From: Flavobacteriaceae bacterium CG2_30_31_66
GTDB taxonomy: Bacteria > Bacteroidota > Bacteroidia > Flavobacteriales > Flavobacteriaceae
Direction of reading: 5' to 3'
Length of the DNA stretch: 64,000 nt
Assembly: GCA_001873065.1 (NCBI GenBank)
Contig: MNYM01000050.1
Coordinates: 49,616-113,615 of the forward strand
Shown: piece by piece, positions 1 through 64,000 of the stretch
Numbering within the stretch: position 1 is the stretch's first letter
Layout of the letters: every line of letters begins with the position of its first letter
Program-made: the position numbers and the translations under genes
The notes under the pieces: model-generated
The model's input: the letters and a program-made list of their open reading frames with translations, nothing else
Told to the model about the DNA's origin: nothing
Database searches by the model: none

Positions 1-2563
1 TAGAAAAATTAAATCTTGAAAATGAAAATGCGCCATTTTTAATGTCATATCCTGATGAATAGCCAATTTTCCATTTTGGTGTTAATTCAATATTTCCACT
101 AAATCCAACTGTATGAACTCCGATTACACCTGGCTCAACGCCATTATTTGTATAATTGGCAGCATAAACCAAACTTAATGTCCATGGAATTTTAGCTTTG
201 TAAAGTTCCGTTTCAACTGGTTCTTTTTTCTCATTGGTTTTATTTTGTCTTCCAAATCTATTGGTTGGATCGATATCTGCACCCATCGTATCAGTTGGAT
301 TATTGGCACCATTTCCACTTTTACTTTCAGTTTCACCTTTCTTTTTATTTTTTTCAAAATCAGTACTTGATATTGAATAATTCATAGTCATATTTGCATT
401 AGTCAGCCTGAAAATACTTGGATTAAATTTATTAATCCTTTGACCAGTTTCATTCACTTGATAAGGGTCTAACGAACCACTTAAATTCAATGCTAATTTA
501 TCTTTAAACAAACGTGTTCCAGCACTAAAAGAAACATTTGACCATCGCAAGCTATCAGCAGCAATATTGTATGAACTACTAAAATTTAAGTTATTTAAAA
601 GCATGATTTTTTCATCTTCTTTTTCACTGTCAGCATCTTTTGGGGCTAACTTTGCTTCTAAAACGTTGTTTAGAGAAATTCCTATTGAATTGCTCAATCC
701 TGAAGATGGTGTACCATAAATTCCTTGGTCAAAAACGGTGTATTCTTGAAAATCTAAAGGATTTACACTTTGTTGCACTTTTTGAATATAATTATCTCTA
801 AAATCTGGTCTGTAACTGTAGGAGATACTTGGTCTTAAAGTATGTCTTATTGCTTTTAAACGGCCTTTTTTAAAAGAGAAATTACCATAAATATTTGTTG
901 CCAAACTCACACCAATATTATATTCTCTAAAACTTTTAAATCCTCGTAAAGTATCAGTCACTACCACATTTCTTGTGGCATCATAGTCTTTTTGGATATA
1001 GTCAAATTGCCAAACTTCTTCATAATTGGCACTTGGTGAAAGTGTAAAATATTTAAACGCTTTGATATTGGTGTTAGTTGATGTTTTATGCTGAATTCCT
1101 GCTCTCGCCGTTTCAAACATTTTGCTTGTAAAAAATTCAGCATCATTAGTATTAATCAAATACTGACCTTGCATATTGTAATTGAAACCCATTTTTTGAA
1201 TCGGATTTTTCTGAACGCCATCTTTTCCAGCGAAAGGATAAATTCTATCCATATTCAGGGTCAAAGAAGGCAAAGTCATGGTAATACTTTGTGTGTTTGT
1301 GTTTTGTTGATGTGAAGCAGTCACAGCCATGTTAAATGGTGTTCCAACAAAAGTTTTGCTGTAGTTTATAGATGAATTAAAAGTGTTATTTTGAGTTAGA
1401 GCTACATTAAATTGATTCAAAGATTCTCTAAAAAAACGGCTACTTCCCAAGTTTACGGATGCTGAAAATCGTGAATTTGGACTGGCTTTCGAATCTTGAT
1501 TATGATTCCATCTGATGTTAAAATTATTTGATTTTGAAAAATTATCAAATCCACGAATTCCATTGACGATATTTTCGAAATTGAGACTGAAAACTCCATT
1601 AAATTTATAACGTTTGTTATAATTTGACGAAATTCTTGCTCCCCAACTCCCGTTAGAATATGCATCACCCAAAACAGTCAAATCCATATAATCACTGATG
1701 GCAAAATAATATCCACCATTTTGAAAACCTATGCCTCTTGCACTGCTTCCTGTATCAAATGCAGGAATTAAAAAACCTGACATACTTGTTTCAGTCATTG
1801 GAAAATAAGCAAAAGGTAAAAATAGTGGTGTTGGAACATCAGCCAAAACCAAATTACTTGCGCCTACAATAATCTTTTTTCCAGGCACTAATTTTGCTTT
1901 GTTTGTGGCAATATAATAATCAGGAATCTCCTTATCTGAAGTTGTAAAACGTATTTTTCGGATATAAACGGTAGAATCATTTTCTCTTTTAGTTTTTTCA
2001 CCATACGTGTACATTTCTCCTTGTTGGGTTTTTAAACCGTAAATAATGGCGCGTTTGCTTTTAAAGTTATAAATAATAGAATCTTGTTCAGATTCTTGAT
2101 TTCCTTGTTTAAAAACAGGTCTTTGTTTGTATCCTGTACTGTCAATAATTCCTTTAGCGAAAAGCGAATTTTTTTTATAATCTATGACAATTATTCCTGA
2201 TTTTAAGTCAATATCAGTATAAGTAATATTTGCTTCGTTGTATAAGATAACTGTTTTATTTTTAGCATTTTGAATCGTATAATCAGTGGCAATATGCGTA
2301 ATAATATCTTCAATAACTTCTTTTTTCTTTAAAGAATCTTTTGATATCGAATCTTTTTTATTTACTAAAAGAGAATCTTTAAAAATAGTGTCTTTTTTAT
2401 TTAATAACAAAGAATCTTTTTTTAATATATTTTTGGGAGAAATAGAGTCTATTTTCCCAATAGGAATTAGGGTTTTTTTAGAAGATTTTATATCTTGCGC
2501 AAAGCATAACTTTATGAAAAAGAAAGCAAGAAATAAAAGTGTGTAAGATAGGTTTGATTGCAA
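1..2563 (-). CDS. lptD: LPS-assembly protein LptD/OstA-like outer membrane protein (3' end beyond window; probable TTG start)
   Basis: Open minus-strand frame from TTG at 2563 (LQSNLSYTLLFLAFFFIKLCFAQDIKSSKKTLIPIGKIDSIS...) to the left edge, with signal peptide and beta-barrel-like sequence (...KIPWTLSLVYAANYTNNGVEPGVIGVHTVGFSGNIELTPKWKIGYSSGYDIKNGAFSFSRFNF). Absent from the ORF track because it is truncated. Confidence 0.8.
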   Translation of the reverse strand, partial: MQSNLSYTLLFLAFFFIKLCFAQDIKSSKKTLIPIGKIDSISPKNILKKDSLLLNKKDTIFKDSLLVNKKDSISKDSLKKKEVIEDIITHIATDYTIQNAKNKTVILYNEANITYTDIDLKSGIIVIDYKKNSLFAKGIIDSTGYKQRPVFKQGNQESEQDSIIYNFKSKRAIIYGLKTQQGEMYTYGEKTKRENDSTVYIRKIRFTTSDKEIPDYYIATNKAKLVPGKKIIVGASNLVLADVPTPLFLPFAYFPMTETSMSGFLIPAFDTGSSARGIGFQNGGYYFAISDYMDLTVLGDAYSNGSWGARISSNYNKRYKFNGVFSLNFENIVNGIRGFDNFSKSNNFNIRWNHNQDSKASPNSRFSASVNLGSSRFFRESLNQFNVALTQNNTFNSSINYSKTFVGTPFNMAVTASHQQNTNTQSITMTLPSLTLNMDRIYPFAGKDGVQKNPIQKMGFNYNMQGQYLINTNDAEFFTSKMFETARAGIQHKTSTNTNIKAFKYFTLSPSANYEEVWQFDYIQKDYDATRNVVVTDTLRGFKSFREYNIGVSLATNIYGNFSFKKGRLKAIRHTLRPSISYSYRPDFRDNYIQKVQQSVNPLDFQEYTVFDQGIYGTPSSGLSNSIGISLNNVLEAKLAPKDADSEKEDEKIMLLNNLNFSSSYNIAADSLRWSNVSFSAGTRLFKDKLALNLSGSLDPYQVNETGQRINKFNPSIFRLTNANMTMNYSISSTDFEKNKKKGETESKSGNGANNPTDTMGADIDPTNRFGRQNKTNEKKEPVETELYKAKIPWTLSLVYAANYTNNGVEPGVIGVHTVGFSGNIELTPKWKIGYSSGYDIKNGAFSFSRFNFS

Positions 2564-2653
2564 AGCTATAAATACTATTTTTGTATTAAATTAAAATTGG
2601 CTTCATATTTGGTCATTCAAATTACCGCCGTCAAAATTAGTTAAATTTTATTC

Positions 2654-3778
2654 ATGAACTTTTTGCAAAATCATAAATTTATATTGAATTCAAAGAACTT
2701 GTTTTTTTTAACATTTTCAATGATTTTTTTTATATTTTTTTTGCCTTCTGTTTTTTCACAAAAAACATATACAATCGTCCTTGATGCGGGTCATGGTGGT
2801 AAAGATCCCGGAAATTCAAAATATGGATTTATTGAGAAAGATATCGCACTTAGTACTACTTTGGAGGTTGGCAAAGAACTCGAAAAACAAGACTATTTCA
2901 AAGTCATTTATACTAGAAATGAAGATGTTTTTATTGATTTATGGAAAAGAGGTGCTATTGCTAATGATGCAAAAGCAACACTTTTTGTCTCCATTCACTG
3001 TGATTCTCACACCAATGATGCTCATGGAGCTGGAACTTTCGTATTAGGTTTGAGAGGAAATAAGAAAAACTTTGAAATCGCAAAACGAGAGAATGCTGTA
3101 ATTCTCATGGAAGACAATTATGAGAAAAGATATGAAGGTTTTGACTCAAATTCAGCTGAATCTGTCATTGGACTGTCTCTTTTACAAGAGGAAAATCTTG
3201 ACAAAAGTCTAGAAATAGCCAATTTAATTCAACAAAATTTTACTGAAAAATTAAATCGGCTGAACAGAAAAGTAAAACAAGACAATTTTCAGGTTTTGAG
3301 AGAAACCATCATGCCAAGTGTTTTAGTTGAGTTGGGTTTCTTGACCTACAAACCTGAAGGAGCTTACTTGAACTCAAGAACAGGACAAATGCAAATGGGA
3401 AAAGCTATCGCAAATGCAATCAAAGACTATGTGAATCATCTAAGATTAAATACTGTTAAAGAAGAGAAATTCACTAAAGATAATATAATAAACGATAATA
3501 ACATACCGACCAATATTAATGAAATTGAATTTAAAATTCAAATTGCCTCAGGCAAAAACAAAATTGAACCACAACCTTATAACTTTAAAGGGTTAAAAAA
3601 CATTGAGATAAAGAAAGTTGGTAGTTTTTTTAAATACTATTATGGTGCTACAACGAGATATAGTGAAGCCTTAGAGCACCTAAAAGAAGTAAAAAATGTT
3701 GGGTTTGATACCGCTTTTATTGTGGCATTCAAAAACAACGAAAAAATTTCAATTACCGAATCAATGAAAATGCAATAA
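2654..3778 (+). CDS. N-acetylmuramoyl-L-alanine amidase (Amidase_3)
   Basis: Signal peptide, then VLDAGHGGKDPGN...; E-K-D-I-A; FVSIHCDSH; VLVELGFLT. Confidence 0.92.
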   Translation: MNFLQNHKFILNSKNLFFLTFSMIFFIFFLPSVFSQKTYTIVLDAGHGGKDPGNSKYGFIEKDIALSTTLEVGKELEKQDYFKVIYTRNEDVFIDLWKRGAIANDAKATLFVSIHCDSHTNDAHGAGTFVLGLRGNKKNFEIAKRENAVILMEDNYEKRYEGFDSNSAESVIGLSLLQEENLDKSLEIANLIQQNFTEKLNRLNRKVKQDNFQVLRETIMPSVLVELGFLTYKPEGAYLNSRTGQMQMGKAIANAIKDYVNHLRLNTVKEEKFTKDNIINDNNIPTNINEIEFKIQIASGKNKIEPQPYNFKGLKNIEIKKVGSFFKYYYGATTRYSEALEHLKEVKNVGFDTAFIVAFKNNEKISITESMKMQ

Positions 3779-3833
3779 ATAGGCATCGTTTCTACCAAAA
3801 ATTATTAGTAATATTGTGATAAAATTTTAATAT

Positions 3834-4796
3834 ATGTCTAAAGAATTAAAAATAGGATTTGTTGTAATTTTAATTATCATTATTTTTATTTGGGGATTCA
3901 ATTTCTTGAAAGGTCAAGATATTTTTCAACCAAGTAAACGTCAATTTTATGTTGAATATAATAATGTAGGTGGACTCACAGAAGCTAGTTCAGTATTCAT
4001 CAATGGTTTGAAAGTTGGCGGTGTTGAAAATATTGACTTTAATACCAATCCTGATAAAAAAGGAGAAATTCTTGTGAAATTTTCAATGAACAATAATTTT
4101 CAGTTTTCCAAAAAAAGTATCGTTAAAATTTATTCTCCAAATCCTTTATCTGGTTCAAATTTAGTTCTCCTTCCAAGCAATGAAGGAGAAAAAGCTGAAA
4201 GTGGAGACTATTTAACTGGCGAAGTTGAAGAGGGTTTATTCTCATCTTTGGGTGCAAGATTAGATCCAATTCAAATAAAATTAGAACGTGTTTTGGTAAC
4301 TGCAGATAATTTATTCAATAACATCAATAATGTCTTGGATAAAAAAACAGTGAACAGCGTAAAAAATTCGGTGTTAGAAATTGAACAAACTATTACTGAT
4401 GTCCGAAAAACAATTGCTTCCCTAAACTCATTAGTAGATTCAAATGCCAAAGGTTTGAATGAAACTTTGAAAAATACAAACCAAATTACTCAAAATTTAT
4501 CGAAAGTTACTGACACTTTAGCAAATGCTAATTTAGGCGAAATCATTAGAAAAACTCAATATTCGCTGACATCTGTGAACAAAATTTTAGACGGAATTAA
4601 CAACGGAAATGGTACTGCTGGTAAATTATTAAATGATGATGAACTATATAAAAATTTAACAGCAATGTCTCAAGAAATGGAGGAATTATTGAGAGATTTG
4701 AAACTAAATCCAAAAAGATTTGTTCATTTTTCTCTATTCGGAAAAAAACCAGCTCCATACAAACCAGAAGTTGTAGAAGAAGAATTAAAAGATTAA
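3834..4796 (+). CDS. MlaD/MCE-family lipid transport substrate-binding protein
   Basis: N-terminal TM, MCE domain (FYVEYNNVGGLTEASSVFINGLKVGGV), coiled-coil C-terminus. Confidence 0.9.
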   Translation: MSKELKIGFVVILIIIIFIWGFNFLKGQDIFQPSKRQFYVEYNNVGGLTEASSVFINGLKVGGVENIDFNTNPDKKGEILVKFSMNNNFQFSKKSIVKIYSPNPLSGSNLVLLPSNEGEKAESGDYLTGEVEEGLFSSLGARLDPIQIKLERVLVTADNLFNNINNVLDKKTVNSVKNSVLEIEQTITDVRKTIASLNSLVDSNAKGLNETLKNTNQITQNLSKVTDTLANANLGEIIRKTQYSLTSVNKILDGINNGNGTAGKLLNDDELYKNLTAMSQEMEELLRDLKLNPKRFVHFSLFGKKPAPYKPEVVEEELKD

Positions 4797-4811
4797 CATA
4801 AAACATTTTAA

Positions 4812-6128
4812 ATGCACTATTTACCAAACATACTATTTGCGCTTGCTCTGGCAGTTGGATTAGGTTTTTTTGCGATGAATGTTCGCAAATTATTTAGAAA
4901 TATCAAGTTAGGAAAAGAAGTTGACAGAACTGATAATAAATCAGAACGTTTAAAAAACATGATAAAAATTGCATTAGGGCAAACAAAAATGGTAAGAAGA
5001 CCGCTTTCAGGTTTTTTACACGTTATTGTTTATGTGGGCTTTATTATTATAAACATTGAGGTTTTAGAGATTATGATTGATGGTTTATTTGGCACACATC
5101 GAATTTTTAAAGGTGTTGTTGGAACTCAACTCTACGGATTTCTAATTGGAACTTTTGAAGTTTTAGCTATTTTGGTTCTAATAGCAGTGATTATTTTTTG
5201 GACAAGAAGAAATATCGCAAACATAAAACGTTTTTTAAGCCCAGAATTAAAAGGTTGGCCTAAAAATGATGCAAACTTAATATTGTATTTTGAAGTTGTT
5301 TTAATGTCATTATTTCTGACGATGAACGCCACCGACATTCATTTTCAAGAGGCTGGAGTTGGTAATATAATCAGTCAATTTTTATCCCCAATTTTTGATG
5401 GTTTTACTACTGAAAATCTTCACATAATTGAAAGATCTGCGTGGTGGTTTCATATTTTAGGAATTTTAGTTTTCTTAAATTATTTATATTTCTCAAAACA
5501 TTTGCACATTTTATTGGCTTTTCCAAACACTTATTTTGCAAACCTTAATCCAAAAGGACAATTTAACAATTTAGAATCAGTTACAAAAGAGGTAAAATTA
5601 ATGATGGACCCTGCTGCAGATCCCTATGCAACTTCAACAGAAAGTACTGAAAATCAAGTGCCTGAAAAATTTGGTGCTTCAGATGTAACCGATTTATCTT
5701 GGGTGCAATTGCTCAATGCTTACACTTGTACAGAATGTGGAAGATGTACTTCTTCTTGTCCCGCAAATTTAACAGGTAAAAAATTATCTCCTAGAAAAAT
5801 CATGATGGACACCAGAGATCGTTTGGAAGAAGTCGGCAAAAATATGGACGCAAATGGAGGCGTTTTTAAAGATGATGGCAAGCAATTATTAAACGATTAC
5901 ATCACTCCAGAAGAATTGTGGGCTTGCACAAGTTGCAACGCTTGCGTAGAAGAATGTCCTGTGAATATTGATCCTTTGTCGATTATTATTGATATGAGAA
6001 GATATTTGGTGATGGAAAAAAGTGCGGCTCCAAAAGAGTTGAATATGATGATGACTAATATCGAAAATAATGGGGCACCTTGGCAATACAGTCAACAAGA
6101 TAGATTGAATTGGGTAAATGAAGATTAA
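4812..6128 (+). CDS. Membrane (Fe-S)-binding protein, heterodisulfide reductase/GlpC-like
   Basis: TM helices, then two CxxCxxCxxxCP motifs (CTECGRCTSSCP, CTSCNACVEECP). Confidence 0.88.
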   Translation: MHYLPNILFALALAVGLGFFAMNVRKLFRNIKLGKEVDRTDNKSERLKNMIKIALGQTKMVRRPLSGFLHVIVYVGFIIINIEVLEIMIDGLFGTHRIFKGVVGTQLYGFLIGTFEVLAILVLIAVIIFWTRRNIANIKRFLSPELKGWPKNDANLILYFEVVLMSLFLTMNATDIHFQEAGVGNIISQFLSPIFDGFTTENLHIIERSAWWFHILGILVFLNYLYFSKHLHILLAFPNTYFANLNPKGQFNNLESVTKEVKLMMDPAADPYATSTESTENQVPEKFGASDVTDLSWVQLLNAYTCTECGRCTSSCPANLTGKKLSPRKIMMDTRDRLEEVGKNMDANGGVFKDDGKQLLNDYITPEELWACTSCNACVEECPVNIDPLSIIIDMRRYLVMEKSAAPKELNMMMTNIENNGAPWQYSQQDRLNWVNED

Positions 6129-6235
6129 TGTATCAATGTAAAAATGTAACAATGAATCAATGTAAAAATGAGTTTATTTGTAGCATTACTATCCAAAGCT
6201 AAAAACTATAAATTAAAGATTAACAACTAAATATT

Positions 6236-7015
6236 ATGATTGTTACAACAATGGCTGAAATGATGGCGCAAGGAAAGCAACCAGAAGTGTTGTTTTGGGT
6301 TGGCGCTGCTGGAAGTTATGATGATAAAGCTAAAAAGATTACAAGGGCTTTTGTCAAAATTTTACAACAAGCAAACGTTAATTTTGCAGTGTTAGGCACA
6401 GAAGAATCTTCAACTGGAGATGCTGCAAAAAGAGCAGGAAATGAATTTTTATTTCAAATGCAAGCCATGATGAATATCGAAATTTTGAACGCCTACGAAG
6501 TGAAAACAATAGTAACTTGTGATCCACATTCGTTTAATACCTTTAAAAATGAATATCCAAGTTTGGGCGGAAAATATCAGGTTTTTCATCACACACAATT
6601 CATTCAAAAATTGATTGCTGAAAATCGTTTAAAAATCGACGAAACTACTCTAAAAGGTAAAAGACTCACTTTTCACGATCCTTGTTATTTGGGAAGGGCA
6701 AATAATGAATATGAATCACCTCGTGATTTAATTCGAAGATTGGGCGTTAATTTGACCGAAATGAAACGTCATAAATCTACCGCTTTGTGCTGTGGAGCAG
6801 GAGGTGCTCAAATGTTTAAAGATGCTGAAAAAGGCGATAAAGAAGTAAACGTTTTACGAACAGAAGATGCTCTTGAGACTAATCCTCAAATCATTGCAAC
6901 TGGCTGTCCTTATTGCAAAACCATGATGACTGATGGTGTGAAATTTAAAGTAAAAGAGTCAGAAATTGTCGTGAAAGACATTGCTGAATTAATCGCTGAA
7001 GCAAATCATTTATAA
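6236..7015 (+). CDS. (Fe-S)-binding CCG-domain protein (HdrB/LutA-like)
   Basis: HDPCYLGRANNEYESPRDLIR and ALCCGAGGAQMF / TGCPYCKTMM CCG motifs. Confidence 0.87.
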   Translation: MIVTTMAEMMAQGKQPEVLFWVGAAGSYDDKAKKITRAFVKILQQANVNFAVLGTEESSTGDAAKRAGNEFLFQMQAMMNIEILNAYEVKTIVTCDPHSFNTFKNEYPSLGGKYQVFHHTQFIQKLIAENRLKIDETTLKGKRLTFHDPCYLGRANNEYESPRDLIRRLGVNLTEMKRHKSTALCCGAGGAQMFKDAEKGDKEVNVLRTEDALETNPQIIATGCPYCKTMMTDGVKFKVKESEIVVKDIAELIAEANHL

Positions 7016-7031
7016 CCTTATTCAAATAAAA

Positions 7032-7544
7032 TTGATGACAAATTCTTTCGAAAATATTTCAGTAATTTCATTTCCTGATATTTCAGAAAATGAATTTAAT
7101 CCTATCGAAAGAAAGTATTTGAACATCATTTATATCAATATTTTTAGCTTTTTTTTTATTTCAATTTTAGCTGTTTTTTTGATTGATGTCACTAAAATTA
7201 TTGACATTCATTCTTTTTCAATTTGGTTATATATTGCTTTGATTGTTATTTTTTTTTTCATTTTTTTTATCAAGCAAATTGGTTTTAAAAGAAGAAAATA
7301 TCTGGTAAGAAATAAAGATATTTCCTACAAAAACGGATTGTTTCTTATGAAGACAACAACGGTACCTTTTAACAGAATTCAACATATCGAAATCAATCAA
7401 GGACCATTTTCGAGATTTTTTGATTTGGCTACACTGAGCATTTTTACTGCTGGAAATAGCAGTCATGACCTTAAAATTCGCGGAATTAAAATTTCAGAAG
7501 CAGAAAAAATTAAAGAATTTATCAGCAGTAAAATTGATGGATAA
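7032..7544 (+). CDS. PH (bPH2/YdbS-like) domain membrane protein
   Basis: Two TM helices, then YLVRNKDISYKNGLF...VPFNRIQHIEI. Confidence 0.8.
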   Translation: MMTNSFENISVISFPDISENEFNPIERKYLNIIYINIFSFFFISILAVFLIDVTKIIDIHSFSIWLYIALIVIFFFIFFIKQIGFKRRKYLVRNKDISYKNGLFLMKTTTVPFNRIQHIEINQGPFSRFFDLATLSIFTAGNSSHDLKIRGIKISEAEKIKEFISSKIDG

Positions 7545-9036
7545 TGCAACCAATTTTTCAGATTTTAGAACGCAATCTAAAAAAGGAATTTTAGTAATTT
7601 ATAGCAATCAGATTTATAGTTTTATCAGAGCTTTCTCGATTTTACTATTTGTTTTTATTCAAAAATTTTCAAAATTTTCATCTATTTCTTTAAGTTATAT
7701 TTATTTCGGATTTGCTGCTGTTTTGTTGTTTTTCTTAGTCAGAGCTTTTCTGATTTTTAAAAATTTTCAATTCAAAGTTGAAAATAATCATTTTATTCTA
7801 AAAAAAGGAATTCTTAAAAAAACCAATGTAGAAATTTCTTTTGACAGAATTCAAAATATTAATTTTAAGCAAAATATTATTCAGCAAATCATCAATGTTT
7901 ATGAAGTAAATATTGAAACAGCTGGCTCTTCTAAAGCCGAAATTTCAATCAAAGCAATGACTTTTGAGCAAGCAACTGCATTAAAAAATAGCATTACAAT
8001 TTTTGACAAAAAAAATATTGAATCTGACTTTGAAATCAAGGAAAAACCACTTTTGAAAATAGGTTTTTTAGAATTATTAAAAGTTAGTTTAACAGAAAAT
8101 CATTTGCAAAGTTTGTCGCTTCTTTTAGCAATTGGTATTGGATTTTATCAACAAGTCCAACAAATTTTTGAAAGTTTTGGTAATAATGAGCTGATGGAAA
8201 ATTACATCGAAAAAAATTCAGTCGCTTTTCAAAACAGCGTTATAATTATTTTGATTTTTTCTTTTTTATTGATTTTTTTGGGTTTGATAAGTTCGTTTGT
8301 TCGAGTAATTTTAGTGCATTTTAATTTGATTGTTTTCATTAAAAACGACACTTTAGAAATCAATCAAGGTTTTACAACCAAAAAATCAGTCGTTCTGAAA
8401 AAAAATAAAGTGCAATATATTACCATTTCAACAAACCCATTAAAGAAAATTCTAGGCATTTCATTTATTACTTTTAACCAAGCTGAAAGCGGAATTTCAA
8501 AAGAAAATACTCAAAAAATTATTAAAATTGTTGGATGTAAAATCACACAAATATTAGCCATTAAAAACTTACTTTTCCCAAGGGAAAATTTAAGTGATTT
8601 TCAAAAAAATCAGGTAGATTCATATTTTAAAAAGCGTTTGTATATAAGAGGTTTTTTATTATTAATATTATTAAATGTAGGATTTTATTTAGTTTCAAAG
8701 AATCCTACTATTTTTTGGTTAAACACTATTTTAGTTCCCATTTTTGTGTTTTTAATCCACTTAAAATACCAAAAACGCACTTTTTTATTTTCTGATGAAA
8801 TTTTTGAAGTTAATTTTGGTAGCATTGAAACCCATCAATCAATGATTCCTTTTTATAAAATTCAACATGTGAGTTTACATCAAACTATTTTTCAAGCAAG
8901 AAAAAACGTGGCAGATTTGGTTTTTCAAACTGCTTCAGGAAAAATCAAAATCCCGTGCATCAAAATAAATGAAGCCCTGAAAATGTATAATTTTGCGCTT
9001 TATAAAATTGAAACTAGTCAACAATCATGGATGTAA
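7537..9036 (+). CDS. PH-domain membrane protein (YdbT-like)
   Basis: Repeated bPH2 modules (FDRIQNINFKQNI, FYKIQHVSLHQTIF). ATG at 7537 (MDNATNFSDF) overlaps the upstream gene; the track start at 7465 is an extension. Confidence 0.8.
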   Translation: MDNATNFSDFRTQSKKGILVIYSNQIYSFIRAFSILLFVFIQKFSKFSSISLSYIYFGFAAVLLFFLVRAFLIFKNFQFKVENNHFILKKGILKKTNVEISFDRIQNINFKQNIIQQIINVYEVNIETAGSSKAEISIKAMTFEQATALKNSITIFDKKNIESDFEIKEKPLLKIGFLELLKVSLTENHLQSLSLLLAIGIGFYQQVQQIFESFGNNELMENYIEKNSVAFQNSVIIILIFSFLLIFLGLISSFVRVILVHFNLIVFIKNDTLEINQGFTTKKSVVLKKNKVQYITISTNPLKKILGISFITFNQAESGISKENTQKIIKIVGCKITQILAIKNLLFPRENLSDFQKNQVDSYFKKRLYIRGFLLLILLNVGFYLVSKNPTIFWLNTILVPIFVFLIHLKYQKRTFLFSDEIFEVNFGSIETHQSMIPFYKIQHVSLHQTIFQARKNVADLVFQTASGKIKIPCIKINEALKMYNFALYKIETSQQSWM

Positions 9037-9953
9037 AAAGTATCATAAAGGCTGCACGTTTGAGAACACTTCCGTTATCGATCTCAGGGATTATTGTAGG
9101 TAGTTTTTTGGGAAATTATTTTGTGAATTCACAAGTTGATGCTGTTTCTCAATCGGTTATGGTATCTCCAATTTTTTGGTTGGCCATTATCACAACTATT
9201 GGTTTTCAAGTTTTGTCAAATTTTGCAAACGATTATGGAGATGGAATTAAAGGTTCGGATAAAAATAGAATTGGTGAGGCAAGAATGGTTTCCTCTGGAA
9301 TAATTACCCCGAAACAAATGAAAAACGCAATGGTTTTTACTACAATTTTCACATTAATTGTTGCTTTATTGCTGATTTATGTTTCCTTTGGAAAAGATAA
9401 TTTTGGCTATTCTATGTTGTTTTTTTTCTTAGGAATTGCTTCAATTGCTGCTGCCATAAAATATACCGTTGGGAATGGTGCTTATGGTTATAGTGGTTTT
9501 GGTGATGTTTTTGTGTTTTTGTTTTTTGGACTTTTAAGTGTTTTAGGAAGTTACTTTTTATTCACCAAACAACTTGATTTTCAGTTATTTTTACCTGCAA
9601 TTGCAATTGGTTTTTTAAGTACAGCAGTCTTAAATCTAAATAATTTACGTGACGAAGCTCAGGATAAAATCAATCAAAAAAATACTTTGGTTGTTCAATT
9701 TGGAATTAAAAAAGCAAAAAATTATCATTTCTTTTTAATTTTTGGTGCGTTGTTTGTTAGCAATATTTTTGTAATTATCAATTATCAATCTGCAATTCAA
9801 TTTTCATATTTAATTGCATTTATTCCATTGATAAAAAATGTAATTACAGTAGCCAAAAATAACAATCCATCTGCATTAGATGCTGAACTAAAAAAGGTAG
9901 CTTTAAGTACTTTTTTATTCGCAGTTATTTTTGGAATTGTGAACACTTTATAA
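9027..9953 (+). CDS. menA: 1,4-dihydroxy-2-naphthoate octaprenyltransferase
   Basis: UbiA family: NFANDYGDGIKGSDK, NLNNLRDEAQDK; near menC and menE. Confidence 0.93.
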   Translation: MDVKSIIKAARLRTLPLSISGIIVGSFLGNYFVNSQVDAVSQSVMVSPIFWLAIITTIGFQVLSNFANDYGDGIKGSDKNRIGEARMVSSGIITPKQMKNAMVFTTIFTLIVALLLIYVSFGKDNFGYSMLFFFLGIASIAAAIKYTVGNGAYGYSGFGDVFVFLFFGLLSVLGSYFLFTKQLDFQLFLPAIAIGFLSTAVLNLNNLRDEAQDKINQKNTLVVQFGIKKAKNYHFFLIFGALFVSNIFVIINYQSAIQFSYLIAFIPLIKNVITVAKNNNPSALDAELKKVALSTFLFAVIFGIVNTL

Positions 9954-9962
9954 CTTTTTAGT

Positions 9963-10787
9963 ATGAAAAAATTAGGAAAAATTTTAGTATTGGGAATCTT
10001 ATTTATTGCTTGTAAAAATGAAAATCAAAACTCGATTGAAATGCCTTTGATGAGCGATGCAAGTGTAAAAACTTTTGCATCAGCCAACAGCAAAGTAGTA
10101 TTTTCTGAATCTGAAAAAAATCAAAATATTAATGTAAATGAGACCGTTACAAGAAAATTAATCAAAAGCGGTAGTGTAGTTTTTGAAACGAAAAATTTAG
10201 AAAATACTAAAAACCAAGTCATTTTTTTAGTAAAAAAATACAACGGGTATATCTCTTCTGATTCAAAAAATGAGTTTGATGATAAAGAAAATTATTATTT
10301 AAATATTAGAATCCCAGCTCAATATTTTGATACTATTTTATCAGGAATTTCTAGTCAAGTTTCAAAATTTGACACTAAAGAAATCCGAATTTCTGATGTT
10401 ACAGAAGAATATTTAGACATTGAATCGCGCTTAAAAAACAAAAAAGAACTTGAAAAAAGATATCTAGAAATTTTGCAACAAGCAAAATCTGTGGAGGATA
10501 TTTTGAATGTTGAGAGAGAATTAGGTAAATTGCGAGAAGAAATTGAATCAACCGAAGGAAGATTACTTTATTTAAAAAATCAAGTTTCTTTTGCAACACT
10601 CTCTGTGTCATTTTACAAAAAAGTGAATTTTGAAACTGGTTTTTCTGAGAGAATTGGGGATAGTTTCAAACAAGGAATTAAAAATTTGCAATCATTTTTT
10701 ATCGTAATTATTGCGCTTTGGCCATTTTTGGTATTGTTTATAATTGGGGGTTTTTTATTAAAAAAATGGCGTAACAAAAAAAAATAA
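9963..10787 (+). CDS. DUF4349 domain lipoprotein
   Basis: Lipobox LFIAC; RIPAQYFDTILSGIS, VTEEYLDIESRLKNKKELEKRYLEIL; C-terminal TM. Confidence 0.85.
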   Translation: MKKLGKILVLGILFIACKNENQNSIEMPLMSDASVKTFASANSKVVFSESEKNQNINVNETVTRKLIKSGSVVFETKNLENTKNQVIFLVKKYNGYISSDSKNEFDDKENYYLNIRIPAQYFDTILSGISSQVSKFDTKEIRISDVTEEYLDIESRLKNKKELEKRYLEILQQAKSVEDILNVERELGKLREEIESTEGRLLYLKNQVSFATLSVSFYKKVNFETGFSERIGDSFKQGIKNLQSFFIVIIALWPFLVLFIIGGFLLKKWRNKKK

Positions 10788-10791
10788 ATTA

Positions 10792-11304
10792 ATGAAGTCA
10801 GTAAAGATTATTTTAGGAATTATTTCGGTGTTTATTGTAGTTTTTTTTTCAACTGGTTTGATTATCAAAGAAACAAATTATATTACTCAAGTTTCTGTGA
10901 ACAAACCAATTATAGATGTTTTTGCAGCTTTTAATAATTTGGAAAATAAAATAAAATGGATTCCCGAAATACAATCTTATAAGGTTGTAAATGAAAACAC
11001 TGGAATAACAGGTAGCGAATATCAAATGATAATCAAAAATAAAGACCACAATGTCACCATTTCAGAACGGATTATGGCTTTTGTCCCCAATGAAAAAGTG
11101 ACTGTTTTTTATATTGCAGACAATATTTTGAAAACAAATGATTATCTTTTTACTGAAAAAAATGGTGTAACTAATATCATTTTAAACGCAACTTGCAGCA
11201 GTGATTCTTATATTTTAGCATGTATTTTTCCTTATTTTAAAAACACTTTTCAAGAACAAGACCTGTTGTATCTTACTAATTTTAAAGCTTTTATAGAGCA
11301 ATAA
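10792..11304 (+). CDS. SRPBCC-family protein
   Basis: ITQVSVNKPIIDVFAAFNNLENKIKWIPEI pattern. Confidence 0.75.
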   Translation: MKSVKIILGIISVFIVVFFSTGLIIKETNYITQVSVNKPIIDVFAAFNNLENKIKWIPEIQSYKVVNENTGITGSEYQMIIKNKDHNVTISERIMAFVPNEKVTVFYIADNILKTNDYLFTEKNGVTNIILNATCSSDSYILACIFPYFKNTFQEQDLLYLTNFKAFIEQ

Positions 11305-11315
11305 TTTCTCAAATT

Positions 11316-12353
11316 TTGATGACTGCACGTTACTTAAAATACATTCTCAATTTTAAAAATCCAAGTGGCACTTCTCGTGGAATTTTAAAAAACAAGGAAA
11401 CTTGGTTTCTAATATTGCAACATAATGATAAAATTGGTATCGGCGAAACTGGACTTTTTCGGGGTTTGAGCATTGATGATGTTCCAAATTATGAAGAAAA
11501 AATTGCTTGGACTTGCAAAAATATCAATTTGGGATTACATGTTTTATTGGATGAATTAACTCTTTTCCCTTCAATTCAATTTGGGTTAGAACAGGCTTTT
11601 TTATCTTTGAAAAGTCAAAAGCATTTTGAATTATTTCCAACAAAATTCACGAATGGAAAAGAGGCCATTGATATCAATGGTTTGATTTGGATGGGAGATA
11701 AAGAGTTTATGAAATCGCAAATCAAAGAGAAATTAAATACTGGATTTTCATGCATCAAAATGAAAATTGGTGCTATTGATTTTGATACCGAATTGAATTT
11801 ATTAGCATCCATCAGAAATGAGTTTTCTGCGAGTGAAATTACACTTAGGGTAGATGCAAATGGCGCTTTTAAGCCAAATGAAGCTCTTGAAAAACTTGAA
11901 AAATTAGCCAAATTAGACGTTCATTCTATTGAACAACCAATTAAAAATGGTCAAATTGATGAAATGGCTGATTTATGTGCAAAAACTCCTTTGCCAATTG
12001 CTTTGGATGAGGAATTGATTGGCGTTTTTACATCCGAAGAAAAACAGCAATTATTAATGACAATTCATCCACAATTTATCATTCTAAAACCAAGTTTGTT
12101 GGGAGGTTTTGCCAGTAGTTTGGAATGGATTACTTTAGCGGAACAAAATAATTGTGGTTGGTGGATAACCTCTGCTTTAGAGAGTAATGTTGGTTTGAAT
12201 GCGATTGCGCAATTCACGTATCACTTGAAAAATCCTTTGCCACAGGGGTTAGGAACAGGAAGTTTATTTACCAATAATTTTGACAGTCCTTTAGAAATTA
12301 AAAATGGACAATTGCATTACAACAAATCACTAAACTGGGAATTTAATTTATAA
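11316..12353 (+). CDS. menC: o-succinylbenzoate synthase
   Basis: Enolase superfamily: CIKMKIG, RVDANGAF, SIEQPI, ALDEEL, ILKPSLLGG. Confidence 0.9.
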   Translation: MMTARYLKYILNFKNPSGTSRGILKNKETWFLILQHNDKIGIGETGLFRGLSIDDVPNYEEKIAWTCKNINLGLHVLLDELTLFPSIQFGLEQAFLSLKSQKHFELFPTKFTNGKEAIDINGLIWMGDKEFMKSQIKEKLNTGFSCIKMKIGAIDFDTELNLLASIRNEFSASEITLRVDANGAFKPNEALEKLEKLAKLDVHSIEQPIKNGQIDEMADLCAKTPLPIALDEELIGVFTSEEKQQLLMTIHPQFIILKPSLLGGFASSLEWITLAEQNNCGWWITSALESNVGLNAIAQFTYHLKNPLPQGLGTGSLFTNNFDSPLEIKNGQLHYNKSLNWEFNL

Positions 12354-12355
12354 AA

Positions 12356-13282
12356 ATGAATTATATACAACAAGGGTATACTGGAAAATTAGGAATGTGG
12401 AAATATTTATTACTTTCTGTTTTTTTCTTCGGATTTATGGGATTGAATCTATTATTAACTTTTTTGGTTGATATTGATATAGAACAAATCATGAAAGATC
12501 AAATTGCTAAAAAAGGTAGCAATCGTTTTTTATTTGAAAACTTAATTCCTTTTGCAATTGGTTTAGGAGGTGTATTTTTTTGGGTAAAATATGTTCATAA
12601 TCAACGAATTAGAACATTGACCACTTCACGAAAAAAAATAGATTGGAAACGTATTTTTTTTGCTTTTTCTTTGTGGGGATTTATCACCGCTTTGTTTATT
12701 TTTATTGATTATCAAGTGTCTCCTAAAGACTATATTATTGATTTTCAATTAGAACCCTTTTTATTTTTGGTATTGATTGCTGTTTTACTGATTCCTTTGC
12801 AAACCAGTTTTGAAGAATATCTTTTCAGAGGATATTTGATGCAAGGCATTGGAATTACTGTGAAAAACCGATGGATTCCTTTGATTTTTACTTCTGTAAT
12901 TTTTGGATTGTTGCACATAGCAAATCCTGAAGTTGAAAAATTGGGCTATGAGATTTTAGTATATTATATAGGTACAGGATTTTTTCTTGGAATTCTCACG
13001 TTGATGGATGAAGGTTTGGAGTTGGCAATTGGTTTTCATGCGGCAAATAATTTGATTACGGCTTTATTGGTTACTTCAAGTTGGACCGCCTTTCAAACCA
13101 ATTCGATATTGATTGATGTTTCAACGCCAACCATAGGTGCAGACGTTTATGTGCCGGTTTTTATTGTTTTTCCTATTTTGTTATTCATCTTTTCTAAGAA
13201 ATATGGATGGACAAATTGGAAAGAAAAACTCACAGGAAAAATAGAAAAACCTAAAGATGCCAAAGAACCTGATTTTTTTTGA
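12356..13282 (+). CDS. CPBP-family intramembrane metalloprotease
   Basis: EEYLFRGYLMQG motif 1, FGLLHIANPE, GFHAANN. Confidence 0.9.
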   Translation: MNYIQQGYTGKLGMWKYLLLSVFFFGFMGLNLLLTFLVDIDIEQIMKDQIAKKGSNRFLFENLIPFAIGLGGVFFWVKYVHNQRIRTLTTSRKKIDWKRIFFAFSLWGFITALFIFIDYQVSPKDYIIDFQLEPFLFLVLIAVLLIPLQTSFEEYLFRGYLMQGIGITVKNRWIPLIFTSVIFGLLHIANPEVEKLGYEILVYYIGTGFFLGILTLMDEGLELAIGFHAANNLITALLVTSSWTAFQTNSILIDVSTPTIGADVYVPVFIVFPILLFIFSKKYGWTNWKEKLTGKIEKPKDAKEPDFF

Positions 13283-13294
13283 AATTAATCATTC

Positions 13295-14362
13295 ATGAAA
13301 AATCCTTATCATAAAGAATTCAAACTAAATAATTTTCATTTTTCTTCGACTGAAGAGATTTTGATTTATGCCTCAGAAATTTCTGAAGAAATGCACTCTT
13401 TTTTGAAAAATTGGTTTTCTGATCAAGAAACTATTTCTCTACAAACTTCTGGTTCAACTGGCGTTCCAAAAACCATTGCATTGAGAAAAGAATTTATGGT
13501 AAATTCTGCTCTAGCAACTGCCAATTATTTTCATTTACCTCAAAAAACCAAGGCATTACTTTGTTTGCCAATCACTTATATTGCAGGAAAAATGATGTTG
13601 ATTCGTGCGCTTACTTTAGGTTGGCATTTAGATGTTATTAAAACGACTTCAAAACCCTTGGTTGGGATTTCAAAAAAATATGATTTTTCGGCAATGGTTC
13701 CTTTGCAACTTGAAAATTCTTTGGAAAATTTACACTTTATAAAAAAACTAATTGTTGGTGGAGGAGTGATTTCAAATCAATTGCAAGAAAAACTACAAAC
13801 TGCTGATTGTAAAGTTTTTGCAACATTTGGAATGACTGAAAGCATCACTCATATTGCAGTTAAAAAACTCAATCATTACAAAAAAATTCCAACTTTTTAT
13901 GAAGTGTTACCAACTATAAATATTTACACAGACAACAGAAATTGTTTGGTAATTGAGGCTAAAAATATTTCAGAAAAAGTACTTTTCACGAATGATGTTG
14001 TGCAACTTACCTCAAAAAATAAATTTGATTGGTTAGGACGATTTGATAATGTGATTAATTCTGGTGGGATAAAATTACATCCCGAAAAAGTAGAAGAAAA
14101 GTTATCAAAAGTGATTGAAAATTGCTTTTTTGTGGCAGGAATTCCTGATGAAAAATTGGGTCAAAAATTAATTTTAGTTATTAAAAAAGAGGTAGATACT
14201 GATAATCAGCAATTTTTGAAAGAAATTTTTTCAAAAATCAGAGGTTTAAAATCGCTCTCAAGATTTGAAATTCCAAAAGAAATTTATTTTTTAGATAATT
14301 TTATTGAGACAAGTTCTGGAAAAATTCAACGAAAGGAAACAATTCATCTAATTAATTTCTGA
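13295..14362 (+). CDS. menE: o-succinylbenzoate-CoA ligase-like AMP-binding enzyme
   Basis: TSGSTGVPK, FGMTESITH, GRFDNVINSGGIKLHPEKVE, SSGKIQRK. Confidence 0.88.
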   Translation: MKNPYHKEFKLNNFHFSSTEEILIYASEISEEMHSFLKNWFSDQETISLQTSGSTGVPKTIALRKEFMVNSALATANYFHLPQKTKALLCLPITYIAGKMMLIRALTLGWHLDVIKTTSKPLVGISKKYDFSAMVPLQLENSLENLHFIKKLIVGGGVISNQLQEKLQTADCKVFATFGMTESITHIAVKKLNHYKKIPTFYEVLPTINIYTDNRNCLVIEAKNISEKVLFTNDVVQLTSKNKFDWLGRFDNVINSGGIKLHPEKVEEKLSKVIENCFFVAGIPDEKLGQKLILVIKKEVDTDNQQFLKEIFSKIRGLKSLSRFEIPKEIYFLDNFIETSSGKIQRKETIHLINF

Positions 14363-14370
14363 GAAAATTA

Positions 14371-15021
14371 TTACCTAAAAAGCAATTCTAAAGTTAAAGA
14401 ATCTAAATATCCGTCAGCCATTAAGCCATTTTTTTCTTCAAATTTTTTAATTGCATTTAAAGTTTCAATTCTATAAACACCGTCAATTTTAATTTCATCA
14501 CCCAATGCAACCAACCTTTTTTGAACTTCAAAAATAATAGTATTTTTTTCTCCATTATACAATTGAATGTTAGGAGTAAACAGTTTTTTGATACTTTCGA
14601 AAGTGTTTTTTTGAGTTAAATCTTCTACACTCATACCAGAATTTTCAAGAATTTCAATGTCTTGATTTGACATTCCTTGAGATTTTAATTTAAAAGAGTT
14701 TTCGAGAATAGCACCAAAATAATGCACGTTTGCCAGCTTTTTTGCATATTCTTTAACGGCAATTTGTGTTTCCAAATCGTCATTTTTAGGAGCTCTAACA
14801 TCAATAGAATTTGCGGTCCACTGTAATTTTGTATAAGAATTCAAAGTTTCAATAGCTTCATAATAGCTCATTAACAAAGTTTGGTTGTGATATTGAAGGT
14901 CAATTTTTTTAGTTGTTTTGTAATCAATTTCAGGAGAATTAAATCTCTTATATTGACTATATTTCCCATAACCAATCAAAATAACAATGACAAGCAATAA
15001 AAAAATAATAATTTGTTTCAT
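14371..15021 (-). CDS. Peptidoglycan-binding domain protein
   Basis: N-terminal TM; C-terminal VQKRLVALGDEIKIDGVYRIETLNAIKKFEEKNGL. Confidence 0.75.
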   Translation of the reverse strand: MKQIIIFLLLVIVILIGYGKYSQYKRFNSPEIDYKTTKKIDLQYHNQTLLMSYYEAIETLNSYTKLQWTANSIDVRAPKNDDLETQIAVKEYAKKLANVHYFGAILENSFKLKSQGMSNQDIEILENSGMSVEDLTQKNTFESIKKLFTPNIQLYNGEKNTIIFEVQKRLVALGDEIKIDGVYRIETLNAIKKFEEKNGLMADGYLDSLTLELLFR

Positions 15022-15088
15022 AATAAAGCTTTGGAATCAAGACAAATGTAATAAAGTTTGTAAATCAGTTCATATTTTAATATTAAAT

Positions 15089-15775
15089 TTAAAAACCATT
15101 GGCAATTTTTTCAAGATCGTTTTTGTTAATGATTATAATGTTTTTGCCTTTAAAACCAATTGATTTATTTTTTTTAAATTCTGATAGTAATCGAATTGCA
15201 GATTCAGTAGCCGTTCCAATAATATTTGCGATATCTTCTCTAGAAAGCTGAATATCAATAGCCCCAATTTCATTTACACCAAATTTCGTTTGAAGTTTTA
15301 GAAGCGTTTCTGCCAAACGCTGTTTGACACTTTTTTGAGCCATATCAACAATTAAATTGTCGGAATTTTTCAAAGAAGATGCCATTGTTTTTAAAATATC
15401 CATTGTAAAAGCGGGATTTTTTTCTAAATCTCTCACAATTTCGTCTCTTGGTATAAAACACACTTCCATATCTTCTAAAGCAATTGCATTTAAATTAGAA
15501 ACTTCTTCAGAAATTAAACTTCTTTCACCTATCAAATCACCCCGTTTTATGATGTTTATAATTTGATTTTTGCCATTTTCACTCATTTTAGAAATTTTAC
15601 ATACACCATCTTTGATGCAGTAAACTCCGTTTAAGTAGTCACCTTCTTCAAAAATAGGTTCTCCCTTTTTTATAATTTTTGAGGTTTTGCAGTTGCTCAT
15701 TCTCATTAAATCCTCTTTAGAAAGGTGTTTTAAAGAATTAAACTGACGTACAATACACTGATCGCATTTGCTCAT
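15089..15775 (-). CDS. Crp/Fnr-family regulator, FNR-like
   Basis: cNMP-type barrel, HTH (LSREDIANIIGTATESAIRLLSEF), N-terminal CDQC and VCFIP Cys. Confidence 0.9.
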   Translation of the reverse strand: MSKCDQCIVRQFNSLKHLSKEDLMRMSNCKTSKIIKKGEPIFEEGDYLNGVYCIKDGVCKISKMSENGKNQIINIIKRGDLIGERSLISEEVSNLNAIALEDMEVCFIPRDEIVRDLEKNPAFTMDILKTMASSLKNSDNLIVDMAQKSVKQRLAETLLKLQTKFGVNEIGAIDIQLSREDIANIIGTATESAIRLLSEFKKNKSIGFKGKNIIIINKNDLEKIANGF

Positions 15776-15816
15776 TAATCCATATTATTTTGTGCCTTTT
15801 CAAAGATATAGAAAAT

Positions 15817-15830
15817 GTGACAAAAATCAT
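15817..15830. promoter_or_regulatory. Putative Crp/Fnr-type operator GTGAC-N4-ATCAT
   Basis: GTGACAAAAATCAT in the ccoI/Crp-Fnr divergent region; centre is 36.5 bp upstream of the G of a downstream TTTG box (15857-15860). Confidence 0.55.
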
Positions 15831-15880
15831 ATTTTATTTGCAACAGAATTTAGAAATTTGCGCCCGGCAAACGAGCAAAA

Positions 15881-18253
15881 ATGAAAACTACACAATGTTA
15901 CCACTGTGGAGATTCTTGTAATGATTCTTTAATTGAAAAAGATGGAAAAAATTTCTGTTGTAATGGTTGTAAAACTGTCTATGAAATTTTTTCCGAAAAT
16001 GATTTAACCTGTTATTATGATTTTCAAGAAAACCCTGGTGCAATTCCTATTGAAATCATAGGGAAATATGATTTTTTAGACAATCCAAAAATCGCTGAAA
16101 AATTGTTGGAATTTGATGATGAAACAATTCAAATTATAACGCTTTTTATACCTCATATTCACTGTAGTTCGTGTATTTGGGTGTTAGAAAATCTGCATAA
16201 ATTAAACTCAAGAATAGTTTCTTCACAAGTTGATTTTCCAAAGAAAACGGTTAGAATAACGTATCATGCTAAAGAAATATCGTTAAAAGAAATAGTATTA
16301 CTTTCAAGTTCAATAGGTTATGAGCCATATATTAGTTTGGAAGATTACGAATCTGGAAAAAAAACTGTTGACCGAAGTTTGATTTATAAATTGGGAATTG
16401 CTGGTTTTGCATTTGGAAATGTGATGTTTTTATCATTTCCAGAATATTTTGAAGTATCAGAATTTTGGTTAGATCAGTATAAAAATATTTTTCGCTGGTT
16501 GATGTTTGTTTTTTCACTACCAGTAGTTTTTTATTCAGGAAGTGGTTATTTTATTGCTGCATATAAAGGTTTACGATCTAAAATTTTAAATATTGATGTG
16601 CCAATTGCACTTGGAATTTCAGTATTGTTCATCAGAAGTTTTATTGAAATTTTGTTTGATTTAGGAACAGGTTTTTTTGACAGTTTGACAGGTTTGGTAT
16701 TTTTCTTGTTGGTAGGAAAGTTTTTTCAGCAAAAAACTTATAATTTTTTGTCTTTTGAACGTGATTTTAAATCCTATTTTCCAATTGCAGTGACTAAAAT
16801 TTTATCAAACAGAAAAGAAGAAAATGTACAAATTTATGAGGTAAAAAAAGGTGATAGATTGCTCATTAGAAATCAAGAATTAATCCCTGTGGATGGTATT
16901 TTGATCAATGGAAATGCACAAATTGACTATAGTTTTGTGACGGGTGAAGCAGTTCCAATTTCAAAAAAATCTGGTGATAAATTATTTGCAGGAGGAAAAC
17001 AGCTTTCTGGAATTTTAGAAATGGAGGTATTACATTCTGTTTCGCAAAGTTATTTGACGCAATTGTGGGGCAATGATGTTTTTAAAAAAGATAAAAATTC
17101 TCACTTCAAAACGATTACAGATACCATCAGTAAAAACTTCACCATTTTTGTGTTGAGTATTGCAATTCTATCAACTTCATATTGGTTGTTCTTTGACACT
17201 TCAAAAGCATTGAATGTCTTTACAGCCGTATTAATTATTGCCTGTCCTTGTGCAATTGCATTGGCAGCACCTTTTACTTTGGGAAATATGTTACGTATTT
17301 TTGGAAAAAAGAAATTTTATCTCAAAAACGCCACAGTAATTGAACAATTAGCAACCATCAATTTGATTGTTTTCGACAAAACTGGAACACTTACTACAAG
17401 CAAAGAAAATAGTATTTTATATAGTGGAAAAGATTTAAATAATCAAGAAAAACAACTTTTGAAAAGTACTTTACGAATCTCTAATCATCCTTTGAGTAGA
17501 GCTTTATATGATAGTATTTTAGATATTGATACTGTGAATATTATTTATTTTAAAGAAATAATTGGAAAAGGAATTGAAGTTCAATATAATGAATTTTTTT
17601 TGAAAGTAGGCTCAGCTTCATTTGTAAATTATATCGAAGATGATAAATTATTTGAAACAGCTGTTCATGTGAGTTTTAATAATGAATACAAAGGAAAATT
17701 TGTGATTAAAAATGCTTATAGAAAAGGATTAAAATCATTATTTAATTCTTTAAAAAACACTTTTGATCTGGCAATAGTTTCAGGAGATAATTCAGGAGAA
17801 AAAGAATATTTGTCAGAAATTCTACCAGAAAATACCACCTTACTTTTCAATAAAAAACCCGAAGATAAATTGAATATTGTAGCTGATTTTCAGTTAAAAG
17901 ATAAAAAAGTAGCTATGATTGGAGATGGTTTAAATGATGCTGGTGCACTTGCGAAAAGCGAGGTTGGAATAGCACTTTCAGAAAATATCAACGTATTTTC
18001 ACCAGCTTGCGATGCCATTTTGGATGCAAGTCAGTTTCAACAAATTGATCGTTTTTTATGGGCGTCAAAAAAAGCCATAAAAATTATAAAATATTGTTTC
18101 ATACTTTCACTTTGTTATAATATTGTAGGACTGTATTTTGCGGTAACAGGACAATTAATCCCAGTAATTGCAGCAATTTTAATGCCATTAAGTTCCATAA
18201 GTATTGTTATCTTTACAAGTATTGCAACCAATTTGGTTGGAAAAAAATTATAA
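15881..18253 (+). CDS. ccoI: Heavy-metal P-type ATPase, cbb3 oxidase assembly (CcoI/FixI)
   Basis: Cys-rich N-terminus, [27 protein letters not shown]. Confidence 0.93.
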
Positions 18254-18257
18254 AATT

Positions 18258-18959
18258 ATGAGTATTCACATTCAAGCCAAAAAAGGGCAAATAGCAGCAA
18301 CAGTTTTGTTGCCTGGAGATCCAATGAGAGCAAAATGGATCGCAGATACATTTTTAGAAGACGCTTTTCAATACAATGATGTTCGTGGAATGTTGGGTTT
18401 TACAGGAGCGTATAAAGGGAAAAAAGTGTCAGTTCAAGGAACAGGAATGGGCATTCCATCAACGTTGATTTATTGTCACGAATTGATTACAGAGTATGAT
18501 GTAAAAAATTTGATTAGAGTAGGTTCAGCAGGCTCTTATCAGAATGAAATTAATCTTAGAGATATTGTAATTGCGATGGCTGCTTCCACTAATTCTGGCT
18601 TGAATACCATTCGTTTTAATGGAGCTGATTTTGCACCAACTGCAAGTTTTATGTTGTTTCAAAAAGCCATTGAAATTGCAAAACAAAAAAATATTCCCGT
18701 AAAAGCAGGAGGCATTTTAAGTTCAGATGAATTTTATGCAGACGATTTTAATTCTTACAAAAAATGGGCAGATTATGGGGTTTTGTGCGTTGAAATGGAA
18801 ACATCCGGATTATATACAATTGCGGCTAAGCACCAAGTAAATGCCCTTTCTATTCTAACTATTTCTGATAATTTGGTCACTAAAGAACGAACAACAGCTG
18901 AAGAAAGAGAGCAAACATTCAAAGAAATGATTGAAATTGCCTTAGAATTGGCCTTATAA
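18258..18959 (+). CDS. deoD: Purine-nucleoside phosphorylase
   Basis: [29 protein letters not shown]...; ATG at 18258, track start 18204 is an extension. Confidence 0.93.
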
Positions 18960-18982
18960 TTTTGAAAACTAAACCTAATAAA

Positions 18983-20344
18983 ATGACATCACTTATTCAA
19001 AAATACAACGTTCCTGGCCCAAGATACACGAGTTATCCAACAGTGCCTTTTTGGGATTCGGCTAATTTTTCAAAAGAAAAATGGTTGGACACTTTTAAAA
19101 ATTCATTCGTTGAAAGTAATCAATCAGAGGGGATAAGTGTGTATATTCATTTACCTTTTTGTGAGAGTTTGTGCACGTTTTGTGCCTGTCATAAACACAT
19201 CACCAAACGTCATGAAGTAGAAGATGAATACCTAATGTCAGTGTTACAAGAATGGAATTTATACCTTGGTTTGATGGATGAAAAGCCCATAATCAAAGAA
19301 TTGCATTTAGGAGGAGGAACACCTACTTTTTTTTCTGAAAAAAACTTAGCTTATCTATTAAACGGAATTTTTGAAAAATCATTGAAACATCAAAATTCCG
19401 AATTTAGTTTTGAAGGTCACCCAAATAATACCACTGAAGCTCATTTGCAAACATTATATGATTTAGGATTTAGAAGAGTGAGTTTTGGTGTACAAGATTA
19501 TAACCAAAAAGTACAAGAAGCCATTCACAGAATTCAACCTTTCGAAAAGGTTAAAAAAGTTACAAATTTGGCAAGAAAAATAGGGTATACTTCCATTAGT
19601 CATGATTTGATTTTTGGATTGCCTTTTCAAACAAAAGAAAATATTGTTGATACAATTACGAAAACGAAAACCCTTCAACCCGATAGAATTTCATTTTACA
19701 GTTACGCTCATGTGCCCTGGGTAAAAGGAGTTGGACAACGTGGTTTTGATGAAAAAGATTTGCCGAAAGATGATCAAAAAAGGGATTTATATGAAATTGG
19801 AAAACAACTTTTTTCTGAGTTAGGATATGAAGAAATTGGGATGGATCATTTTGCTTTAAAATCTGACGGATTGTTTTTAGCAACAGAAAATCACACATTG
19901 CATAGAAATTTTATGGGTTATACTGCCAATAAAACACAATTGATGATTGGTTTGGGAATGTCTGCAATTTCTGACTCTTGGTATGGTTTTGCACAAAATG
20001 TAAAATCAGTAAAAGAATACCAACACATTGTTGCGAATGGCGAAATTCCCATATTCAGAGGTCACATTTTGACAAATGAAGATATTGTAGTGCGTAAACA
20101 CATTTTGAATATGATGTGCAAATTCGAAACTTCTTGGGCAAAAAAGGAAACTCAAATTCAAAATATTGAAGTTCATTTGAGCCAATTAGATGAATTAATC
20201 AAAGACGGATTAGTTATCCTCAAAGAAAATTCATTGGAAATTCCTGAGCACGCAAGACCTTTTGTGCGAAATATTTGCATGGCTTTTGATAAAAAATTAG
20301 TCGAAGAAACAGGAAATAAAAGACTATTTTCACAAACCATTTAG
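18983..20344 (+). CDS. hemN: Oxygen-independent coproporphyrinogen III oxidase
   Basis: YTSYPTVPFW, CESLCTFCACH radical-SAM motif; in-frame TTG alternative start at 18962. Confidence 0.93.
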   Translation: MTSLIQKYNVPGPRYTSYPTVPFWDSANFSKEKWLDTFKNSFVESNQSEGISVYIHLPFCESLCTFCACHKHITKRHEVEDEYLMSVLQEWNLYLGLMDEKPIIKELHLGGGTPTFFSEKNLAYLLNGIFEKSLKHQNSEFSFEGHPNNTTEAHLQTLYDLGFRRVSFGVQDYNQKVQEAIHRIQPFEKVKKVTNLARKIGYTSISHDLIFGLPFQTKENIVDTITKTKTLQPDRISFYSYAHVPWVKGVGQRGFDEKDLPKDDQKRDLYEIGKQLFSELGYEEIGMDHFALKSDGLFLATENHTLHRNFMGYTANKTQLMIGLGMSAISDSWYGFAQNVKSVKEYQHIVANGEIPIFRGHILTNEDIVVRKHILNMMCKFETSWAKKETQIQNIEVHLSQLDELIKDGLVILKENSLEIPEHARPFVRNICMAFDKKLVEETGNKRLFSQTI

Positions 20345-20599
20345 TCGGAAATATTTCTTTTCGAATATGTTTAAAATTGTCTCTAAAAAATTTTGAGATT
20401 TAAAATTAATATTTAATTTTATGAAAATTTTAAGAAAATTTATTTTTTTAAAATTTTAATCGATGCAATCTAAGTGATTCAGTTTGTATTGAAATAGTTC
20501 AGTAAATATGTTAAAAGAGAATTACCTTCTTGATAGTAAATTGTAGTTTCAATCCATTTTCATCCAAAGTTTTTCTTTTTTAAACAAAAAAATATGAAT

Positions 20600-20613
20600 A
20601 TGACAAATGTCAT
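20600..20613. promoter_or_regulatory. Putative Crp/Fnr-type operator ATGACA-AA-TGTCAT
   Basis: Perfect 6-bp inverted repeat; centre 36.5 bp upstream of the last base of TATTTTTG (20636-20643), a Bacteroidetes -7 match. Confidence 0.6.
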
Positions 20614-20668
20614 GTTTTATAATACTCGTCAAAGGTATTTTTGACACATAAAATCTATCAGGCAAGAT

Positions 20669-20830
20669 ATGAGCGTAATTTATCTACTACTTTCAATTAG
20701 TATAATTGTTGCATTGGTTTTTTTAGCTGTATTTATTTATGCAGTAAAAAAAGGTCAATATGATGATACTTATACTCCTTCTGTCAGAATGTTGTTTGAT
20801 GACGAACTAGTGAAAACCAAGAAAAAATAA
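20669..20830 (+). CDS. ccoS: cbb3-type cytochrome oxidase assembly protein CcoS (53 aa)
   Basis: MSVIYLLLSISIIVALVFLAVFIYAVKKGQYDDTYTPSVRMLFDDELVKTKKK; below the ORF-track length cutoff. Confidence 0.9.
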   Translation: MSVIYLLLSISIIVALVFLAVFIYAVKKGQYDDTYTPSVRMLFDDELVKTKKK

Positions 20831-20852
20831 CTAAAAACTAATTATTAAATTT

Positions 20853-23045
20853 ATGGAGATGCAACAATTTTATTATGACAATAAGATCGTTAAAAAGTTT
20901 ATCTACGCAACTTTACTCTGGGGTATTGTGGGATTTACGGTTGGGTTAATGCTCGCTTTTATGTTTTTATTTCCTTATTATACTGAGGGAATTTCGTGGC
21001 TTAGTTTTGGTCGTTTAAGACCTTTGCACACCAATGCTGTAATTTTTGCATTTGTGGGAAATGCTATTTTTGCGGGTGTTTATTATTCTTTACAACGATT
21101 GTTGAAAGCAAGAATGGCAAGTAATTTTCTGAGTAATTTTAATTTCTGGGGATGGCAATTAATCATTGTTGCTGCAGCAATTACACTTCCACTAGGATAT
21201 TCAACTTCAAAAGAATATGCCGAATTAGAATGGCCAATTGATATTGCAATTGCTTTAGTTTGGGTTGCTTTTGGCGCCAATATGATTTGGACAATTTTGC
21301 AAAGAAGACAGCGTCACTTATATGTAGCAATTTGGTTTTATTTAGCCACTTTTGTCACAGTTGCTGTACTTCATATTTTTAATAGTTTAGAACTTCCTGT
21401 AAGTTTTTTGAAATCCTATTCAGTATATGCAGGAGTTCAGGATGCACTTGTACAATGGTGGTATGGTCACAATGCTGTTGCATTTTTCTTAACTACTCCT
21501 TTTTTAGGATTGATGTATTATTTTGTACCTAAAGCAGCAAATAGACCCGTATATTCTTACAGACTCTCTATTGTGCATTTCTGGTCGTTAATCTTTATTT
21601 ATATTTGGGCAGGACCTCATCATTTGTTGTATTCCGCCTTGCCAGATTGGGCTCAGAACTTAGGAGTTGCATTTTCTGTGATGTTGATTGCACCTTCTTG
21701 GGGAGGGATGATTAATGGATTATTAACTTTAAGAGGTGCTTGGGATAAAGTTAGAGTTGACCCTGTATTGAAATTTATGGTGGTTGCAATAACAGGGTAT
21801 GGAATGGCGACTTTTGAAGGACCCATGTTGTCTTTAAAAAATGTAAATGCCATTGCTCACTTTTCAGATTGGATTATTGCCCACGTTCACGTTGGTGCAT
21901 TGGCTTGGAATGGTTTTTTGACTTTTGGGATGTTATATTGGATGGTACCAAGATTATTCAAAACTAAATTATTTTCAATAGGATTGGCAAACGTCCATTT
22001 TTGGGTAGGAACTCTCGGAATTATTCTTTACACGTTACCTATGTATGTTGCAGGATTTGTGCAAGCCTCAATGTGGAAACAATTCGATCCTGATGGTTCA
22101 TTGACGTATGGAAACTTTTTAGAAACAGTGAACGAAATTATTCCAATGTATTGGATGCGTGCCATTGGTGGAACATTATATATTACTGGTGCTATAATTA
22201 TGCTCTATAATATCATAAAAACGGTGAGACAAGGAAGTGAAGTTACAGATGAATTGGCTGAAGCACCAGCTTTGACAAAAGTTCCATCTTACAGAACAAA
22301 AGGTGAAGGATGGCACACTTGGTTAGAGCGTAAACCTGTGAGATTGACGCTTTACGCAACTGTCGCAATTTTAATTGGTGGCATTGTACAAATCATTCCA
22401 ACATTGTTAGTGAAATCAAATATTCCAACCATCAGCAGTGTAAAACCATATACGCCACTTGAATTAGAGGGAAGAGATTTATATATCAGAGAGGGTTGTG
22501 TGGGGTGTCATTCTCAAATGATTCGTCCGTTTAGAAGTGAAGTAGAACGTTATGGTGAATATTCTAAAGCTGGTGAATATGTATATGATCACCCATTTTT
22601 ATGGGGAAGTAAACGTACTGGACCAGATTTACACAGAGTTGGAAAAAAATACAACGATAATTGGCATTTGAATCACATGTATGATCCTCAAAGCACTTCG
22701 CCAGGTTCAATTATGCCTTCTTATAAATGGTTGATAACTAATAAATTGGACAAATCAAATACGGAAGGTAAAATGAGAGCGATGGTTACTTTAGGTGTTC
22801 CTTATACAGACGAAGAAATTACCTATGCACAAGCAGCTATGACGCAACAAGGTAAAATTATAGAAGAAAATCTATATCAAGACCCTGATTTTGCAAAAAA
22901 TTATGAAGCTGACAAAGCTTATTCAAAAGAAAATGGATTGGAATTTATAGAAATGAGAGACAGAGAGATCGTTGCTATTATTGCTTATATCCAACGTTTG
23001 GGAACAGATATCAAAGTAAAAGAAGAACAAATCTCTAAAAAATAA
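20853..23045 (+). CDS. ccoNO: Fused cbb3-type cytochrome c oxidase subunits I/II (CcoN-CcoO)
   Basis: Haem-copper oxidase helices, then CcoO region with CVGCHSQMIRPF. Confidence 0.95.
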   Translation: MEMQQFYYDNKIVKKFIYATLLWGIVGFTVGLMLAFMFLFPYYTEGISWLSFGRLRPLHTNAVIFAFVGNAIFAGVYYSLQRLLKARMASNFLSNFNFWGWQLIIVAAAITLPLGYSTSKEYAELEWPIDIAIALVWVAFGANMIWTILQRRQRHLYVAIWFYLATFVTVAVLHIFNSLELPVSFLKSYSVYAGVQDALVQWWYGHNAVAFFLTTPFLGLMYYFVPKAANRPVYSYRLSIVHFWSLIFIYIWAGPHHLLYSALPDWAQNLGVAFSVMLIAPSWGGMINGLLTLRGAWDKVRVDPVLKFMVVAITGYGMATFEGPMLSLKNVNAIAHFSDWIIAHVHVGALAWNGFLTFGMLYWMVPRLFKTKLFSIGLANVHFWVGTLGIILYTLPMYVAGFVQASMWKQFDPDGSLTYGNFLETVNEIIPMYWMRAIGGTLYITGAIIMLYNIIKTVRQGSEVTDELAEAPALTKVPSYRTKGEGWHTWLERKPVRLTLYATVAILIGGIVQIIPTLLVKSNIPTISSVKPYTPLELEGRDLYIREGCVGCHSQMIRPFRSEVERYGEYSKAGEYVYDHPFLWGSKRTGPDLHRVGKKYNDNWHLNHMYDPQSTSPGSIMPSYKWLITNKLDKSNTEGKMRAMVTLGVPYTDEEITYAQAAMTQQGKIIEENLYQDPDFAKNYEADKAYSKENGLEFIEMRDREIVAIIAYIQRLGTDIKVKEEQISKK

Positions 23046-23050
23046 GTATT

Positions 23051-23218
23051 ATGCTAAGTTTTGTAAAAAATTATATGGAAAGTATCACAGGAATTGAAAT
23101 TTATCCAATAATTTCATTAACGATATTTTTTACCTTTTTTGTTGTTTTATTTTGGTGGGTATTTACCGCCAAAAAAGAACATATAAAAGAAGTGAGCAAC
23201 TTACCATTAGAAAATTAA
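23051..23218 (+). CDS. ccoQ: CcoQ-like small membrane protein (55 aa)
   Basis: MLSFVKNYMESITGIEIYPIISLTIFFTFFVVLFWWVFTAKKEHIKEVSNLPLEN, between ccoNO and ccoP; not in ORF track. Confidence 0.85.
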   Translation: MLSFVKNYMESITGIEIYPIISLTIFFTFFVVLFWWVFTAKKEHIKEVSNLPLEN

Positions 23219-23229
23219 AAATTAAAAAA

Positions 23230-24087
23230 ATGAAAAAATATTTCCAATCAACAGTATATGTAATTTTTGTGATTGTTACTTTTTTAGCACTTGCAAAATC
23301 ATTTATGGTGTATAAAAATCCTTTTGATGTTTATGAAAATCCTTTAGTATGGTTAGCATTGATAGGATTTGTAATTGTCATCGTTTTAAAAGAAGTGGTC
23401 AATGTAATGGCTATCAACAGAGCCAAAACATTACAGAATGAAATAGAAGGCATTATCCCAGAAACGTCTGAAGCTTGGTTTGCAAATTTGATAAAATCTT
23501 GGACAAAAACGAAAGCTATTGAAGAAGAACATGAAATCGTATTAGACCACAATTATGACGGAATTAAAGAATTAGACAATACTTTACCTCCTTGGTGGGT
23601 ATATATGTTTTATGCAACCATCATTTTTGCTGGGGTTTATTTGGTGAGATTTCACATTCTTGATGGTGATTCACAAGCCGTTGAATATGACAAAGCTGTA
23701 GCAGAAGCAAGATTAGAAGTGGATAAATTTCAATCAACATCAACAGATTTAATTACCGCTGAAAATGTAACATTATTAACATCAGATGCTGATTTAAAAA
23801 GAGGAAAAGCTGTTTTTGGTCTTAATTGTGCGTCTTGTCACGTTGCAGATGGTGGAGGAGCCATTGGACCAAATTTAACAGATGAATATTGGATTTTGGG
23901 TGGAGGAATTAAAAATGTTTATAATACCATTCATAACGGAGGTAGAGATGGAAAAGGAATGATTGCTTGGAATAAAACTTTAAAATCTGATGATATGGCA
24001 AAAGTAGCAAGTTATGTGATTTCACTTCAAGGAACAACGCCTGCAAACCCCAAAGCTCCACAAGGTGAAAAATGGGTTCAAGAATAA
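23230..24087 (+). CDS. ccoP: cbb3-type cytochrome c oxidase subunit III
   Basis: LPPWWVYMFYATIIFAGVYL and CASCH haem motif; ATG at 23230, track start 23152 is an extension. Confidence 0.92.
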   Translation: MKKYFQSTVYVIFVIVTFLALAKSFMVYKNPFDVYENPLVWLALIGFVIVIVLKEVVNVMAINRAKTLQNEIEGIIPETSEAWFANLIKSWTKTKAIEEEHEIVLDHNYDGIKELDNTLPPWWVYMFYATIIFAGVYLVRFHILDGDSQAVEYDKAVAEARLEVDKFQSTSTDLITAENVTLLTSDADLKRGKAVFGLNCASCHVADGGGAIGPNLTDEYWILGGGIKNVYNTIHNGGRDGKGMIAWNKTLKSDDMAKVASYVISLQGTTPANPKAPQGEKWVQE

Positions 24088-24118
24088 TTAATAACATGAT
24101 TGATTTATAAATAATATA

Positions 24119-25540
24119 ATGGGAACTACTGATAAAGAACAGTTTAGAGATAGTATTGGTACTATAAACAGTGAAGGAAAGCGTTCTTGGGTGTATCCTA
24201 AAAAACCAAATGGTCGATTTTATAAATACAGATCCTATGTTAGTTATTTTTTATTGGTTTTTTTATTGTCTGCACCATTTATCAAAATCAATGGTAATCA
24301 GTTTTTACTTTTTAATGTTTTAGAAAGAAAATTCAATATTTTTGGATTTCCTTTTTGGCCTCAAGATTTTTATTTATTTGTCATCTCGATGATTACAGGA
24401 GTGGTTTTTATCATTCTTTTTACGGTCGTTTTCGGTCGAATTTTTTGTGGGTGGATTTGCCCACAAACCATTTTTCTTGAGATGGTTTTTAGAAAAATTG
24501 AATATTGGATTGATGGTGATCGTGGCAAACAAATGCGCTTAGATAAACAACCATGGAATGCAGAAAAAATAAAAAAACGTTTGTTGAAATGGTTTATTTT
24601 CTTTGTCATTTCATTCCTCATTGCCAATGTATTTTTGGCATATTTGATTGGTGGGGATACACTGATTAGTTACATTACTGGAAATCCGTCAGACAATATT
24701 CGAACACTGATTTCTTTACTGATTTTTACAGGTGTTTTTTATTTCATATTTGCTTGGTTTCGTGAACAAGTCTGCATTATTGCTTGTCCTTATGGACGAT
24801 TGCAAGGTGTTTTATTAGACAATAAAACCATTAATGTTGCTTATGATTATAAACGAGGTGAAGGCATAAAAGGAAGATCTATTTTTAGAAAAGGAGAGGA
24901 TAGAAATGAGGCTGGAAAAGGGGATTGTATTGATTGTAAACAGTGTGTCGTGGTTTGCCCCACAGGTATCGATATCAGAAATGGAACGCAATTAGAGTGT
25001 GTAAATTGCACTGCTTGTATTGACGAATGCGATCACATTATGGAAAGTATCAACCTTCCAAAAGGTTTGATTCGTTATGCAAGTGAAGACAATATTGCTA
25101 AGAAAGAGCCTTTCAAATTTACCATAAGAATGAAAGGATATACAGCTGTTTTAGTCATTTTAATAGGTGTTTTAATAGGAATGCTTTTTTTAAGAAATGA
25201 TGTTGAAGCCACTATTTTAAGATTGCCAGGACAATTGTATGAACACAAAGAAAACAATGTAATTAGCAATGTGTACACCTACAAAATCATCAACAAAACT
25301 ACTGAAAATATTGAAGATGTAAGCTATAAAATACTTTCCCATAAAGGAAAAATTAAATTGGTTTCTAATCAAAATTTCATGGTTCCAAAACAAGGAATGG
25401 CTCAAGGAACGCTTTTTATTGAGTTGCATTCCTCAGAATTATCAGATGACAAAACCGATTTAAAAATAGGCGTTTACAGTGGTGAACAATTAATTGAAAC
25501 AACGAAAACTAATTTCTTAAGTCCAAGAAGTTATCGTTAA
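24119..25540 (+). CDS. ccoG: Cytochrome c oxidase accessory protein CcoG/RdxA
   Basis: FCGWICPQTIFLEMVFRKIEYWIDGDR, CIDCKQCVVVCPTGIDIRNG. Confidence 0.94.
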   Translation: MGTTDKEQFRDSIGTINSEGKRSWVYPKKPNGRFYKYRSYVSYFLLVFLLSAPFIKINGNQFLLFNVLERKFNIFGFPFWPQDFYLFVISMITGVVFIILFTVVFGRIFCGWICPQTIFLEMVFRKIEYWIDGDRGKQMRLDKQPWNAEKIKKRLLKWFIFFVISFLIANVFLAYLIGGDTLISYITGNPSDNIRTLISLLIFTGVFYFIFAWFREQVCIIACPYGRLQGVLLDNKTINVAYDYKRGEGIKGRSIFRKGEDRNEAGKGDCIDCKQCVVVCPTGIDIRNGTQLECVNCTACIDECDHIMESINLPKGLIRYASEDNIAKKEPFKFTIRMKGYTAVLVILIGVLIGMLFLRNDVEATILRLPGQLYEHKENNVISNVYTYKIINKTTENIEDVSYKILSHKGKIKLVSNQNFMVPKQGMAQGTLFIELHSSELSDDKTDLKIGVYSGEQLIETTKTNFLSPRSYR

Positions 25541-25550
25541 AACAAAAACA

Positions 25551-26000
25551 ATGAAAAAATTTAATTGGGGAACAGGAATTGTATTAGCATTTATTTCTTT
25601 TATTGGTTTTATACTTTTTTTTATAATTTCAATGACTTCGAATAAAAAATTCACTCATGATTTGGTTACTGATGGCTATTATCAAAAAGAATTACAATAT
25701 CAAGATCAAATTGAAGCTACCAAAAATTCCCAAAATTTAAAAAATAAGTTAGAAATTATTAAAACCAAAAAAGGTTTGATGATTTCATTTCCCAAAGATT
25801 TTGATACGGAAAAAATTACAGGAAAAGTGTCCCTTTACAGACCATCTAATAAACAATTAGATTTTGAAATGCCAATTTTAATTTCTGACAAAAGTTTGCT
25901 CGTGCCTGAGAATCGTTTAGTGGATGGTCGTTGGGACATTACTATTGAGTGGAAATACGAAGATATAAAATATTTTCACAAAGAAGATTTGATATATTAA
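25551..26000 (+). CDS. ccoH: FixH/CcoH family protein
   Basis: N-terminal TM, YYQKELQYQDQI motif, follows ccoG. Confidence 0.87.
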   Translation: MKKFNWGTGIVLAFISFIGFILFFIISMTSNKKFTHDLVTDGYYQKELQYQDQIEATKNSQNLKNKLEIIKTKKGLMISFPKDFDTEKITGKVSLYRPSNKQLDFEMPILISDKSLLVPENRLVDGRWDITIEWKYEDIKYFHKEDLIY

Positions 26001-26704
26001 TGTTTTTATCAGCACTTATTTTTGGACTTGTAGGAAGTTTTCATTGTATAGGAATGTGCGGTCCAATTGCATTTATGTTGCCTGTTGACAGAGAAAAACC
26101 TGTTAAAAAGTTTTTACAAATTTTTAGTTATCATTTTGGTAGATTATTCACTTACAGTTTGATGGGGTTGCTTTTTGGATACTTAGGAAAAGGATTTTAT
26201 TTCTTCGGATTTCAACAACAAATCTCAATTATAACAGGGGTTACAATGATTTTAATAATTCTATTCCCAAAAATAGTTACCAAAATTCCATTGTCAAAAA
26301 TGGCAAATTCATTTATTTTTAAAGTAAAAAATGCTTTGGGAAGTGAGTTAAAAAAGAAAAATAACGACACTTTTTTTATCCTTGGATTTCTAAACGGATT
26401 GTTGCCTTGTGGACTGGTTTACATGGCAATTTTAGGCGCTCTCACCACGTCAACACCTTTTTATGGAGCGTTTTACATGTTTCTTTTTGGATTAGGAACT
26501 ATTCCTTTAATGACTGTTGTTGTATATTTTGGAAGTTTTGCCAAAGGAAATTTTAAAACAATTATCCAAAAAGCGATTCCAATTGTGGTGGTTTTTATTG
26601 GTGCTTTATTTATTTTAAGAGGCTTAGGATTGGGAATTCCTTTTATTTCTCCTTTAGAACCTGTTTTGAATACAGCCTCAGAAACCATAAATAGTTGTCA
26701 TTAA
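26000..26704 (+). CDS. Sulfite exporter TauE/SafE family membrane protein (cbb3-cluster type)
   Basis: GSFHCIGMCGPIAFMLP, GFLNGLLPCGLVYMA; TAATG overlap with ccoH; track start 25949 is an extension. Confidence 0.87.
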   Translation: MFLSALIFGLVGSFHCIGMCGPIAFMLPVDREKPVKKFLQIFSYHFGRLFTYSLMGLLFGYLGKGFYFFGFQQQISIITGVTMILIILFPKIVTKIPLSKMANSFIFKVKNALGSELKKKNNDTFFILGFLNGLLPCGLVYMAILGALTTSTPFYGAFYMFLFGLGTIPLMTVVVYFGSFAKGNFKTIIQKAIPIVVVFIGALFILRGLGLGIPFISPLEPVLNTASETINSCH

Positions 26705-26898
26705 AATTGCAATCTATTTATTTTGAACCACCCTTTAAAACAAAAATAATTTCATTTGTAAGTTTAGACGATTTTTATTTTGAAAAAGTAGAACTTACTG
26801 ATAAAGCCATTATTGAATTTATAGAAGCAAGTGGAAAGATGAAGATTTTTATTGATGGGATGGAATAGATCGTAATCGCAATTTATCAAGTTACGGAT

Positions 26899-27234
26899 TC
26901 AAGAATTTAAAACGGACTTGCAATAATTTAAACTACGGAAGCAAGAACTTAAAACGGACTTGCAAGAAACTAAACTGCGGAAGCAAGAACTTAAAACGGA
27001 CTTGTAATAATTTAAACTGCGTAGGCAAGAACTTAAAATGGACTTGCAAGAAACTATACTGCGGATGCAAGAACTTAAAACGGACTTGCAATAATTTAAA
27101 CTGTGGACGCAAGAATTTAAAACGGACTTGTAATAATTTAAACTGCATACGCAAGAACTTAAAATGGACTTGCAAGAAACTAAACTGCGGATGCAAGAAC
27201 TTAAAACGGACTTGCAAGAAACTAAACTTTGGAT
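26899..27234. repeat. Tandem array of eight 42-bp units (each two ~21-bp halves)
   Basis: Unit starts at 26899, 26941, 26983, 27025, 27067, 27109, 27151, 27193. Consensus GCAAGAACTTAAAACGGACTTGCAAGAAACTAAACTGCGGAA; partial ninth at 27235. Confidence 0.95.
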
Positions 27235-27261
27235 GTAAGAAATAAAAAAAGATTGATGCTC

Positions 27262-27283
27262 TGCGAGGTCTCCTGACCTCGCA
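27262..27283. repeat. REP-like hairpin, left of RAYT gene
   Basis: TGCGAGGTC-TCCT-GACCTCGCA, perfect 9-bp stem. Confidence 0.85.
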
Positions 27284-27348
27284 AAAACAAACAAACTTCA
27301 ATGCAATAAAACTATTCTATTTTATATTATATTTGAAAAAAGTTAAAA

Positions 27349-27948
27349 ATGATTGAAGGATTTGTAATTAGAGATCAAAGTTTACCACATTTTATAACTG
27401 CGACAGTTGTTGATTGGATTGACGTTTTTTCTAGAAAAATATTTCGTGATGAAGTTATTAAATGCTTTGATTATTGTATCAAAAACAAAGGAATGATACT
27501 ATATGGTTATGTGATTATGAGTAATCATATTCATATTATTGTTCAGTCAAAAGATGAAAAATTATCAGATTTAATTAGGGATTTCAAGAAATATACAGCC
27601 AAAACAATTTTAGATAAGATTCAATCAGAACCTGAAAGTAGAAGAGAATGGATGTTGGAACGATTTAAACTCGCAACCCAAACACATTCAAGAAATAAAA
27701 ATTATCAATTTTGGAAGTATGGTAATCACCCTGAAGAAATTTATTCCAATAAGTTCATGTGGTCAAAATTAGATTATATCCATTTAAACCCTGTTCGTGC
27801 TGGTTTGGTTGAAAAAGCTTCTCATTATTTGTATTCAAGTGCATCCAATTATGTAAATGATGTTGGCTTGGTTTTTATTGAAAAAGCAGATAATCCAATT
27901 GTTGATGTAATGAATTTGAGTAATATACAAAGATATAATTCGTATTAG
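27349..27948 (+). mobile_element. REP-associated tyrosine transposase (RAYT, Y1_Tnp family)
   Basis: GYVIMSNHIHIIVQS HUH motif, KKYTAKTILDKI, YIHLNPVRAGLV; flanked by inverted REP hairpins. Confidence 0.9.
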
Positions 27949-27969
27949 TTTTTATAGAAAATTATCTGT

Positions 27970-27992
27970 TGCGAGGTCAGGAGACCATCGCA
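27970..27992. repeat. REP-like hairpin, right of RAYT gene, inverted relative to left copy
   Basis: TGCGAGGTC-AGGA-GACC(A)TCGCA: reverse complement of left copy plus one inserted A. Confidence 0.85.
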
Positions 27993-28047
27993 AAGCACAA
28001 TGATATAAAATTCGAAACTTTGCGGAGCTGGATTTTTAATTATTTTT

Positions 28048-29034
28048 CTATTTATCAATCGAAACTAAAACCTTTTCAATTCCGAGTTTTTGCCACTCTC
28101 CGTTTCTAAATTCAGGTCTTGACCTTAAGTTTCCTTTAACACCAGAACTTTCTCTAAATCTTTGAGCATTCCAGACTTTTTGTTGAGAAGTTCCATTTTT
28201 ATAAAAAGTCGTTATGTAAGCTGTTTTTGTCAATAAAAGTCTGCGTTTAAAATCAGATTCAGATGATGGGTTTATTTCGATTGGTAAAATGCCATTCGAG
28301 TAATCAATAATTCTTTGTTCTTTGAATTGACTTTTTGGAAATTCTGTTTGAGATATTTCTGTGTTTTTCTTTTTTATCTCAATTTTTAATTCTTTAAGGA
28401 CAGATTCTATTAATTCTCCGTCATATTCGTTTAAGAAATCTTGTTTTATTAATTCTGAAATATTTTCTTGATAACTTTCAGAAAGTATTTTTTCAATCAA
28501 ATTTTCATGTTCTTCTTTACGGTTTATTTTTTTAAGTCCATCAAGCGTAAACGCTCTCAAAGATTCTTGGTTGAAACTTTCTTTGGCAAATAGTTCGACA
28601 AATTTTAATCCTTTTTCATCGTCTTTTGTGAACTTAATTGTCTCCAATAAAATTGGTTCATCTTGGTTTGCTAAATTTCCATCATAAAAAATTTGGATTC
28701 CTTGTCCAATTAAGATTCCGTATTCGAGTCTTAATTGACGCATATATGAAAATAGTTGTTGCTGAAATTTTGAATTTAGAGGAATATTTGGTTGCTTAAT
28801 TTCAACTACGAAAAGTTTTTTATTTTCGGAAGATTTTATCACAAAATCAGGAGTAATTCTATTTGAAGCGCCAATTTGAAAAGAAGGTCTAATTTCAATA
28901 TCTCCAGAATATTCTTTCCAGTCCAAAACTCTTAAAGCTTGGACAACGTTTTGTTCAAAATCATTTTCACTAATAACAGTCCGAATATTGTCGGATAATA
29001 TAAAGCAGATTTCATTCCATTTTTCGTTGTTCAT
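28048..29034 (-). CDS. HsdR N-terminal-like (type I restriction R_N) nuclease-domain protein
   Basis: EIRPSFQIGASNRITPDFVIKSSENKKLFVVEIKQPN (D...ExK nuclease core). Confidence 0.7.
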   Translation of the reverse strand: MNNEKWNEICFILSDNIRTVISENDFEQNVVQALRVLDWKEYSGDIEIRPSFQIGASNRITPDFVIKSSENKKLFVVEIKQPNIPLNSKFQQQLFSYMRQLRLEYGILIGQGIQIFYDGNLANQDEPILLETIKFTKDDEKGLKFVELFAKESFNQESLRAFTLDGLKKINRKEEHENLIEKILSESYQENISELIKQDFLNEYDGELIESVLKELKIEIKKKNTEISQTEFPKSQFKEQRIIDYSNGILPIEINPSSESDFKRRLLLTKTAYITTFYKNGTSQQKVWNAQRFRESSGVKGNLRSRPEFRNGEWQKLGIEKVLVSIDK

Positions 29035-29118
29035 TTTCTTTTTTATCGGTTTTTCAGCTTGTTACTAACTCCTAAATATACCCAACCGTATAAAACATTT
29101 TTATTTTTTAAAAACCAC

Positions 29119-30396
29119 TTACTTCGCAGGCAACACCTTCCCAACACATTCTCCAAAACCAATACGAACTTTGCTGTTTTTGCAATGCGCACGCATGATT
29201 ACAGTATCATTATCGTTGATAAATTTTCGGGTTGTTCCGTCTTTTAGAGTGATGGGGTTTTGACCTTTCCAAGTCAATTCGAGCATCGAACCAAAACTGT
29301 CTTTGGTTGGTCCTGAAATCGTTCCTGAACCCATCATATCACCAGATTCTACTGGGCAACCATTCACAGTGTGATGTGCTAATTGTTGCGCCATTGTCCA
29401 ATACATATATTTAAAATTCGAATTTGAAACCACAGTTTCTTGTCCGTTTTCAGGTTTGATTGCCGCTTGTAAATGAATATCAAAACTGCCTTTTCCTTTT
29501 TGTTTTAAATAGGGTAGCGGCTCAATTTCTTGTTTTGGGTTGTCCACTCTAAAAGGCTCTAAAGCATCCAACGTTACAATCCAAGGTGAAATGGTGGACG
29601 CAAAATTCTTTCCTAAAAACGGCCCTAAAGGCACATATTCCCAAGCTTGAATATCTCTGGCAGACCAATCATTAAATTGCACTAATCCAAAAATATATTC
29701 TTCAGCTTCATCAATCGCAATTCGTTCTCCTAACACATTGGCATCTGTAGTAATAAACGCCATTTCCAATTCAAAATCTAATAATTTTGTAGGACCAAAT
29801 TCAGGAATATTCCTTCCTTCAGCAGGTTTTGTTTGACCATGAGGTCTTCTGATAGGCGTTCCTGAAGGCACAATGGACGAGCTTCTTCCATGATAGCCAA
29901 TAGGAATGTGCAACCAATTGGGTAGCAACGCATTTTCAGGGTCTCTAAAAAGGGAACCAACATTGGTGGCGTGTTCTTTGCTGGCATAAAAATCGGTATA
30001 ATCGCCAATGGCCACTGGCAACAACATTTCGATTTCGTCCATTCTAAAGATAATTTTGTCTTTGTGTGCTGCATTGTCTCTTAAAATTCCGTTTTTCACA
30101 TCAAAAACTTCGGCAATACGATTTCTTACCAAACGCCACGTTTTGCGACCATCAGCAATAAAATCATTCAAATTGTCTTGCAAAAACATGTCATCAGTTA
30201 ATGGAATTCCGTTAAAATATCCCAATTGATGAAATGCCCCTAAATCAATAGCATAATCGCCAATTCTACTTCCAATGGTGATGATATCGTCTCTAGTAAT
30301 AAAGACTCCAAAAGGGATATTTTGAATAGGAAAATCAGAATTTTCTTCAACTTTCAACCAAGATTTTCTGTTAGGGTTATTTGCGGTAATGATCAT
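29119..30396 (-). CDS. fahA: Fumarylacetoacetase
   Basis: DYTDFYASKEHATNVG, LPIGYHGRSSSIV, GSGTISGP. Confidence 0.94.
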   Translation of the reverse strand: MIITANNPNRKSWLKVEENSDFPIQNIPFGVFITRDDIITIGSRIGDYAIDLGAFHQLGYFNGIPLTDDMFLQDNLNDFIADGRKTWRLVRNRIAEVFDVKNGILRDNAAHKDKIIFRMDEIEMLLPVAIGDYTDFYASKEHATNVGSLFRDPENALLPNWLHIPIGYHGRSSSIVPSGTPIRRPHGQTKPAEGRNIPEFGPTKLLDFELEMAFITTDANVLGERIAIDEAEEYIFGLVQFNDWSARDIQAWEYVPLGPFLGKNFASTISPWIVTLDALEPFRVDNPKQEIEPLPYLKQKGKGSFDIHLQAAIKPENGQETVVSNSNFKYMYWTMAQQLAHHTVNGCPVESGDMMGSGTISGPTKDSFGSMLELTWKGQNPITLKDGTTRKFINDNDTVIMRAHCKNSKVRIGFGECVGKVLPAK

Positions 30397-30591
30397 TGTA
30401 TCGATTTATATTTTTTTCAAACCTACATAATTTTTTGACATTTCAAAACAAAAAAATCATGAAAAGTTTAATTTTAACAACACTTTACTTTCATGTTCAT
30501 AATTAATAAAAAAAAACAAAACATCCTGAAAAACATATTTCTTAAAGGAATCCTTTTTCTTATTTTTGTAGCCTATTTTAAATAAATAAAA

Positions 30592-31866
30592 ATGCAACTA
30601 GATAATCAGATTTTCGACCTTATTAATCAAGAAAACGAAAGACAATTAAATGGATTGGAGTTAATAGCCTCTGAAAACTTTGTGAGCGATCAAGTAATGA
30701 GAGCACAAGGGTCAGTGTTGACCAATAAATATGCAGAAGGATATCCTGAAAAAAGATATTATGGAGGTTGTGAAATCGTGGATATTGTAGAGCAAATTGC
30801 CATTGACAGGGCCAAAGTATTGTTTGGAGCTTCGTATGTAAATGTGCAACCACACTCTGGTTCGCAAGCAAATACGGCTGTTTTTGCAGCGTGTTTGAAT
30901 CCGGGTGATAAAATTTTAGGGTTTGATTTGTCTCATGGTGGGCATTTGACACATGGCTCGCCTGTGAATTTCTCAGGAAAATTATACAAACCTTCTTTTT
31001 ATGGTGTTGAAAGAGAAACTGGTGTTTTGAATTATGACAAAATTCAAGAAATTGCTGAAATAGAAAAACCAAAATTGTTGATTGCAGGTGCTTCTGCCTA
31101 TTCAAGAGATATGGATTTTAAACGTTTCAGAGAAATTGCGGATAGTGTAGGTGCCATTTTATTGGCTGATATTTCACATCCATCAGGATTGATTGCCAAA
31201 GGAATTTTGAACGATCCAATTCCATATTGTCATATTGTAACCACAACAACCCACAAAACGTTGCGTGGTCCAAGAGGAGGAATGATTATGGTGGGTGATG
31301 ATTTTGAAAACACATTTGGAGATTTGTTGAAAAACGGAACACCGAAAAGAATATCAGCTTTATTGAATTCAGCTGTTTTTCCTGGAAATCAAGGCGGACC
31401 TTTAGAGCATGTCATTGCTGCAAAAGCAGTGGCTTTTGGAGAAGCATTGACAGATGAATTTTTAGAATATCAAATTCAAGTGAAGAAAAATGCGGCAAGA
31501 ATGGCAGCTGAATTTGTGTCAAGAGGCTATCATTTAATTTCTGGAGGCACAGACAATCACTGTATGTTGATTGATTTGCACAACAAAAATATTTCTGGAA
31601 AAGATGCTGAAATCGCACTTGGAAAAGCAGACATCACTGTGAATAAAAACATGGTTCCTTTTGATGATAAAAGTCCTTTTATTACCTCAGGAATTCGTGT
31701 GGGAACACCAGCTATAACCACTCGTGGTTTGAAAGAAGAAGATATGGTAAAAGTGGTTGAATTTATTGATGAAGCTATTCAAAATGCTGATAATGAAGCC
31801 GCTTTGCATGATATTGGAGATAGAGTTTCAGACATGATGAGTGCAAGAAGATTGTTTGTGATGTAA
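30592..31866 (+). CDS. glyA: Serine hydroxymethyltransferase
   Basis: [42 protein letters not shown]. Confidence 0.97.
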
Positions 31867-31892
31867 GTGTTTTACAAGATTATATAAAAAAA

Positions 31893-31917
31893 GGCATCAA
31901 TATTTGATGCCTTTTTT
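31893..31917. terminator. Bidirectional intrinsic terminator between convergent glyA and rmuC
   Basis: GGCATCAA-TAT-TTGATGCC flanked by A7/T7. Confidence 0.88.
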
Positions 31918-31928
31918 TAATTTAAAAA

Positions 31929-31959
31929 GATACCTACAAGGTTGTTAAAACCTTGCAGG
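31929..31959. repeat. Dispersed palindrome, CCTACAAGGTT family
   Basis: GATACCTACAAGGTT-GTTAA-AACCTTGCAGG. Confidence 0.7.
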
Positions 31960-31980
31960 AGTTTCAATATCTGAAATAAT

Positions 31981-33324
31981 TTAAAAGTTTTCTTGTGCTC
32001 TATCTAACAAATTTTGAGGTAAAATTTTGGAAGTAGTAGCTCCTAATTTTCGAATACTTTCTACTTTGCTGACCAAATTTCCTCTTCCTGTTAGCTTTTT
32101 CATAGAAACATCATACGTTCCTTGCACGGTTTTCAACTGATTGCCCACTTTGATTAAATCTTCGGTTAAATTGACAAATTGGTCGTACAAAGCTCCTGCT
32201 TGTTTGGCAATTTCTATCACATTTCGCTTCTGATTTTCTTGCCTCCACATAGAAGAAATTGTACTTAATGTTGCTAAAAGCGTAGAAGTAGAAACCAATA
32301 CAATATTCTTATCCAACGCTTCTAAATACAAGCCATCATTGTTACTCAAAGCCAATAAATACGCAGGTTCAATAGGCACAAACATCAATACATAATCAGG
32401 AGAATTGATGTCATAGAGTTTTTCGTATCTTTTTTCGCTCAAATCTCTAAAATGCTTCCGCATACTTTCTACATGATTTTTTAAATACACAGCTTTTTCT
32501 TCTTCATTTTCAGCACTAAAATAACGTTCGTATGCTGTCAATGACACTTTTGAATCAACAATTAAATGCCTGTTATTGGGTAGATTGATGATAAAATCGG
32601 GCTTTTTTAGTTTGCCTTCTTCATCTCTATAGCCACCTTGAGTGGTAAAATGAATGTCTTTTACCAAATTGGCTTTTTCTAATAAAATTTCTAATTGTGT
32701 TTCACCCCAATCACCTTGCACTTTGCTATCTCCTTTCAATGCTTTTGTCAAATTCAATGTTTCTTTGCTCATTTGCTGATTCAACTCTTTCAAACCCACA
32801 ATTTGTTGACGCAAAGCTGCATGATAATCAATACTTTCTTTGTGTGTTTTTTCTACTTTATCTTCAAAACCTTTAATTTTTTCTTGCAAAGGATTCAAAA
32901 TGGTTTCCATATTTTCTTTATTCTGAAGTGTAAATTTGGTCGATTTTTCATCTAAAATTTTGTTGGCTAAGTTTTCAAATTCTTTGGTGAATTTCTCTTG
33001 TAGTTTTTCAACTTCATTTTTTTGCTCTAAAAGTTTGGTTTGTAAATTTTCTAAATTTGTTTTTTGTTGAGAATTTTCAGACAAAAGTGTTTCTTTTTCT
33101 TGTTGAATCTCTTTTTTTTCATTTTCTAAAAACAATTTCTCATTTTCTTTGTTTTGCAAAGCTTTTTCTAAAGAGAAAACTTGCGTTTCTAGTGAAGATT
33201 TCTCTTTCTCGAGTGTTGTTTTTGAAGTTTCAAAGTTCAATTTTCCTAGTATTTTCCCTATAAAAAATCCAATGACACCAAAAATAAGTGCCAAAAAAAA
33301 GTAAATAATTATTGCGTTCATCAT
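31981..33324 (-). CDS. rmuC: DNA recombination protein RmuC
   Basis: N-terminal TM, long coiled coil, GDWGETQLEILLEKANL, LIVDSKVSLTAYERY. Confidence 0.93.
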   Translation of the reverse strand: MMNAIIIYFFLALIFGVIGFFIGKILGKLNFETSKTTLEKEKSSLETQVFSLEKALQNKENEKLFLENEKKEIQQEKETLLSENSQQKTNLENLQTKLLEQKNEVEKLQEKFTKEFENLANKILDEKSTKFTLQNKENMETILNPLQEKIKGFEDKVEKTHKESIDYHAALRQQIVGLKELNQQMSKETLNLTKALKGDSKVQGDWGETQLEILLEKANLVKDIHFTTQGGYRDEEGKLKKPDFIINLPNNRHLIVDSKVSLTAYERYFSAENEEEKAVYLKNHVESMRKHFRDLSEKRYEKLYDINSPDYVLMFVPIEPAYLLALSNNDGLYLEALDKNIVLVSTSTLLATLSTISSMWRQENQKRNVIEIAKQAGALYDQFVNLTEDLIKVGNQLKTVQGTYDVSMKKLTGRGNLVSKVESIRKLGATTSKILPQNLLDRAQENF

Positions 33325-33365
33325 GTCAATTTAAGTCCTTAAATTTATGACTTTTTTAAAACATC

Positions 33366-33905
33366 ATGAAAAGATTCGCAGGTTTTATCTTGTTTACTAT
33401 TTTAGGTTGGAAAATGGATACCAATTTTCCAACAAACATCCAAAAATATGTGGTAATTGCGGCACCTCACACAAGTTGGGTTGATTTTCCTATTGCCATT
33501 TTATCGAGAATGAGTTCAGGAATTATGATTCATTTTATAGGTAAAGAGTCACTTTTTAGAGCACCTTTTGGATTTTTTTTCAGAGCTTTGGGTGGTACTC
33601 CTGTAGATCGCTCTAAAAATAATAAATTGGTTGATGTCATTATTGATATTTTTAATTCGAAAGAAGAATTCAGATTGGCATTGTCTCCTGAGGGAACTCG
33701 AAAGAAAGTTGAACGCTGGAAAACTGGTTTTTACTTCATCGCAAAAGGTGCAAATGTGCCTATTGTAATGGTAACTTTAGATTTTGGAAATAAACAAATT
33801 AAAATATCAGAACCTTATTACACAACTGATGATTTGGATAAAGATTTTCAAGTTTTTTACTCTTTTTTTAAAAATATTAAGGGGAAAAACCCTGAACTTT
33901 CATAA
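33366..33905 (+). CDS. 1-acyl-sn-glycerol-3-phosphate acyltransferase (PlsC)-like
   Basis: AAPHTSWVDFPI, LGGTPVDRSKN, LSPEGTRKKVERWKTGFYFIA. Confidence 0.85.
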   Translation: MKRFAGFILFTILGWKMDTNFPTNIQKYVVIAAPHTSWVDFPIAILSRMSSGIMIHFIGKESLFRAPFGFFFRALGGTPVDRSKNNKLVDVIIDIFNSKEEFRLALSPEGTRKKVERWKTGFYFIAKGANVPIVMVTLDFGNKQIKISEPYYTTDDLDKDFQVFYSFFKNIKGKNPELS

Positions 33906-34027
33906 GGTATTTTTTTATGTGATAAATTATCACTAAACTTGCACTGTTTTACTTTTTAAAATAGAAATTAGGGGGTCTATTTTAGATATTAATGTAAAAT
34001 TTAAGTAGTTAGCTTCTACTTTTCTAT

Positions 34028-34055
34028 CTCCAGAAGTCCTTTCTGGAGATTTTTT
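34028..34055. terminator. Intrinsic terminator between convergent PlsC-like and pepT genes
   Basis: CTCCAGAA-GTCCT-TTCTGGAG followed by ATTTTTTT. Confidence 0.8.
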
Positions 34056-35296
34056 TATGCATATTTTTCAGCTACTTTTTTCGCAATTCCAATAATTACT
34101 TCTGTAGCTTTCATCATCGATTCAACAGGAATGTATTCAAATCTTCCATGAAAATTGTGACCTCCAGCAAAAATATTGGGGCAAGGCAACCCTTTAAATG
34201 ACAGTTGTGAACCATCTGTACCACCTCTTATGGGTTTGATTAATGGTTCAATTCCCAAATCTTTCATCACTTCTTCAGCGATATCAACAATATGCATTAC
34301 TGGAGAAATCATTTTTTTCATATTGAAATACTGATTTTTGAGAGTTACAAAAACACAGTCATTTTCATATTTTTGATTGATATCAAAAGCAATTTTTTGT
34401 AATAAGTATTTACGCTCTTCAAACTTATCAAAATCATGGTCTCTAATAATGTATTCTAAAACAGTTTCTTCTATATCACCTTTAATGTCATGTAAATGAA
34501 AAAAACCTTCATATCCAGTTGTTTTTTCTGGAACTTCATTCGTTGGAAGTGATGAAATGAAATCGTTTGCAATCAAAATTGAATTGATCATCTTTCCTTT
34601 CGCATAACCTGGATGCACACTTTTTCCTTTAATGATTATTTTGGCACTTGCTGCATTAAAATTTTCGTATTCCAACTCTCCAATTTGACTGCCATCCATG
34701 GTGTAAGCCCATTCTGCGTCAAACTTTTCAACGTTAAATAAATGAGCACCTTTGCCAACTTCTTCGTCAGGTGTAAAGCAAATTCTGATTTTTCCATGTT
34801 TGATTTCTGGATGATTTACCAAATATTCAATAGCAGTTACAATTTCTGTTACGCCAGCTTTGTCGTCAGCACCCAACAATGTTGTACCATCAGTTGTGAT
34901 GATGGTTTTTCCTATATATTGTTTTATTTCCTCAAAATAATCTGATGATAATTTGATTTTTTCAGTCTCATTTAAAATGATATCATTTCCTTGATAATTT
35001 TCAATAATTTTTGGATGTACGTTTGTACCAGAGAAATCTGGACTCGTATCGATATGAGAAATAAAACCAATTGTTGGCACTTGAAATGAAAGATTACTTG
35101 GCAAAGTTGCCATGAGATAACAGTTTTCATCCAAATAAACGTCTTCTAAACCTATTTCTAGAAGTTCATTTTTAAGCAGTTTTGCTAAATTCCATTGTTT
35201 TTCAGTACTTGGAAATGCTGGGTTTTCAGGATCTGAAGTAGTATCTATCACTACATATTTTAAAAATCGATTGGTAATCAATTGTTTATTTATCAT
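34055..35296 (-). CDS. pepT: Peptidase T
   Basis: MINKQLITNRFLKYVVIDTTSD; TTDGTTLLGADDKAG; RGGTDGSQLSFKGLPCPNIFAGGHNFHG; track start 35353 is an extension. Confidence 0.94.
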   Translation of the reverse strand: MINKQLITNRFLKYVVIDTTSDPENPAFPSTEKQWNLAKLLKNELLEIGLEDVYLDENCYLMATLPSNLSFQVPTIGFISHIDTSPDFSGTNVHPKIIENYQGNDIILNETEKIKLSSDYFEEIKQYIGKTIITTDGTTLLGADDKAGVTEIVTAIEYLVNHPEIKHGKIRICFTPDEEVGKGAHLFNVEKFDAEWAYTMDGSQIGELEYENFNAASAKIIIKGKSVHPGYAKGKMINSILIANDFISSLPTNEVPEKTTGYEGFFHLHDIKGDIEETVLEYIIRDHDFDKFEERKYLLQKIAFDINQKYENDCVFVTLKNQYFNMKKMISPVMHIVDIAEEVMKDLGIEPLIKPIRGGTDGSQLSFKGLPCPNIFAGGHNFHGRFEYIPVESMMKATEVIIGIAKKVAEKYA

Positions 35297-35318
35297 AAGA
35301 CGAAAATTCGAACTGTTT

Positions 35319-36362
35319 TTAAGGCAAGACCAATTTACAAATTTTTTTATCACCAGAGAGCCAAGCAGTATTTTTATCTATAAAACGAATGGCATGATAA
35401 CTGTGATTCGAAATTTCTTTCCATGAAAATCCGCCATCATTTGAATAAGAAACACCTTTATTTCCAACCGCAAAAACTTCTTTACCCTGGGTATTTGGCA
35501 CATATTGTACACAACTTTTGTAACCTGAATTTTTTCCATTTGCTACAATTTTCCAAGTTTTTCCTCCATTTGAAGTTATGGCAATATTGTCAATGTTTTT
35601 TGAAGGTTTTAAATAATCTCCACCAATGGCAATGCCTTTTTTTTCATCAGCAAAATCAATAGAGTAGATTCCTTGCGAAACATTTCCTTGAATAATAGGT
35701 GTTTCGAAAATTTGCCAAGTTTCGCCAAAATCAGCAGAAAAAAGAACGCGTGATTTTTTTCCTCCAGAAGCAATCCAAACCTTGTTTCCAATTGTTTTTA
35801 TATTGGTATTGCTAGCAGCAAAAAAAGCTTCACCGTCTTCAAATTTTGGCAATCTTTCACACGAAATTTTTTTCCAAGTATTTCCAGCATCTTTGGTAAT
35901 GATTATAGAAGCACAATTTTCTGTAGGATCGCCTACCGCAATTCCGTGCATTTTGTCATCAAAAAATTGCATGGCATCATAAAAAACTTTTTCGTGATTT
36001 TCAACATACACCAAACTTGTGGCAGATTTTGAAATTTTATATAACAACGCAGGATTTTCAATTGACATTACAAAAAAGTCACTTCCATTGGTTGCCAAAC
36101 TTCTAAAATGTGGTTTTATCGAATCTTGAAAATTAAAAAATTGTTTTGTCCATGTTTTTCCGGTATTATTTGTAAATCCAAAATCGGCATTTGAACCTGC
36201 ATAATACACTGTATTTGAATCAATTGCTATGATTGCTCTGATGCTTGTGCTATCTATTTTAAATTCTTGAATGTTTATATAAGTAAGATTTCTAGGAATG
36301 AATTTTTGTTGACAAGCAATCATCAGAAGGAATGTGAAAAATAGGACGGATATTGATTTCAT
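35319..36362 (-). CDS. YCF48/BNR-like beta-propeller lipoprotein
   Basis: Lipobox, repeated GKTW/GNTWKKI/GKTWKIVANG/GGFSWKEI motifs. Confidence 0.8.
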   Translation of the reverse strand: MKSISVLFFTFLLMIACQQKFIPRNLTYINIQEFKIDSTSIRAIIAIDSNTVYYAGSNADFGFTNNTGKTWTKQFFNFQDSIKPHFRSLATNGSDFFVMSIENPALLYKISKSATSLVYVENHEKVFYDAMQFFDDKMHGIAVGDPTENCASIIITKDAGNTWKKISCERLPKFEDGEAFFAASNTNIKTIGNKVWIASGGKKSRVLFSADFGETWQIFETPIIQGNVSQGIYSIDFADEKKGIAIGGDYLKPSKNIDNIAITSNGGKTWKIVANGKNSGYKSCVQYVPNTQGKEVFAVGNKGVSYSNDGGFSWKEISNHSYHAIRFIDKNTAWLSGDKKICKLVLP

Positions 36363-36408
36363 TTTTGATATTTTTATACAACTAAAATACTCAAATCATT
36401 TTTAGCAG

Positions 36409-37371
36409 ATGAAAAAAGCATTGGTAATTTCAGGTGGTGGAAGTAAAGGTGCCTTTGCAGGCGGTGTTGCGCAATATTTGATAACAAAAGAGTTTCGTGA
36501 ATATGACTTATTTTTAGGGACATCAACAGGAAGTTTGATGGTCTCGCATTTGGCGTTGGGAATGTTAGACGAGTTGAAAACCATTTATACAAATGTCAAT
36601 CAAGAGTCAATTTTTAGCAACAATCCTTTTATCATCAGAAGAGTTTCAGGTGAAAATGTGGTTACTATCAATCACTTAAATACTTTATGGAATTTTTTTA
36701 ACGGACGAAAAACTTTCGGAGAAAGTAAAAATTTACGAAAATTAATTTTTGATTCTGTTACTATTGAAATGTTTGAAAGTATTCGAAAAAACAACAAAGA
36801 AGTGATGGTCACGGTTTCTAATTTAACCGCCAATCAGATTGAATACAAGTCAAGTAACGATTGTACTTACAAAGATTTTTGCGATTGGATTTGGGGATCG
36901 TGTAATTTTGTGCCTTTTATGAGCTTGTTAGAAAAAAACAAACAACAATATGCTGATGGTGGTTTTGGAGCCTTAGTTCCCATCAGACAAGCAATTTTAT
37001 GTGGAGCTACTGAAATTGATGCGATTATTTTGGAAACAGAGGTGAGTCAAATAAATAGAATTCCGTCAAAAAATCCTTTTTCATTGTTGTTTGATGTATT
37101 TGATTTTATGCTTGAACACGTTGAAAAACACAATATTACCATTGGGAAATTAGCTGCAAATGGTAAAAATGTAAAACTAAATTTATATTATACGCCCACA
37201 GTTTTAACAACTAACTCATTGGTTTTTGATCAAAAACTGATGACAAAATGGTGGGAATCTGGTTATGAATATGCCAAATCAAGACGCGAAGAATTGATGA
37301 GTGAGTTTAGACCAGATGTTTTGCCCAATGATGAGATGCAAGAGTTTAGAATTAAAAACCAACGATTATAA
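36409..37371 (+). CDS. Patatin-like phospholipase
   Basis: ISGGGSKGAFAGGV, GTSTGSL, DGGFGALVP catalytic Asp. Confidence 0.9.
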   Translation: MKKALVISGGGSKGAFAGGVAQYLITKEFREYDLFLGTSTGSLMVSHLALGMLDELKTIYTNVNQESIFSNNPFIIRRVSGENVVTINHLNTLWNFFNGRKTFGESKNLRKLIFDSVTIEMFESIRKNNKEVMVTVSNLTANQIEYKSSNDCTYKDFCDWIWGSCNFVPFMSLLEKNKQQYADGGFGALVPIRQAILCGATEIDAIILETEVSQINRIPSKNPFSLLFDVFDFMLEHVEKHNITIGKLAANGKNVKLNLYYTPTVLTTNSLVFDQKLMTKWWESGYEYAKSRREELMSEFRPDVLPNDEMQEFRIKNQRL

Positions 37372-37376
37372 ACCAA

Positions 37377-38843
37377 CTAAAAATCAACATACATATTATT
37401 CCTTGTAGGGGTAGCTAATTTCGAGTTAAAAATTTCTTCATAAACAATTTGATTTTTTGTGTGTAATATTCCTTTTGCTCCAGTAGTAATCAAGGTAAGA
37501 GTTCTATCTAATAGAGGATCGGAACGTTCCCCTAAAACACCTAAATTTCCAAAGTTTTCTTGTATAAAAATACCTGGCAAACTTATTTCAGGTGTAAAAC
37601 CTTCAGGATGATTTTCGTTGTTTTTATTGCTGATTTCTAATACGATAGGTTGCATAGCATAGGTGTGATTTGTGTTTAAGTTTGGACCATTTCTTTGCAA
37701 ATTATCAGAATCATACAACGTAATTGAACCTACTTGTTTACCAACAGTTTTTACGCCAACCAATTGAACATCAATATAAGCACTTAATGAATTGATAACC
37801 AATTCTGAGGCTGAAGCTGTGCTACTTGACACAATAAAATAAACCTTTGTTAACCCCAAACTATTGATGTTTTGATTTAGAATAACGTTTCCATTTCTGT
37901 CTAAATTTCGAATTTGACTGGTGAAATTATTTATAAAACGATCTGCAGGGATTGCGTCCAAAACTTTCTGATTCCATACTTCCTTTGAATACAATTGCCC
38001 ATTGAATTGCCCTGTAATCATACTTCCTAAATAGGTGGCTGTTTGCACGGAACCACCTCCATTATAGCGCAAATCAACAATTAATTCGTTGATATTTTTA
38101 GCTTTAAAATCAGCAAATGCCGTGTTTAATTCTCCATCAAATGAACTTGAAAATTGATTGTATAACAGGTATCCAATTTTTTTAGTTCCTTCATCAAAAA
38201 CTTTTGAAATTGGAATAGGATTTTCTTGCAATTCTGTTTTTGTCAACGAAATTGAAGTGCTATTTGAAGTGGGATTTCCGCTGTTATAATTCGCAAAACC
38301 AATGGTATAAACGGAATTGTTTCCAAATAATAAATTCCCAAAATTTGTATCAGTAAGTTGCGTTCCGTTCACAGTATTGAAAATCATTCCTCTTGAAATT
38401 CCTTTGATTTCAGCGTCAGAATTTGGAATTATATAACGCACATAACCAAAAATCTGAGTAGTTGAATTTGCATATCTCACCAAACCAAATTCCATTCCGT
38501 TGTTTAGAGAAATTCCCTGAAATGAGTTTTCTAAAGCTACATAATCATCTACAATAATTGAAAAACGATCTACCAAACCAGGCTTAAAACGCAAACTTTC
38601 AAAAACGGTTTCAGGAGAAGAAAATCCTCTGAAAAACGAAAATAACTCCTCAAAATTTCGAAACCGATTGTCAGCCAAATTAGGCACGTCTTTTTGCCAC
38701 AAATAATAGGTATTCAATCCACTCCAAATAAATAAATTGATTTTATCAGTTGTTGGTGCATCAATAGAATCAACATTTTTTTTATTGCATGAAACTAATA
38801 AAAAAGTAATGAGTAGTAGGGTAGTAGTGAGCGTTTTTTTCAT
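37377..38843 (-). CDS. S41-family C-terminal processing peptidase-like lipoprotein
   Basis: Lipobox, LIVDLRYNGGGSVQTATYLGS, SSSTASASELVINSL. Confidence 0.9.
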   Translation of the reverse strand: MKKTLTTTLLLITFLLVSCNKKNVDSIDAPTTDKINLFIWSGLNTYYLWQKDVPNLADNRFRNFEELFSFFRGFSSPETVFESLRFKPGLVDRFSIIVDDYVALENSFQGISLNNGMEFGLVRYANSTTQIFGYVRYIIPNSDAEIKGISRGMIFNTVNGTQLTDTNFGNLLFGNNSVYTIGFANYNSGNPTSNSTSISLTKTELQENPIPISKVFDEGTKKIGYLLYNQFSSSFDGELNTAFADFKAKNINELIVDLRYNGGGSVQTATYLGSMITGQFNGQLYSKEVWNQKVLDAIPADRFINNFTSQIRNLDRNGNVILNQNINSLGLTKVYFIVSSSTASASELVINSLSAYIDVQLVGVKTVGKQVGSITLYDSDNLQRNGPNLNTNHTYAMQPIVLEISNKNNENHPEGFTPEISLPGIFIQENFGNLGVLGERSDPLLDRTLTLITTGAKGILHTKNQIVYEEIFNSKLATPTRNNMYVDF

Positions 38844-39042
38844 TTATGAAAATTTGTTGTTGTGATAAAACTAAGTCGAAATAAGCAAACATTTTTAATA
38901 CTTTCAAATGTAATGAAAAATCTCATTAAATTTTACATTAGAAAAAATGAGAAATAAATTTTTCTTTTCATTTTTTTTAAACACATTTAAAACTGCCCTT
39001 TGTTTTTAATCTGTTGATTTTTTAAAAAAAAATTCAATTTTT

Positions 39043-39072
39043 TTGCGTTTTTTTTTAAAATAAATATCTTTG
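39043..39072 (+). promoter_or_regulatory. Bacteroidetes-type promoter TTG-N19-TATCTTTG
   Basis: TTG 39043-39045 and TATCTTTG 39065-39072, upstream of the DUF481 gene. Confidence 0.55.
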
Positions 39073-39106
39073 AACCCTAAAAAAAACTTTTAAAATGCGA
39101 ACTAAA

Positions 39107-39865
39107 ATGAAAAAGATTATTTATTTTTTACTCTTTTATTCCTCTATTTTAACTGCTCAAATGAATGAAAGTGATACGCTAAATATCAAAGCGAAATTGT
39201 CACTAACAGGTTTTTGGCAAGGAGGAAATGTAGAAACTGTTATTTTTAGAGCCAAAGCAGAAGTGAGTTTTAAACCTTTTAAAAATGGAGTTTTTAAAAC
39301 GTCTAATTCTTATGTTTATCAGGAATTTGGGAAAGTAAAAGCAGATGAAGATATTCTGAGTTTGAATTTTTTATATTTCAATACTGAAAGAAAAATATAT
39401 CCTTTAATTTTGGGTTTTGTGAGTACCAATTTTAGAAGAGAAATCGAGTTGCGAACTCTTTTTGGAGGTGGATTTACTTATCAAATATTAAATAACAAAA
39501 ATAATTACATCAAATTGGCCATTACAAGTGAATACGAACGTACCAATTTCAATAAAACAAACTTTAATCGTCCAATTTATAATGGGGATGAAATTATAAA
39601 TACGTTTAGAGGCACCATTTGGTTGAATGGAAAATATCAATTTTTTAAAAATAAAATGATACTAACGCACGAAAGCTATTTTCAGCCTTCGTTGGAAGAA
39701 AGTAACAATTTTCGTTGGCAAGCTGATGTTGGTTTGGAATTGCCAATTGTAAAGCATCTGAATTTCAAAATCAATTATCTTCGCACTTTTGAAAGTTTGG
39801 TCATTGAAAATCAAAAACAAGAAGACCAATTTTTATCTTTTGGATTTACGTTGTCGAGTTTTTAA
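39107..39865 (+). CDS. DUF481 domain outer-membrane protein
   Basis: MKKIIYFLLFYSSILTAQ signal peptide, LSLTGFWQGGNVETVIFRAKAE; alternative ATG 39095. Confidence 0.82.
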   Translation: MKKIIYFLLFYSSILTAQMNESDTLNIKAKLSLTGFWQGGNVETVIFRAKAEVSFKPFKNGVFKTSNSYVYQEFGKVKADEDILSLNFLYFNTERKIYPLILGFVSTNFRREIELRTLFGGGFTYQILNNKNNYIKLAITSEYERTNFNKTNFNRPIYNGDEIINTFRGTIWLNGKYQFFKNKMILTHESYFQPSLEESNNFRWQADVGLELPIVKHLNFKINYLRTFESLVIENQKQEDQFLSFGFTLSSF

Positions 39866-39896
39866 TTTTTTTTATTTTGCATAATATCGCATTTAT

Positions 39897-40070
39897 TTAA
39901 GTAGCTACACCTTCCCCAAATTGATTATATTTTTTTCGCCACCGGTAAAGCAAGTCAACTGGGATTCCAAGTTCTTTTGATAACTTTGTGATGTTTGTTC
40001 GTTCGTTAATAAAAGTATCAAAAGTTAAATTTTCTGATTTTAAATTTATTTTTATCTATAGAAATAAGTT
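39897..40070 (-). pseudogene. Remnant of IS3-type transposase OrfA (HTH)
   Basis: ...SENLTFDTFINERTNITKLSKELGIPVDLLYRWRKKYNQFGEGVAT*; truncated just after the FGEG signature. Confidence 0.65.
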
Positions 40071-40240
40071 TAATAATGATGTGTTTAATTTACTAAATAA
40101 TGTTACTGCAACTAAATCTGAATATAAATCACCAAAGTAACTATTTTCAAAATTATTACTCCTTTCAAGAATAATTTTTTCAGCATACAAGTCATATCTC
40201 TTAAATGCGCCTAAATCACAACACCAATTTTTGTCCTATA

Positions 40241-40525
40241 TTTTGGCATTTTTTTCATCTGAAATGTTATCATAAGCATGAATTACTTGGTTTCTTAGTC
40301 CGATAATTGCTTTTGCATTGGTGATTTTTTTAAGAAGGATTGATCGCGATTGATGATTCTATTCACTGCTTCACCAATAATCTCAAGGTTTCTTTCAGTA
40401 GCTCTTTTGAGTAGTATATTTTGTTTGTATTTGAAAAAATCCCTTTTTTCTTCCATAAAAAAACTTTCGATTTCATCAATACTTAACTTAATATCATAAA
40501 GCCATTTTAATATCCTTTCATCCAT
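40241..40525 (-). pseudogene. Frameshifted HepT (DUF86/HEPN) toxin
   Basis: MDERILKWLYDIKLSIDEIESFF...ERNLEIIGEAVNRI, then a frameshift near 40330; RNQVIHAYDNISDEKNAKI continues in another frame. Confidence 0.8.
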
Positions 40526-40817
40526 AAATTAATTCTTTTGATGAGTCTATAGCATTGATTAATATAGGATTTCTTAGGGTTTGCGCTTCAACTAAATCAA
40601 ACTTTCTGTTGTATAATTTTTATAAACTCTCTTTAAGATTCAAATAGTTATCAAAATACAAAGACTAATCGAATGATTTGAATGAAACAAGAAAATCTAT
40701 ATCGCTTTTGTCTGAGAAATTTGAATTCAAAGCAGAACCAAATAGATACAATTTTTTTACTTTGTGTCTAGTACATAATTTTTTTAAATCTGTTATTTTT
40801 TTATATTCTAGCTTCAT
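40518..40817 (-). pseudogene. MntA-like nucleotidyltransferase antitoxin with two in-frame stops
   Basis: MKLEYKKITDLKKLCTRHKVKKLYLFGSALNSNFSDKSDIDFLVSFKSFD*SLYFDNYLNLKESL*KLYNRKFDLVEAQTLRNPILINAIDSSKELIYG*; TAG at 40665-40667, TAA at 40620-40622. Confidence 0.85.
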
Positions 40818-41023
40818 AACACAAATTTACAGAAAATTATGTTATCAATTATTTTTTAAAACTTCTTTGAATTAGCTTTGCTTGGTATAAAATAGATTTA
40901 CGCTTACTAAAACAATTATATCGTTAATGACTTATTGGCTTTGGGAGTATTTCTAATCATAGGTTTTTACTGTATTTATTTTTGTTTTGGGCTCAACGAA
41001 ACGCTTGGGTTATTAGAATGAAA

Positions 41024-41323
41024 TTAATTATTGATTTTTAAATCATCTTTCATTTGGTTTAACCTAGCCACACCACTTCTAGATAAGTTTAAATTTTTAT
41101 CTACAACACGTAACAATACTTTTTCTTTATGATAATTTCGAAATTTTAAACTAAACTTTTCGTCTTTGAATTCTGTAAGTTTATTCGATTCTGTCTTGTA
41201 TTCAACTTTTTCAAAATCAACTTTGTTTAGTTCTAAAAAATGATCTATTATTACTGATAGTGTATTAGGTTGCTTAAAATACACATTTTCCCTAATCCAA
41301 ATAAATAAAATAACTTTTTCCAA
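41024..41323 (-). CDS. Hypothetical protein (uncertain)
   Basis: 99-aa ORF with plausible composition; no recognisable family. Confidence 0.3.
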   Translation of the reverse strand: MEKVILFIWIRENVYFKQPNTLSVIIDHFLELNKVDFEKVEYKTESNKLTEFKDEKFSLKFRNYHKEKVLLRVVDKNLNLSRSGVARLNQMKDDLKINN

Positions 41324-41379
41324 TTTTCATTTGGTATTTTAAAAATAAAATTTCGATATTTGCAGCTCAATAAAAAGAC

Positions 41380-41436
41380 ATGACATTTATTCAAGCGCAT
41401 CACCATCATTTTTACAATTGCTCTCAAGCGATTTAA
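41380..41436 (+). CDS. hisL: Putative histidine operon leader peptide (18 aa)
   Basis: ATG ACA TTT ATT CAA GCG CAT CAC CAT CAT TTT TAC AAT TGC TCT CAA GCG ATT TAA = MTFIQAHHHHFYNCSQAI*, four consecutive His codons, followed by a terminator and hisG. Confidence 0.88.
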   Translation: MTFIQAHHHHFYNCSQAI

Positions 41437-41466
41437 AAATGTATTGAATAAATTCAAGATATTTAT

Positions 41467-41497
41467 AAACCCGTTTGAGCAAATCAAACGGGTTTTT
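41467..41497 (+). terminator. his attenuator terminator hairpin
   Basis: AAACCCGTTTG-AGCAAAT-CAAACGGGTTTTT, between hisL and hisG. Confidence 0.9.
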
Positions 41498-41536
41498 AGT
41501 TGAATCCATTTTGCTCAAACACAACACACAAAAAAA

Positions 41537-42394
41537 ATGAGTAACTTACGTATAGCCATTCAAAAAGCAGGAAGATTACATGACGAATCCATGGAAATCT
41601 TAAAAGACATTGGGATTTCTATTGACAACGGAAAAGACCAACTCAAAGCCTCAGCCAGAGATTTTCCAGTAGAAGTTTTTTATTTACGCAATGGAGACAT
41701 TCCTCAATATTTGCGTGATGGAGTAGTAGATGCAGCCATTATTGGCGAAAATATTCTCATCGAAAAAGGGAATGATTTGCCATTTGTAGAGCGTCTAGGT
41801 TTTTCGAAATGCAAAGTTTCAATTGCCGTTCCAAAAGAGACTGATGCCACGTCTTTAAAGGATTTGGCTGGCAAAGAAATTGCAACTTCTTATCCTGAAA
41901 CTGTACAACGTTTTTTGGATGCACAAGGCATTTCAGCCAAATTACACATCATCAATGGCTCAGTAGAAATTGCGCCAAATATTGGCTTGGCAGATGGTAT
42001 TTGCGACATCGTTTCTAGTGGAAGCACGCTTTTTAAAAACGGATTGAAAGAAATTGAAGTGTTATTACAATCGGAAGCTGTCTTGGCAATTTCACCAAAA
42101 ATGGATGCTGAACGCAAAGCAATTTTAGAAAAAATTCAATTCAGAATTCAGGCAGTTTTAAAAGGCAGACAGTCCAAATATATTTTGCTAAATGCGCCAA
42201 ATGACAAATTGGATGCTATCATTCAGATTTTACCAGGAATGAGAAGTCCAACAGTGTTGCCTTTGGCAGAAAAAGGATGGAGTTCTGTGCACACAGTAAT
42301 TAGCAAAAATCAGTTTTGGGAAATCATTGATGCGCTAAAAAGCAAAGGTGCAGAAGGAATTTTAGTTTGTCCAATCGAAAAAATGGTATTGTAA
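41537..42394 (+). CDS. hisG: ATP phosphoribosyltransferase
   Basis: LRIAIQKAGRLHDESMEIL; GICDIVSSGSTLFKNGL. Confidence 0.96.
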   Translation: MSNLRIAIQKAGRLHDESMEILKDIGISIDNGKDQLKASARDFPVEVFYLRNGDIPQYLRDGVVDAAIIGENILIEKGNDLPFVERLGFSKCKVSIAVPKETDATSLKDLAGKEIATSYPETVQRFLDAQGISAKLHIINGSVEIAPNIGLADGICDIVSSGSTLFKNGLKEIEVLLQSEAVLAISPKMDAERKAILEKIQFRIQAVLKGRQSKYILLNAPNDKLDAIIQILPGMRSPTVLPLAEKGWSSVHTVISKNQFWEIIDALKSKGAEGILVCPIEKMVL

Positions 42395-43677
42395 TGAAAA
42401 CGATTCTAAATCCAGCAAAAACAGCTTGGAAAACCATCTTAGAAAGACCCACAAAAACAGTGGATGATATTGAAAAAACAGTGTTGCAAATCTTTGACGA
42501 TGTTCAAAAAAACGGTGATGCAGCTGTGGATAAATACACTTCATTGTTTGATGGAGTTCAATTGAATCAAAAATTGGTGACAACAGCTGAAATTGAGAAA
42601 GCCATTCAGACTGTTTCATCTGATTTAAAAGAAGCCATCAGAGTTGCGCATCAAAATATCTCGCTATTTCACAAAGTACAAAAAACTGAAAAAGTTGCTG
42701 TAGAAACTTACAGAGGTGTGTTTTGTTGGCAAGAAAAAAGACCAATTCAAAAAGTAGGTTTGTACATTCCTGGAGGAACAGCACCTTTATTTTCAACAGT
42801 ATTGATGTTGGCAATTCCTGCGCAAATAGCAGGTTGTAAAGAAATTGTTTTGTGCTCACCACCCAACAAAGAAGGGAACATTCATCCAGCCATTTTATAT
42901 GCTGCTAATTTGTGTGGCGTTACCAAAATTATAAAAGTAGGAGGCATTCAAGCCATTGCAGGATTGACTTTTGGCACTGCTGATATTCCGCAAGTGTATA
43001 AAATATTTGGTCCAGGAAATCAGTTTGTAACGGTTGCCAAACAATTAGCTACCAAATACGGAGTTGCTATTGATATGCCTGCAGGACCTAGCGAATTATT
43101 AGTAGTTGCTGATGAGTCTGCAAAGGCAAGTTATGTAGCCTCAGATTTATTAAGTCAGGCAGAGCATGGCATTGATAGTCAGGTTATTTTGGTCTCTACA
43201 TCTAAAGTATTGATTCAAGAAGTTGCTGATGAAATTTCGAAGCAAATAGTGCAATTGCCAAGAAAAGAAATTGCAGTAAAAGCGATTGAAAACTCCAAAT
43301 CTATCTTTGTTGAAACGGATGCAATTGCTTTGGATTTGATAAACGAATATGGTCCTGAACATTTTATTGTAGCCACCAAAAACAATGCTTTTTATGTGGA
43401 AAATATTACGAATGCAGGGTCTGTTTTTATTGGAAATTACACGCCAGAGAGTGCAGGCGATTATGCTTCAGGAACCAATCATACATTGCCCACAAACGGA
43501 TTTAGCAAAGCGTATTCAGGCGTGAATTTGGATAGTTTTTTAAAGAGCATTACATTTCAAGAAATCTCTAAAGATGGTATTCAAAGATTGGGAAAATTTA
43601 TTGAGATTATGGCTGAAGCAGAAGGATTGCAAGCACACAAAAACGCAGTTACACTCAGATTAAACGATTTGAAATGA
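42394..43677 (+). CDS. hisD: Histidinol dehydrogenase
   Basis: QKVGLYIPGGTAPLFSTVLML, DMPAGPSELLVVAD; ATG at 42394 overlaps hisG stop (TAATG). Confidence 0.96.
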   Translation: MKTILNPAKTAWKTILERPTKTVDDIEKTVLQIFDDVQKNGDAAVDKYTSLFDGVQLNQKLVTTAEIEKAIQTVSSDLKEAIRVAHQNISLFHKVQKTEKVAVETYRGVFCWQEKRPIQKVGLYIPGGTAPLFSTVLMLAIPAQIAGCKEIVLCSPPNKEGNIHPAILYAANLCGVTKIIKVGGIQAIAGLTFGTADIPQVYKIFGPGNQFVTVAKQLATKYGVAIDMPAGPSELLVVADESAKASYVASDLLSQAEHGIDSQVILVSTSKVLIQEVADEISKQIVQLPRKEIAVKAIENSKSIFVETDAIALDLINEYGPEHFIVATKNNAFYVENITNAGSVFIGNYTPESAGDYASGTNHTLPTNGFSKAYSGVNLDSFLKSITFQEISKDGIQRLGKFIEIMAEAEGLQAHKNAVTLRLNDLK

Positions 43678-44723
43678 AATCAATTTTAGAGTTGGTTAGA
43701 GAAAATATAAGGTCTTTAAAACCCTATTCATCAGCTAGAGATGAATACAAAGATTTGGCTATCAATGACATGATTTTTTTGGATGCCAATGAAAATCCGT
43801 TCGAAAATGGTGTAAATAGATATCCTGATCCTCAGCAAATTAGTGTGAAAAAAGCCTTGGCAAATATTAAAAATGTCAATGAAAAAAACATGTTACTTGG
43901 CAATGGAAGTGATGAAGTATTGGATTTGTTGTTTAGAGCGTTTTGCGAACCCAACAAAGACAATATTATTACGTTGCCACCAACATATGGCATGTATTCG
44001 GTTTTGGCTTCACTCAATGCTATTGAAGATCGAAAAGTACTGTTATCCGCTGATTTTCAGCCTCAAATTTCACAGATTTTAGCTGCTGTTAATGTAAATT
44101 CTAAAATATTATTTTTATGTTCGCCAAACAATCCCTCAGGAAATAGTTTTTCTGAGGAGGCTATTGAAACCTTATTGAAAAATTTTCAAGGGTTGGTTGT
44201 TATTGACGAAGCCTATATCGATTTTTCAACACAAGAAAGTTGGTTGAAAAAACTGAATGAATATTCGAATTTGGTCATCACGCAAACCCTTTCGAAAGCT
44301 TATGGAATGGCAGGAGTTCGTCTGGGAATTTGTTATGCTTCCGAAGAAATTATTCGAATTTTAAACAACATCAAGCCTCCCTATAATATCAACGAATTGA
44401 CACAGCAAAAAGCGTTGGAACGATTGCAAGATAGCAAAGGAGTAGCTCAAGAAATTGAGGCAATTTTAGCAGAAAGAGAACAATTGGCAAATGCCTTGAA
44501 AAGCATTTCATTTATTGAAAAAATCTACGAATCAGATGCGAATTTCATTCTGATAAAAGTAGATGATGCCACTAAAAGATACAGCGAATTGATTGTCAAA
44601 GGCATTGTGATTCGAAATAGAACAACACAACCTTTGTGCGAAAATACGCTGCGTTTGACAGTTGGAACTAAGGAAGAAAATGAGAAATTAATGAACGCTT
44701 TGCAGCAGTTAGCAAATAGCTAA
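43674..44723 (+). CDS. hisC: Histidinol-phosphate aminotransferase
   Basis: LDANENPFENGVNRYPDP, LSKAYGMAGVRLG; ATGA overlap with hisD. Confidence 0.96.
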   Translation: MKSILELVRENIRSLKPYSSARDEYKDLAINDMIFLDANENPFENGVNRYPDPQQISVKKALANIKNVNEKNMLLGNGSDEVLDLLFRAFCEPNKDNIITLPPTYGMYSVLASLNAIEDRKVLLSADFQPQISQILAAVNVNSKILFLCSPNNPSGNSFSEEAIETLLKNFQGLVVIDEAYIDFSTQESWLKKLNEYSNLVITQTLSKAYGMAGVRLGICYASEEIIRILNNIKPPYNINELTQQKALERLQDSKGVAQEIEAILAEREQLANALKSISFIEKIYESDANFILIKVDDATKRYSELIVKGIVIRNRTTQPLCENTLRLTVGTKEENEKLMNALQQLANS

Positions 44724-44747
44724 TAGCCAAAAGCCAAAAGCTAAAAA

Positions 44748-45857
44748 ATGAAGAAAGTATTATTTATAGACAGAGATGGCACATTAGTAATTGAGCCACC
44801 TATTGATTATCAATTAGATAGTTTAGAAAAACTGGAATTTTATCCAGGTGTTTTTCGTTCGTTGGGCAAAATTGCTGAGGAATTAGATTTTGAATTGGTG
44901 ATGGTTACCAATCAAGATGGTTTGGGAACGAATTCTTTTCCTGAAGATATTTTTTGGCCTGCACATAACAAAATGATGAAAGCCTTTGAAAATGAAGGAA
45001 TTATTTTTAAAGAAGTGTTGATTGACAAATCATTTCCTCATGAAAATGCACCTACCAGAAAACCAAGAACGGCAATGTTAACCAAGTATTTTTCGGAGGA
45101 TTATGATTTGCAAAATTCTTATGTAATTGGTGATCGTTTGACGGATATTGAATTGGCTGAAAACCTGAATGCAAAAGGAATTTTAATCAGTAATGATGAA
45201 GATTTGAGCTATAAAAATGATACACAAATTCTGAAAACGAACAATTGGAAACGCATTTACGAGTTTTTGAAAGCCAAACAACGCACAGGAAGCATTATTA
45301 GAAACACGAATGAAACAAAAATTGCAATTGACATCAATTTAGATGGCACAGGAAAAAGCAACATCCATACAGGAATTGCTTTTTTTGACCACATGTTAGA
45401 CCAAATTGCACGTCATGGGCAATTGGATTTGAACATCAACGTTGAGGGCGATTTGGAAGTGGACGAACATCACACCATTGAAGACACTGCGATTGCTTTG
45501 GGCGAACTATTTGCAGTGACTTTGGGAAACAAATTAGGCATTGAACGTTATGGATTTTCATTGCCCATGGACGATTGTTTTGCACAAGCAGCTATTGATT
45601 TTGGCGGACGAAATTGGTTGGTTTGGGAAGCTGATTTTAAACGAGAAATGATTGGACAAGTGCCCACAGAAATGTTTTTTCATTTCTTTAAATCCTTTAC
45701 TGATGGTGCAAAATGCAACTTAAATATCAAAGCAGAAGGTACAAACGAACACCATAAAATTGAAGCTATTTTCAAAGCCTTCGCCAAAGCTATTAAAATG
45801 GCAGTGAAAAGAGATGTGGAGAAAATGATTTTGCCGAGCACGAAAGGGGTTTTATAA
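44748..45857 (+). CDS. hisB: Bifunctional histidinol-phosphatase / imidazoleglycerol-phosphate dehydratase
   Basis: [13 protein letters not shown] (HAD) plus [30 protein letters not shown]. Confidence 0.97.
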
Positions 45858-45930
45858 TTAGTTGATAGTTTCTGGTTTTTGGTTTATAGTAAAAACCATC
45901 AACCAACAACCAACAACCAACAACATTAAA

Positions 45931-46524
45931 ATGAATTTAATTATCATTGATTACGGAGCAGGAAATATCAAGAGCATTCAATTTGCTTTTAAAAGATTGG
46001 GAATTGAAGCTATTTTGTCAAGCAATATCGAAGAAATAAAAGCAGCAGACAAAGTCATTTTTCCTGGAGTTGGAGAAGCTAGTTCTGCCATGAAAATGCT
46101 GATTGAAAGCGGATTGCATACTGTAATTCCGAGGTTGAAACAACCAGTTTTGGGCATTTGTTTGGGAATGCAATTGATGTGTAATTCTTCAGAAGAAGGA
46201 AACACACAAGGATTAGGAATTTTTGATGTGACCGTAAAACGATTTTCAAATGCAGTGAAAGTGCCACAAATGGGTTGGAATGTGATTAAAGAATTGAAAT
46301 CACCCTTATTTTCTGGAATTAAAGAAAATGAATTTATGTATTTGGTGCACAGTTATTACGCAGCATTGTGTGAAGAAACCATTGCAAAAACCGATTACGA
46401 ATTCGAATATTCATCAGCATTACAGAAAGATAATTTTTATGGAGTACAATTTCATCCAGAAAAAAGTGGCTTAGAAGGAGAGCGAATTTTGAAGAATTTT
46501 TTGGAACTTAAAACTAACAACTAA
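45931..46524 (+). CDS. hisH: Imidazole glycerol phosphate synthase glutaminase subunit
   Basis: MNLIIIDYGAGNIKS, LGICLGMQLM, GVQFHPEKSG; ATG at 45931, track start 45862 is an extension. Confidence 0.95.
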   Translation: MNLIIIDYGAGNIKSIQFAFKRLGIEAILSSNIEEIKAADKVIFPGVGEASSAMKMLIESGLHTVIPRLKQPVLGICLGMQLMCNSSEEGNTQGLGIFDVTVKRFSNAVKVPQMGWNVIKELKSPLFSGIKENEFMYLVHSYYAALCEETIAKTDYEFEYSSALQKDNFYGVQFHPEKSGLEGERILKNFLELKTNN

Positions 46525-46539
46525 AGACTAGCAACTATT

Positions 46540-47295
46540 TTGAGAATCATCCCAGCCATAGACATTATTGACGGAAAATGTGTTCGTTTAACAAAAGGCG
46601 ATTACAATACAAAGAAGATTTACAACGAAAATCCATTGGAAATTGCTAAAGGATTTGAAGCTGCAGGCATTCAATATTTGCATGTGGTAGATTTAGATGG
46701 CGCAAAAGCAAGTCAGATTGTGAATCATAAAGTGTTATCAGAAATTGCCACAAAAACCAATTTAAAAATTGACTTTGGAGGTGGATTAAAGTCTGATAAA
46801 GATTTGGAAATTGCGTTTAATTCTGGCGCAAATCAAATTACTGGAGGCAGTATTGCAGTTAAAAATAAGGAAGTTTTTGAACGCTGGATTGCCAAATTTG
46901 GCGCTGAGAAAATCATTTTAGGAGCAGATTTTTATCCTGATTCAACAGGAGGTAAAATTGCGACCAATGGTTGGCAAGAAGAGAGTGAATTGGCATTGAT
47001 TCCTTTTATACAATCGTATCAAACCAAAGGAATTCACTATGTAATTTGCACAGATATTTCAAAAGACGGCATGTTGCAAGGACCAAGTTTTGAGATGTAT
47101 AGTGAAGTTTTATCCGAAGCAAAAAATCTAAAACTCATTGCTTCAGGAGGAATTTCAACTTTTGATGAGTTGCCAAAACTAGCTGCAATTGGTTGTGAAG
47201 GAGTCATTATCGGAAAAGCGATTTATGAACATAAAATCAGTTTGAAACAATTAGAACAATTTATTAGCACCTACAAGGTTTCAAAAACCTTGTAG
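46540..47295 (+). CDS. hisA: ProFAR isomerase (TTG start)
   Basis: [22 protein letters not shown]-terminus TYKVSKTL encoded within a palindromic repeat. Confidence 0.95.
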
Positions 47296-47298
47296 GTG
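47268..47298. repeat. Dispersed palindrome, CCTACAAGGTTT family, overlapping hisA 3' end
   Basis: CACCTACAAGGTTT-CAA-AAACCTTGTAGGTG, perfect 14-bp stem. Confidence 0.9.
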
Positions 47299-47322
47299 TA
47301 ACAAAAACAATATTATAAATAG

Positions 47323-47352
47323 ATACCTACAAGGTTTTTGAAACCTTATAGG
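47323..47352. repeat. Dispersed palindrome, CCTACAAGGTTT family, inverted copy
   Basis: ATACCTACAAGGTTT-TTG-AAACCTTATAGG. Confidence 0.88.
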
Positions 47353-47366
47353 AAAAGAAAAACAAT

Positions 47367-48122
47367 ATGCTTACAAAAAGAATCATTCCATGTTTGGATA
47401 TTAAAAACGGACGAACCGTAAAAGGAATCAATTTCGTCAATTTGATTGATGCAGGAGATCCTGTAGTTTTGGCGAAACAATATGCCAATTTAGGTGCTGA
47501 CGAACTCGTTTTTTTAGATATCTCTGCTACGTTAGAAGGCAGAAAAACCATGATTGAAATGGTGCATCAAGTAGCAGAACAAGTAAATATTCCGTTTACT
47601 GTGGGAGGTGGAATTTCTTCCGTTGAAAACGTCAATGAATTGTTGAAATGGGGCGCAGACAAGGTTTCTATCAATTCTTCTGCTGTTAAAAGATCTGATT
47701 TAATTAGTGAATTAGCAGATAAATTTGGGAGTCAATGTGTGGTTGTTGCTATTGATGCCAAGCAAATTGAAGGAGAATGGTTTGTGCATTTGGCAGGAGG
47801 CACCATCCCAACAGAAATCAAACTTTTTGATTGGGCCCAAGAAGTTGAAAAACGTGGTGCAGGCGAAATTTTATTTACATCCATGAATCATGATGGCACT
47901 AAAAACGGATTTGCCAATGAAGCATTAGCAGCTTTGTCCAGTTTGGTAAATATCCCTATTATTGCTTCTGGTGGCGCAGGAACAATGCAACATTTTGTAG
48001 ATACTTTCAAAGAGGGAAAAGCAGATGCAGCTTTGGCAGCAAGCGTTTTTCACTTTGGAGAAATTCCGATTATGGATTTAAAACAAGAATTAAAAAGGAA
48101 TAATATTTCAGTAAGACTTTAA
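47367..48122 (+). CDS. hisF: Imidazole glycerol phosphate synthase cyclase subunit
   Basis: [23 protein letters not shown]. Confidence 0.96.
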
Positions 48123-48123
48123 T

Positions 48124-48723
48124 ATGAAAATAGATTTTAACAAAAATAACGATGGCTTAGTCCCTGCAATTATTCAAGACGTTACTACAAAAAACGTTTT
48201 GATGCTGGGTTATATGAATGAAGAAGCCTATCAAAAAACCATTGACACAAAGTTGGTTACGTTTTTTTCACGAACAAAAAATCGTTTGTGGACAAAAGGC
48301 GAAGAAAGTGGCAATGTGCTCAATTTAGTAGCTATCAAACTGGATTGTGATCATGATACTTTATTGATTTCTGTCAATCCAACAGGACCTACTTGTCATA
48401 AAGGGACTGATACTTGTTGGGCTGAAAATAACGAACAAAACTTCGGATTTTTAACGCATTTAGAAAATACAATTACAGACAGAATTCAAAATTCAGATGC
48501 CAAAAAAAGTTATGTAGCCTCTTTGTTTGCCAAAGGAATCAATAAAATTGCGCAGAAAGTAGGAGAGGAGGCAATTGAAGTGGTGATTGAGGCAAAAGAC
48601 AGTAATGACGACCTTTTTTTGAATGAAAGTGCTGATTTACTATTTCATTTTTTGATGTTATTGCAAGCAAAAGGTTTTAAATTGAATGATGTTGTGGAAG
48701 TTTTAAAGGGGAGAGAAAAGTAG
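48124..48723 (+). CDS. hisIE: Bifunctional phosphoribosyl-AMP cyclohydrolase / phosphoribosyl-ATP pyrophosphatase
   Basis: VLMLGYMNEEAYQKT, FFSRTKNRLWTKGEESGN, KVGEEAIEVVIEAK. Confidence 0.96.
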   Translation: MKIDFNKNNDGLVPAIIQDVTTKNVLMLGYMNEEAYQKTIDTKLVTFFSRTKNRLWTKGEESGNVLNLVAIKLDCDHDTLLISVNPTGPTCHKGTDTCWAENNEQNFGFLTHLENTITDRIQNSDAKKSYVASLFAKGINKIAQKVGEEAIEVVIEAKDSNDDLFLNESADLLFHFLMLLQAKGFKLNDVVEVLKGREK

Positions 48724-48802
48724 ATTTAAATGAAAAGTATTTTTTAAAAGCCATCAATCAGAAACCAATTAAAAAGTTATTTTTACACCTTTAAATCTAC
48801 CT

Positions 48803-49690
48803 TTGAAAAACTTAAAATTACCCATCATTCTTGCATTTATTGCGATTTACGTTATTTGGGGTTCTACGTATTTGTTCAATAAAATCGCAGTAACAGAGCT
48901 GCCTCCATTTTTTTTAGCATCTATTCGATTTTTTGTTGCGGGAGCTTTAATGATAACTCTTGCAAAAATTTTTAAACAAGATCTGCGCATTTCTAAAAAG
49001 CAATTAATCAATGCAATGATTGCGTCGTTTTTCTTTTTGATTTACGGAAATGGCGTTTTTGTATGGGCTTTAAAATATATTGACAGTGGTTTTGGAGCGT
49101 TAATTTCTGCCTCACAACCTATATTTGTATTGCTTTTACTAAGATTGATAGATAGAAAACCAATGAAAAGAAAATCAATAATTGGTATAACTTTAGGAAT
49201 GTTTGGGATGTATTTATTGGTAAGTCAGCAAGAATTAACCACTTCAGAAAACAGTTTGCTCGGAATTTTCATGATGTTAACCTGCGTTTTAAGTTGGAGT
49301 TATGGAAGTGTTTTTGTTTCAAAAGCGCAATTACCAAAAAGTTTTATGGTAAGCACAGGGTATCAAATGTTATTTGCAGGCGCAGTTTTGTGTTTTGGAA
49401 GTCTTGGTTTTCAAGAAGAATGGATTTCGCCTTTTAATTGGAGTCAAAAAGTGATAGGATCTTTAGGGTTTTTAATCATTTTTGGTGGAATTTTTGCATT
49501 TACATCATTCAATTTTCTATTAAAAAACGTTGATACAGAGAAAGTTTCTACTTCAGCATATGTAAATCCTGTAATTGCATTATTATTAGGTTGGTTTTTT
49601 CTGGATGAAAGTCTTACTAAACAATCAATTATTGCTTCAATAATTTTATTGACAGGTGTGTACTTTATCACTACTGTAAAGAAAATTTAA
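48803..49690 (+). CDS. EamA/DMT-family transporter (TTG start)
   Basis: Ten-TM, IYVIWGSTYLFNKIAV, two EamA repeats. Confidence 0.88.
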   Translation: MKNLKLPIILAFIAIYVIWGSTYLFNKIAVTELPPFFLASIRFFVAGALMITLAKIFKQDLRISKKQLINAMIASFFFLIYGNGVFVWALKYIDSGFGALISASQPIFVLLLLRLIDRKPMKRKSIIGITLGMFGMYLLVSQQELTTSENSLLGIFMMLTCVLSWSYGSVFVSKAQLPKSFMVSTGYQMLFAGAVLCFGSLGFQEEWISPFNWSQKVIGSLGFLIIFGGIFAFTSFNFLLKNVDTEKVSTSAYVNPVIALLLGWFFLDESLTKQSIIASIILLTGVYFITTVKKI

Positions 49691-49730
49691 TCACTAATTC
49701 CCAATAAGTTAAAAAATATTTTAACATATT

Positions 49731-49770
49731 TTTGGTTAATCAAATAAATTCGTATATTTGTTTAACCAAA
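49731..49770. promoter_or_regulatory. Promoter (TTTG...TATATTTG) bracketed by perfect 9-bp inverted repeat
   Basis: TTTGGTTAA 49731-49739 / TTAACCAAA 49762-49770; -7 box TATATTTG 49753-49760. Confidence 0.6.
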
Positions 49771-49780
49771 TTTTATCCCT

Positions 49781-49984
49781 ATGAAACATTTGAATTTAAC
49801 AGCTGCTGAACAGTCTGTATTAAACGCCGTTAGTAAAGAACCACTAACAAGCTCCGAAATCTTAAAAAAAGTTGATAATGTTCCAATGATTTTGTCATTG
49901 TATAACATTTTAGACGAATTGAAAAGTAAAGGAGTCTTAAAGAGTTTCGTAAAGCAAGATAAAAAATATCATTGCGTAATTTAA
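49781..49984 (+). CDS. Small winged-helix-like protein (67 aa), paralog 1
   Basis: LTAAEQSVLNAVSKEPLTSSEILKKVDNVPMILSLYNILDELKSKGVLKSFVKQDKKYHCV; own promoter and terminator. Confidence 0.7.
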   Translation: MKHLNLTAAEQSVLNAVSKEPLTSSEILKKVDNVPMILSLYNILDELKSKGVLKSFVKQDKKYHCVI

Positions 49985-50010
49985 AAAATATTTAAACTTT
50001 TAAATCAACA

Positions 50011-50050
50011 AAAAGCATTGTTTTTATTGCAAACAATGCTTTTCTTTTTT
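50011..50050 (+). terminator. Intrinsic terminator
   Basis: AAAAGCATTGTTT-TTATTGC-AAACAATGCTTTT followed by CTTTTTTTT. Confidence 0.85.
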
Positions 50051-50161
50051 TTGTTAAACTACATTTTTTTACCATTCACAGTTGCAATAGTGGGTTTTAA
50101 CTAATTATTTAAATTACAAGAAGATTTCAATTTACTTTTACATCATAAAATATGAAATCCC

Positions 50162-50365
50162 ATGACAACGAATAATTTTACACCAACAGAATTAGCAGTT
50201 TTAAATCTTATCAAAGAACAACCTTTAACAAGTTTTCAAATTTTAAAAAAGGTAGAATCAATTCCGATGATTCTTGTTTTATATACAATTATCGATGATT
50301 TGAAAAGTAAAGGAATCGTAAAGAGTTTTGTAGAACAAAATGTGAAATATCATTACGTAGCCTAA
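50162..50365 (+). CDS. Small winged-helix-like protein (67 aa), paralog 2
   Basis: FTPTELAVLNLIKEQPLTSFQILKKVESIPMILVLYTIIDDLKSKGIVKSFVEQNVKYHYV, close paralog of 49781..49984. Confidence 0.7.
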   Translation: MTTNNFTPTELAVLNLIKEQPLTSFQILKKVESIPMILVLYTIIDDLKSKGIVKSFVEQNVKYHYVA

Positions 50366-50489
50366 TTTTTCTGATATCATAACATATCATCAAAATTCCC
50401 CAAATTTAGATGATATTTCTATTTATAAATGTGTTTTTAATAAAAACATAATTTATATTATGTTAAATAGAAAATGATAAGAAACTTAC

Positions 50490-51026
50490 CTATTTCATGA
50501 TTTCCTTCCAAGTGCCATTATAAGTAATGCTTGTTCTGTTACTACTATTGATAACAAAACAACACCTATTATTTGCAAATAATGTAATGAATATGTTGAT
50601 GATTTTATTTTTTAATTGCACAACATAATTTATTTGATATGTAGATTTTTGTTCTTTGAACTCAAATTTTGCTGTTTTTGAAACTCCTTCAAAATTGATT
50701 CCTGCATCAGCATTATAAGCAGTTGCAATTTGCAATTCTCCATAATATGGTAATGCAATTTGCAAACTATCATTTTGTACTTTGATATAATTTTGAATAT
50801 TGATCAAATTGATATTCGCCAAATTACTACCTGGTGGTAATAAATTTTCTAGTCCTTTTGTGTTTGCAAAAGCAACTGGTGTTGCTGAAGTTGCAGTAAT
50901 TTCGAAGTTCTTCTCATTCACCACTCTTTTAAAATTTTCAATTTCAGAAAGGGTTCCTGTGCTTTTACAATTATAAAAAAGCATTGCAATTGCTAAAATG
51001 AAAAATAATCTGAAATTTAAAAACAT
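50490..51026 (-). CDS. DUF4251-like lipoprotein
   Basis: Lipobox LFYNC; ...LPYYGELQIATAYNADAGINFEG... Confidence 0.7.
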   Translation of the reverse strand: MFLNFRLFFILAIAMLFYNCKSTGTLSEIENFKRVVNEKNFEITATSATPVAFANTKGLENLLPPGSNLANINLINIQNYIKVQNDSLQIALPYYGELQIATAYNADAGINFEGVSKTAKFEFKEQKSTYQINYVVQLKNKIINIFITLFANNRCCFVINSSNRTSITYNGTWKEIMK

Positions 51027-51121
51027 ATAAGATTGATTTATATAAATTTAAAATTACAAAATCTCACCAAGCTTTTTGATAAAAAAATTCTAATTTTTAT
51101 AGTTTTCATAGTATTTTGAAA

Positions 51122-51387
51122 ATGGAATTAGATAACCTCTATGAAGATGAATTTTGTATTTGTGTCAACAAACTCAATGATATGTTGGTGCTTAATACAA
51201 AAATTTCACGAAGCGTCAAACAAGAACTCTCCTTATTACAGTTTATTTTTGAGAAAACATTAGCCATCCTTTAATTGGTGACGGAAAATATGGTGATAAA
51301 AATAACGATGACATTTTTATTGAAAACTATGGTTGGTATTTCTTGTTTTTACACGCTGGAAAGTTGTCTTTTATTCATCCTTTTTAA
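51122..51387 (+). pseudogene. Remnant of TruC/RluA-family pseudouridine synthase
   Basis: MELDNLYEDEFCICVNKLNDMLVLNTKISRSVKQELSLLQ...| frameshift/deletion |HPLIGDGKYGDKNNDDIFIENYGWYFLFLHAGKLSFIHPF*. Confidence 0.8.
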
Positions 51388-51481
51388 TGAAAATAAAATT
51401 TAATTAAAAGCTTTATTTACTGATGATTGGAATTCTTTATTTAAACAATTTTCTTGGAAAAATACCTTGCAATAATTTTGA

Positions 51482-51661
51482 TTATTGCTCTATAGATTCC
51501 GCTTCAAAACCACTTAATTCTCCCTCCTCAAAATACACAGAAACCTCAATCGGATTGCAACAAACTTCACAATCTTCAATATAAGTTTGACTTGGTACGC
51601 TTTCATCTAAAATCATTGAAATTTCTTCCCAACAATATGGGCATTGAAAAAAATGTTCCAT
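51482..51661 (-). CDS. CPXCG-motif cysteine-rich small protein (59 aa)
   Basis: MEHFFQCPYCWEEISMILDESVPSQTYIEDCEVCCNPIEVSVYFEEGELSGFEAESIEQ; missing from ORF track. Confidence 0.85.
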   Translation of the reverse strand: MEHFFQCPYCWEEISMILDESVPSQTYIEDCEVCCNPIEVSVYFEEGELSGFEAESIEQ

Positions 51662-51683
51662 TTTTTTATTTTTTTTTGTAAAA

Positions 51684-53690
51684 TTAATAAAAATTCAATT
51701 CTTTAATTGCTTTTTCTACTTTCGATTTGCCTAAGTATTGTTGTTCTAAATCCGATTGAAAAGGAATGGGAGTTTCCATACTACCCACTCGTTTTATAGG
51801 TGCATCCAAAAATTCAAAACAATTTTCGGTAATCAATGCTGAAATATCACTCGCAATTCCACCAAACAATGAATCTTCATGGACAATCAAAACTTTTCCT
51901 GTTTTCATGACGGATTTAAAAATCATTGCTGTATCCAAAGGTTGCAAAGTTCGTAAATCAATCACATCAGCTTCAATCTCTGGTAGATTTCTTAAGGCTT
52001 CTAAAACCCAATGCACTGCCGCTCCATAACTGATAACACTCAAATTTTTTCCTTCTTTCAACAAATTGCCTTTTCCAATTTCTACATTAAAATATCCTTC
52101 TGAAACTTCTTGATAGACAGCTCTATACAATGCTTTGTGTTCAAAAAACAACACCGGATTTGGGTCATTAATTGCACTAATTAACAATCCTTTTGCGTCT
52201 TGTGGAAAAGCTGGATACACCACTTTTAAACCAGGTGTTTTGGTAAACCAAGCTTCATTTGTTTGACTGTGAAATGGCCCTGCACTTACGCCTGCGCCAC
52301 AAGGCATTCTCACAACAACATCTGCAATTTGTTGCCATCTGTAATGCGATTTTGCCAATAAATTTACAATCGGATTGAATCCAGAGCTCACAAAATCAGC
52401 AAATTGCATTTCAACAACAGCTTTCATGCCATTTACAGCCAATCCATAAGCCGCTGAAATTATGGCAGATTCACAAATTGGGGTATTTTTTACGCGTTCA
52501 TTTCCAAATTCGTTGACAAATCCTTCCGTGATTTTAAATGCACCACCATACTCAGCAATATCTTGTCCCATTAATATTAATTTTTCATACTGTTGCATGG
52601 ACAAACGCAGTCCATCAGAAATGGCATCAATAAAGCGAATATTCTTCTTGATTTCAGAAGGTACAATTGCATGAAATTCCTTTGATTTATAAACATCATT
52701 CAATTCATTTTCTGCATTTGGAATGATTTTTTCTTCTTCAAAAGCGATGTGTAAGTGTTCATTGATTTCTCTGGAAATAGCTTCTTTAAGTTCGATTTCC
52801 ATTGCATCAGTCAAAATTTGCTCACTTTTTAAAAAAGCTTCAAAATTTGAAGCAGGGTCTTTTGCCGCCCAAAAATCCATCAACTCTTGTGGTACATATT
52901 TAGTGCCACTTGCTTCCTCATGACCACGCATTCTGAACGTTTTGAATTCCAACAAAACAGGTCTTGGATTTGTTCGCAAGCTATTGGCCAATTCTTTCAC
53001 TTTTGTGAAAACATCAATAATATTATTGCCGTCAATAATATGACTCTCCATGCCATACCCAATGCCTTTGTCGGCAATATGTTCACAACTAAATTGCTCA
53101 GAAATGGGCGTTGATAAGCCATAACCATTGTTTTCAACACAAAATAATACAGGCAATTTCCAAACTGCAGCCAAGTTTAATGCTTCATGAAAATCACCTT
53201 CACTTGTGCCTCCTTCACCCGAAAAAACAGCGCAAACCTTATTATTTTTTTTCAATTTATCAGCAAGTGCAATTCCGTCAGCAATCCCCATTTGCGGGCC
53301 TAAATGAGAAATCATTCCAATAATATTGAATTCTTGAGTTCCAAAATGAAAACTTCTATCACGTCCTTTTGTGAATCCGTTCATTTTTCCTTGCCATTGA
53401 GAAAACAACCTAAAAAGTGGAATTTCTCTTGTTGTAAAAACACCTAAATTGCGATGCATTGGTAAAATATATTCATCTTTTTCAAGTGATGCAGTTACAC
53501 CTACAGCAATTGCCTCTTGTCCAATTCCTGAAAACCATTTTGAAATTTTGCCTTGTCTTAGCAAAATCAGCATCTTTTCTTCGATCAAACGAGGTTTTAA
53601 AAGTAATTTATATAAATGCAATAAGGTTTCATTGTTTAGGGAAGAATTTACAGCATATTCAATTTTTGGATTCATAAAGTAACGATTCAA
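51684..53690 (-). CDS. Fused alpha/beta E1 component of 2-oxoacid dehydrogenase
   Basis: E1-alpha ThDP motif (GEGGTSEGDFHEALNLAAVWKLPVLFCVENN) fused to E1-beta (GQDIAEYGGAF...HSQTNEAWF). Confidence 0.92.
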   Translation of the reverse strand: MNRYFMNPKIEYAVNSSLNNETLLHLYKLLLKPRLIEEKMLILLRQGKISKWFSGIGQEAIAVGVTASLEKDEYILPMHRNLGVFTTREIPLFRLFSQWQGKMNGFTKGRDRSFHFGTQEFNIIGMISHLGPQMGIADGIALADKLKKNNKVCAVFSGEGGTSEGDFHEALNLAAVWKLPVLFCVENNGYGLSTPISEQFSCEHIADKGIGYGMESHIIDGNNIIDVFTKVKELANSLRTNPRPVLLEFKTFRMRGHEEASGTKYVPQELMDFWAAKDPASNFEAFLKSEQILTDAMEIELKEAISREINEHLHIAFEEEKIIPNAENELNDVYKSKEFHAIVPSEIKKNIRFIDAISDGLRLSMQQYEKLILMGQDIAEYGGAFKITEGFVNEFGNERVKNTPICESAIISAAYGLAVNGMKAVVEMQFADFVSSGFNPIVNLLAKSHYRWQQIADVVVRMPCGAGVSAGPFHSQTNEAWFTKTPGLKVVYPAFPQDAKGLLISAINDPNPVLFFEHKALYRAVYQEVSEGYFNVEIGKGNLLKEGKNLSVISYGAAVHWVLEALRNLPEIEADVIDLRTLQPLDTAMIFKSVMKTGKVLIVHEDSLFGGIASDISALITENCFEFLDAPIKRVGSMETPIPFQSDLEQQYLGKSKVEKAIKELNFY

Positions 53691-53732
53691 TAGAAAACAA
53701 AACTACTCATAAAGACTATTATTGCATAAAAA

Positions 53733-53759
53733 AACCTTATCAATTTTAATGATAAGGTT
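53733..53759 (-). terminator. Intrinsic terminator of lrp-like gene
   Basis: Minus strand AACCTTATCA-TTAAAAT-TGATAAGGTTTTTTT. Confidence 0.75.
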
Positions 53760-53783
53760 GTTTATTATTTCAATTAAGAAATA

Positions 53784-54263
53784 TTACATTTCTTTAAAAA
53801 TTGCATGCATCATACGTTTTTTGTCATTCAAACTTTCTTCCAAAGCAATCATAGTTTCGGTTCTGTTTACACCAGGAATATCATCAATTCTATAAATTAC
53901 ATCTTTGGCATCATTGGTACCTTTTGCTCTCACTTTACAAAAAATATTATATTTCCCAGCGGTTACATAAGCTACTGTTACATTTGGGATTTTCTTTAAA
54001 TTTTCTATTACAGCCTGTGTCATCGAAGTTTTTTCTAAAAAAACGCCAACATGAGCAATAAACGAATACCCCATTTTCTCATAATTCAACGTGAGTGTTG
54101 AACCTTGAATAATCCCTTCATCTTCCATTTTTTTAACTCGAACATGAATTGTTCCCGCAGATACCAAAAGTTGTTTTGCTATATCAGTAAAAGGTGTTCT
54201 AGCATTTTCAATTAAGATATCTAGAATTTGATGATCTATTTCATCTAAAACAAATTTTTTCAT
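53784..54263 (-). CDS. Lrp/AsnC-family regulator
   Basis: LDEIDHQILDILIENARTPFTDIAKQLLVSAGTIHVRVKKMEDEGII. Confidence 0.95.
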   Translation of the reverse strand: MKKFVLDEIDHQILDILIENARTPFTDIAKQLLVSAGTIHVRVKKMEDEGIIQGSTLTLNYEKMGYSFIAHVGVFLEKTSMTQAVIENLKKIPNVTVAYVTAGKYNIFCKVRAKGTNDAKDVIYRIDDIPGVNRTETMIALEESLNDKKRMMHAIFKEM

Positions 54264-54338
54264 TTTTAGGTATTATTCAATTTATATCGCAAATTTATAA
54301 ATTAAATTTAATATAAAACAATGAAATATGAGAAAAGT

Positions 54339-55394
54339 TTAATTTATTTTGATTTCGAAAACGATTTCGTTAAGTCCAAACTTGGTTTTTAGGTATTCTC
54401 CTTTCACTTTTTCTAATTGAGAAACCAATTGATTGTCAATAATTTTATCAATATATTGGTATGCAACATCTTTTTTATTCTTTTCCCTGTGAATTACGTC
54501 AAAGAATATTTTTTCATTATTTGGAATGCCAAAATATGATTCGTAAGTATCAAATTTGTCATTTTTTGCAATATGAAATAGTCCCTGTAAAAGGGCGTAA
54601 AACGTAAATTCTCTTGAAAATTCCCGGTTATAATCATTTGGAAAATGACCAGATTCAATCAAAATGGTATTGTAACCCAATTTTTGAAAATTATCTCCTG
54701 TTGCTGTAGGATAAAATTCATCAGTGTATCTTCCCACGAAATTTGGAATGATTTGTTGCAACAAATCATTCATTGCGACAATCACATTCATAGTTTGAAT
54801 TCTTCCTTTTGTAATCGCTCTCGTAATTTCTTCAGATGGTGCTAAAAAAGAGATTGTTGCAGGATTTTTTGTACCCTCAACCCCAAAAATAGTTCGTTGA
54901 TCATGAAGATTAAAGCAAAATTGCGGTTTGAAATCCTCTAAAATTGCTCGTAATAAATTGCTTTCAACGGCAACTCTATCAACCGCATCTCTATTCAAAT
55001 CAATGTTGTTTGCGTTTACTCTTGTATAAACTTCAGCTCCATCAGGATTCAGCATTGGGATGAATAATAATGTGCAATTAACTAGGATATCTTTCAAAAT
55101 TGGCTCGTTGTTATTTGAAAAAAAATTGAACAAATCGAAAAGTGCCTTAGTGCCTGTACTTTCATTTCCATGCATTTGTGACCACAACAAAATTTTTTTT
55201 ACCCCAGTTCCAATTTTCAATTGCATGATTGGCTTTTGCAATTCAGAAAAACCCATCTGACGAATTTCAAAACTGTTTTTGTGCTTTTCAAAAAGCGGTT
55301 GAATATCTTTAAATGCAATCCACTTTCCAAAAAGAGTTGGTTCTTTATGTTGTTCGAAAATTGTTTTTATTGAAGTTGGTGATAAAATGCTCAT
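54339..55394 (-). CDS. M14-family zinc carboxypeptidase-like protein
   Basis: WSQMHGNESTGTKALFDLFNF (HxxE), FIPMLNPDGAEVYTRVNANNIDLNRD; likely start 55394 (MSILSPTS). Confidence 0.88.
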   Translation of the reverse strand: MSILSPTSIKTIFEQHKEPTLFGKWIAFKDIQPLFEKHKNSFEIRQMGFSELQKPIMQLKIGTGVKKILLWSQMHGNESTGTKALFDLFNFFSNNNEPILKDILVNCTLLFIPMLNPDGAEVYTRVNANNIDLNRDAVDRVAVESNLLRAILEDFKPQFCFNLHDQRTIFGVEGTKNPATISFLAPSEEITRAITKGRIQTMNVIVAMNDLLQQIIPNFVGRYTDEFYPTATGDNFQKLGYNTILIESGHFPNDYNREFSREFTFYALLQGLFHIAKNDKFDTYESYFGIPNNEKIFFDVIHREKNKKDVAYQYIDKIIDNQLVSQLEKVKGEYLKTKFGLNEIVFEIKIN

Positions 55395-55453
55395 TGTTGA
55401 AATTATTAGTTTCAGCAAAAATAATTGAATTTACATCAGTAAACAATTAAAAT

Positions 55454-55548
55454 TTTACAATTGTAAATTAATAAAATGTTACAATTGTAAACGTCATTTC
55501 AGATTACAGTTGTAACTTTTGTAAACAACAAAAATTTAGAATTGTAAA
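55454..55548. promoter_or_regulatory. Operator cluster: four TTACAATTGTAA-type palindromes
   Basis: TTTACAATTGTAAA 55454-55467; TTACAATTGTAA 55479-55490; TTACAGTTGTAA 55504-55515; TTTAGAATTGTAAA 55535-55548. Confidence 0.75.
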
Positions 55549-55686
55549 TTTTAAAAATAGCATATAAGATTATATTATGAAATAATTTTATTTTAAATAA
55601 ATAACAGTATATCAGTATTTTGTATAATTTATATAAAGTTATTATTGATATTAAATACCTAGCAAAAAACTTTCTTTAAGTTACTA

Positions 55687-55721
55687 TTTTGTGGTTTGAT
55701 TTATTTGATTTACATTTGTAA
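55687..55721 (+). promoter_or_regulatory. Promoter of XRE gene with overlapping operator
   Basis: TTTTG 55687-55691, 19-bp spacer, TACATTTG 55711-55718, inside TTACATTTGTAA 55710-55721. Confidence 0.7.
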
Positions 55722-55738
55722 TAGATAACCTATTTACA

Positions 55739-56089
55739 ATGCTAAACACTGACGAGTTTACAAATCGACTCAAAAAAATAATGGATTATTATGATTTATC
55801 TGCGGCTGTTTTTGCCGATAAAATAGGTGTTCAGCGTTCTAGCATCTCCCATTTATTATCTGGAAGAAACAAACCTAGTTTGGATTTTATTTTAAAAATA
55901 ACTTCTATTTTTAAGGAAGTTGATTTGTATTGGTTGATCAATGGAAAAGGTTCATTTCCTCAAAAAGTAGAGAGCTCCTCCTCTACTTCTACGCCAACTT
56001 TATTTCCAAGTAATGAAGTTTTAGGAAAAAAAATTCAACGAATTGTCGTTTTTTATTCTGACGGAACATTTGATGAATATTTAAAATGA
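55739..56089 (+). CDS. XRE-family HTH regulator
   Basis: FTNRLKKIMDYYDLSAAVFADKIGVQRSSISHLLSGRNKPSLDFILKI. Confidence 0.93.
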   Translation: MLNTDEFTNRLKKIMDYYDLSAAVFADKIGVQRSSISHLLSGRNKPSLDFILKITSIFKEVDLYWLINGKGSFPQKVESSSSTSTPTLFPSNEVLGKKIQRIVVFYSDGTFDEYLK

Positions 56090-56233
56090 TTTTATTTTAC
56101 TTTTTTTTTTCAAATCACAGTAAACATACAGCCAATTTTAGTTCAACTAAGGTATTTTTTTTGTAAGTTAATTTCCTTTTTAAATTTACTAACAAATATT
56201 AAAATTGAAAACCTAGAATTTTAATTTTTTAAT

Positions 56234-56743
56234 CTAAAAATATCGCTCTTTCAAAATATTTAAATGATGTATTTGATGTCCTGAACACAAAAATCCAATT
56301 GCTCTTACTGACATGTTTTTTTCTGAGCCTACCCCTATTCTTTTTAATGATTCTTCTGAAAAACTTTTGAAAAGCAAAATAGTTCCTTGTCTTACAATCG
56401 CCATTTCTGTTAATAAATCCGCCCAGTTTATTGTATTTGCATTCACATTTGCTACAAATAAATCTTGGTCAAAACCAGGTAAAGAAGTCTTATCATTTCT
56501 TGCAAAACACAATGCTCTATAACAAAAAACTCGCTCAGTATCAATGATGTGTTGCACCACTTCTTTCATGTTCCATTTTTCAGAAGCATACGCAAAATGT
56601 TGTTTTTCTTCTGAAATATTTTGCAAGGATTGCTGAAAATTTTCTTGGGCAATCATTAGATTTTCTACAATCGATTTTCCGTTTTTTTCAATTTGTTGAA
56701 TGTAGTTTTTATAGTAAGGTGCATATTCGTTTTCTGGAATCAT
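56234..56743 (-). CDS. DinB-family protein
   Basis: WNMKEVVQHIIDTERVFCYRAL, CSGHQIHHLNILKERY (His triad). Confidence 0.88.
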   Translation of the reverse strand: MIPENEYAPYYKNYIQQIEKNGKSIVENLMIAQENFQQSLQNISEEKQHFAYASEKWNMKEVVQHIIDTERVFCYRALCFARNDKTSLPGFDQDLFVANVNANTINWADLLTEMAIVRQGTILLFKSFSEESLKRIGVGSEKNMSVRAIGFLCSGHQIHHLNILKERYF

Positions 56744-56827
56744 GATTAGAAATGTTTATGTTATAATAACGAAAATACTAATTTTTTTTTTAATAAAATA
56801 GACACTATTTTTGTAATTAAAATCTTG

Positions 56828-56846
56828 TAAGGTTTAAAAAACCTTA
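56828..56846. repeat. Diverged AAGGTTT/AAACCTT palindrome
   Basis: TAAGGTTT-AAA-AAACCTTA. Confidence 0.5.
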
Positions 56847-56876
56847 TGGTTTTTATTCAAAAAAAAAAATATAAGA

Positions 56877-57371
56877 TTGATTTTCAAACTCGCTTCACGA
56901 ATCCAATTTTTAGTAACTTCCACCAACCAACATGGGGTACATTCGCCATTTGTATTTGATTTTGTTACCAAAGGATTGTATCAAAAATCAAAAAAAATAG
57001 CAATCAAAAATGATTTTTTATCAACACAAAATCTATCTAAAAAAGAAGAAAAAATCCTTTCAAAAATCTGTTATTATTTCAAAGTTGAACAAATTTTTAC
57101 AAATTACACAGAGTTAGAAAATGGTTTAGATAACAATTATAAATTATTATTTATCAATATTATAGAAAATTTTATCTTTGATAAAATAATGCTAAATTCT
57201 TCAAAATCATTTTTGGTTTTTCATGGCATTTATAAACATCCGAAAGCATATCAAAAATGGAAATTAATTTGTAAAAACAAGCAAGCCACCGTAACGATTG
57301 ATTTGTATTATTTCGGATTGATTTTCTTCAGAAAAGAGCAAGTTAAAGAACATTTTAAAATTCGAGTTTAA
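56877..57371 (+). CDS. Shortened relative of Bacteroidetes SAM-methyltransferase-like family
   Basis: TSTNQHGVHSPFVFDFVTKGLY N-terminus and VTIDLYYFGLIFFRKEQVKEHFKIRV C-terminus; no SAM-binding GxG motif visible. Confidence 0.55.
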   Translation: MIFKLASRIQFLVTSTNQHGVHSPFVFDFVTKGLYQKSKKIAIKNDFLSTQNLSKKEEKILSKICYYFKVEQIFTNYTELENGLDNNYKLLFINIIENFIFDKIMLNSSKSFLVFHGIYKHPKAYQKWKLICKNKQATVTIDLYYFGLIFFRKEQVKEHFKIRV

Positions 57372-57429
57372 CAGTTTTTTAGTATTCAATCTTTGTAACT
57401 TTACCGCTTTTAATTTTCAATAAAATCAA

Positions 57430-58002
57430 ATGAAAATATACACGAAAACTGGTGATGAAGGGACAACAGCACTTTTTGGAGGCACAAGAGTTCAGAAAAA
57501 CAATTTACGTATTGAAAGTTATGGCACTGTTGATGAACTCAATTCCTATATTGGTTTGATCAAAGACCAAGAAATCAGTGAAGAAATCAAACAATCTTTA
57601 TTGAAAATTCAGCATGATTTGTTCACTTTGGGTGCTATGTTAGCTACACCTCCCGAAAAAGAAACGCTAGCAAATGGCAATGATCGACTGAATATCCCAA
57701 AAATCGATGAAGAATCCATTCTTTTTTTGGAAAATGAAATTGATAAAATGGATGCTGAATTGTCTCAAATGACACATTTTATTTTGCCTGGTGGTCACGT
57801 TGCTGTGTCATTCTGTCACGTTGCAAGATGCGTTTGCAGACGTGCAGAACGCTTATCTGTGGCTCTGAACGAAGAAGAACAGCTAAATGGCGTTATTTTA
57901 AAATATTTAAATAGACTGTCTGACTACCTTTTTGTATTGGCACGAAAGTTGTCAAAAGACTTTTTAGTGCCGGAAATCAAATGGATTCCAAAGAAAATTT
58001 AG
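57430..58002 (+). CDS. Cob(I)yrinic acid a,c-diamide adenosyltransferase (PduO/MMAB type)
   Basis: MKIYTKTGDEGTTALFGGTRVQKNNLRIESYGTVDELNSYIG, CRRAERL. Confidence 0.95.
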   Translation: MKIYTKTGDEGTTALFGGTRVQKNNLRIESYGTVDELNSYIGLIKDQEISEEIKQSLLKIQHDLFTLGAMLATPPEKETLANGNDRLNIPKIDEESILFLENEIDKMDAELSQMTHFILPGGHVAVSFCHVARCVCRRAERLSVALNEEEQLNGVILKYLNRLSDYLFVLARKLSKDFLVPEIKWIPKKI

Positions 58003-58090
58003 CAAGGTTTTTTTTAATAATTATATTTCTTAAAAAGACTTGCCTAATTGAGTAAAAAAATTATTTTTGTAAAAAATTAAACAATAAGAA

Positions 58091-58312
58091 ATGTATTGGA
58101 CATTAGAATTAGCATCGTATTTAGCAGATGCCCCTTGGCCAGCAACCAAAGATGAATTGATTGACTATGCAATTAGAACTGGTGCGCCTCTTGAGGTTGT
58201 AGAAAACTTACAGGATATTGAAGATGAAGAAGAACCTTACGATTCTATCATTGAGATTTGGCCTGATTATCCTTCTGAAGAGGACTATCTTTGGAACGAG
58301 GATGAATATTAA
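58091..58312 (+). CDS. DUF2795 domain protein
   Basis: MYWTLELASYLADAPWPATKDELIDYAIRTGAPLEVVENL. Confidence 0.9.
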   Translation: MYWTLELASYLADAPWPATKDELIDYAIRTGAPLEVVENLQDIEDEEEPYDSIIEIWPDYPSEEDYLWNEDEY

Positions 58313-58324
58313 AATATAAAACAA

Positions 58325-58349
58325 AGTCTCTCAAGAGGCTTTTTTTTTG
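58325..58349 (+). terminator. Intrinsic terminator
   Basis: AGTCTC-TCAA-GAGGCT followed by T-run. Confidence 0.7.
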
Positions 58350-58448
58350 TTTCATGACACACTAGAAAAACTTTTTTTTCAAGATATTTTTATCTTGATA
58401 TATAACTATAAAATTTCAATTCTTTTTAATTGAACTAAAACACACACA

Positions 58449-61400
58449 ATGAATATTCTAAACTCAGTAATAAAACTTTTTGTCGGTGACAAACAACAAA
58501 AAGATTTAAAAAGTTTACAACCCATCATAAACGCCGTTAAAAAATTTGAATCCGAAATATCCAATCTTTCAAACGATGCATTAAGAGCAAAAACTCAAGA
58601 ATTTAAGGAGAAATTAAACACAGCAAACAAAGAATTCGAAGATAAAATTATTGCTTTAGAAGAAGAAGCCAAAAGCGCATCTATTGATCGACAAGAAGAA
58701 ATTTATATTGAAATCGATGCTTTAAAAGACACTTCTTACAAAATTTCTGAAGAGGTTTTATTGGAAATCATGCCTGAAGCGTTTGCAGTAATTAAAGAAA
58801 CTGCGATTCGTTTTGTAAATAACGAAGAAATTGAAGTAACTGCGACACCTTTTGATAGAGAATTGTCTGCCATTAGAAAACACATCACCCTTGAAAATGA
58901 CAAAGCATATTGGGCTAATTCTTGGGATGCTGCTGGGAAACCAGTAACTTGGGACATGGTGCATTATGATGTGCAATTGATTGGTGGGTCTGTGTTGCAT
59001 CAAGGAAAAATTGCCGAAATGATGACAGGTGAAGGAAAAACCTTGGTTTCTACCTTGCCTGTCTATCTCAATGCGCTTTCTGGAAAAGGCGTTCACGTGG
59101 TGACTGTAAACGATTATTTGGCAAAACGTGATAGCGCTTGGATGGGACCTATTTTTGAGTTTCACGGACTTTCTACTGATTGTATTGATTATCATCAACC
59201 AAATTCAGATGCACGAAGAAAAGCGTATCATGCTGATATTACTTACGGAACCAACAACGAGTTTGGTTTTGATTATTTGCGTGATAACATGGCTAGCTCT
59301 AAAGATGATTTGGTGCAAAGAGCGCCCAATTATGCCATTATTGATGAGGTAGATTCTGTGTTGATTGATGATGCAAGAACGCCATTAATCATTTCTGGTC
59401 CTGTGCCTCAAGGTGATAGACATGAGTTTAACGAATTAAAACCTTTAGTGGCTGATTTGGTGGAATTGCAACGCAAACATTTAGTAGGTGTTTTGGCAGA
59501 ATCTAAAAAATTAATTTCGGAAGGAAAAGACAAAGAAGGCGGATTTTTATTATTGAGAGTTTATAGAGGTTTGCCCAAAAACAAAGCCTTGATTAAGTTT
59601 TTATCGCAAGAAGGTGTGAAACAATTGTTGCAAAAAACCGAAAATCATTACATGCAAGACAACAACAAATTGATGCCAGAAGTGGACGAAGATTTGTGGT
59701 TTGTGGTGGAAGAAAAGAACAATCAAATTGATTTGACCGATAAAGGAATTGCGCATTTATCCGAAATTACGAAAAATGACAACTTCTTTGTGTTGCCAGA
59801 TATTGGTGTAAAAGTGGGCGAAATTGACCAATCAAAAGGAACTCCTGAAGAAAAAGCGTCTCAAAAAGAGGAATTATACCGCGATTTTAGCATCAAAAGC
59901 GAGCGTATTCACACCATGAATCAATTGTTAAAAGCCTACACCGTGTTTGAAAAAGACGTGGAATATGTAGTGATGGATAACAAAGTGATGATTGTTGATG
60001 AGCAAACAGGTCGTATCATGGATGGTCGTCGTTATTCAGACGGTTTGCATCAAGCGATTGAAGCCAAAGAAAATGTAAAAATCGAAGATGCTACTCAAAC
60101 TTTTGCTACTGTTACGTTACAAAATTACTTTAGAATGTATCGAAAATTGGCTGGTATGACAGGAACTGCAGTGACTGAAGCTGGCGAATTTTGGGAAATT
60201 TATAAGTTGGATGTTGTTGAAATTCCGACAAACAAACCTGTAACTAGAGAAGATAAAGAAGATTTGGTTTACAAAACGTCTCGTGAAAAATACAATGCGG
60301 TTATTGATGATATCGTGAAACTGGTATCTGAAAAAAGACCGGTTTTGGTGGGAACTACTTCTGTTGAAATCTCAGAATTGTTAGGAAGAATGTTGCAAAT
60401 GCGCAAAATTCCGCACAATATTTTGAATGCCAAATTGCACAAACGTGAAGCAGATATTGTTGCTGAAGCAGGAAAACCAGGCGTGGTAACCATTGCAACC
60501 AACATGGCAGGACGTGGAACAGATATCAAACTGACAGTAGACGTGAAAAAAGCGGGTGGTTTGGCTATTATTGGTACAGAACGTCATGACTCAAGACGTG
60601 TTGATAGACAGCTCAGAGGTCGTGCTGGACGTCAAGGAGATGTGGGTTCATCACAATTTTATGTGGCTTTGGACGACAACTTGATGCGTTTGTTTGGGTC
60701 TGACAGAATTGCCAAAATGATGGACAGAATGGGCTTGAAAGAAGGCGAAGTAATTCAACATTCTATGATTACCAAATCTATAGAACGTGCTCAGAAAAAA
60801 GTAGAAGAAAACAACTTTGGCATTCGTAAGCGTTTGTTAGAGTATGATGATATCATGAATGCACAACGTGAATTTGTGTACAAAAGAAGACGCAATGCTT
60901 TAGACGGAAAACGTTTGCAAGTTGACATCGCCAATATGATTTATGATACTTGTGAATCGATTGTTGCAAAAAACAAAGCGGTTAAAGACTTTCAGAATTT
61001 TGAGTTTGAATTGATTCGTTTTTCATCCATGACCTCTCCTATTTCGCAAGCTGATTTTGAAAAACTATCAGAAAAAGAAATTACTGACACGCTGTATGAC
61101 ATTGTAACAGCACATTACAAATCAAAAATTGAAAAAAATGCGGTGTTGGCATATCCTGTCATCAAAGGGGTGTATGAAAACGAAGGCGATCGTTATGAAC
61201 GCATTGTGGTGCCTTTTACAGATGGTATCAAAGCATTGCAAGTAGTCACCAACTTAAAAGAAGCTTATGAAACGCAAGGAAAAAGCTTGATTACCGATTT
61301 TGAAAAAAACATCACGTTAGCCATTATTGATGAAAACTGGAAAGAGCATTTGCGCAAAATGGACGATTTGAAACAGTCCGTTCAAAATGCGTCGTATGAG

Positions 61401-61784
61401 CAAAAAGACCCGTTGTTAATCTATAAATTCGAAGCTTTTGAATTGTTTAAATTGACGGTTGATGAAATCAATAAAGAAGTATTGTCGTTCTTATTTAAAG
61501 GCGAATTGCCCAATCAAAGTGTCAACCAAATTTCGGAAGCTCGCCAAACAAAAAGAGAGCGTTTGAGCACCAGCAAAGCCGATGTTCAAAACAGTACCGA
61601 ACAAGCCATTGCCAACTCAAGAAAACAACAACAAGCACCTGTTGAAACGATTGTGAGAGAGCAACCAAAAATCGGTAGAAACGAAAAAGTAACGATCAAA
61701 AATGTGATGACTGGCGAAGAAAAAGAAGTGAAATTCAAACAAGCCATTCCTTTGATAGAAAATGGTAGTTGGGTAGTGAAATAA
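58449..61784 (+). CDS. secA: Preprotein translocase subunit SecA
   Basis: [55 protein letters not shown]. Confidence 0.98.
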
Positions 61785-61809
61785 ACCTTATTTACTAAAA
61801 TAAATATCC

Positions 61810-61850
61810 AATCCGTAAAGCAGGTAACTGTTTTGCGGATTTCTTTTTTT
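61810..61850 (+). terminator. secA terminator
   Basis: AATCCGTAAAGCAG-GTAA-CTGTTTTGCGGATT (14-bp stem with two G.U) then TCTTTTTTT. Confidence 0.88.
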
Positions 61851-61865
61851 ATAAAAAATTCATTC

Positions 61866-62153
61866 TTAAATCTTCACAAGCAAGACAAAGGTTTTTCGGA
61901 TGATGAAGTGTTGAGTATTGGTTTTTAAAGGCTTTTTACAGGGCGTCAGTTCATGACCTTGATCAATACTCACTTTTATCAACGTGGGCGCTTTTTTTTG
62001 GGATAATGGAAATCCTGTTCGACTAAATTTTACGGATACTGAATAAGCAGCTTTGGTGGCATTTTTAAAAACATTGACAGATACTAGTGTGGGTACCAAC
62101 GTGAAATGGAGCAATCCTTTTAAGTAAATATTTTTTTGATACAAGTTGTTCAT
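61866..62153 (-). CDS. Hypothetical protein (uncertain)
   Basis: 95-aa ORF MNNLYQKNIYLKGLLHFTLVPTLVSVNVF...; no recognised family. Confidence 0.35.
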   Translation of the reverse strand: MNNLYQKNIYLKGLLHFTLVPTLVSVNVFKNATKAAYSVSVKFSRTGFPLSQKKAPTLIKVSIDQGHELTPCKKPLKTNTQHFIIRKTFVLLVKI

Positions 62154-62503
62154 TTATAAACCTTCAAATGGTTATAAAACCTTTGTAGATAGACATTGAA
62201 TTATACAGTATTTACTAGTATCCTACTTATTTAAAAAATCAATAAAGCACATCGTAATTTTACGAATTCTTTTCCGTTAAGAGATTGATTTCATCATCTT
62301 ACCATTTCAATTTATATAAAATTTCATCCTACTTTAACTCCATTTACAGTAAATGTTTCTAATGGATTTATAGTTAATAAGAATTCGTGGTAAATTAATT
62401 TTAACATCAATTGCACTCAATTGATTGTATCATATAAAAGTCTTTTAAAAACATAAAGCAAATATAATCAGTATGTTAATTTTGGAAAGTTATTTCCATA
62501 GCA

Positions 62504-62673
62504 GGCAGTTGCTAGCGCCTCAGTGCACAGTGGCAGTTGGGCACGTGGGCAACTACCTATTAATTGTATAATTAGTTTAGATAAATTGTACAACTATTGG
62601 GTACTTGACACGGTACTCGCTAGCAGTTGCCTCGGTGCGTGATGGCAGTTGCCTTGGGAAGGAGTAGCAAGTA
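62504..62673. repeat. Pair of GC-rich structured imperfect repeats upstream of tyrosine recombinase
   Basis: GCCTCAGTGCACAGTGGCAGTTG (62517-62539) vs GCCTCGGTGCGTGATGGCAGTTG (62629-62651), 18/23 identical; each inside a larger inverted repeat. Confidence 0.7.
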
Positions 62674-62760
62674 TGCAATAGCAATGCTTTTAATCTCTGA
62701 TTTTTTTTGATTTATTTATTGAAAACAGTATATTTGGTTTAAAATTGAAAAAGAAAAAGA

Positions 62761-64000
62761 TTGTTTATTTTGGAAAGTGGTATTACATTACAAAAAATAG
62801 TTCATCGAAATGAGTTTAGAATTGCAGTTTATTATTCATTTAATGATAAGATAACTGCAATTTTAAAAACTATTGATGCAAAATACAGTAAAACACATCG
62901 TTGCTGGTATGTGGATTATTCTAAATCGAATTATGATTTTATAAAAAGTCATTTTGATACTATTACTTTTATAGATAAAGACGGATTAAAAAAAACGGTA
63001 TCCTCAACAAAACAACACGTTCAAACGGTGACCGATGCAAATCGTGACCTATCACCCATAGCGAAAAGCGAATTTCAGTTAGGCACACCACAAGTGGGCA
63101 ACCCTGAACATAAAAAGGAAATTCCTTTTGACGAAAAAGTGAAGTTGCAATTGATGGATAATATTGGCAAATACTGGGTTTTTAAGATGCATTATCATCA
63201 AGAAATCAGTAAAAAACTATTGACAGTTAAAGGTGTTTTTTGGAATAAAAACTACCGTTGTTTTATGGTGTACAGGCATCCTTCCACCAAAAAAACGGTG
63301 GAAGCATTGTTGCAGAAATCTCCCTTTTTTGGAACGGATTATGTTACAAAAGATGCTTCTTTTAAAGGTAAAAAGGTTTTGATTAAACCTCATTTTGAAG
63401 ATACAACTTGGATGGAAGTTTACGTGCCGAGCATACATGCCTTGCACGAAGTTGTTAAAAGAATGCAGTTTTCTAGATATAGTAAAACGAAAAACTGTTA
63501 TTTAGTACCTGCTGCACCTATTGTTTATGAGAGTATTCAATTGCAATTTGAAGCTTTAAAAGTATTGATTGTATCTGATTTGCCACTGCCCTATCTCAAC
63601 AAAAAAAACTTACCGAATCAAAAACAACAACAATTAACCAAGGCAAAAGACACGCTTTTTTCGAAATTGCAACTTCATGAAAAACCATTTATGGAACGCA
63701 TGTTAAATACATTGTTGGCTATGAATTATAGTGCCTCTACTCTTGATAATTATGGCAGCTGTTTTTTAGAATATTTGCGCTATTTTGATAAAAAAAGACC
63801 AGAAGAAATTTCGAATTCAGAAATCATTCGATTTTTAGGTAGCTTAATGCAGCAAGGATTATCAGCTTCTAAAGGACATACAATGGTGAATGCTATTCAG
63901 TTTTATTATCATCAAGTTTTGGGTTTGAAAACGTACGATTTTAAATTGCCAAGACCTAAAAAAGAGAAAAAATTGCCTGCCGTTTTAACGATGGATGAAT
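62761..64000 (+). CDS. Tyrosine-type recombinase/integrase with long N-terminal repeat region (truncated by window edge)
   Basis: Open frame from TTG 62761/62770 to the edge; SAM-like core-binding region (MERMLNTLLAMNYSASTLDNYGSCFLEYLRYF) then LPRPKKEKKLPAVLTMDE typical of Xer/IntI-type recombinases. Confidence 0.85.
   Translation, partial: MFILESGITLQKIVHRNEFRIAVYYSFNDKITAILKTIDAKYSKTHRCWYVDYSKSNYDFIKSHFDTITFIDKDGLKKTVSSTKQHVQTVTDANRDLSPIAKSEFQLGTPQVGNPEHKKEIPFDEKVKLQLMDNIGKYWVFKMHYHQEISKKLLTVKGVFWNKNYRCFMVYRHPSTKKTVEALLQKSPFFGTDYVTKDASFKGKKVLIKPHFEDTTWMEVYVPSIHALHEVVKRMQFSRYSKTKNCYLVPAAPIVYESIQLQFEALKVLIVSDLPLPYLNKKNLPNQKQQQLTKAKDTLFSKLQLHEKPFMERMLNTLLAMNYSASTLDNYGSCFLEYLRYFDKKRPEEISNSEIIRFLGSLMQQGLSASKGHTMVNAIQFYYHQVLGLKTYDFKLPRPKKEKKLPAVLTMDE

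Follow-up and report, generated by a model that had tools for sequence, protein, structure and literature searches.

The window, that is, the whole 64,000-nt stretch of DNA analysed here, lies on contig 49 of a 2.99-Mb genome and contains a complete histidine biosynthesis operon, preceded by a short His-rich leader ORF. All eight proteins of the operon, including the bifunctional hisB product, exceed the curated NCBIfam cut-offs, and the nearest named relatives of its hisG are from Polaribacter (protein identity 93-94%). The features of the region are as follows:

41330-41362, plus strand: probable Bacteroidota sigma-A promoter, with a -33 box TTTG at 41330-41333 and a -7 box GATATTTG at 41355-41362 (compare TAnnTTTG)
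41380-41436, plus strand: hisL leader peptide ORF, MTFIQAHHHHFYNCSQAI, 18 codons and a TAA stop (re-read sequence, conservation)
41398-41409, plus strand: four consecutive His codons, CAT CAC CAT CAT, the predicted ribosome stall site (sequence, conservation)
41423-41430, plus strand: 5' strand of the antiterminator, CTCAAGCG, within the 3' end of hisL, codons 15-17 (class-wide covariation)
41467-41497, plus strand: intrinsic terminator, AAACCCGTTTGA-GCAAA-TCAAACGGGTTT-TT (sequence, folding, conservation)
41472-41479, plus strand: 5' arm of the terminator, CGTTTGAG, common to the antiterminator, the terminator 3' arm and the downstream element
41510-41520, plus strand: downstream element, TTTGCTCAAAC, a perfect complement of 41473-41483 (terminator 5' arm and loop)
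41537-48723, plus strand: the regulated operon hisG-hisD-hisC-hisB(NB)-hisH-hisA-hisF-hisIE (NCBIfam)

All features named in the initial annotation were read again and matched base for base, among them the 18-codon hisL with its four consecutive His codons and the hisG gene after the terminator, whose ATG at 41537 heads the operon. Application of the Bacteroidota promoter consensus (PMC9723704) yielded the promoter listed above, from which transcription would be expected to start near 41367-41370, about 10-13 nt 5' of hisL; across 80 related leaders, TTTG is found again, mostly from -20 to -23 and from -50 to -52 relative to hisL.

An intrinsic terminator lies between the leader ORF and the first gene of the operon. 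The initial annotation had rightly placed a strong terminator before hisG, but its stem, begun at 41470, was too short: the hairpin has 12 bp, including AAA/TTT, and extends over 41467-41497. The leader RNA folds with -37 kcal/mol (z = -5.25), and none of 200 shuffles was equally stable. A simple terminator scanner did not list the 41467-41497 hairpin, presumably because the U-run is largely absorbed into the extended stem.

The distribution of this arrangement was analysed at two levels, in 80 loci from the Flavobacteriaceae and in 80 hisG upstream regions sampled from the order and the class. One family locus is cut off by a contig end, leaving 79 named loci that can be scored for hisL, and all 79 have a His-run ORF 5' of hisG, usually 150-180 nt upstream of it. 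An equivalent terminator hairpin of the form CCCGTTTGA-loop-TCAAACGGG-T was called after hisL in 80/80 family leaders. Class-wide, 66 of the 80 upstream regions have a His-dense short ORF, and 58 combine it with a strong terminator. The ORF by itself was found in none of the reverse complements, in 1.8% of shuffles and in 1.8% of 300-nt chunks of other loci, and the combination was absent from all controls (0/80 reverse complements, 0/800 shuffles, 0/1128 chunks). The initial annotation had made its proposal depend on the conservation of His codons and hairpin in orthologous hisG leaders, and they are conserved in both samples. A short ORF that happens to lie beside the ordinary terminator of an upstream gene, with no regulatory tie, would not be surprising in AT-rich DNA, where short ORFs are common, yet no tool result backs such a coincidence, and the class-wide frequencies (66/80 versus 1.8% of shuffles; 58/80 versus 0/800 with the terminator) leave it with a negligible probability; we rejected it on the grounds of conservation. 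Because 58 of 80 upstream regions carry the arrangement versus none of the controls, the His-leader attenuator is close to class-wide in the Bacteroidia. This supports the view that histidine synthesis is, by default, probably controlled through leader-peptide attenuation across this large class, in which such regulation is hardly described in searchable papers.

The comparison of 45 distinct 18-codon versions of hisL points to an ORF that evolves like a translated regulatory ORF. Each of the His codons 7-10 is kept in 42-44 versions, several other residues are variable, and all three stop codons are in use. The final codons are constrained at the RNA level: Ala17 is encoded by GCG in 45/45 versions despite the synonymous GCA, GCC and GCT, and Gln16 occurs as CAA, CAG or, as Arg, CGA, with the pairing to the terminator arm kept through G-U, two sequences having ATC instead.

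The pairing of these codons with the terminator arm, CTCAAGCG with CGTTTGAG, had been proposed earlier as a candidate antiterminator. As this pairing is too invariant within the family, covariation was assessed class-wide, with 59 leaders comprising 30 distinct terminator arms and permutation of the partners. The mean energy of the leaders' own pairing was -11.7 kcal/mol versus -8.4 kcal/mol for permuted partners, and 0/15000 permutations were as good, so that the proposal stands with class-wide support. Examples of the pairs are TCAAGCG:CGTTTGA in the present leader, GGTAGGC:GGCTTACC in other families, and AGGTAG:CTACCT. The pairing and the terminator are mutually exclusive. In masked folding, the antiterminator formed with a mean probability of 0.88 when a ribosome sat at the His codons before synthesis of the 3' arm; with the stop codon occupied by a ribosome, the terminator formed at 0.995. 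In these computations, a ribosome on the His codons exposes the antiterminator strand and a ribosome at the stop codon covers it. At equilibrium, with the 3' arm made, the terminator beats the antiterminator as well as the downstream-element hairpin in nearly all leaders. Equilibrium folding was for this reason dropped as evidence for either of the two competing folds, and the switch must be kinetic, as in the classical attenuation model.

Since hisL and the terminator are conserved and the antiterminator covaries, we consider the locus to be, with high probability, a ribosome-mediated transcription attenuator of the his operon, in agreement with the initial annotation, which had read it as histidine-operon attenuation with a His leader peptide. 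From the anatomy and the comparison of leaders we infer ribosome stalling, termination and the response to histidine. When charged His-tRNA is scarce, the ribosome would stall at the four His codons of hisL, so that CTCAAGCG could pair with the 5' arm of the terminator once this is transcribed, and RNA polymerase would enter hisG. When histidine is plentiful, the ribosome would proceed to the stop codon and mask CTCAAGCG, the terminator would form, and transcription would stop near 41497.

The enterobacterial his attenuator (hisL) consists of a leader peptide with consecutive His codons, a terminator before hisG and a mutually exclusive antiterminator. The present leader resembles it (His_leader RF00514) in its His-run peptide, its terminator and its exclusive antiterminator, and differs in that the antiterminator strand lies inside the 3' end of hisL and pairs directly with the terminator 5' arm, and in the presence of an additional element after the terminator. 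To our knowledge, classical his attenuators have no such extra element before the first gene, and the textbook model has no use for an element located after the terminator. Rfam searches of the window gave no family above the gathering cut-off, RF00514 being absent even at E<=1 and the T-box covariance model giving no match; a relaxed search returned chance-level matches alone (PyrG_leader, E 0.07, and similar). Vitreschak et al. 2004 reportedly mention candidates in Bacteroidetes, so the core attenuator may have been described earlier. A transcriptome study of F. psychrophilum (2021, PMC9723704) reports a structured element 5' of hisG that is conserved in Flavobacteriaceae and has no Rfam hit, as well as strong indications that operons for amino-acid biosynthesis are attenuated through leader peptides. 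It concerns the same gene and family, and its main text, as far as it was available, gives no structure, antiterminator or downstream element for hisG. Likewise, the His leaders of the Bacillus cereus group, Eubacteriales and Erysipelotrichales (PMC9413887) combine a His-run peptide, a terminator and an antiterminator; unlike the leaders studied here, those in the available part of that work are from Firmicutes only, and no post-terminator element is mentioned there. In a survey of the his genes of Bacteroidota from 2021, attenuation comes up for enterobacteria alone (PMC8305728). In the accessible literature, short of key subscription papers, we found no account of how widely the attenuator occurs in the class, of the covarying antiterminator or of the downstream element. 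The core attenuator is already foreshadowed by PMC9723704, and what is new is the downstream element.

This element, a conserved and covarying RNA element located after the terminator in one group of families, had been noted earlier as an 11-nt complement of 41473-41483 that would allow a third fold, and the comparison now supports the pairing. In the present leader it spans positions -27 to -17 relative to the hisG AUG, leaving 16 nt between its end and the start. Among the 80 Flavobacteriaceae leaders, pairing between the post-terminator region and the terminator apex had a mean z of -5.1 against shuffles, and a leader's own pairing averaged -15.4 kcal/mol versus -10.7 kcal/mol with partners from leaders with other loops. 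Changes in the loop are matched by the element, as in GTAAA/GATTTACTCAAA, GACAA/ATTGTTTCAAAC, ACTAA/TTTAGTTCAAA and GAACA/ATTTGATGTTTTCAA. With one representative per apex, a design that lessens and does not fully remove the relatedness between leaders, 0/15000 permutations reached the observed mean for 25 Flavobacteriaceae apices, and likewise 0/15000 for 15 apices of other families, a set picked after the element had already been seen there. A stricter, ungapped covariation test on the loop alone gave less support (6/20000; 198/10000 for the worst choice of a single sequence per loop). The complementarity covers mostly the loop and the 5' arm, in many leaders both arms, and in four the loop and the 3' arm.

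Many Polaribacter elements contain TATTTG, which is similar to a -7 box, and the element might accordingly be read as a second promoter or another DNA signal whose complementarity is a by-product. Families with other loops (GATTTACTCAAAC, GAGATTCTTAGAC) lose the TTTG and keep the complementarity, and this reading, to which we assign very little probability, was rejected. A generic upstream motif was rejected as well, as the 11-mer is no commoner than its reversal and only a single copy has an ATG 16 nt further on.

As transcription reaches the downstream element only after the terminator, the element can't affect termination and isn't an ordinary antiterminator; lying past the termination point, it would act only in read-through mRNA, where it would pair with the terminator loop and 5' arm. 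Its last paired base lies at a median of 16 nt from the hisG AUG (IQR 15-17), and its distance to the terminator has an IQR of 10-18. This fixed distance to the start codon points to translation. The element would then link the folding of the leader to the translation of hisG, possibly by gating leaked mRNA a second time. As a tentative interpretation from the leader comparison, we propose a translational gate on leaked hisG mRNA, perhaps involving a pseudoknot. The locus as a whole could equally tentatively be viewed as a two-stage attenuator, in which one 5' arm has three partners and a single leader controls both transcription and, via a terminator-loop pseudoknot, hisG translation. The downstream pairing may need a pseudoknot, a fold that the tools used can't score.

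Bacteroidota have no Shine-Dalgarno sites, and translation starts on unstructured mRNA. F. johnsoniae mRNAs show a depletion of structure between -20 and +20, translation is lower where structure does occur there, and positions -12 to -15 may be contacted by bS1 (PMC6847099). The downstream-element helix ends at -17, at the edge of the initiation region and just outside its core, and repression of translation is for this reason not certain. A structure fixed at this edge provides a ready-made test of the coupling between attenuation and translation in Bacteroidota.

Two other roles in the read-through mRNA were weighed. The element might merely remodel this mRNA by opening or capping the terminator hairpin, affecting stability or processing with no histidine-dependent role. 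The mean energies of the terminator and downstream-element folds are nearly equal (-16.6 versus -16.1 kcal/mol), as would suit such a role, and the full terminator (-16.6 kcal/mol) is also close to the lower stem plus the downstream pairing (-18.4 kcal/mol before any pseudoknot penalty). Remodelling leaves unexplained, however, why the element keeps its distance to the hisG start rather than to the terminator, and we consider it unlikely. Somewhat less probable still is an action in trans, in which the terminated hisL RNA, through its loop and 5' arm, would pair with the element of leaked hisG mRNA and block its translation or mark it for decay. The terminated RNA would accumulate when histidine is plentiful, the complementarity is equally usable in trans, a fixed site beside the start codon suits an sRNA target, and in Sinorhizobium meliloti the attenuator RNA rnTrpL acts on trpDC mRNA (PMC7298713). 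Against this, each hisG mRNA has its own terminator apex, so that pairing in cis should prevail. Genome-wide, the 11-mer shows no enrichment (8 matches versus 7 for the reversed control), and hisG has the only exact copy located 16 nt before an ATG. The translational gate acting in cis remains our preferred, if tentative, reading.

At the class level, the downstream element was found in 19 sampled leaders and, by eye, in a twentieth (L125) whose hairpin had been miscalled by the script; it was not found in GGCTTACC-type leaders or in most other sampled Bacteroidia his leaders. A few relatives lack it (L037, L054, L059, L103; L104 weak), and the element is therefore dispensable. In five leaders (L072, L081, L085, L086, L107), palindromic repeats inserted between the terminator and hisG lengthen the leader; the element is lost or unclear in L072, L081 and L107 and survives farther from the start in L085 and L086.

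Attenuators of other amino-acid operons were also seen in related genomes (L200-L215, L225-L237), with a leader peptide containing a WWW or an Ile/Val/Leu run and a terminator, and, in contrast to the his leaders, with no downstream element: in their trp and ilv leaders, the signal searched for was absent (mean z +0.5 and +0.3), and the idea that all attenuators here carry the element was rejected. In relatives (L230-L237), ilvD has an ilv attenuator composed of a branched-chain leader peptide, IISIIIVIVIIT, and of a terminator some 200 nt before the gene; in the genome studied here (L239), no ilv leader attenuator was found within 400 nt of ilvD. A WWW leader peptide precedes trpE in this genome (MKNQKNIWWWNSLKN, contig 31, L210) and in relatives (L200-L215), followed by the terminator GGCTTATC-TCAC-GATAAGCC, forming a trp attenuator that lacks the downstream element.

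On the other side of the his promoter, the window contains an adjoining 99-aa ORF on the minus strand (41024-41323), which has no Pfam match and is probably a gene remnant. Farther away, also on the minus strand, a decayed HepT/MNT toxin-antitoxin pair is left at 40295-40817, with fragments of the HepT ribonuclease (PF01934) and of the nucleotidyltransferase antitoxin (PF01909), both of them truncated.
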